Shown here in pieces: positions 1 to 23,899 of a stretch of DNA of 23,899 bases. Source of the stretch: a virus; the IMG/VR virus record IMGVR_UViG_3300010430_000446, positions 1 through 23,899 of that record. One strand, written 5' to 3'. Each line of letters begins with the position of its first letter. Position 1 is the first letter of the stretch. The translations under genes were made by a program, and so were the position numbers. The notes beneath the pieces were generated by a model that was given only the letters and a program-made list of their open reading frames with translations, was not told the origin of the DNA and did not search any database.

Positions 1-219
1 ATTAACAAATGTGTGATTGATGCAGATAACTGGACTACTGGTTATGGATTGCTCAAGGTGAAGATGGACAGTCATACAAAGCTAACCAACTTCTCACGCC
101 CTAAGAAACGTCCTAAAGCTGTAATGTGCAGTGATGAGGACATTGACAAGCAAGAAGTGGACCTGTTTGATCCACGTACAAGATGGAAGCATCTTGCTTG
201 TATAACACTCTTTAAGTAA
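1..219 (+). CDS. C-terminal end of an unknown protein (5' truncated by window)
   Basis: The frame is open from the first base of the window to a TAA at 217-219. Its true start therefore probably lies upstream. A GTG at position 13 could serve as a start, but nothing supports it. The visible 72 residues are rich in Lys, Arg and Asp, with a short basic stretch (RPKKRPKA) followed by an acidic one (DEDIDKQEVD). I recognise no domain, signal peptide or membrane segment. It lies upstream of and on the same strand as the next small gene, so the two may be co-transcribed. That it is a real gene is inferred from continuous coding and strand agreement. No function can be given. Confidence 0.45.
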   Translation: MNKCVIDADNWTTGYGLLKVKMDSHTKLTNFSRPKKRPKAVMCSDEDIDKQEVDLFDPRTRWKHLACITLFK

Positions 220-245
220 CCCTAAGCTAAACAAGGAAATGCAGA

Positions 246-560
246 ATGGACACCAAAAACAAGTTCACTATAGTTGTGGAATACCATAGTGACCCTACGA
301 AAATGATTGATGACCATGATTCTGAACCTGTGTATTTGACAGAGATCAATGACAGACGATTCAATGACGTATTTGAAGCCATTAAATTTCTAAGTGAATG
401 TACTCAGCCTATCACAAATATTGATGACTTAGTACCTCTGGCAAAGAAACCTAAAGGCTTCAAGTTCGTGTTACCTGAGAACAATATTAAGATCAAACAC
501 CAAGCAAATAATGCACTGGACTCTATATTTGATCTTGATGATGTAATGGATTGGGAGTGA
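246..560 (+). CDS. Small acidic hypothetical protein, 104 aa
   Basis: The protein starts with ATG at 246, 26 nt after the previous stop. AAGG in the leader is only weakly Shine-Dalgarno-like. It is acidic, with a predicted beta strand at the N-terminus (KFTIVVEYH), Asp-rich loops, and an acidic C-terminus (SIFDLDDVMDWE). I see no Cys cluster, signal peptide or transmembrane segment and recognise no family. Acidic tails of this kind occur in small phage DNA-mimic or single-strand-binding accessory proteins, but that comparison is only suggestive. It is the last gene before a 362-nt stretch without a protein gene. Confidence 0.6.
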   Translation: MDTKNKFTIVVEYHSDPTKMIDDHDSEPVYLTEINDRRFNDVFEAIKFLSECTQPITNIDDLVPLAKKPKGFKFVLPENNIKIKHQANNALDSIFDLDDVMDWE

Positions 561-661
561 GTACCGTAGACTCATTCTCTTTTCGATTGTCAGGGTGAAG
601 CAAAACATATATTATGGTTCCAATCTGCAAAGGTAACGACACCTTATCCAGCAACGTCGAA

Positions 662-683
662 AACAGGAGAGAAATCTCCTGTT
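662..683 (+). other. Perfect 9-bp hairpin closed by a GAAA tetraloop
   Basis: AACAGGAGA (662-670) pairs perfectly with TCTCCTGTT (675-683) around a GAAA loop, a GNRA-type tetraloop that is unusually stable in RNA. No T-run follows, so it is not a typical intrinsic terminator. It ends three bases before the 5' strand of the tRNA-like element, so it could be a processing signal or part of a larger folded RNA. The pairing is seen directly; the role is unknown. Confidence 0.6.
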
Positions 684-685
684 AT

Positions 686-801
686 GGGGAGGATGGTGAC
701 GCAACACTTGTGCCATGTAACAGTGATATACACAAATTTCAACTCGTTTGACCTCGATTTTGAATCTGTGTTGTAAGGGAGTTCGATTCTCCCTCTCTCC
801 A
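686..801 (+). tRNA. tRNA-like element with clear T-arm and acceptor stem; anticodon uncertain
   Basis: The 3' half looks like a tRNA. A T-arm GGGAG-TTCGATT-CTCCC (777-793) is followed at once by TCTCTCC (794-800) and A801. TCTCTCC pairs with GGGGAGG at 686-692 using two G-U pairs, or perfectly with GGAGAGA at 666-672, which also lies inside the upstream hairpin. The middle does not fold normally. A weak D-arm-like stem is at 716-732, and CAAAT/GTTTG (733-737 with 746-750) closes an 8-nt loop reading TTCAACTC, which would put CAA (Leu) at the anticodon. The 116-nt span is longer than even class II tRNAs, and no CCA is encoded. It may be a degenerate, interrupted or divergent tRNA, or a tRNA mimic. 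Amino acid identity is not assigned. Confidence 0.35.
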
Positions 802-922
802 CTATGTAAAAGAAGCTATAGGAAATCATGTAGCATAAGAGTATTGAACTCAATGCACTGATATACGTAATGGACTTTACATCTTGACTTTAATTGATTT
901 TTATAAACTTAAATGACTTATC

Positions 923-1429
923 ATGAAATGTGTAGTAACAAAGTGGAACGAGAAAGAAGGAAACACAATGGTTGCCAATGGTTTAATCCGTGTGAATCCT
1001 AACAAACCTGAGTTTGGAAGCCTGATGCTGATGGCAACCGTTGTAACCCTGTCCAATGGATTCCTGAATAAGAGGAATAAAGTTGGATTTGTTGTGGGTG
1101 ACATCGAGGACCTGAAAGCAGTAATTGGTGAGTACAAACTGAAGGAAGGTACAGATTATTCTGTTGCTGTTTCTCCTCACAAAATTGTGACTCTGGAAAG
1201 GCTGGAAAGCGAAACTCCGGAGAATCAGGGTTTTCGTGAGAAGATCAATCCTACCACAGGTGAGATTCTTACCAAGAATGGTGAGACAATCATGTGGAAA
1301 ACTGAGGTTGTTTCTGAGTCCAGCGATGTTGTTGAAACACTGATTCAGCATGATGTTGCAGGTGTACCTGTAGCTGATCCTGCTGTTGAAGAGTTTGAAG
1401 GAGCAGCCAAGACGGATGAGAACAAGTAG
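923..1429 (+). CDS. Hypothetical phage protein with acidic C-terminal tail, 168 aa
   Basis: ATG at 923 follows an A/T-rich leader like those of other genes here. A second ATG at 968 (residue 16), preceded by AAGAAGGAAACACA, is an alternative start giving MVANGLIRVNP. The first two thirds are rich in predicted beta strands (SLMLMATVVTLSNGF, NKVGFVVGDIEDL). The last 25 residues are acidic and probably disordered (DPAVEEFEGAAKTDENK). A compact beta domain with an acidic tail upstream of the polymerase would fit a single-strand-binding or replication accessory protein, but I do not recognise the family and do not assign that function. It is a single-gene unit closed by the terminator at 1465-1494. 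Confidence 0.65.
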   Translation: MKCVVTKWNEKEGNTMVANGLIRVNPNKPEFGSLMLMATVVTLSNGFLNKRNKVGFVVGDIEDLKAVIGEYKLKEGTDYSVAVSPHKIVTLERLESETPENQGFREKINPTTGEILTKNGETIMWKTEVVSESSDVVETLIQHDVAGVPVADPAVEEFEGAAKTDENK

Positions 1430-1464
1430 AAGTAGCATTTCTCTTTGAAATCTATAACTTTGAT

Positions 1465-1494
1465 AGGAGTGTCCTTAATTGGGCACTCCTTTTT
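1465..1494 (+). terminator. Rho-independent terminator
   Basis: AGGAGTGTCC (1465-1474) pairs with GGGCACTCCT (1481-1490) as a 10-bp stem with one G-U pair and a TTAATT loop, followed by a T-run through 1494. It sits 36 nt after the stop of the 923-1429 gene and 20 nt before the polymerase start. It should separate the transcript ending at 1429 from the replication block, or lower read-through into it. Confidence 0.85.
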
Positions 1495-1514
1495 AACCTC
1501 TAAATCAAATACTT

Positions 1515-3410
1515 ATGGAAAAGAAAGTCTATGTGTGGGATCTCGAACAGTTAGAAAACTTTCATTCGGCAGTATTTATGAACAGAGATGACAGAAAAGA
1601 TGTTAGAGTATTTTATATTCATGAGAGCGAAGACCAACGACAAGAACTTTATGATTTTCTACAAAATGAAGTAGCAGGACTGATCGGATTCAATAGTATA
1701 AATTATGATTATCCGTTGATACATTATTTTATTCATTTAATGGATACTTATGAACACGTTGATCCGTTACCAACAGCAAGATTTCTTGAGCAGATGTATT
1801 ATGAGTCTCAACGAATTATTAAAGAAGAATATTCAGCTATACCGCATTGGAAAGTATTGATACCACAGCTTGACTTATTTCGCATACATCACTTCGACAA
1901 TAAAAGCAAGAGGACTTCCTTGAAAGCCGTAGAAATAGCTATTCAATACCCAAACGTTCAGGATATGCCATTCGAGCATGACCATTGGGTAACAAAAGAT
2001 GAGATTCCAAGTATGCTTAACTATAATTACAATGACGTAGATGCAACTCACAAATTCTACTTCAAGAGTGAAGATATGGTCAAGTTACGTCAGATGTTGT
2101 CCAAGACATACAATCTGAATTTACGTAATGCTAATGACCCTAAAATTGGACAAGAGATATTCGGCAGAGAGATAGCACGTAAGAAACAAGTGCATTTCAA
2201 CGCAATAAAAGATATGAGGACTTATAGACGGAGTATTGATCTCGGTAAATGTCTATTACCTTACATAGCTTTTAGCAATAAAGAATTTCAGAGCTTACAC
2301 AAGTTCTTCAAAGAGACTACGATTTATACCACCTATAAACCATTTGAGAAGAGTGTTATTTACAAAGGATTCAAGTATGATTATGGTGTTGGAGGTATTC
2401 ATGGTTGCATAGACTCAGGTATTTATGAGAGTAATGATACTCACATGATTCTTGATATTGATGTAGCAGCATATTATCCAGCTCTTGCTATCAAGAACAA
2501 GTTCTACCCTCAACACCTCGGACGTACATTTATAGAGGTGTATGAGGAGTTATTTGAGACAAGGATGGAAGCCAAGAGGACAGGGAACAAACCTGTCAAT
2601 TCAGGCTTAAAACTTGCCTTAAATGGAGTGTATGGTAAGAGTAATGACCAGTACTCCCTGTTCTATGATCCCATGTACACTATGAAGGTGACTGTTAATG
2701 GTCAGCTCCTACTCACCATGTTAGCTGAGTGGATGGTGGATGAGATCAAAGACATCACTATGATTCAGGCAAATACTGATGGTATTACAGTTAAGATACC
2801 ACGATCTGAATATGATGCAGTCATGCGTATCTGTAGTGATTGGGAGATCAGGACAGGTATGATACTTGAGTATGGAGAATATAAGAAGATGATTATCAGA
2901 GATGTAAATAATTATTTAGCACAAACTACCGATGGATACGTTAAACCTAAAGGATGTTTTGAGATAATTCCCATGCAGAATGGAGCAGTTGCATATAATA
3001 AGAACTGGTCAATGCGTGTGGTTCCGAAAGCAATTCATGCACATTATCTTGAAGGAATACCTATTGCAGATTTCATTCATAAACACGACAATATTTATGA
3101 CTTCGGAATTGGATTTAGAGCGAGAAAGGATTGGAACATTGTCCATACTCATATTGAAGGTAACGTTAAAAGGGAAGACGTACAACAGCGTACAATTAGG
3201 TATTATGTATCCTCCACAGGTGGTTCGCTCACAAAGCGAAACAAGACTGATCATAGAATGATTTCTCTTGAATCTGGACGTGCCATAACGATCTTCAACA
3301 GAGCGTACACTGGTCCTATGGAACAATTTAACATAGACTACAATTATTATATTAAGGAAGCAAACAAGATCAAATATGCTGTCAATGATGGTCAGCAGAA
3401 ATTATTTTAA
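1515..3410 (+). CDS. Family B DNA polymerase with 3'-5' exonuclease, compact 631-aa form
   Basis: This is the replicative DNA polymerase. The N-terminal exonuclease domain carries ExoI (D9-L-E11), ExoII (N60...Y64-D65) and ExoIII (Y170/Y172 with D174/D176). The polymerase domain carries motif A (D314-I-D316...YYP, residues 314-322), motif B (K366xxxN370xxYG) and motif C (N420-T-D422-G). NTDG replaces the usual DTDS, but the second, metal-binding Asp is kept. About 44 residues separate motifs A and B, so the fingers are very short. The insertions used by protein-primed enzymes (TPR1/TPR2) appear absent. With a primase and DnaB-like helicase downstream, RNA priming is the likely mode. ATG 1515 is the only sensible start. 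It opens the replication block just after the terminator. Confidence 0.93.
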   Translation: MEKKVYVWDLEQLENFHSAVFMNRDDRKDVRVFYIHESEDQRQELYDFLQNEVAGLIGFNSINYDYPLIHYFIHLMDTYEHVDPLPTARFLEQMYYESQRIIKEEYSAIPHWKVLIPQLDLFRIHHFDNKSKRTSLKAVEIAIQYPNVQDMPFEHDHWVTKDEIPSMLNYNYNDVDATHKFYFKSEDMVKLRQMLSKTYNLNLRNANDPKIGQEIFGREIARKKQVHFNAIKDMRTYRRSIDLGKCLLPYIAFSNKEFQSLHKFFKETTIYTTYKPFEKSVIYKGFKYDYGVGGIHGCIDSGIYESNDTHMILDIDVAAYYPALAIKNKFYPQHLGRTFIEVYEELFETRMEAKRTGNKPVNSGLKLALNGVYGKSNDQYSLFYDPMYTMKVTVNGQLLLTMLAEWMVDEIKDITMIQANTDGITVKIPRSEYDAVMRICSDWEIRTGMILEYGEYKKMIIRDVNNYLAQTTDGYVKPKGCFEIIPMQNGAVAYNKNWSMRVVPKAIHAHYLEGIPIADFIHKHDNIYDFGIGFRARKDWNIVHTHIEGNVKREDVQQRTIRYYVSSTGGSLTKRNKTDHRMISLESGRAITIFNRAYTGPMEQFNIDYNYYIKEANKIKYAVNDGQQKLF

Positions 3411-3431
3411 TGAAACCAAAAACAGATAATA

Positions 3432-4760
3432 ATGGTGAATGAATTGAAAGACAAGCTCCAAAACGAAGCGTTAAGGGCATTTGTCGCTGCTGGTAGTAGA
3501 GGTACGTTATGCCTTGAAACTGGTACAGGTAAGAGTAGAGCAGCAACACTGTTCACTCGAAATCAGGATGATGTAACAAGAGTTCTGATAACTTCTCCAA
3601 GAACAAATCTCAAGAAGAACTGGTATGATGAACTGGTTAAGTGGGGATTTGAACCGTGGAGAGATGGTGTATGGACGATTGATTTCGATGGTGAGAGACC
3701 TTCAAGGACTCTACACATTGATATTGAGAATATCCAAACAGCTTACAAGTGGATGGGTCGTAAATATGATCTGATTATACTTGATGAGGTGCATACCATA
3801 ATGACTCCGGAGTATTGTAAGTTGCTTGAGAACAATGAATCTAAATATGTTCTCGGATTAACCGCAACTCATGATATTACTGATGAAAATGACAAGAAAT
3901 ACTATTATGACAAATACTGTCCGATAGTATATGAGTACTACAATTCCGCAGAAGATGGTCTGATTAATAAAACCAGATTTTTCATTGTGAATCATGATCT
4001 CTCCGACAATGATAGGATCGTTGTCAAGATCAGAGGGAAACAGTATGAGAGAGGTGAGCTTGAATATTATGTGTATTTGACTGAGCGTATGAAGCATGGT
4101 CAGAATCTCATGTTAGCTCAAGGCTCTCAGGATTGGTTCAGAGATGCTGCTGCATGGTTTTGGAAAGGTCAAGGGACAACTCAGCAAAAAGGTGCTGCTG
4201 CTGTGTACATGAACGCTATCAAGGCAAGGAAGAATTTTCTTCTGAACCTACCCTCAACAGGGAGAATAGCTAAACGTATTAGTGGTGGTATCAGAGCAGA
4301 ATTTCCCAAAGCCAAAGTACTCGTATTCTCTGAGCTTACAGCACAGGCTGATAAAATCAGTAAACATACCGTTCATTCCAAGAACTCTAATAAAGTAAAT
4401 GCTCTGCTTATAGAGGATTTTAACAATGGAAGAGTCAGGGAACTCGGTAGCTGTAACTCACTTACGCTTGGATTGAACCTTGTTGGTGCAACTCATGCGG
4501 TGATGGAATCATACATTGGTTCCGCAACTAAATCAAAACAGAAGAAAGGTAGACTTGATCGACTTGCTGCTGATGAACACGCTGATATGTGGATGATCAG
4601 AGTACCTGGTACTCAGAGTGATAAGTGGTTCAAGAAAATGACCAACAAGTTTGATTTGGATGAAGCAGTTTATTTAAATAGTGATTTTATTTTACGTGAT
4701 GACTTCGACTACAGAAAGTCAGAAATCAAAACAAAAATCGCAACCACTAACCCTGAATAG
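3432..4760 (+). CDS. Superfamily 2 DEAD/DEAH-type helicase, 442 aa
   Basis: This is an ATP-driven DNA (or RNA) helicase or translocase. Visible motifs in order are Walker A E29-TGTGK34-S, motif Ia-like RVLITSPRTN near residue 50, motif II D118-E-V-H121, motif III-like LTAT, and motif VI Q370-KKG-R374-LD-R377 after the motif V region TLGLNLVGA. These match the two RecA-like lobes of SF2 enzymes of the UvsW/RecG/Snf2 type, which in phages remodel forks and recombination intermediates. The 22-nt leader after the polymerase gene suggests co-transcription. The C-terminal end overlaps another open frame (4681-4878), discussed separately as a possible frameshift extension. The helicase stop TAG is followed directly by TAA, so simple read-through is excluded. 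Confidence 0.92.
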   Translation: MVNELKDKLQNEALRAFVAAGSRGTLCLETGTGKSRAATLFTRNQDDVTRVLITSPRTNLKKNWYDELVKWGFEPWRDGVWTIDFDGERPSRTLHIDIENIQTAYKWMGRKYDLIILDEVHTIMTPEYCKLLENNESKYVLGLTATHDITDENDKKYYYDKYCPIVYEYYNSAEDGLINKTRFFIVNHDLSDNDRIVVKIRGKQYERGELEYYVYLTERMKHGQNLMLAQGSQDWFRDAAAWFWKGQGTTQQKGAAAVYMNAIKARKNFLLNLPSTGRIAKRISGGIRAEFPKAKVLVFSELTAQADKISKHTVHSKNSNKVNALLIEDFNNGRVRELGSCNSLTLGLNLVGATHAVMESYIGSATKSKQKKGRLDRLAADEHADMWMIRVPGTQSDKWFKKMTNKFDLDEAVYLNSDFILRDDFDYRKSEIKTKIATTNPE

Positions 4761-4878
4761 TAATCCTGACGACAGGATTGCAACAGAGATTGCCGAGGGA
4801 ACTATGTCCCTCGGTGATCTTTTAGCTTTAGAAGAAGAGGATATGCGATTGCAGTATAAACACCTAAATATCCGTTAA
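4681..4878 (+). CDS. Small ORF in the +1 frame after the helicase: separate gene or frameshifted helicase tail
   Basis: The frame is open from a GTG at 4681, inside the helicase gene, to TAA at 4876-4878. The next gene starts 3 bases later. The part beyond the helicase stop reads NPDDRIATEIAEGT, then an acidic helix-like stretch (SLGDLLALEEEDMRLQ). That composition looks like real protein, and the 118-nt gap it fills would be unusual in a window this tightly packed. It could be an independent small gene starting at GTG 4681 or ATG 4804, the product of +1 frameshifting that extends the helicase by about 40 residues, or the result of a sequence error. I recognise no family. Confidence 0.4.
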   Translation: MILFYVMTSTTESQKSKQKSQPLTLNSNPDDRIATEIAEGTMSLGDLLALEEEDMRLQYKHLNIR

Positions 4879-4880
4879 TT

Positions 4881-5495
4881 ATGATTGATCAGAGATACCT
4901 GACAATTTATGAACAGTATCGACCTCACATGACTTTTGTGGAGTTTATACTACTCATTCTTGTTTATGAGGAAAAGTTTGACTTTCTCAGGATCGCTCAT
5001 GATGACAACTTCATGGAGTTTACTCACTCTATTAAACGGTTAGAAATAAGTGGACTTGTGAAATGGCATGGAGAGAATCCTGAAGAGATCACACTTAGAA
5101 AAACTGGTGAAGAATTATTTAAGAAGCACGTTGGAACGAAGAAAAAAGTAACCACAGCAAAAGAGGTAGGAGAATGGGTTGAATCATGGAGAGAATTATT
5201 CCCCAAAGGTATCAACTCAGGAGGCTATAGATACCGTGGAGATAAGGCTGAAGTTATCAAGAAAATGATTAAATTTGTAAATACTCACGACTATACCATA
5301 GAGCAGATATTCCAAGCTACAAAAGACTACGTAGAGAGATTTTCCCTGAAAGGATACGCATATATGCAACTGGCACATTACTTTATCGAAAAGAAAGGTG
5401 TAGGCTCAACTCTGAGTGCAGAGTGCGAAGGATTAGCCGAAAAATCGTCTAACACTAAAGAAGAAGGGAAAGATTATGGTAGATCAATCATCTAA
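4881..5495 (+). CDS. Unknown replication-region protein, 204 aa (possible helicase loader or accessory)
   Basis: ATG at 4881 follows ACACCTAAATATCCGTTAATT. The first 80 residues are helical and end in a pattern reminiscent of a winged helix (HSIKRLEISGLVKWHG then EITLRKTGEELF). A linker with lysines follows, then a second helical part with SWRELFPKG, GYRYRGDKAEVIKKM and KDYVERF motifs, and a polar tail. Its stop overlaps the DnaB-like helicase start by 20 nt, so translation is probably coupled. A protein directly ahead of a DnaB-type helicase is a good candidate for a helicase loader or replication initiator. That is positional inference, because no diagnostic motif is visible. No signal peptide is seen. 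Confidence 0.75.
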   Translation: MIDQRYLTIYEQYRPHMTFVEFILLILVYEEKFDFLRIAHDDNFMEFTHSIKRLEISGLVKWHGENPEEITLRKTGEELFKKHVGTKKKVTTAKEVGEWVESWRELFPKGINSGGYRYRGDKAEVIKKMIKFVNTHDYTIEQIFQATKDYVERFSLKGYAYMQLAHYFIEKKGVGSTLSAECEGLAEKSSNTKEEGKDYGRSII

Positions 5496-6429
5496 GTTAT
5501 TACCCATGTTATCCCTTGAGGATGCAGCACGTAAAGAATTACGCTATATCAGGGGTAGGATGGACAATAAGATTAAATCCCTCAAAACACCGTGGAAGAA
5601 GTTCGATAAAGCAGGAATGAACGGTATTGAATGGGGAAGTATTATCACTATCGCAGGTATGTCCGGTAGTGGTAAAACAGCAATTCTTAATGAGCTTGAG
5701 AGTGGATTGTTTGCTCTTAATCCTAATGAGAAATTTGCGGTGCTGTCGTTTAACTTCGAGATGATGGCACGTAGGCTTGTTGGAAGAAAGATTTCTAAGA
5801 AGCTGAAAATGACTACAACACAGATTTATAACGCTGATACCGAAGACCCAACTAAAAACATTAGAGAAGATACTTACGAGAGAGCAGTTAATTATGTATT
5901 AGATATTAAGGATATGCCACTATGGTATGTTGATATTCCCGGAACCGTACAAGAAATTAAGAACACAATCGAATATTTCGCTATGGGAATGGAGTGCAAC
6001 ATAGATCGTGGAGTCCTTGTTACCCTTGATCATTCAATATTAGTTAAGAAGTTTGGAGAACAGAATCAAAATCAGGTTCTCTACGAATTAGCTGCTATGT
6101 TTAATGAACTCAAGAAAAAAATTAAAGCATCGTTTGTCATTGTGAGTCAGTTAAATAGAGGAATTGAAGCTGTAGAAAGAATACAGAACAAGAATCTACA
6201 CTACCCACAAAAAAGTGATGTTTTTGGAGCTGATGCGCTCTATCAGTATTCTGATATTTTTATGATCTCGCATCGTCCGGAATTATTGAACCTCAGAGCG
6301 TATGGTCCAACTGATCTTCCTGTAAATGGAATTATATATTTCCACTTCATTAAGACCAGAGAAACTGAACCCTTCATCGCTAAAATGAGAAATAATCTAA
6401 AGTATAATCAGGTCTTAGACTATGATTAG
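5476..6429 (+). CDS. DnaB-like replicative helicase (RecA-fold ATPase domain), 317 aa
   Basis: The protein matches the C-terminal ATPase domain of DnaB-family helicases. Walker A is G61-MSGSG-K67-T68. A conserved-acid motif like that of DnaB motif H1a follows (LSFNFEMM). Walker B is the hydrophobic strand ending in D185-H-S. Motif H3 is S224-QLNR-G. The H4-like stretch DVFGADALYQYSD is followed by a basic C-terminal part. It lacks the usual N-terminal primase-interaction domain, so it is shorter than full DnaB (about 450-500 aa). It should assemble as a hexamer and unwind the fork. Start ATG 5476 overlaps the upstream gene; M11 (5506) is a less likely alternative. A RecA-like recombinase is a weaker alternative given the H3/H4 pattern. 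Confidence 0.85.
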   Translation: MVDQSSKLLPMLSLEDAARKELRYIRGRMDNKIKSLKTPWKKFDKAGMNGIEWGSIITIAGMSGSGKTAILNELESGLFALNPNEKFAVLSFNFEMMARRLVGRKISKKLKMTTTQIYNADTEDPTKNIREDTYERAVNYVLDIKDMPLWYVDIPGTVQEIKNTIEYFAMGMECNIDRGVLVTLDHSILVKKFGEQNQNQVLYELAAMFNELKKKIKASFVIVSQLNRGIEAVERIQNKNLHYPQKSDVFGADALYQYSDIFMISHRPELLNLRAYGPTDLPVNGIIYFHFIKTRETEPFIAKMRNNLKYNQVLDYD

Positions 6430-6453
6430 AGTTAAACCTTTAAAATAGAATTA

Positions 6454-7134
6454 ATGAGCGAAATTATTGCAGTGGTCGGACAGACCGGAACAGGTAAATC
6501 TACTTCAGTAGAGTCACTGGATGCAAAGGAAACGGTTATCATCGGTATTATTGAGAAACCACTTCCTTTCCGTGGCTGGAAGCAGAAGTACACGTCCGGT
6601 ATTCAACAAGGCGGTAATTTCTTAGTGAGTCATGATTCAGCTCAAATCGTGAAGGTTTTGAATTATATCAGTGAGAATCGTCAAGAGATCAAGCAGATTG
6701 TTATTGACGATTTCCAGTATATCATGTCTACTGAGTTTATGAACAGAGCACAAGAAACTGGATGGCAGAAGTTTACCGATATTGCAAAGCACGTTTGGGA
6801 TGTGATCAATGCAGCTAAAGGTCTTAGAGAAGACCTGAAAGTTGTATTTCTAACTCATGATGAAATCATCACTGAGAATTTCCAGCCGAAGAGAAAGATT
6901 AAGACAATCGGAAAATTGCTCGATGATAAAGTTACACTCGAAGGATTATTTACAGTTGTACTTTTTACAGATGTTCAGAAAAATAAGGAGAAAAACGGAT
7001 TAGAATACACATTTATTACTCAAAACGATGGAACGACTACAGCGAAATCTCCGAGAGGAATGTTCGCTACCTTCAATATCCCAAACGATCTTGGTAAAGT
7101 GATTACTGAGATCAATGCGTATTACGAAGGATAA
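6454..7134 (+). CDS. Sak4-like P-loop ATPase (AAA_24 type), recombination/annealing factor, 226 aa
   Basis: A short RecA-like ATPase. Walker A is G9-QTGTG-K15-S-T near the extreme N-terminus, and Walker B is the strand ending in D85-D86-FQYI. A sensor-like strand ends VVFLTHDE, and a later strand carries LFTVVLFTD. Size and motif placement match phage Sak4/AAA_24 proteins, which bind single-stranded DNA and assist annealing together with an SSB. The SSB-like gene follows immediately, a common pairing. The ATG is preceded by AAACCTTTAAAATAGAATTA, one of the recurring A-rich leaders. The family is recognised by pattern; a generic phage DNA-packaging or RecA-type role cannot be fully excluded. 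Confidence 0.82.
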   Translation: MSEIIAVVGQTGTGKSTSVESLDAKETVIIGIIEKPLPFRGWKQKYTSGIQQGGNFLVSHDSAQIVKVLNYISENRQEIKQIVIDDFQYIMSTEFMNRAQETGWQKFTDIAKHVWDVINAAKGLREDLKVVFLTHDEIITENFQPKRKIKTIGKLLDDKVTLEGLFTVVLFTDVQKNKEKNGLEYTFITQNDGTTTAKSPRGMFATFNIPNDLGKVITEINAYYEG

Positions 7135-7169
7135 ACCTTATTTTTAACCATATAAAAACGTAAATTACT

Positions 7170-7961
7170 ATGGCGTTTACTCCGAATGAATCAGACAAAA
7201 AAGTTTTCAAGGAGATCAAATTGTATACCGGAATCCATAACGTGAAAGTTGTAGCAATCAATCCAACCAAAGAAAGGTTAGAAGAGATGGGTTACAAGCC
7301 ACAGAATGATCCTGTGTACATTACTACTGAGGAAAAAGTGAAGAAGTTGAGACTTGATTTTCACCTGAACGGTGTAAGTCCAGAAGGAGAGAAGATTATG
7401 ACGAAAGTCGCTTTCTTCCTTGAGAATCAGCTTAGAGTGAACAGGGATGGAACAAAATCTGAGTGGATCAATGACTTTGGTCGTACTGCTTGGAGTGCAG
7501 AAGGTTCCCCTGAAGATGTACCAAGCGGTTTCACTTGGTTCAAGCATGAAACAGCACGTAGGAGTCACGTTGGTGAAGCTGACCTGCACCTGTTTCTTGT
7601 AAACTGGTTGAATATTGGACCAGACGATGAGGCGAAGATGGACAATTTCCTCGCTATTTTCGATGAAGACTATTCCGAACTTCACGGTCTTCTCGCTGGT
7701 AACATTGACAATGAAGTTCGGGTTCTGCTGACCGTAAGGGACAGCAAATACCAGAGTGTCTACAATAAGTATTTTGATCGTGCTTCAAATAAGCGGACAA
7801 ACTATTGGGATTCTCATGTGAAGAACCAAACCTCTAATGGTTATGCAATCAAAGAGGATTATCAAAACAGTTTCGTTCTTCAGGAATGGAGTGAACCTGT
7901 AACTAAAGCTGATGCAGGTGAACCAGCAGGTGACAAACCTAAAGGTGACGATCCCTTTTAG
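7170..7961 (+). CDS. Single-stranded DNA-binding protein-like, 263 aa
   Basis: The core, roughly residues 15-215, is rich in beta strands (HNVKVVAINP, KLRLDFHLNG, KIMTKVAFFLEN), compatible with an OB fold. The C-terminal 30 residues are polar and probably disordered and end in GDDPF. That acidic tip ending in Pro-Phe resembles the DDIPF tail by which bacterial SSBs recruit partners. Position between the Sak4-like ATPase and the primase supports the role. It is longer than bacterial SSB (about 170-180 aa) but in the range of phage SSBs. Likely job: coating single strands at the fork and during recombination. The OB fold is inferred, not seen as a signature. Confidence 0.75.
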   Translation: MAFTPNESDKKVFKEIKLYTGIHNVKVVAINPTKERLEEMGYKPQNDPVYITTEEKVKKLRLDFHLNGVSPEGEKIMTKVAFFLENQLRVNRDGTKSEWINDFGRTAWSAEGSPEDVPSGFTWFKHETARRSHVGEADLHLFLVNWLNIGPDDEAKMDNFLAIFDEDYSELHGLLAGNIDNEVRVLLTVRDSKYQSVYNKYFDRASNKRTNYWDSHVKNQTSNGYAIKEDYQNSFVLQEWSEPVTKADAGEPAGDKPKGDDPF

Positions 7962-7971
7962 CACCTAAAAT

Positions 7972-9033
7972 ATGGCATTTACACAGTCTGAGAACAGTCT
8001 TACGAAGGAGAATATCCTCAAGAAGCTTGATACCTTTCAATTATTTCAAGCCTATTGTAGAAATTTCAGAGCGTTAGACAGAATGTTTAAGAGTGAGTTT
8101 CGTAAGGATAGCAGACCGTCATGCCATGTCGTAGTGTGGGAAGGAGATTTACTTTACAAGGATTTTGGTGAAAGAGGATATAGAGTTTTTGATTATATAG
8201 CAAGGAAGTTTAATACAGATTTTCAAAACGTATTGCGTATCATTAATCGAGATTTCGATCTTGGTCTTGGTTCAGTCTCAGATGCTTCCGTCAAAGTAAA
8301 CGCTTTGAGGGAAATACCTGACAAGGCGAACTTTGATGTGAAGCAGTTTGAGCAAAGACCAACTATCATCGACATACAACCTCGAAGATGGACTGATCTG
8401 GATCGTGAGTATTGGGCGCAATATGAAATACCACCGTTACTTCTAAAATATCATAGGATTTATTCGATAGCGAATTATAGGATCGACAGCAAGTTTCAGG
8501 ATAATGTATCCTACAGAGTCAATCCATATCAACTCGCCTATTCGTTTGATTATTATTGGCATAAAGGAGTATATCGGAGAAAGCTGTACTTCCCACAAAC
8601 AAAGGGACGCTTCCGCTTTATATCAAATGTAAACAATACCATTGTACAAGGATGGACCTTGCTTCCTAAGAACAAGCAGGATATTCTTTTTGTAACCAAG
8701 TCATATAAGGATATTTTAACCTTTAATCTACTTGGTTATTGGGCAATAGCTCCCAATAGTGAGCACTCGTTTATACCAGAAGATGTAATGGAGAAGCTGA
8801 AACAAAGATTCAGCAACATATATGTCTGGTTCGATAACGATGAAGGTGGATTAACAGGTGGAGAAGGTTTCGCTAAGAGATTTGATCTGAAGTTTACCCA
8901 CAACCCTATTGGAGAACCCAAAGACCCTTCTGATTTTGTAAAGGAATACAGCTCAAAAGAGTTTGATAAACTTACAACACAATTCCTAAGAGATGCAGGA
9001 CATAAATATTATAGTCCCGAATTTCGAGTATAG
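7972..9033 (+). CDS. DnaG-like primase with TOPRIM domain, 353 aa
   Basis: The N-terminal part resembles the CHC2 primase DNA-binding domain (FRKDSRPSCHVVVW then LLYKDFGERG...FDYIARKF), but only C29, C51 and H52 remain, so a full zinc site is doubtful. The C-terminal part has TOPRIM features: strand FVTKSYKDIL at 240-249, where the usual Glu-Gly is replaced by Thr-Lys-Ser, and WFD288-N-D290-EGG, the DxD metal motif. The last part (GEPKDPSDFVKEY) resembles the KDPxD end of TOPRIM primases. It should synthesise RNA primers for the family B polymerase. The gene sits 10 nt after the SSB-like gene and overlaps the resolvase gene by 41 nt. It is compact compared with DnaG (about 580 aa), lacking a helicase-binding domain. 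Confidence 0.82.
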   Translation: MAFTQSENSLTKENILKKLDTFQLFQAYCRNFRALDRMFKSEFRKDSRPSCHVVVWEGDLLYKDFGERGYRVFDYIARKFNTDFQNVLRIINRDFDLGLGSVSDASVKVNALREIPDKANFDVKQFEQRPTIIDIQPRRWTDLDREYWAQYEIPPLLLKYHRIYSIANYRIDSKFQDNVSYRVNPYQLAYSFDYYWHKGVYRRKLYFPQTKGRFRFISNVNNTIVQGWTLLPKNKQDILFVTKSYKDILTFNLLGYWAIAPNSEHSFIPEDVMEKLKQRFSNIYVWFDNDEGGLTGGEGFAKRFDLKFTHNPIGEPKDPSDFVKEYSSKEFDKLTTQFLRDAGHKYYSPEFRV

Positions 9034-9472
9034 GTACATCGTAGCAAAGAAGTCGAGAAAATCAGGGAGAGTACGATACTGGACCGTCAATGGTCAAGGA
9101 TTGTACAACGCTACATTACATTACCGACTAAGAGGAAAATTGACTGAGTATTATCATAAATATCTTTCAAAGTATATCAAGCAACAGATTTCCAGAGAAC
9201 AGATTATAGAGCTGAATAACCAAATTTTTCCCGGCTCCTCCCACAAGTTATCCGTTTCATTAGACATTTACGATACACGTAGAGGCAAAATGCCTGACGT
9301 AAGTAATCTATGGTTATGGACCAAATGGTTTGAGGATGCTTTACAGGAGTCAAAAATTATTCCGGATGACAATCCGGACTACGTTGCCGAAAGCGGACGA
9401 ACTCGTTATCATTTCGTTGATAATCAAGAGAATCGTAAACTCGTTTTCACCTTGAAATTGATAAAGATTTAA
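8993..9472 (+). CDS. RusA-family Holliday junction resolvase, 159 aa
   Basis: The catalytic signature is clear in the second half: PD102-VSN105...K111...D115-AL...II-P-D125-D126. It matches the D-x-x/D-N...K...D-x-L...D-D pattern of RusA endonucleases, whose acidic residues bind metal and cut four-way junctions symmetrically. RusA proteins are typically about 120 aa; the extra 40 residues lie in the N-terminal and central helical region (KLTEYYHKYLSKYIKQQ). The ATG at 8993 lies 41 nt inside the primase gene, so translation is coupled. The likely role is resolving branched recombination or replication intermediates before packaging. Confidence 0.85.
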   Translation: MQDINIIVPNFEYRYIVAKKSRKSGRVRYWTVNGQGLYNATLHYRLRGKLTEYYHKYLSKYIKQQISREQIIELNNQIFPGSSHKLSVSLDIYDTRRGKMPDVSNLWLWTKWFEDALQESKIIPDDNPDYVAESGRTRYHFVDNQENRKLVFTLKLIKI

Positions 9473-9491
9473 TTAATAAAAACATTCGATC

Positions 9492-10232
9492 ATGAGAAAA
9501 GTCGTATTAAAGATGACTACGCAGAAAGATTTGATTGAACATCAGTCTGAAGCAAGAACATTTGGTGAATTGAAGAAGGAACTGAAGCAGGTCAAGTGGT
9601 CTGGAATGAGGGTAGTAGAGAGAGCATCTAAAGCAACCCTTCAGATGGATGATGCAATACTCCCACAAGGAGAATTTCTCCTGTTTCTTGTCCCTGAGAA
9701 GGTCAAGAGTGGTAGAAAAACTTCCGGTGGAACCGAAGAGTTGAGTAAACCTATCGAAGAGTGTTCCTACAATGAGTGTAGGAGTCACATGAGCTGGTTG
9801 AACAGGAACAAGGATGCAAATCTGAATATGTCCGGTGGTACTGCTGATCTTCAGGCTCAACTGAAGAAGTACTACAAAAAGGAGGGTGGTCAGACATCTG
9901 CTACCAAGAAAGTAGCTCCTAAAGCAGCTAAGAAGCCTGAGAAGAAAACTCCTTCTGAGAAGAATGTTAAGAAGGCAAAGAAAGCGAAGAAGAAAGGTCT
10001 CTTTGGAAAGAAAGAGAAAGCTGCTCCTGTACCAACCGATCCTATCGAGATCATTGAAGCATCTCGTGACCAGATCAACAAGGCTGTTGATCAAATCGTA
10101 CTGGATATGATTGAGAATGGTGGTACTGTACCTGCTGTCCTTCAGTTCACTGCGGACGATCTTGACAAAGAAATCAAGAAAGTTCAAAGTGCTCTGAGAA
10201 CCAGTAGAAGTCAGGCAGTTTATATTCCATAA
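9492..10232 (+). CDS. Protein with N-terminal ubiquitin-like (beta-grasp) domain, Gly-Gly motifs and Lys-rich linker, 246 aa
   Basis: Residues 1-70 follow the order expected of a beta-grasp fold: strand KVVLKM, helix TFGELKKELKQV, strand MRVVERASKATL, then the DDAILP turn and strand EFLLFLVP. That pattern resembles ubiquitin-like and PRTRC-type proteins. A Gly-Gly pair follows at 79-80 (SGRKTSGG), with two more at 115-116 (NMSGG) and 132-133 (KKEGG). Residues 134-180 form a Lys/Ala/Pro-rich linker, and 182-246 a helical domain. In ubiquitin the mature end is Gly75-Gly76, so a pro-form cleaved after G80 is plausible. E2-like, JAMM and E1 genes follow on the same strand, which strongly supports this reading. 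M8 is an alternative start but would remove strand 1. The fold call is pattern-based. Confidence 0.7.
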   Translation: MRKVVLKMTTQKDLIEHQSEARTFGELKKELKQVKWSGMRVVERASKATLQMDDAILPQGEFLLFLVPEKVKSGRKTSGGTEELSKPIEECSYNECRSHMSWLNRNKDANLNMSGGTADLQAQLKKYYKKEGGQTSATKKVAPKAAKKPEKKTPSEKNVKKAKKAKKKGLFGKKEKAAPVPTDPIEIIEASRDQINKAVDQIVLDMIENGGTVPAVLQFTADDLDKEIKKVQSALRTSRSQAVYIP

Positions 10233-10253
10233 AATAGTTTGTGGTTCCCATGT

Positions 10254-10294
10254 GAGGAGGTGTGAGGGAGTAATCCTTTGCACCTCTTCCTTTT
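10254..10294 (+). terminator. Terminator-like hairpin between Ubl and E2-like genes
   Basis: GAGGAGGTG (10254-10262) pairs with CACCTCTTC (10281-10289) with one G-U pair. The 18-nt loop contains a possible inner AGG/CCT stem. TTTT follows at 10291-10294. It may be a weak or partial terminator that lowers expression of the downstream conjugation genes relative to the Ubl gene. The pairing is seen; the effect on transcription is inferred. Confidence 0.5.
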
Positions 10295-10307
10295 AAAACT
10301 GATAAAT

Positions 10308-12356
10308 ATGAATGAAGAAATGGCAAATCCGTTTACACATATTGATCCTGATAATCCACCACCAGAACCAACTCAAGAATATCCGAGTCATATGGTTGAG
10401 GAAACAGATGAAGAAGAAATAACTGATCATCAAGCTGTTGCTGATGTACTTAGTAATGGAGAAACTTATGAAGGTCTTACTTTAGATAGTCTGAGAGAAA
10501 CTGTAAATGAGGTTTTGGAAGAAGAGGAAGCTCAACCTCGTGCGATAAGGATAAATACGGCAGATATTCCAGTAGGAATGACCGCAGAAGAGTATATAAG
10601 GCATTATCAACAGACCGGAACTCTTACCACGAACGCTACCTCTACAACCTATACAGGTACTAACATTTCTACTGATGCAACTGATGCAGCAGCACCTACT
10701 CGTCATCCTTTGGATGATCTGTTTGTAAATAAAGAGGAAAAGAAGGAACCGATTGAAGAAATACTTCCTACTCCTGAACAGATTGCACGTATCAAAGCAG
10801 AGCGTAAAGAATATCACGCTGATCAGCTTAGATTCAAACGTGAGATATGTGTCAGGGACATGGTTATTACTAAAGATGATCTGATTATTACATTCCAAAA
10901 CGGAAGTCACACTTTCTATCATATTGATATAGAGGGGAGTCATCAGATGCAAAAAACAGCCAATCCTCATACTTTACGGAGAAGAAGAGGTGTCAATAAG
11001 AGCAAAAGTGTGTGTAATTCTCTCATCTTCGACAAGAATATGAATCGTTTAACTGTCTATAAAGATGGATTCGATAAGAAGAATAAGAAGAGAGATCGTA
11101 GAGATGGAACCAGAATTTACCCATCTCAAGTATATCTTGGTTCAGAAGGTGGTATTGGAGATGAACCATTCTTTGTTGTGATCAATAAAAATGCTTTTAT
11201 CAACTCCAAAGGTAGATTGTGGCAAATCAGATATAGAAGTCATGTTTCTTACCACCGTATCAAACAAGCTAAGAAAATGTACATGGGACAATTCGATGAA
11301 ATCGAACGATTCATGTCATTTATGAAGTTCAATATTGAGATGGTACATCCTGCTGAAGATTATGACATTATGTATAGTTTCGGAGGTCAAGAGCGTCATA
11401 CGGAGTCTCATTTTGATTTGCTTGTAAAATTCAACGATGTGACCATTTCTAATTCTATTGAAATGGATCATCATATCGGTGATATAATAATTAAGAGTAC
11501 AGGAAATCATTGGCTCAGTCATGGTGCAGATGAGATTCGTTCTAATGTAATGGGTTCTCTGAGTGGAACAAGATTAACGTTTACTCCCGGAGATGCAGGT
11601 AGAAGCTACCAACATTCTCACTTGACTACCAGTATGTGCAACTTTGGAGGTTTCTGTACAGGAAGTGGAAATTATAACAATGGTGATGGTTATCTGACTG
11701 AGTATTCAATTCAAGAGCATATTTTTAGATTGGATACCTATGTCAGATGGGAGTCACTTGAAGGTGGTCCTCATTACAGAATGGAGAATATCAACATTCA
11801 TGGTGGTGTACAACCTATTAGGAAACATATTATAGGAACGGACAGGGAAGTTAGAAATGTTTATGTGGAGAGGTTAATCTATGAGATTAATCAGACTCCG
11901 GAACAGTTCGGTACATTCGCACCATGCTTTACGATTATCAACCAGAAAGGGAATCTCAAGTTTGTAGCAGATTATCAAATGTTCTTTAGAAAGTTCATGG
12001 AAATTATTCCAAGCGACAAGATTAAAGAGATCACTACACAACTTAGAGAAACTGTTTATACCTATAATTCTCTGGAAGGAACTTTCCATGTAATTAACGA
12101 TATGGATTCAGTTAATCCAGCAAAGATTATCGAGAAAGCTGAACTTAAAATGATAAACTTTAATCCTATTTATATGAGTGGGAAGTATTATCGTCCTCGT
12201 TTAATTACTCGTGATGTAGGGAATCTGTTAGAAGGATTGGTATTCTCTCCTGAACCAAATATCATGAAGGAGATTGCACAACTTATTATGTATCATTTAA
12301 CAAATAAACTTGAAAAATATGGGAACACCAGCGCAGACGAAAGAGAAGAAAGCTGA
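10308..12356 (+). CDS. Large protein with candidate E2-like (UBC-like) motif, 682 aa
   Basis: ATG 10308 follows TTTTAAAACTGATAAAT. The frame is open further upstream only from a TTG. Residues 1-170 are acidic, Thr-rich and low-complexity (ETDEEE, EVLEEEEAQ), probably disordered. The rest is a mixed alpha/beta domain. The key stretch has H436-S-H438, then C444 and C450 in GGFCTGSG, followed by VRWESLEGGP. A His motif about 10-14 residues before a Cys in a Gly-rich setting is how UBC/E2-like proteins, including divergent prokaryotic ones, present their catalytic Cys. Between a Ubl gene and JAMM and E1 genes this makes it the best E2 candidate. The alternative is an unknown enzyme or scaffold. 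It overlaps the JAMM gene by 38 nt. Confidence 0.6.
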   Translation: MNEEMANPFTHIDPDNPPPEPTQEYPSHMVEETDEEEITDHQAVADVLSNGETYEGLTLDSLRETVNEVLEEEEAQPRAIRINTADIPVGMTAEEYIRHYQQTGTLTTNATSTTYTGTNISTDATDAAAPTRHPLDDLFVNKEEKKEPIEEILPTPEQIARIKAERKEYHADQLRFKREICVRDMVITKDDLIITFQNGSHTFYHIDIEGSHQMQKTANPHTLRRRRGVNKSKSVCNSLIFDKNMNRLTVYKDGFDKKNKKRDRRDGTRIYPSQVYLGSEGGIGDEPFFVVINKNAFINSKGRLWQIRYRSHVSYHRIKQAKKMYMGQFDEIERFMSFMKFNIEMVHPAEDYDIMYSFGGQERHTESHFDLLVKFNDVTISNSIEMDHHIGDIIIKSTGNHWLSHGADEIRSNVMGSLSGTRLTFTPGDAGRSYQHSHLTTSMCNFGGFCTGSGNYNNGDGYLTEYSIQEHIFRLDTYVRWESLEGGPHYRMENINIHGGVQPIRKHIIGTDREVRNVYVERLIYEINQTPEQFGTFAPCFTIINQKGNLKFVADYQMFFRKFMEIIPSDKIKEITTQLRETVYTYNSLEGTFHVINDMDSVNPAKIIEKAELKMINFNPIYMSGKYYRPRLITRDVGNLLEGLVFSPEPNIMKEIAQLIMYHLTNKLEKYGNTSADEREES

Positions 12357-13506
12357 ATATCCGATCTATACTATGGAAGATAAAGGTAAATTGATTTTAC
12401 CACCTGAAATCATATCGCAGATCACATATCTTCATTCCCATTGTGGAAGTAAAGAATGGTCAGGTCTTCTTCTATATGATGTAATTAAAGGCAATCCTTC
12501 CAAGCCTAAAGATTTTGAATTGGAAGCAAAACATATTTTCCTGATGGATATTGGAACAGCAGGGGCAACTGACTATGAAACCGATGGTGATATTGTTGAT
12601 TTGTATGATCAAATCCCGGAGGCTTTAGAGCAGAAGCTCGGACATATTCATACTCATCATAGTGGATCAGCTTATTTTTCCGGAGTCGATACAGGAGAGC
12701 TTCAGGACAACGTGGACAAGTATAACTACTATCTGTCCTTTGTAGTGAATTTCAACGGAAATTACGCTGCTAAAGTAGCTTTCCTGAGTGATATGCACAC
12801 TACATCTAAGATGAATTATCTGAATGATGCAGGTGTGATCAAGCATTTCAAACAATCGAAAGTTGAGAAGCACATGGTTATCATTGATATGAGAATTATG
12901 TATGCTGAGCTTGGTGGATTCTTTTCTGATCGTCTTGATGAGATTGTCAAGAAGAATGATGCGAAATCAAAGCACAGTGCTGCTGGTTATCAATACTCTC
13001 ATTTCCATAATCAGAATATGAATGAACTTCCACGTCATGAACTACATCACAGGCAAAGTCAGAGAGCTATTGGTTCAAAAGTCATCCCTGACAAGATGAC
13101 ATCATGGGAGATCGAAAAGCTGACAAAGAACATCTTGATGTTTGATACTGAACTGAAAACAGAGAGTAATGTATATGCTATTCTGCATCAGATTGTCAAA
13201 CAGGAAGATGCTGAGATGGACTTATTTTATGACTATCTCTTGAATCATATCGACAATGTGCTTGATGCTTACTTCGACGATGCACTTCTTGCTGATGATG
13301 AACGTGTCATTGTGATCAAGGAAGTTTTGATGTCAATTAAGAAGTATGAAGGACTTCCTCTTCTATCTGAACTGATTACTAATCTTGAGGAGACATTTGA
13401 ACATTTTATGCTTGGTTATGAAGTGATCAGAGAACCTGAAGAGAATCAGTCTGAGAATAGTATTGCTAATCAACTTGCAAGAGCAGAAAGGGAACTCCAT
13501 GATTGA
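12319..13506 (+). CDS. JAMM/MPN-family metallopeptidase (JAB domain), 395 aa
   Basis: The zinc isopeptidase signature is intact: E46 in KEWSG, then H111-T-H113, seven residues, S121-G-V-D124. This is the E...HxH(x7)SxxD JAMM motif of deubiquitinases such as Rpn11 and of prokaryotic JAB proteins. The MPN domain occupies about residues 20-170. A 220-residue extension follows, with a His-rich stretch (HFHNQ, HELHHRQ) around 230-250 and a helical, acidic end. It should cleave the peptide or isopeptide bond after a Ubl Gly-Gly, either maturing the Ubl or removing it from targets. Start ATG 12319 is preferred over an upstream TTG. It overlaps the E2-like gene by 38 nt and the E1 gene by 8 nt. Confidence 0.9.
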   Translation: MGTPAQTKEKKAEYPIYTMEDKGKLILPPEIISQITYLHSHCGSKEWSGLLLYDVIKGNPSKPKDFELEAKHIFLMDIGTAGATDYETDGDIVDLYDQIPEALEQKLGHIHTHHSGSAYFSGVDTGELQDNVDKYNYYLSFVVNFNGNYAAKVAFLSDMHTTSKMNYLNDAGVIKHFKQSKVEKHMVIIDMRIMYAELGGFFSDRLDEIVKKNDAKSKHSAAGYQYSHFHNQNMNELPRHELHHRQSQRAIGSKVIPDKMTSWEIEKLTKNILMFDTELKTESNVYAILHQIVKQEDAEMDLFYDYLLNHIDNVLDAYFDDALLADDERVIVIKEVLMSIKKYEGLPLLSELITNLEETFEHFMLGYEVIREPEENQSENSIANQLARAERELHD

Positions 13507-14182
13507 TGTAAAGAAGTCAAGATTCCGTGATGCTTCATGGTTTGAGAAAGTCGATAAGTTCGTTATTCCTATCATTATCGGAGGTGCAGGAGGGATTGGT
13601 AGTTGGCTGACATTATTTCTGTCAAGGATGCTACCACCTACCTCATACATTATCCTATACGATTTCGACACAGTAGAAGAAGTCAATATGGCTGGACAAC
13701 TGTTTAGAACTCAGGATATTGGTAAGCTGAAAGTCACTGCTATCAAAGAGATAGTAAAAGACTTCAGTGGATATGAGAGGATTACAGTACAACCTGATCG
13801 GTATGATCCGGAAGCTCTCAGAAGTCCCGTTATGTTCTCATGTTTTGATAATATGGTAGCACGAAAGGATATGTTTGAGAACTGGTTACAAGAAGCAGAA
13901 AAGTATCCGGATTCCATCTTTATTGATGGAAGACTGAACGCAGAACAATTTCAGGTATTTTATGTAACGCTTGAAAATGCTTTACAATACAAAAATAAAT
14001 ACCTGTTTAGTGATGATGAAGTCGATGATACGAACTGCTCTTATAAGCAGACTACGCACTTTGCAGCAGCGATTGCAGCGAAAATGGTACAAGGGTTTAC
14101 TGGATTCTTGGACCCCTCCTACGAGCTTCCATTCAAGTATGAGGAAATCGGACCGTTATTCTTTAATGAAACTGAACCATGA
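13499..14182 (+). CDS. E1/ThiF-family adenylating enzyme, 227 aa
   Basis: The nucleotide-binding core of E1-like enzymes is clear: GG29-AGGIG34 loop, strand YD55-F-D57, then VN63...R70...D73-I-GK76 (the NxxRQ...diGK pattern), and C115-FDN in the second half. These enzymes adenylate the C-terminal Gly of a Ubl using ATP. C180 in DTNC-SYKQTTH is a candidate catalytic Cys for a thioester. No ThiF/MoeB-type zinc CxxC pairs are seen. At 227 residues it is a minimal E1 without a fused C-terminal domain. ATG 13499 overlaps the JAMM stop, and the stop overlaps the next ATG (ATGA), so the three genes are translationally coupled. Confidence 0.88.
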   Translation: MIDVKKSRFRDASWFEKVDKFVIPIIIGGAGGIGSWLTLFLSRMLPPTSYIILYDFDTVEEVNMAGQLFRTQDIGKLKVTAIKEIVKDFSGYERITVQPDRYDPEALRSPVMFSCFDNMVARKDMFENWLQEAEKYPDSIFIDGRLNAEQFQVFYVTLENALQYKNKYLFSDDEVDDTNCSYKQTTHFAAAIAAKMVQGFTGFLDPSYELPFKYEEIGPLFFNETEP

Positions 14183-14955
14183 GAGGAGATCCGAAGAAAC
14201 CAAGAGATAAGATGCTGATCATAGACTACTATCAGAAACCATCTAATAGAGTAGTCTATCCTCTGAGATTTGTACCTCATGATGGATACTATCCATTGAT
14301 AGCAATTCCACCTACGTACAAAGGCTACCATAATCCGTATTTCCACGGCTCTCATAATCGTAGAGTTCGCTCTCGTTTGAGTCATTTGAATTTAAATTCA
14401 TCAGGAATACCATTTATTTACAAGAAAAATAGATCGTGGGGAGGAGATTTTATAAACTTCTTCTCAGGATTCTATAGTGTGATAGCTTCACCTGACGATT
14501 TTGAATATATGCCTTCATCTCTTTTCGGTGACGATAAAAAATATCGAATGAAAGGAGAGATTGATATATTCTGTCTCGCAGTAGTAAAAACCTCACAACT
14601 TCCTACAATTACCATACAATCAGAACGTTACTATAGGTATGCACACAAAAGGAAAGTTATGAGAACTGAGCTTGATTTAAATCATGTGACAATTTTCGTG
14701 AATAAAGAGAAATTGCGTAAATCTATATTTGCTAAGACACATTACACAGCAACCGTAAGAAGAAATATACTGGATCAGATAAAGAAGATAGATATTGGAT
14801 CAACGATAACTGTAAAAGATGTATCAGATGAATATCTAAAATCATTTATGGTAAGTCCTAAAACTGTCAGGACCAACTCATTAGTCGAAACTATGAGGAT
14901 CGACAATGAGATCAAAGACAGTGTATTTTCTAATCTTAACGCAGAATTAGTATGA
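14179..14955 (+). CDS. Unknown basic protein coupled to the E1 gene, 258 aa
   Basis: It starts at an ATGA overlap with the E1 gene and ends in an ATGA overlap with the exonuclease gene, so it is tightly coupled on both sides. The first 80 residues are rich in Tyr, Pro, His and Arg (RFVPHDGYYP, YKGYHNPYFHGSHNRRVRSR). The middle has beta strands (IDIFCLAVVKT). The end is helical with Lys/Arg and could fold as a DNA- or RNA-binding helix set (TVKDVSDEYLKSF, SPKTVRTN). There is only one Cys (residue 132). I recognise no family. Its coupling makes it a candidate target, cofactor or ligase-like partner of the Ubl cassette, or simply a DNA-metabolism protein. Confidence 0.75.
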   Translation: MRGDPKKPRDKMLIIDYYQKPSNRVVYPLRFVPHDGYYPLIAIPPTYKGYHNPYFHGSHNRRVRSRLSHLNLNSSGIPFIYKKNRSWGGDFINFFSGFYSVIASPDDFEYMPSSLFGDDKKYRMKGEIDIFCLAVVKTSQLPTITIQSERYYRYAHKRKVMRTELDLNHVTIFVNKEKLRKSIFAKTHYTATVRRNILDQIKKIDIGSTITVKDVSDEYLKSFMVSPKTVRTNSLVETMRIDNEIKDSVFSNLNAELV

Positions 14956-16031
14956 CAACAAGACTCTTGAACGTAGTTCCAGAATCAGCCTATCGTGGCT
15001 ATGATGGAGTAAACTATTCTTCATTGTCAAATCTTGCTAATAGTCCACAAGCATACAGAATCGCAGAAGCAGCAGAGGAATCTTCGGAAACCTCTGCTAT
15101 GCTTCTCGGTACTGTTGTGGATTTACTCCTTACCAACAAGGAGAGGTTTGATGATGAAGTCTATGTAATGACTGCTACTAAGCCAAGTAGCGAAATGATG
15201 CTCAAGTATTGTAATGTACTCGCACAAACAGGAGACACCAAAAGAGCACATAATGAATCAGGATACAAAATTAGTTTAGACGCATCGGTAAAGAAGTTTG
15301 ATAAGGAAGGCAGAGCATATTTTGACGCATTACTTAACGCAAAAGGAAAAAGTATTGTAGGTGCAGAAGAATTATTCGTAGCAAATCAAATTGTAGCACA
15401 ACTTACATCAAATCCTTTCACAAAGAGATACTTTATTGAAGAAGATGGCGTAGATTTATTGTTCCAAGTACCTATAGTTTGGAACATACACTTCAAATCG
15501 TTAATAACCGGAGAGAACGCTATTGCACCAGCAAAATCCATGCTGGATGTTATAAGAATCGACCACCATAATGAGTTGATTCAACCTGTCGATCTGAAGA
15601 CAGGAGGCGAAGGATTCATGAAGTCATTTTGGAGATACCATAGGTATCTACAGGCTTCCATGTATACCGATGCTGTAATGACTGCTCAATGGGACAGAGG
15701 TATGGACACCCGTAAGTATGAATTTGAACCCATGAGGTTCGTTTATGCTGACACAAATCTGTTCTACAATCCGGTTGTATATAAGATGACTCCAAAAGAT
15801 ATTCATGCAGGAAGATCAGGAATAGATTATATTGAACCAATGGGAGGAAGCGTATCAGGAGAAAAGGATACAATTTACTTTGGAACTCTCGGACAAACCA
15901 AACGCAAGGGATACGAAAGATTGACTGCCGAACTCGATTGGCACATTAAAAATGACAAGTGGGACTATGACTACGACACCTATCAAAAGAATGGTGAAAT
16001 AGAGATTAGTGCATTTGGAGTTAAATTCTAA
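14952..16031 (+). CDS. PD-(D/E)XK nuclease, RecE/Cas4-like phage exonuclease, 359 aa
   Basis: The core motifs of the PD-(D/E)XK superfamily appear in order: an N-terminal helix pattern YSSLSNLANSPQAYR and GTVVDLL near residues 53-59, then metal-binding D199 (SMLDVI), D214-L-K216 in QPVDLKTGG, and Q234xxxY238 (YLQASMYTD). The QxxxY helix is typical of RecB/RecE/AddB-type nucleases. These enzymes resect double-stranded DNA 5' to 3' and feed single strands to an annealing protein, which here could be the Sak4-like ATPase with the SSB. ATG 14952 overlaps the preceding stop by 4 nt. The long segment between the first motif and D199 is a family-typical insertion. Confidence 0.82.
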   Translation: MTTRLLNVVPESAYRGYDGVNYSSLSNLANSPQAYRIAEAAEESSETSAMLLGTVVDLLLTNKERFDDEVYVMTATKPSSEMMLKYCNVLAQTGDTKRAHNESGYKISLDASVKKFDKEGRAYFDALLNAKGKSIVGAEELFVANQIVAQLTSNPFTKRYFIEEDGVDLLFQVPIVWNIHFKSLITGENAIAPAKSMLDVIRIDHHNELIQPVDLKTGGEGFMKSFWRYHRYLQASMYTDAVMTAQWDRGMDTRKYEFEPMRFVYADTNLFYNPVVYKMTPKDIHAGRSGIDYIEPMGGSVSGEKDTIYFGTLGQTKRKGYERLTAELDWHIKNDKWDYDYDTYQKNGEIEISAFGVKF

Positions 16032-16044
16032 AAACCCTTACTCA

Positions 16045-16812
16045 ATGTTAGAAGGAAATACAATCAAACTCAGTAATGGCAAGATAATCAATATCATGTC
16101 ACTTGATGCTGTTCGACTGTATCTTGATACCTCTGACATTGCGTTCCTCCATCCTGAAATGGACGAATCTGGTAGTCATATCAAATCTATCAATTTTGAA
16201 GACAAGCTGACCATTAAAAAAGGAGATCAAATCTCTTTGATAGTCGGTAACGTCAAAACTGTATATGATGTAGTATATATGGTTATCGAAAAAAAGGGTA
16301 AATCTGTTATTATATACAGTTCACTACCAACCAAGACAGGTAAATTCCTGCTTCCTGCTCTTGGAAAGACCTTCAAACAGTTGAAAGTCGATAGCTATTA
16401 TGTGAACACTTATCTCGATCCTACCTATGAATATCTCTGTATAAAATACAGATTTACAGGCACTAAGACATACAAAGAGTTCGAGAAATATATGATAACT
16501 GATCCTCTTTGTGTTTCCCATCTTGAACATGGAAAATATCACGTAGTATATTTCTTTAAAATTCCTTCGGAGTTTAAAGAAGATGTGTTATCTTTCGTAG
16601 AGGGGAAATACTCCAAGTTCTCTAAGGCGTTAAAAGGACGCATACAGAAGTTTTATGGTAGAGAAGAAAGCGAACCGATGTTAGATGTTATTGGTCGTAA
16701 CAAAGATTTAAAAAAGCAAATGGAGAAGTATTTAGGAATAGAGCTACCAGCAAACAGTGAACTTGCATCAAAACCAGACAGTGAAATCGAAATATATAAA
16801 CCTTATGAGTGA
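16045..16812 (+). CDS. Unknown phage protein, 255 aa
   Basis: ATG 16045 behind CTAAAAACCCTTACTCA is the preferred start; the frame also extends to an upstream GTG inside the exonuclease gene, which is less likely. The first 125 residues are beta-rich (TIKLSNGKIINIM, ISLIVGNVKTVYDVVYMVI, SVIIYSS). The rest is mixed, with a Lys-rich helical stretch (KYSKFSKALKGRIQKFYG) and MLDVIGRNKDLKKQMEKYLG towards the end, then an acidic Ser/Glu tail. There is no signal peptide or membrane segment. I do not recognise a family. Its place just after the exonuclease and before the glycosylase suggests early expression with the DNA-metabolism genes. It overlaps the next gene by 8 nt. Confidence 0.75.
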   Translation: MLEGNTIKLSNGKIINIMSLDAVRLYLDTSDIAFLHPEMDESGSHIKSINFEDKLTIKKGDQISLIVGNVKTVYDVVYMVIEKKGKSVIIYSSLPTKTGKFLLPALGKTFKQLKVDSYYVNTYLDPTYEYLCIKYRFTGTKTYKEFEKYMITDPLCVSHLEHGKYHVVYFFKIPSEFKEDVLSFVEGKYSKFSKALKGRIQKFYGREESEPMLDVIGRNKDLKKQMEKYLGIELPANSELASKPDSEIEIYKPYE

Positions 16813-17179
16813 CGAACTGAAGAAAGATCAAGAGGAATTTGAGGGAGATATGTCAATTCAGATGTATCAGGAGCTACTCACGAGAAGCTATGAAAAAATA
16901 GCTAATCTCAAGTTAGCTCTTGGTGCAGCTCAGGGTCAAGAAGTTGATCTTCGTGATAGGATAGCTTCAAGTGTATATCCGGGATTTCTTATACAATCAA
17001 CATCAAGTGAACAAGCTGCTGAAGATTCATATCGTGCAGCAGATAAGATGTTGAGAGTAAGAGAATCAGGTACAGCTTATGATACTGATCTGATTGCTAT
17101 TCTCAAAGAAATGAGAGATAACTCTATGACCAATGAAGTATTTGGTCGCAATATCAGAACGTTTTTAAAAGATAAATAA
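16805..17179 (+). CDS. Small helical (coiled-coil) protein, 124 aa
   Basis: ATG 16805 lies in AAACCTTATG inside the end of the previous gene and gives MSDELKKDQEEFE. Longer readings from upstream are less likely. The protein is almost entirely helical: an acidic N-terminus, a probable coiled coil at about residues 20-55 (MYQELLTRSYEKIANLKLAL), a Ser/Gln-rich middle, and a charged helix near the end. There are no Cys or His clusters and no recognised family. It may be a small structural or accessory subunit working with its neighbours, but that is only positional. Confidence 0.7.
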   Translation: MSDELKKDQEEFEGDMSIQMYQELLTRSYEKIANLKLALGAAQGQEVDLRDRIASSVYPGFLIQSTSSEQAAEDSYRAADKMLRVRESGTAYDTDLIAILKEMRDNSMTNEVFGRNIRTFLKDK

Positions 17180-17180
17180 T

Positions 17181-17954
17181 ATGAGAAATGAAACTGCGTA
17201 TTGGAGAGCATCTAAGGATAGAGCCTTACGTGCGCCTTTACCTGCAAGGACTTCTACCTATAGTCCTGTTTCCCATGCTGAGATTGTCGATGCAATCCAA
17301 GCTAATGCTCGTACCAACAATTTGAGTATCGTTCGTGACAGAGTGTATTCAAATATACTTGGTACAAGAGTTACTGGATTCTATGATGTCGAAGATGGAA
17401 CAGACTTTGGTAAGGAGCATGGACTGAAAATGATGTTCGGTTGGCGCAACTCTTACGACAAATCTATGTCAGTTGCGTTTGTAGCAGGAGGTTCAGTCTG
17501 GATTTGTGGAAATGGATTAATCTCCGGTGATCTGATGGCTTTCAAAAGAAAGCATACAGGAACCGTTGCAGAAGAGTTGAATGAGAAGATTCAGATCGGT
17601 GTAGACCGAATGAAATCTGATTTTGGAAAGCTCGTTATGGAAGTGGATGTGATGAAGAACTATTCTCTTACTCCACGCCAAAAAGCTGAAATTATGGGAG
17701 TTATGTATTTCGAGAGGAATCTCATTACTCCTACTCAGTTGAGTATTGTCAAAAAAGAACTTACTCAAAGTGAACACTTCAAGGAAGATAATGCTTGGAG
17801 CCTGTATAATAATGTCACCGAAGCTCTCAAGAAGAGTCATCCGATTGACATTATTCGGGATCACATCAAGCTGCATGGATTCATGAAGGAGATGACCGGA
17901 ATGAACGAACCTGAAGCTGAAGTTTCCAATGTTGGACCAGAGGTTACAAGTTAG
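17181..17954 (+). CDS. DUF932-family protein, 257 aa
   Basis: The sequence carries the hallmarks of the DUF932 family found on phages and plasmids: an N-terminal SPVSHAEIVDAI motif, LKMMFGWRNSYDKS, and the core SVWICGNGLISGD followed by FKRKHTG, then a long helical C-terminal half. Biochemical function of the family is unsettled; members often sit near DNA replication or recombination genes, as here. Start ATG 17181 is one base after the previous stop. The last 26 nt overlap the glycosylase gene. The tail (EPEAEVSNVGPEVTS) is acidic and likely disordered. The family call is from motif memory, so moderately sure. Confidence 0.72.
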   Translation: MRNETAYWRASKDRALRAPLPARTSTYSPVSHAEIVDAIQANARTNNLSIVRDRVYSNILGTRVTGFYDVEDGTDFGKEHGLKMMFGWRNSYDKSMSVAFVAGGSVWICGNGLISGDLMAFKRKHTGTVAEELNEKIQIGVDRMKSDFGKLVMEVDVMKNYSLTPRQKAEIMGVMYFERNLITPTQLSIVKKELTQSEHFKEDNAWSLYNNVTEALKKSHPIDIIRDHIKLHGFMKEMTGMNEPEAEVSNVGPEVTS

Positions 17955-18627
17955 GTTTAGAGAATTATTAGGAAATGAGTGGTTTGAAGTGCTTGAACCG
18001 TATTTCGCAACAAAAGATTTTGATGAACTATACGTTGAACTCTTTAAAGACAGGCGAAAATATACAGTCTACCCTGAGAAGGGATCAGACTTGTTGTTCA
18101 AAGCATTTCGGACCACTCCCCTTTCTAAGGTAAAAGTTGTGATACTTGGACAAGACCCTTATCATGACGGTTCCTATGATGGTTTTGCTTTTTCAAATAC
18201 GAATAAGCTCCGACTGTCACCTTCCTTACAGAATATCTTTAAGGAGGTCGAAAGCGATGTATATGATGGCTTTCAACTCTCTCAGGACTCCGAACTCATT
18301 CGATGGGCAGAACAAGGCGTGTTGCTCATTAATACAGCTCATACGGTACGTGAGAGAGAACCTGCTTCACATTTACATTTGTGGGGAATGTTTACATTTC
18401 ATGTGCTCAAAGCTCTCATCGAATGGAGACATCCTGTTGTATGGATGTTATGGGGATCAAAAGCAAAGAAACATCTTGAGAATAAGGCTCTACCTAAGAA
18501 CCATCTCAGATTAACTGCTGCACATCCTTCACCATTTTCAGCACACGCTGGATTTTTTGGATGTAAACATTTTACGAAAGCAAATGAATTTTTATTAAAT
18601 CATAATGTTGAACCTATAACTTGGTAA
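17929..18627 (+). CDS. ung: Uracil-DNA glycosylase, family 1 (UNG), 232 aa
   Basis: The enzyme removes uracil from DNA by cutting the N-glycosidic bond. All main UNG motifs are present: water-activating G74-Q-D76-PYH, stacking Phe in FAFS, LLIN135 for uracil recognition, and H199-PSP in the Leu-loop motif, followed by GFFGCKHF. One difference is visible: the residue that intercalates into the DNA minor groove (Leu191 in E. coli HPSPLS) is Phe here (HPSPFS). Length matches bacterial UNG (about 225-230 aa). It starts inside the DUF932 gene (26-nt overlap). The phage probably uses it to clear uracil from its own replicated DNA. Confidence 0.93.
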   Translation: MLDQRLQVRFRELLGNEWFEVLEPYFATKDFDELYVELFKDRRKYTVYPEKGSDLLFKAFRTTPLSKVKVVILGQDPYHDGSYDGFAFSNTNKLRLSPSLQNIFKEVESDVYDGFQLSQDSELIRWAEQGVLLINTAHTVREREPASHLHLWGMFTFHVLKALIEWRHPVVWMLWGSKAKKHLENKALPKNHLRLTAAHPSPFSAHAGFFGCKHFTKANEFLLNHNVEPITW

Positions 18628-18629
18628 AA

Positions 18630-18938
18630 ATGGCAGAGAAGAAGAATAAACTCATACTGTTTTGGGAATCCAAAGCAGGTGACAAGATCAAAGCTGCAAG
18701 AGCATCCAAATCACTCCAAAGACAGGCTGAGATTGATGTTGCGAAAGCTCAGGAAGATTTTGAAACCGCTAAAGATGCCTTCGATAAGGCAAAAATGGAG
18801 GCGAAGGATAATGCAAAAGAAGGATTTAAGAACATCGTGAAGACTCATCGTGCAATGGTTGTTGAGAAGAAAGATTTCGATAACGCCATTGAAATCTACG
18901 AAGCTCTTTTTGAAGAGAAGCCGAGGCTACTTGGGTAG
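18630..18938 (+). CDS. Small Lys/Ala-rich coiled-coil protein, 102 aa
   Basis: ATG 18630, two bases after the glycosylase stop, gives MAEKKNKLILFWESKAG. Residues 15-75 are charged helix with heptad-like spacing (QRQAEIDVAKAQEDFETAKDA continuing to KAKMEAKDNAKEG), so a coiled coil is likely. The end (DNAIEIYEALFEEKP) is also helical. There is no enzymatic motif. It is reminiscent of small phage scaffold or DNA-associated coiled coils, but I do not recognise it. It lies in the same direction as, and 2 nt before, the next gene. Confidence 0.7.
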   Translation: MAEKKNKLILFWESKAGDKIKAARASKSLQRQAEIDVAKAQEDFETAKDAFDKAKMEAKDNAKEGFKNIVKTHRAMVVEKKDFDNAIEIYEALFEEKPRLLG

Positions 18939-18940
18939 CT

Positions 18941-19492
18941 ATGCTATACTTCTTAGATAGCGGTATGTATATGGGACATGACAGTATTCGTGTTCGTATA
19001 CGTCACAAGATGGAAGAAGGCTATCCTCTATCCGCAGATGGACATGAAATCAATGAGGAGTTACCACTACCAGAATTTTTAAGAAGGATATTTCCGGATA
19101 AAAAGCATTTTGAAATAGAAATGTATAGGATCAGTAAAGCAATGTCTTATGGACGACATAGTGCAAAGAATGAAGAACTTGATCAATGTGCTGATGTGTA
19201 CAACAAAATGTACATAAAGTTATTTCGAGATCGCAAAACAGTTCTTGCTCAACATACTATGCGTGGTATTGGACAATTCGGAGTTGATCCTTATATGCAA
19301 AGACAAGCAGATATGGCACAAAGATCAGCATCGGATTATCATCGGGAACAAATGCTTAGAGAGGTTGCTTATCCACATTCTCCGAGTCGTGGACTTCTTG
19401 ATACTGGTCCATCGAAAAGAGAATTGATTGAAATAGAAGAAAAAAAACTGAAGAAAAAGCGAGATGATGATCTATTTTTCCTAACAACATGA
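18941..19492 (+). CDS. Unknown protein, 183 aa
   Basis: ATG 18941 follows the previous stop by two bases. The N-terminal third is mixed (MLYFLDSGMYMGHDSIRVRI). The centre is helical and basic with His residues (KAMSYGRHSAKNEEL). The C-terminal part contains Arg/Gln-rich helices and ends in a Glu/Lys run (EIEEKKLKKKRDDDLFFL). No transmembrane segment, signal peptide or catalytic signature is seen. It overlaps the following membrane-protein gene by 4 nt, suggesting coupled translation. Function unknown. Confidence 0.7.
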   Translation: MLYFLDSGMYMGHDSIRVRIRHKMEEGYPLSADGHEINEELPLPEFLRRIFPDKKHFEIEMYRISKAMSYGRHSAKNEELDQCADVYNKMYIKLFRDRKTVLAQHTMRGIGQFGVDPYMQRQADMAQRSASDYHREQMLREVAYPHSPSRGLLDTGPSKRELIEIEEKKLKKKRDDDLFFLTT

Positions 19493-19734
19493 AGATAAAA
19501 GAAGCATGGGAGATCATCGGAAAGATAAATTCTGGTGAAATCGACTTCGGAGAACTATCCGAAAAAGAGAAGGAAGACTTACTTAAAACTGTCTTCAAAC
19601 TCGCAAGACGACACGTATTCCTGTCCCGTATTTGGATGATGAGAGATGTAATAAAAACTATTGCACTGGTTCTCATTGTGTTATTAGGGATAGATATAAT
19701 CGTTGAATTAATTAACTTATTTAAAAACTCTTAA
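19489..19734 (+). CDS. Small protein with C-terminal transmembrane segment, 81 aa
   Basis: The ATG overlaps the previous stop (ATGA). Residues 1-55 are soluble and charged (GELSEKEKEDLLKTVF). Residues about 57-78 form one clear hydrophobic helix (TIALVLIVLLGIDIIVELI), followed by a short LFKNS end. Topology is therefore tail-anchored, with the soluble part probably on the cytoplasmic side because there is no signal peptide. Such proteins in phage early regions may act at the host membrane (superinfection exclusion, lysis timing), but nothing here specifies which. Confidence 0.7.
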   Translation: MKIKEAWEIIGKINSGEIDFGELSEKEKEDLLKTVFKLARRHVFLSRIWMMRDVIKTIALVLIVLLGIDIIVELINLFKNS

Positions 19735-19746
19735 AACCAAACAATT

Positions 19747-20115
19747 ATGTTTGAAAATCAAGTTGAAAGTTATATTGCAAAAGCTCTCTTTGAAGAGGCA
19801 AAGGATGCTAACGAGTTCCTGAATGAAAGCGAACTTGCTTTCCGTGTAACAGGAATGATGTATGCTGACAAGATCAAGTCCGATGGACCTGTCTCTCTTC
19901 GCTCTGTCAAAGGTAAAATGAGCAGAGTACGTACCATCTGTGATGAGAACTCCAAGATTCTTCTACCAAAGGTAGAGGTAATCGAAGATGTCAAAACTAT
20001 CACAGGATGGAAAATTGCCTCCGGAGCTGATCTGGACTACATTGGTGAAGTCTTTCTCGGTATCAAACCTGCGAAGACTACTGCCGATGCTCCCGAAGCT
20101 GAAGCCTCAGAATAA
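19747..20115 (+). CDS. Unknown protein, 122 aa
   Basis: ATG 19747 follows TTAAAACCAAACAATT, a leader typical of the window. The first half is helical (SYIAKALFEEAKDANEFLNESE), the second has strand-like KILLPKVEVIEDV and a Gly/Asp-rich part. The last 15 residues are low-complexity acidic (KTTADAPEAEASE). No catalytic motif, Cys cluster or membrane segment is seen. Its stop overlaps the next ATG by one base (TAATG), so expression is coupled. Function unknown. Confidence 0.7.
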   Translation: MFENQVESYIAKALFEEAKDANEFLNESELAFRVTGMMYADKIKSDGPVSLRSVKGKMSRVRTICDENSKILLPKVEVIEDVKTITGWKIASGADLDYIGEVFLGIKPAKTTADAPEAEASE

Positions 20116-20489
20116 TGCCTGATCTACTGAATATTGATAGCGAAGAAGTATTTTTCTATCACGGAACAACTGTAGATGGTTACAGATTTACAATCGCTGG
20201 TCGTTTTCAACCTATGATGATAAACGATATTGATAGAGAAGCTGATGTAATCATGCTTGGTATCTCTTTATGTGGTAAATGTGATCAGTTCGCTAAAAAG
20301 CTCGGAAGAATGAAAGCGGAAGGAAGAATGAAATCCAAATCTATTGTTGGAAGAAGTTACTTCTCTTTGTATCAGGAAACACGACCTTTAAATTGGTTCG
20401 CAGAACAGAAAGGTAAAGTCTTTGTTGAAGCAGCACAACTTAATAATGTACTCAACAGGACTAAACTTATGCGAAAATTCAATTTATAA
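20115..20489 (+). CDS. Unknown protein, 124 aa
   Basis: The gene is coupled to the previous one through a TAATG junction. It starts with MPDLLNIDSEEVFFYHGTT and has strand-rich N-terminal sequence, then the motif LGISLCGKCDQFAKKLGRMKA, and a basic helical end. A single CxxC (C54/C57, in LCGKC) could bind metal or be redox active, but one pair is weak evidence. There is no membrane segment and no recognised family. A hairpin at 20515-20551 follows the stop and may end the transcript or attenuate it. Confidence 0.7.
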   Translation: MPDLLNIDSEEVFFYHGTTVDGYRFTIAGRFQPMMINDIDREADVIMLGISLCGKCDQFAKKLGRMKAEGRMKSKSIVGRSYFSLYQETRPLNWFAEQKGKVFVEAAQLNNVLNRTKLMRKFNL

Positions 20490-20514
20490 CTTACTACTTT
20501 CGCTACAGTAGGGA

Positions 20515-20555
20515 ACCTGAGTGGGAAAGCGTAAGTAAGTACCACTCAGGTATTT
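20515..20555 (+). terminator. Terminator-like hairpin in an 85-nt gap
   Basis: ACCTGAGTGG (20515-20524) pairs perfectly with CCACTCAGGT (20542-20551) around a 17-nt loop, followed by ATTTT. The loop contains AGCGTAAG, and upstream sequence CGCT (20501-20504) and CTTA (20490-20493) could pair with it, giving an alternative or pseudoknot fold. The stem is strong but the T-run is short, so termination may be partial. Confidence 0.55.
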
Positions 20556-20574
20556 TAAACTTTAAAAACTACTA

Positions 20575-20805
20575 ATGGAAAGAGTGAAAGTAACAATACC
20601 ATTCTCAGGAATTTGTTATATGCAGGTATGTGCTGAAGAAGATGCAACTGATGAAGAAATTTTAGAAGTAGCCAATAGGGACAACCCTTCAGGCACTACA
20701 AATGGATGGTCAAAAGTTGCAAGAGAAAATCATGAAAATGAAAATGCACGTCCTGTCAAATGTGAAGATCATCCTGATAGAAAACATTTTATTCTTATTT
20801 GTTAA
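20575..20805 (+). CDS. Small unknown protein, 76 aa
   Basis: ATG 20575 follows AAACTTTAAAAACTACTA. The N-terminal 40 residues give a strand-strand-helix pattern (VKVTIPFSGICYMQVCAEED then TDEEILEVAN), followed by a polar Asn/Glu-rich stretch (NHENENARP) and a C-terminal strand (HFILIC). Four Cys residues are present but not in a zinc-finger arrangement. No family is recognised. It is the first gene after the 20515-20551 hairpin, so it may open a new transcript. Confidence 0.6.
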   Translation: MERVKVTIPFSGICYMQVCAEEDATDEEILEVANRDNPSGTTNGWSKVARENHENENARPVKCEDHPDRKHFILIC

Positions 20806-20822
20806 ACCTTAAAAACAAAAAA

Positions 20823-21170
20823 ATGGCGGAAGAAGTCGAATTACAAGTAGGTGCGTTCAAAGAATCTTTGTATCGCAATAACAGTAAAATCCGTAAGGAT
20901 CGTGCTGATAGCATAATCGAAGATGCTGAACTCATTTACAAACGTGAGATCGAAGACCTCGAAGTTCAAATGAAAAAGATGCAGAGAGAGCAAGAGAATA
21001 TGCTTGACCTGTCTCCAACCAATGCAATGAATCTTACTCTTGCAAGTGACTTTGATTCAAAAGTTTATGTAGATAAGGACATTGAACTTGGAGTAAAAAT
21101 CCGGAATGTTGAGATCAAACTTGACATTGCACGTAAGCGTTATGCTTACTTATTTGGAGGAACCGAATAA
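20823..21170 (+). CDS. Small helical coiled-coil protein, 115 aa
   Basis: ATG 20823 is preceded by AAACCTTAAAAACAAAAAA, and MAEEVELQVGAF is a natural start; reading from an upstream TTG is unlikely. The protein is mostly charged helix, with a likely coiled coil through IEDLEVQMKKMQREQENM, a short loop (LSPTNAMN), and another helix with KVYVDKDIELGVKIR and DIARKRYAYL. No enzymatic motif is seen. Its stop overlaps the start of the von Willebrand factor A gene by one base, so the two are co-expressed. Confidence 0.7.
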   Translation: MAEEVELQVGAFKESLYRNNSKIRKDRADSIIEDAELIYKREIEDLEVQMKKMQREQENMLDLSPTNAMNLTLASDFDSKVYVDKDIELGVKIRNVEIKLDIARKRYAYLFGGTE

Positions 21171-22039
21171 TGGGAGGCGGTAGTTATAGTTCAATGGATC
21201 GTGGTGTACGCCATATGGCAATGGGAACAGCCATGAAATCCAATGCAGAGAACTTCAAAAGCAAGTCTGTAACTCGTGAGATGACTACAGTTGGTCTGGA
21301 TTTTCGGGAATCAAGAGATTCTGACGAACATCCTAAATCTGTTGCAATCATTGTAGCACTTGATGTTACAGGTTCAATGGGATCAGTACCAGAACATTTG
21401 GTCAAACACGGTCTGCCTCACATGATGGATTCAATCATCAAAGCTGGTAATCCTGATCCACAGGTTCTCTTCATGGAAATCGGTGATCATGAGTGGGATC
21501 GTAGTCCACTTCAGGTAGGTCAATTCGAGAGTTCTGATGAGCTTTTGGACAAATGGTTAATGGATACCTACCTTGAGGGTGGTGGAGGTGGTAATGACGG
21601 TGAAAGCTATATGTTAGCGTGGTATTTCGCTGCTCGTCACACCAAGATCGACTGTCATGAGAAGAGGAAAGAAAAAGGTTTTCTGTTTACTATTGGTGAC
21701 GAACATAATCTACCCTCTGTTTCCAGTGCTGCTCTCAAGAAAATCATGGGAGAAGGTCAGGATGGTGGAGAGATAAAGTCTTCCGACTTGCTTGAAGAAG
21801 CAAGGAAGTTGTATCATGTGTACCATATCCACACTACTGAAACCTATTCCGGAAAGAGAGAAGTCGTTCCGCAAAGATGGAAGCAACTCATGGGTGATAA
21901 TCTGATTATTGTCCAGAGTAGTGATCATATCAGTGGTATCATTGCTGATATTGTATCCAAGAATGGTGTAGAGGCTTCCCCTGACAAAGAAAGGGAGAGC
22001 GAGACACCTGCTGATACCAAACCAGAAGAAATGCTTTAA
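21170..22039 (+). CDS. von Willebrand factor A (VWA) domain protein, 289 aa
   Basis: The MIDAS metal-site motif is visible as D65-V-T67-G-S69 in VALDVTGSMG, a DxSxS variant with Thr in the middle. A Gly/Asp loop (GGGGGNDGES, about 139-148) and strand LFTIGDEHN stand where later MIDAS residues are expected. The N-terminus is Gly/Ser/Met-rich (MGGGSYSSMDR). The acidic tail (KERESETPADTKPEEM) is probably disordered. VWA domains bind partner proteins through a divalent metal and often work with AAA+ ATPases, but no MoxR-type partner is visible here. No signal peptide or membrane segment is present, so it is likely cytoplasmic or part of the virion. Confidence 0.8.
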   Translation: MGGGSYSSMDRGVRHMAMGTAMKSNAENFKSKSVTREMTTVGLDFRESRDSDEHPKSVAIIVALDVTGSMGSVPEHLVKHGLPHMMDSIIKAGNPDPQVLFMEIGDHEWDRSPLQVGQFESSDELLDKWLMDTYLEGGGGGNDGESYMLAWYFAARHTKIDCHEKRKEKGFLFTIGDEHNLPSVSSAALKKIMGEGQDGGEIKSSDLLEEARKLYHVYHIHTTETYSGKREVVPQRWKQLMGDNLIIVQSSDHISGIIADIVSKNGVEASPDKERESETPADTKPEEML

Positions 22040-22041
22040 CT

Positions 22042-22254
22042 ATGGGTAATCCCGGATACACTGCTGAAACTCCTAAGAGGAAGATTTCAGAAGAATTTAT
22101 TGCGTGGTTAAACTCAGTTGAATTTGTCAATAACAATGAAGCAGTAGTTACAATGAGAGAAATCTTAGCTGAAGCTACACTTCGTCTAAACGATCTTCTT
22201 GTTGAAGAGGCTAAAGACATTGACAAAGCTGAAGCTGAAGGGTCTGCACCTTGA
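22042..22254 (+). CDS. Small unknown acidic helical protein, 70 aa
   Basis: ATG 22042 lies two bases after the VWA stop. After a short polar start (GNPGYTAETPKRKISEEF) the protein is predicted helical and acidic (TMREILAEATLRLNDLLVEE, then AKDIDKAEAEG). No motif, Cys or membrane segment is seen. Its spacing suggests co-translation with the VWA gene upstream and the purine enzyme downstream. Function unknown. Confidence 0.65.
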   Translation: MGNPGYTAETPKRKISEEFIAWLNSVEFVNNNEAVVTMREILAEATLRLNDLLVEEAKDIDKAEAEGSAP

Positions 22255-22265
22255 AGCCTCGTGAC

Positions 22266-23420
22266 ATGAGACACGCAGTAATCGGACTTGGATTTGGAGA
22301 TGAGGGGAAAGGTATGGTAACATCATACCTTTCTTCTTATTATAACAATCCAATGGTTGTCAGATACTCTGGTGGACATCAAGCAGGTCACACCGTAAAC
22401 CATAATGGAATCAAACATACGTTTGCGAATTTTGGAAGCGGAACTCTGCAAGGATGTCCTACTTACTGGTCGAAATACTGTACTGTTGAACCTATAGGTT
22501 TATTACGTGAACTTGCCCTATTAGTGGATGAAATGGGTGAATCAGTACATGAATTGAGAATTTATATTCAGGATGAATGTCCTGTAACTACACCTTTTGA
22601 CATATTTCATAATCAAAAGTTAGAAGTTGAGAAGATGTTCGGAACGTGTGGAGTTGGATTTGGTGATACTCTTGAAAGAGAGGAAGATCATTTTCATCTT
22701 CAATTCTCAGACCTGTTTAATCCTACTATATTGAAGATCAAACTTGAGATGATCCGTAAATATTATGGTCTCTTTCATGTCCTCAAAGACCTTGACATGA
22801 AGCCTTTCATGGAAGCTGTAGACATACTCAATAATAGAGCGATGTTTCCAGCAGATGTTATCGTTCGTGTAGACAGTACTGATATTCCAAGTCATCCAAA
22901 TACTATCTATGAAGGTAGTCAAGGTCTCTTGCTGGATCAGGATATTGGATTCTTTCCTCATGTAACACGTAGTAACGTGGGACGTAAGCGTTTAGATCAG
23001 TTTATCTATCATTACGATGAAGTATGGTACGTAACTCGTGCCTATCAGACTCGTCATGGTCATGGACCGATGACAAATGAGGAGCATCCTTTAATGTTGA
23101 TGAATAACAAAGGTGAATCAAATGTTGAGAATAAATATCAAGGTAAATTCCGAACAGCCATTCTTGATCTTGATCTTTTAAATTATGCTTTAGAACATGA
23201 TCAAAGGAGAGTTCGGAATGTCCAGAATAAGTATCTGGTTATCACTTGTTTAGATCAGATGATTCATTGGAGATTCACTCAGGAAGGTAATGTATTTCAG
23301 ATGGAAACTGAAGAAGAGTTTATCACAAATGTTGTAAGCGGTTTGAATTTTAAAGGAATGGTGTACCTTAGCCGATCCGATAAATCTGAACTTGAACAAT
23401 GGAAAGGAGGTGACAAATGA
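22266..23420 (+). CDS. Adenylosuccinate synthetase-like enzyme (PurA/PurZ superfamily), 384 aa
   Basis: PurA joins IMP and aspartate using GTP on the path to AMP; phage PurZ relatives act on dGMP on the path to 2-aminoadenine DNA. Family motifs present are G11-D12-EGKG16, Q39-A-G-H42-T (usually NAGHT), G126-T127-C-G, E217-GS-Q219-G, FFPHVTRSNVG, and TRAYQTRHGHGP. The catalytic Asp of GDEGKG is kept, as in PurA; canonical PurZ has Ser there. The aspartate-binding loop TTGR is replaced by YQGK (291-294), and the guanine-site TKLD reads TCLD330. It is shorter than E. coli PurA (432 aa). ATG 22266 is preferred over an upstream TTG. Substrate is undecided between IMP and a deoxyguanylate. Confidence 0.85.
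   Translation: MRHAVIGLGFGDEGKGMVTSYLSSYYNNPMVVRYSGGHQAGHTVNHNGIKHTFANFGSGTLQGCPTYWSKYCTVEPIGLLRELALLVDEMGESVHELRIYIQDECPVTTPFDIFHNQKLEVEKMFGTCGVGFGDTLEREEDHFHLQFSDLFNPTILKIKLEMIRKYYGLFHVLKDLDMKPFMEAVDILNNRAMFPADVIVRVDSTDIPSHPNTIYEGSQGLLLDQDIGFFPHVTRSNVGRKRLDQFIYHYDEVWYVTRAYQTRHGHGPMTNEEHPLMLMNNKGESNVENKYQGKFRTAILDLDLLNYALEHDQRRVRNVQNKYLVITCLDQMIHWRFTQEGNVFQMETEEEFITNVVSGLNFKGMVYLSRSDKSELEQWKGGDK
23403..23413 (+). promoter_or_regulatory. Full Shine-Dalgarno sequence before the HNH gene
   Basis: AAAGGAGGTGA lies 3 bases before the ATG at 23417 and is complementary to the 3' end of 16S rRNA over most of its length. It falls inside the last codons of the adenylosuccinate-synthetase-like gene. 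Almost no other start here has such a site, so either this gene has a different origin or the match is a by-product of coding Lys-Gly-Gly-Asp. Confidence 0.5.
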
Positions 23421-23899
23421 GTACACATTGGGCAAAATTTATAAGCATGGATGATTTTGATCTACGTTCTATTGGAACTGAACTTGAAATCACAGGAGTA
23501 CTGTATGGTGATGTACTGATTATGTTACCAGAACAGGAGTTTATAAAACTTGGTGTTCTTACTCCTACTCTTGAAGATTGGCAGAAAATTATTCGACAAT
23601 CCGATCTCAAGGAAATCGAAGGAATGGAGAAAGGTCAGAAAGTCATATTGCGGAAGTCCACCCGACAGATCGAACAGAAGGTCTCTTGGGAGGTGTTCCG
23701 CAGAGACAATTATACTTGTCGATATTGTGGTGTGGATGACCAACCTCTGACGGTGGACCATGTGGTAGTATGGGAAGAGATGGGTCCGAGTGTCCCAATG
23801 AACCTCATTTCGAGTTGTAAGAAATGCAACAACAAACGAGGCACAATGAGATATGAGGAATGGATCGCAAGTCCCTACTATCTGTCAAATCTTTCAAAA
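23417..23899 (+). CDS. HNH endonuclease, 3' truncated by window edge
   Basis: From ATG 23417, which overlaps the previous stop as ATGA, the frame stays open for 161 codons to the last base without a stop. Residues 1-90 are a unique N-terminal region (beta-like TELEITGVLYGDVLIML, then helices). Residues 94-141 form a zinc-type HNH nuclease core: FRRDNYTC101-RY-C104, D114-H115, N129 in MNLISS, C134-KK-C137, and NNKRG. Together this gives the CxxC...DH...N...CxxC pattern. HNH enzymes cut DNA with one metal ion. In phages they serve as homing endonucleases, nicking or packaging-associated nucleases, or defence-island nucleases. The nuclease domain is clear; the role is not. Confidence 0.85.
   Translation, partial: MSTHWAKFISMDDFDLRSIGTELEITGVLYGDVLIMLPEQEFIKLGVLTPTLEDWQKIIRQSDLKEIEGMEKGQKVILRKSTRQIEQKVSWEVFRRDNYTCRYCGVDDQPLTVDHVVVWEEMGPSVPMNLISSCKKCNNKRGTMRYEEWIASPYYLSNLSK

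Follow-up and report, generated by a model that had tools for sequence, protein, structure and literature searches.

The locus described here raises the question of whether a phage encodes a complete system for attaching a ubiquitin-like protein (Ubl) to other proteins and removing it again. In bacteria, Ubl conjugation has been described chiefly in antiphage defence and on plasmids, and here the virus itself appears to own the full set. The analyzed window is a stretch of 23,899 nt, positions 1 to 23,899 of the IMG/VR virus record IMGVR_UViG_3300010430_000446. An earlier note on this DNA had read the region 9492-14955 as an attach-and-remove protein tagging cassette lying between a resolvase and an exonuclease, and all five of its ORFs were found, each on the plus strand. 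The surroundings, on the same strand, are also as described: a RusA-like Holliday junction resolvase upstream (8993-9472; phrog_1682, E 4e-8) and an exonuclease VIII-like nuclease downstream (14952-16031; phrog_412, E 4e-24), both taken as context only. A DNA primase (7972-9033, plus strand; phrog_12622, E 4e-35) is a further, conserved upstream neighbor. Computationally, four of the genes form a conserved block with recognizable folds, invariant predicted catalytic residues and an invariant Gly. These results support the tagging reading, and we assign a probability of roughly 0.85, on computational evidence, to the cassette being a virus-encoded four-component ubiquitin-like conjugation system.

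The gene order Ubl-E2-JAMM-E1 was retained in all related viral loci with four genes (170 loci, with 129 distinct Ubls), and close relatives with fewer than four of them were cut off by a contig edge. Among near relatives, E1 and JAMM genes were never seen without their Ubl and E2 partners, in agreement with the synteny that the tagging reading calls for. The primase lay upstream of the Ubl gene in 164 of 168 loci. Chance is an inadequate explanation for the cassette, because every near relative repeats the four-gene order and purifying selection acts on the genes (dN/dS 0.06-0.40). The carriers are phages related to crAss-like viruses, which are abundant in the human gut. The isolated phages DAC15 and Fpv are among them. 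The Bacteroides phage DAC15 encodes the four proteins in genes 88-91, and cultured carriers on laboratory Bacteroides make the function directly testable. Scanning 84,980 prokaryote genomes yielded 2 matches, each on a short MAG contig, and a nucleotide search of phage records with the window gave no match.

The first gene (9492-10232, plus strand) codes for a putative Ubl precursor of 246 aa. In the AF2 model, residues 1-70 form a beta-grasp (pLDDT 94-97) that superposes on ubiquitin (1ubq) at 2.8 Å over 68 residues (Z 7.7), and the PDB fold matches include ubiquitin, NEDD8, ISG15, TtuB, B. fragilis ubiquitin and Mth1743. The proposed beta-grasp N-terminus is thus a ubiquitin fold by both model and structure matches. 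The Gly-Gly motifs to which function had been ascribed (residues 79-80 and 115-116) are not conserved in relatives; what is conserved instead is the element K-x-K-S-G, which in the window closes the tail EKVKSG at G74. A trypsin remnant of tagging would, judging from this tail, be Ser-Gly rather than Gly-Gly. On lysine it would add 144.05 Da, or 128.06 Da for Ubls that end Ala-Gly, against 114.04 Da for Gly-Gly. The Gly of KSG is invariant in 129 of 129 sequences, yet it is never the last residue, and a processing protease would therefore be required. Stand-alone homologues end 1-5 residues past the conserved Gly, 15 of them one residue past it. In the window, G74 is followed by a Lys-rich, partly helical extension of 172 residues, which is predicted to be cut off, and long extensions vary widely among relatives. 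An Rfam search found no intron splitting the Ubl gene in locus L023.

The third gene (12319-13506, plus strand; 395 aa) codes for a JAMM/MPN (JAB) metallopeptidase, the candidate for this processing. Trimming by it after G74 is predicted because that residue is invariant yet never terminal. The JAMM motif (H111-T-H113...S121..D124) reported previously is present, and all 132 relatives keep E46, H111, H113, S121 and D124. Pfam Prok-JAB matches all 20 scanned members of the family (best E 1e-6), the window protein itself weakly (E 0.03). The best solved sequence match is COP9 subunit 5 (CSN5; E 0.012), a NEDD8 isopeptidase.

The fourth gene (13499-14182, plus strand), whose start codon is corrected here to the ATG at 13499, codes for a minimal E1/ThiF-type activating enzyme of 227 aa. 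It matches ThiF/PF00899 with 49 bits, above the curated cut-off, and its best solved match is UBA5 (E 9e-12), a genuine Ubl E1. The enzyme carries GxGGIGS, D55, D57, N63, K78, D117 and the predicted catalytic C180, the last of which is invariant in 129 of 129 sequences. Most of the nucleotide core named before (GAGGIG, D55, D57, N63) stood, but the invariant Lys is K78, not K76. In this family G66 stands where MoeB-type E1s have Arg before a conserved Gln (N-x-x-R-Q), and because of this replacement the activation geometry may differ.

The second gene (10308-12356, plus strand) codes for an E2-like protein of 682 aa, with a core at about residues 315-500 and a lineage-specific N-terminal extension. 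The His/Cys motif that had been noticed in it (H436, H438, C450) lies inside a strongly conserved block, Y434-x-H436-S-H438 ... C450-x-G452 ... E482-S483-x-x-G486-x-P488. Mean column identity over the alignment is 10%, whereas the His, Cys, Gly, Glu, Ser, Gly and Pro of the block show little or no variation across about 131 sequences, and C450 is invariant. The AF2 model (518 aa; pLDDT 89.7, pTM 0.86) shows the topology of an E2: a helix, a four-strand meander, the HxH, the Cys and a helix. Foldseek of the model against the PDB gave no significant solved match, Foldseek against viral models matched only uncharacterized relatives, and the profile gave no match up to E 10 among the sequences of solved structures. 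A second look with VIA, after Foldseek, returned a structure list in which the best 16 rows were all of the E2/UEV family (Z 3.9-5.0). This match is specific but weak (Z up to 5.0) and, together with the topology, lends moderate support to the expectation of a UBC fold.

We infer the chemical steps, the cut site and the conjugation itself as follows. The Ubl would be produced as a precursor, and the JAMM peptidase would cleave after G74, shedding 1-5 residues from stand-alone Ubls or the long extension in the window. The E1 would then adenylate the exposed Gly and accept the Ubl onto C180, from which the E2-like protein would receive it on C450 and pass it to target lysines. The JAMM peptidase may also take the Ubl off its targets. 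No E3 was recognized with the cassette. Gene context leads us to guess that the targets lie in the surrounding phage replication machinery. Tentatively, and with more doubt than confidence, we suggest that this phage lineage, with many crAss-like gut phages among its members, has fixed a complete Ubl pathway in its replication module, tags its own replication proteins, and gains a second separate protein from the extension freed by the JAMM peptidase. In eukaryotes, ribosomal proteins are released from ubiquitin fusions, which parallels such a freed extension.

The gene that follows the E1 (14179-14955, plus strand; 258 aa) had been listed with the cassette as a coupled unknown. A gene usually occupies this position in relatives, but the families vary: only 40 of 151 downstream ORFs matched its profile, and many unrelated BLAST clusters occur there. 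A Pfam scan gave nothing better than E 0.1. A role as E3 or substrate was rejected, since no Cys/His zinc pattern was seen to be conserved and the genes at this position do not form one family. The gene is best regarded as a neighbor, and a role as a component is unsupported.

The cassette has the features of prokaryotic Ubl-E1-E2-JAB operons in general. Its Ubl is a beta-grasp protein whose conserved Gly lies at, or close to, the domain end, and its E1/ThiF adenylation domain has a conserved Cys. The E2-like protein conserves His and Cys, with moderate support for a UBC fold (Z ≤5.0), and a neighboring gene encodes the JAMM motif (Glu, HxH, Ser, Asp). Its nearest relatives are the PRTRC plasmid cassettes and the Bil and CBASS enzymes, and it belongs to none of them. 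The PRTRC cassettes (operon type 6d; Iyer et al., 2006) have a small Ubl with a conserved Gly (C), an E2 (B), a JAB protein (A) and a ThiF-type E1 in the same order. The E1 is clearly homologous to PRTRC ThiF (hhalign 99.3%, E 4e-20 over 182 columns, with C180 over its conserved Cys), and the JAMM protein shows local similarity (79%). The E1 homology is unspecific, because generic ThiF models score higher still. Scores against the PRTRC models were 10.5 of 101.8 bits for PRTRC_A and 33 of 144.75 bits for ThiF, and B, C, E and F were unmatched. Unlike PRTRC, the phage cassette lacks ParB, E and F proteins, lies beside replication genes, and has a Ubl with a tail read as cleavable; profile comparison detects no similarity of its Ubl and E2 to C and B. 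The best local pairing of the E2-like protein with B superposed the Cys-x-Gly motifs in an alignment that was not significant.

Similarly, the Bil system (BilABCD) has Ubl, E2, JAB and E1 on separate genes, but BilA carries two Ub-like domains (PMC11354881) and the phage Ubl only one, and the E1 reached only 14.3 bits against BilD, with the other proteins unmatched. CBASS Cap2/Cap3 shares the E1/E2 chemistry and a JAB peptidase. However, Cap2 is a fused E1 and E2, whereas the phage enzymes are separate ORFs, and no nucleotidyltransferase (CD-NTase) was recognized among the scanned window genes. The eukaryotic UFM1/NEDD8-type pathways (UBA5, E2, CSN5) supply the best solved matches of E1 and JAMM and share the Ubl fold of ubiquitin, NEDD8 and ISG15, but the phage set is prokaryotic-viral, of very low identity to them, and has no recognized E3.

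Phage Ubl conjugation might instead be directed at host antiphage proteins such as CBASS or Bil enzymes, tagging them or competing with them. Ubl-type chemistry is employed in bacterial antiphage defence (PMC10097602). In line with this, the E1 is weakly similar to CBASS E1-E2 and BilD models. Genes for counter-defence, however, tend to be patchily distributed and exchanged, and this cassette is fixed in a replication block, beside the primase in those 164 of 168 loci; this is an argument rather than a test, and it leads us to consider a counter-defence role unlikely. It is quite improbable that the system tags virion or tail proteins while particles are assembled, a role proposed for lambda TAPI and TAPK. 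TAPI combines a Ub-like domain with an extension after a Gly, and TAPK has a JAB domain (PMC1779556), but they act in a tail-assembly context without E1 and E2, and no tail genes were recognized near the cassette, where the neighbors are replication genes. Least probable of all is a sulfur-carrier pathway. In this reading the Ubl would be a thiocarboxylate donor like ThiS, MoaD or TtuB that the E1 activates and the JAMM peptidase trims, and the E2-like protein would serve as sulfur acceptor enzyme in the thiolation of a nucleobase or cofactor. In its favor, the Ubl fold matches include TtuB and Mth1743, a generic ThiF model outscores the PRTRC one (PRK08644, 54.7 against 33 bits) and public records label the E1 gene 'thiamine biosynthesis'. 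Against it, the E1 scores 54.7 bits where the ThiF equivalog cut-off is 159 bits, its conserved partner carries an invariant Cys and adopts the topology of an E2, and no rhodanese or cysteine desulfurase was recognized among the scanned window genes.

Elsewhere in public phage records the genes of this putative conjugation system are annotated as 'metalloprotease' or hypothetical. No literature on a Ubl/ThiF/JAB system in crAss-like phages was found among the open-access papers searched. Complete Ubl systems are known from cells, but as far as could be found, one that forms a viral core kit has apparently not yet been described. With this Ubl and E2, the early evolution of ubiquitin signalling gains two divergent families. 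In L013, a divergent phage locus, the gene order is the same, and the gene in the E2 position carries a textbook HPxVNG...CLG motif.

Four plus-strand genes make up the cassette, running from a ubiquitin-like protein (Ubl, 9492-10232) through an E2-like protein (10308-12356) and a JAMM peptidase (12319-13506) to an E1 (13499-14182). The JAMM gene overlaps both of its neighbors, sharing 8 bases with the E1 gene, which starts at the ATG at 13499. In this 23.9-kb viral record, genes for DNA polymerase, helicases, a Sak4-like protein, primase, and a RusA-like resolvase lie upstream on the same strand, and E1 is directly followed by ORF X (14179-14955, +) and then by an exonuclease VIII-like gene. 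This agrees with the earlier note, which placed the cassette between a Holliday junction resolvase and an exonuclease. In relatives a gene is nearly always present at the position of X, but it comes from many unrelated families. Further along, at 22251-23420, this phage has a gene whose product belongs to the adenylosuccinate synthetase family (PF00709, E 3e-42). The protein matches a PHROG of PurZ-like enzymes but scores just 30 of 300 bits with the PurZ model, so 2-aminoadenine DNA is no more than a possibility.

The Ubl-E2-JAMM-E1 order was recovered by iterated profile searches in 170 loci, a count that includes some contigs more than once, with 129 distinct Ubls; two viral scans, with the E1 and the JAMM profile, gave 80 loci each. 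Primase lay upstream in 164 of 168 loci. By tblastn, the window E1 matched 78 phage records, nearly all of them Crassvirales (Steigviridae), Flavobacterium phages Fpv, or relatives. In ten of these, the primase came first, then a protein of ~200-310 aa (one record has it split) and another of 370-445 aa, then genes labeled "metalloprotease" and "ThiF" and an unknown; a uracil-DNA glycosylase usually closed the row. Relatives with E1 and JAMM but without the other genes would have spoken against the cassette; when they were sought, the close relatives with fewer than four genes all stopped at a contig edge (L008, L011, L074, L087, L092, L128, L139, L140, L143, and L149), and the remaining loci were five distant E1 relatives and L014. 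The dN/dS values were 0.06-0.40 against up to three relatives. Among 84,980 bacterial and archaeal genomes, E1 patterns, short conserved peptides that distant relatives would escape, found two relatives only, each on a short contig from a metagenome-assembled genome. Thus, the cassette appears to be virus-borne.

Residues 1-70 of the Ubl were modeled as beta-beta-alpha-beta-beta (pLDDT 94-97), and Foldseek (probability 1.00) and VIA matched the model to ubiquitin, NEDD8, ISG15, FAT10, SUMO, DIX domains, TtuB, and Bacteroides fragilis ubiquitin, which bears out the expected beta-grasp. The Gly-Gly pairs pointed out in the earlier note are not conserved among relatives. Instead, K-x-K-S-G or K-x-K-A-G usually closes the domain, and its glycine (G74) is conserved in 129/129 sequences and the last residue in none. 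It is followed by one residue in fifteen proteins, 2-5 in six, 21-23 in three, and more than 30 in 105. Judged from sequence, this tail is the pattern of a precursor needing a protease; the JAMM gene always accompanies the Ubl gene. In phage cr106_1 (L023:3740-4943), an HNH endonuclease gene interrupts the Ubl gene two residues past the glycine, and an Rfam search of this locus found no intron there. One Ubl extension (1/19 members) carries a ribosomal L7/L12 C-terminal domain (PF00542, E 5e-12); we place it, by our own reading, at L024:4323-5249, and its length fits phage cr126_1.

The JAMM motif (H111, H113, S121, D124) is invariant in relatives, as is E46, and its nearest solved relative is CSN5 (E 0.012). 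That of the E1 is UBA5 (E 9e-12). The glycine loop, D57, N63, K78, D117, and C180 are conserved in E1; the conserved lysine is K78 rather than that of the GK76 claimed. G66 stands where MoeB-type enzymes carry the Arg of N-x-x-R-Q, a residue with a role in MoeB.

Conservation in the E2-like protein is confined to a central block (Y434, H436, S437, H438, C450, G452, E482, S483, G486, P488), within which H438, C450, G452, S483, G486, and P488 are invariant. Its 518-aa model (pLDDT 89.7, pTM 0.86) follows the UBC fold order of long helix, four strands, HSH motif, Cys, and helix. Foldseek gave no significant match to solved structures, but the first 16 matches of a second look with VIA (Z 3.9-5.0) included UBE2O, UbcH5c, a BRISC subunit with UEV domains, Rad6, UBC12, UBE2S, UBE2N, Ubc9, and BIRC6. 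Such modest Z values are possible with a multi-domain model, yet the list is confined to a single superfamily. The UBC fold proposed earlier is favored by element order and the VIA list, but not by Foldseek.

Plasmid PRTRC cassettes, which by our own reading correspond to operon 6d of PMC1779556, likewise order Ubl, E2, JAB, and E1, although an F gene sits between their Ubl and E2. With hhalign, the E1 proteins proved homologous (99.3% over 182 columns) and a local similarity joined the JAMM proteins (79%), while the Ubl and E2 had no recognizable likeness to PRTRC. None of the PRTRC cut-offs was reached, and Bil and CBASS models matched E1 only, and weakly. Thus, by these comparisons, the cassette is a variant of prokaryotic Ubl conjugation operons that belongs to no named system.

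The computations show the gene block, its folds, and its invariant residues. In the proposed mechanism, the Ubl would be matured from its precursor, transferred as a thioester, and conjugated to target proteins. Given the replication genes around the cassette, its targets may be replication proteins. Since a Lys stands before Ser-Gly, a tryptic digest would leave modified lysines with a Ser-Gly remnant that escapes standard Gly-Gly searches.

The same four genes are present in divergent form in a 172-kb phage contig (L013:7206-10612), where the gene at the E2 position contains HPYVNGAYNLCLG, the classical E2 motif. Its product also has C-terminal CxxC pairs with a weak RING-like match (E 0.04), and could possibly be an E2-E3 fusion. 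A third divergent lineage, in viral contigs of 89-148 kb (L015:7076-10615, L016:7038-10603, L017:6910-10630), keeps the cassette order with a Ubl-like N-terminus, a ~490-aa protein, JAMM, and E1; in the ~490-aa proteins, CLGG comes after PNPHLKI or PNPHLRI. In a Xanthomonas jumbo phage (L028:4214-8464), an E1 relative adjoins an 892-aa protein for which Pfam gave nothing better than E 0.05, and a JAMM motif was not found nearby.

Follow-up and report, generated by a model that had tools for sequence, protein, structure and literature searches.

A candidate ubiquitin-like precursor with a single conserved glycine, encoded beside E2-like, JAMM and E1 genes in crAss-like phages

Bacterial ubiquitin-like conjugation is mainly known as a form of anti-phage defence. 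In the BilABCD system (PMC11354881), the JAMM peptidase BilC exposes the C-terminal glycine of the ubiquitin-like protein (Ubl) BilA. BilA is built from two Ubl domains in tandem, while BilD contains an inactive and an active adenylation domain plus a Cys domain. Iyer et al. (2006) describe, in the text of their study (PMC1779556), operons (row 6d) in which a small Ubl, an E2-like protein, a JAB and an E1 are each encoded by a gene of their own. The C-terminal Gly of the Ubl and a Cys of the E2-like protein are conserved, and these E2-like proteins are without the usual His but carry one further downstream. The same text (PMC1779556) proposes that the Ubl of the lambdoid phage tail protein TAPI, which bears a C-terminal extension, is released at its last Gly by the JAB protein TAPK; these are tail genes with a Gly-rich linker, and no E1 or E2 is named nearby in that part of the study. 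Finally, pro-UFM1 loses a two-residue Ser-Cys tail before its activation by UBA5, a maturation carried out by cysteine proteases (PMC9638016).

Here we analysed a window of 23,899 bases, a virus fragment with genes for PolB, a DnaB-type helicase, Sak4, primase, a RusA-type resolvase, an exonuclease and UDG, in an order that resembles that of crAss-like phages. Profile searches of the locus ORFs identified four linked genes in the order Ubl, E2-like, JAMM and E1 (Table 1). The cassette is found in crAss-like phages, including the cultured phiCrAss001 and DAC15; in phiCrAss001 it comprises gp79 (Ubl), gp78 (E2-like), gp77 (JAMM, 'metalloprotease domain') and gp76 (E1, 'thiamine biosynthesis protein, ThiF'). 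Like BilABCD, it has four components, a Ubl, an E2 (here a putative one), a JAMM and an E1, with a JAMM that exposes, here by prediction, the glycine of the Ubl. Unlike BilABCD, it is phage-borne and lies inside the replication region, its Ubl model contains one beta-grasp domain, and its E1 is single and short. It has the same set of separate Ubl, E2-like (conserved Cys), JAB and E1 genes as the row 6d operons, whereas its Ubl has a precursor tail and the His before the Cys of its E2-like protein is invariant. We take the row 6d operons to be PRTRC; the NCBIfam PRTRC models scored far under their cut-offs (PRTRC_ThiF 32.8 of 144.75 bits, PRTRC_A 10.7 of 101.8). With TAPI and TAPK the cassette shares a phage Ubl with a C-terminal extension and a proposed JAB cut at the last Gly of the Ubl, but it stands among replication genes and has a full enzyme set. 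As in the UFM1-UBA5 pair, a Gly would be exposed by removal of a tail, and UBA5 is the top PDB match of the phage E1 profile; since a metalloprotease is proposed here, this is a resemblance of working and not of membership. The parts of the cassette are of known kinds, and what distinguishes it is that the set is carried by phages, that its precursor relies on a single Gly, and that two of its families (Ubl and E2-like) are without a Pfam model. In the literature searched, which covered few subscription papers or bioRxiv preprints, the titles and abstract openings listed show neither this cassette in crAss-like phages nor any ubiquitin-like link; one joint mention of Crassvirales and ubiquitin proved incidental, and the words 'ubiquitin' and 'Ubl' are absent from the main text of the 2021 crass genome survey (PMC7886860).

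Table 1. Features of the cassette in the window (positions from the first base of the window)
Feature	Position	Strand	Basis or remark
pro-Ubl gene, 246 aa	9492..10232	+	homologues in crAss-like phages; phrog_15560
Ubiquitin-fold domain, residues 1-74, ends K-V-K-S-G74	9492..9713	+	AlphaFold2, Foldseek, VIA-align, conservation
Gly74 codon; predicted JAMM cut directly 3' of the codon	9711..9713	+	homologue conservation
Gly79-Gly80, first site of the original prediction; disordered linker, non-conserved	9726..9731	+	7/90; pLDDT < 50
Gly115-Gly116	9834..9839	+	ORF translation
Gly132-Gly133	9885..9890	+	ORF translation
Tail helix-loop-helix (helices 93-106, 117-132), contains Gly115-Gly116	9768..9887	+	model; without Pfam family over cut-off
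Lys-rich disordered part and C-terminal helical hairpin (184-208, 221-239)	9894..10232	+	model
E2-like protein, 682 aa	10308..12356	+	invariant H438, C450, E482-S483, G486, P488 (from ATG 10308)
Motif Y-x-H-S-H ... F-C-x-G within the E2-like protein	11607..11663	+	homologue alignment
JAMM metallopeptidase (HTHHSGSAYFSGVD)	12319..13506	+	weak Prok-JAB match; DAC15 homologue over cut-off
JAMM motif H-x-H-x7-S-x2-D	12649..12690	+	window residues
E1/ThiF-family adenylating enzyme	13499..14182	+	PF00899; invariant Cys codon 14036-14038; start chosen from relatives
Gene directly 3' of E1, 258 aa	14179..14955	+	same place as crAss001 gp75

The distribution of the cassette was followed with both the Ubl and the E1. 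A tblastn search with the Ubl matched Flavobacterium phages and, weakly, crAss-like phages, and at E <= 1e-3 the E1 gene was found in 78 phage records, most of them Flavobacterium and Bacteroides phages, with phiCrAss001, DAC15 and DAC17 among them. Scans of IMG/VR, which overlap in that some contigs were found by more than one, yielded 7 loci with the Ubl query, 33 with the E1 query and 80 with an E1 alignment, the latter being the best 80 of 273 relatives. Among these best 80, the Ubl gene accompanied the E1 in 75 loci, the E2-like gene in 77 and the JAMM gene in 77, and the five loci without a Ubl all lay at contig ends, as did those without a JAMM gene. Two further loci came from MAG contigs (3.7 and 12.3 kb) in a genome contig collection; a plasmid collection was negative both for the Ubl (E <= 1) and for the E1 (E <= 1e-5). 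In the available portion of the phiCrAss001 paper, no product of gp76-gp79 is named among the virion proteins (PMC6235969).

The original prediction, made from this DNA, was that the first gene encodes a Ubl precursor cleaved by the JAMM enzyme after one of three Gly-Gly pairs. Our results support the precursor and not the site. The conserved residue is a single glycine, Gly74, which is present in 90/90 unique homologues and is the only invariant column across the entire protein, followed by Pro58 and Leu57 (88), Leu27 (86) and Ser73 (83; Ala in 6 and Phe in 1 of the remaining sequences). In most homologues the domain ends in K-[VIT]-K-S-G, and in the window KVKSG places Gly74 five to six residues N-terminal to the first Gly-Gly. 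Tail sizes past Gly74 are bimodal, with 1-5 residues in 11/90 homologues (for example K, E, A, KF, NKN, TSI and NEKKH) and at least 54 in 79/90. None of the 90 ends on Gly74, so that a cut is required in every member if this residue is used; the predicted C-terminal extension, which must be removed for a Gly to be exposed, is thus borne out. Short stand-alone Ubl genes, which the original prediction had proposed to look for in related phages, do exist in these 11 cases, yet they end before any Gly-Gly and not at one. In the phage cr106_1 the frame stops at KSG-KF, an HNH endonuclease gene comes next and the tail follows in an ORF of its own, which matches residues 114-225 of gp79 (tblastn, E 5e-4). 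Tag and tail are thus tolerated as two genes, with the break close to the proposed cut. A group I intron product was considered as the source of this tail ORF and rejected, since the 1.4 kb stretch matched no Rfam family and hence no known intron.

Among close relatives the Ubl domain is under purifying selection (dN 0.08-0.21, dS 1.0-3.4 in seven comparisons), whereas L010, L014 and L017, which are more distant, show faster change in the linker. All counts refer to unique sequences (90 Ubl, 92 JAMM, 89 E2-like and 85 E1) after exact duplicates had been merged, the Ubl set deriving from 123 matches; those for JAMM, E1 and E2-like exclude L039-L043, L052 and ORFs cut by a contig end, with size floors of 300, 200 and 280 aa, respectively.

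We consider it probable that the gene encodes a Ubl precursor matured after Gly74 by the JAMM of the cassette, within a ubiquitin-like conjugation system encoded by the phage. What the analysis shows is conservation, the predicted fold, an intact JAMM motif, gene linkage and natural short and split forms; from these we infer the cleavage, the enzyme responsible for it, the conjugation and its targets. A JAMM gene with an intact motif and an adjacent E1 were found close to the Ubl gene, as had been predicted. The motif HxHx7SxxD was conserved in 90/92 homologues, the two exceptions being split genes, and E-W-[SC]-G in 85/92. The window protein scored 14.6 bits against Pfam Prok-JAB, under the cut-off of 25, and its DAC15 homologue 25.8. 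Alternatively, the JAMM could serve solely to remove the tag from targets, with a host protease or another phage protease maturing the precursor. This agrees with eukaryotic JAMM enzymes, which usually act in tag removal. We regard it as unlikely, given that 77 of the 80 cassettes (best 80 of 273 relatives) have the JAMM gene and the rest lie at contig ends, that the lack of any member ending on Gly would call for a dedicated maturase everywhere, and that BilC offers a JAMM precedent for maturation. Maturation and tag removal by the JAMM are in any case not mutually exclusive.

Separately, the JAMM gene was found in two ORFs at four loci (L001 11008-13300, L026 6633-8948, L102 3287-5567 and L109 3807-5549). 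Flavobacterium phage Fpv1 is among the phages with a split JAMM gene, and the JAMM of the related locus L069 is whole.

To predict the structures we used folding sets of 74 Ubl and 72 E2-like sequences, from which rows from annotated records were excluded; four of 75 listed loci were left out of each, and L007 and L009 were added to the Ubl set. AlphaFold2 gave pLDDT block means of 93-97 for Ubl residues 1-70, with strands at 2-8, 14-19, 39-43 and 62-68 and a helix at 24-30, and disorder (pLDDT < 50) at residues 75-80. The N-terminal beta-grasp domain of the original prediction is therefore present in the model, residues 1-74 of which adopt a ubiquitin fold. Foldseek matched it with probability 1.00 to ubiquitin, NEDD8, DIX and others, at E-values no better than 1e-3 overall; the single-domain ubiquitin and NEDD8 rows had a target-normalised TM of about 0.55-0.69 and a best E of 4e-3. 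VIA-align of residues 1-74 gave Z 7.7-9.4 and rmsd 1.7-3.6 over 65-71 aligned residues. In 6nyo_E and 7wfc_B the last aligned model residue was 74, opposite ubiquitin Gly76, and in the linear dimer 3b0a_D it was again 74, opposite residue 152, that is, the place of a ubiquitin Gly76. At the level of families, Pfam Ubl models found no convincing match among the 74 Ubl homologues, and profiles built from the Ubl and E2-like alignments found no relevant PDB chain at E <= 10. Against a viral library, Foldseek recovered Ubls from other crass-like phages, along with weak matches to giant-virus proteins that are ubiquitin-like. The helix-loop-helix of the tail recalls, in our judgement, the SAP/HeH DNA-binding motif; this identity was discarded because none of 8 fragments matched SAP in Pfam.

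These structural matches bear on a second alternative, in which the Ubl is never conjugated but is a built-in ubiquitin-like domain that recruits the E1, the E2-like protein and the JAMM, or docks replication proteins, Gly74 being structural. DIX, FERM and UBX are ubiquitin folds that are not known to be conjugated. In the VIA-align ranking they score as well as or above ubiquitin, and molybdopterin synthase structures are also present; since several top matches are thus folds of this sort, the fold alone does not make the Ubl a modifier. The long tail kept in 79/90 homologues would fit a built-in domain too. Nevertheless, we find this reading quite unlikely, because 11/90 homologues end 1-5 residues past Gly74, the linked E1 keeps its adenylation residues and Cys invariant in 85/85, and no structural need for Gly74 is apparent in a model where residues 75-80 are disordered.

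The second gene of the cassette likely encodes an E2, as judged from its sequence and predicted model. Its Ser-His, Cys-x-Gly and E-S-x2-G-x-P motifs are invariant in 89/89 homologues (counted from TTG 10278, that is, +10 relative to numbering from ATG 10308), so that the hallmark of an E2, a candidate active-site Cys with a preceding His motif, is kept throughout. In the model, whose mean pLDDT is 88.6, a helix is followed by a meander of four strands, the His...Cys loop and another helix, in a UBC-like order. By fold score the E2 assignment is weak: most of the 50 VIA-align rows were E2, UEV or Cap2 chains, at Z 3.3-4.8, which possibly reflects just a common arrangement; Foldseek with the 502-residue model found nothing at E <= 0.001, its top listed matches being unrelated; and Pfam and NCBIfam searches of the 72 members gave only scattered single-member matches. 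Our assignment is of the same kind as that of Iyer et al., who argued for bacterial E2s from a conserved His and Cys plus predicted strands (PMC1779556).

The E1 belongs to PF00899 (49 bits, cut-off 28.1) and consists of a single ThiF domain; the window protein and those of the nearest relatives measure 229-239 aa. Residues D67, D69, N75, Q79, K90, D129 and R134 (numbered from TTG 13463), which we take to be the adenylation residues, are each conserved in 85/85 homologues, as is C192, a candidate thioester Cys. The best PDB match of its profile, UBA5 (the E1 of UFM1), was found at E 2e-14 in an alignment that stops before C192. Public crass-like records, among them L044 (6575-7726), label this E1 'thiamine biosynthesis protein ThiF'. 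Taken at its word, this annotation would make the Ubl a ThiS- or MoaD-like sulfur carrier, thiocarboxylated at Gly74, a reading with which the ThiF matches of the E1 and the molybdopterin synthase structures in the fold list of the Ubl agree. We consider it very improbable, since the linkage of the E1 to the cassette argues against a thiamine role: neither the 18 genes annotated in the crAss001 stretch nor the other crass-like gene lists examined include a rhodanese, a sulfurtransferase or any other thiamine or molybdopterin gene, the neighbours being instead primase, RusA-type resolvase, exonuclease and UDG, and an E2-like gene with an invariant Cys is found wherever the contig reaches it. 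As for the gene that follows the E1, four profile rounds joined 45/85 unique downstream ORFs and did not join the window gene to crAss001 gp75.

The Gly-Gly pairs at 79-80, 115-116 and 132-133 are present in the translation of ORF 9492-10232, with 166 and 113 residues past the first and the third, as claimed, and there is a fourth, previously unlisted, at 210-211. The protein holds 14 Gly in 246 residues, and its four pairs compare with a mean of 0.74 in 100,000 shuffles (P(>=4) = 0.0038), an excess that makes the original observation of Gly-Gly pairs correct. Alignment of the homologues, however, shows that none of the three is conserved (7/90, 11/90 and 1/90 at their respective columns), and on these grounds the pairs were ruled out as processing site. 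Furthermore, Gly115-Gly116 immediately precedes the second helix of a confident helical pair (pLDDT block means 94-96). A JAMM cut after residue 80, 116 or 133 is hence scarcely credible, for although the pairs are commoner than composition predicts (P 0.004) and the first lies within a disordered linker, the short homologues terminate before any of them and with a cut at 80 the mature form would still carry six residues beyond the invariant Gly74.

Under the reading we favour, maturation after Gly74, the Ubl would be made as a precursor in which residues 1-74 are ubiquitin-like and end in Lys-Ser-Gly, followed by an extension whose length varies between phages from 1 to >200 residues. Most likely the JAMM, encoded two genes downstream, would cut after Gly74; the freed Ubl would then be adenylated by the adjacent E1 and passed on by the E2-like protein to target proteins, from which the JAMM may later strip it too. 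The released tail (the helix-loop-helix and the Lys-rich part) would probably form a second product that has a role of its own. Since the cassette lies among replication genes, its targets may be proteins of replication or of host take-over. With less assurance, we lean towards the broader view that crass-like phages have a complete pathway of their own (Ubl precursor, E1, E2-like and JAMM), fixed in the replication region and tagging host or phage proteins during infection, in which the cut yields a tag and a tail protein that are both useful. If true, phages themselves, including cultured relatives of abundant human gut viruses, would bear conjugation machinery, and this machinery would stand under annotations such as 'thiamine biosynthesis protein' and 'hypothetical protein'. 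The conserved K-S-G end makes the idea directly testable: after trypsin digestion, target lysines would carry a Ser-Gly remnant (+144.05 Da), and proteomic data from infected Bacteroides or Flavobacterium, whether already available or newly acquired, could be searched for it.

More distant candidates were also seen. In the Xanthomonas jumbo phage PhiXhv-16 (L052 3712-7588), a 140-aa candidate Ubl, recognised by eye and without a match to the crAss profile, ends exactly in ASGG and adjoins an E1 and a protein with an HPH...C-L-G stretch (by eye). Searches of the whole 229 kb of this phage with the JAMM profile and Prok-JAB found nothing at E <= 10, whereas the crAss001, DAC15 and L042 genomes match. 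The case represents one lineage, in 4 near-identical records. A second, diverged phage cassette occurs at L041 6079-9618, L042 6041-9606 and L043 5931-9633. It comprises an ORF of 202-236 aa that, judged by eye, begins like a beta-grasp domain, an E2-like protein with NPH...C-L-G, a JAMM motif and an E1; no KSG motif was seen in these three. Scans with the PhiXhv-16 E1 gave no locus and those with the L042-type E1 gave six. Elsewhere in the window, positions 22251-23420 hold an adenylosuccinate-synthetase-like gene (phrog_1211, E 1e-47; PurA models under cut-off, PurZ 30 of 300 bits), which could be tied to modified adenine in phage DNA, and positions 21170-22039 encode a protein (phrog_2971) with a DxTGSMG pattern, presumably as in vWA domains.
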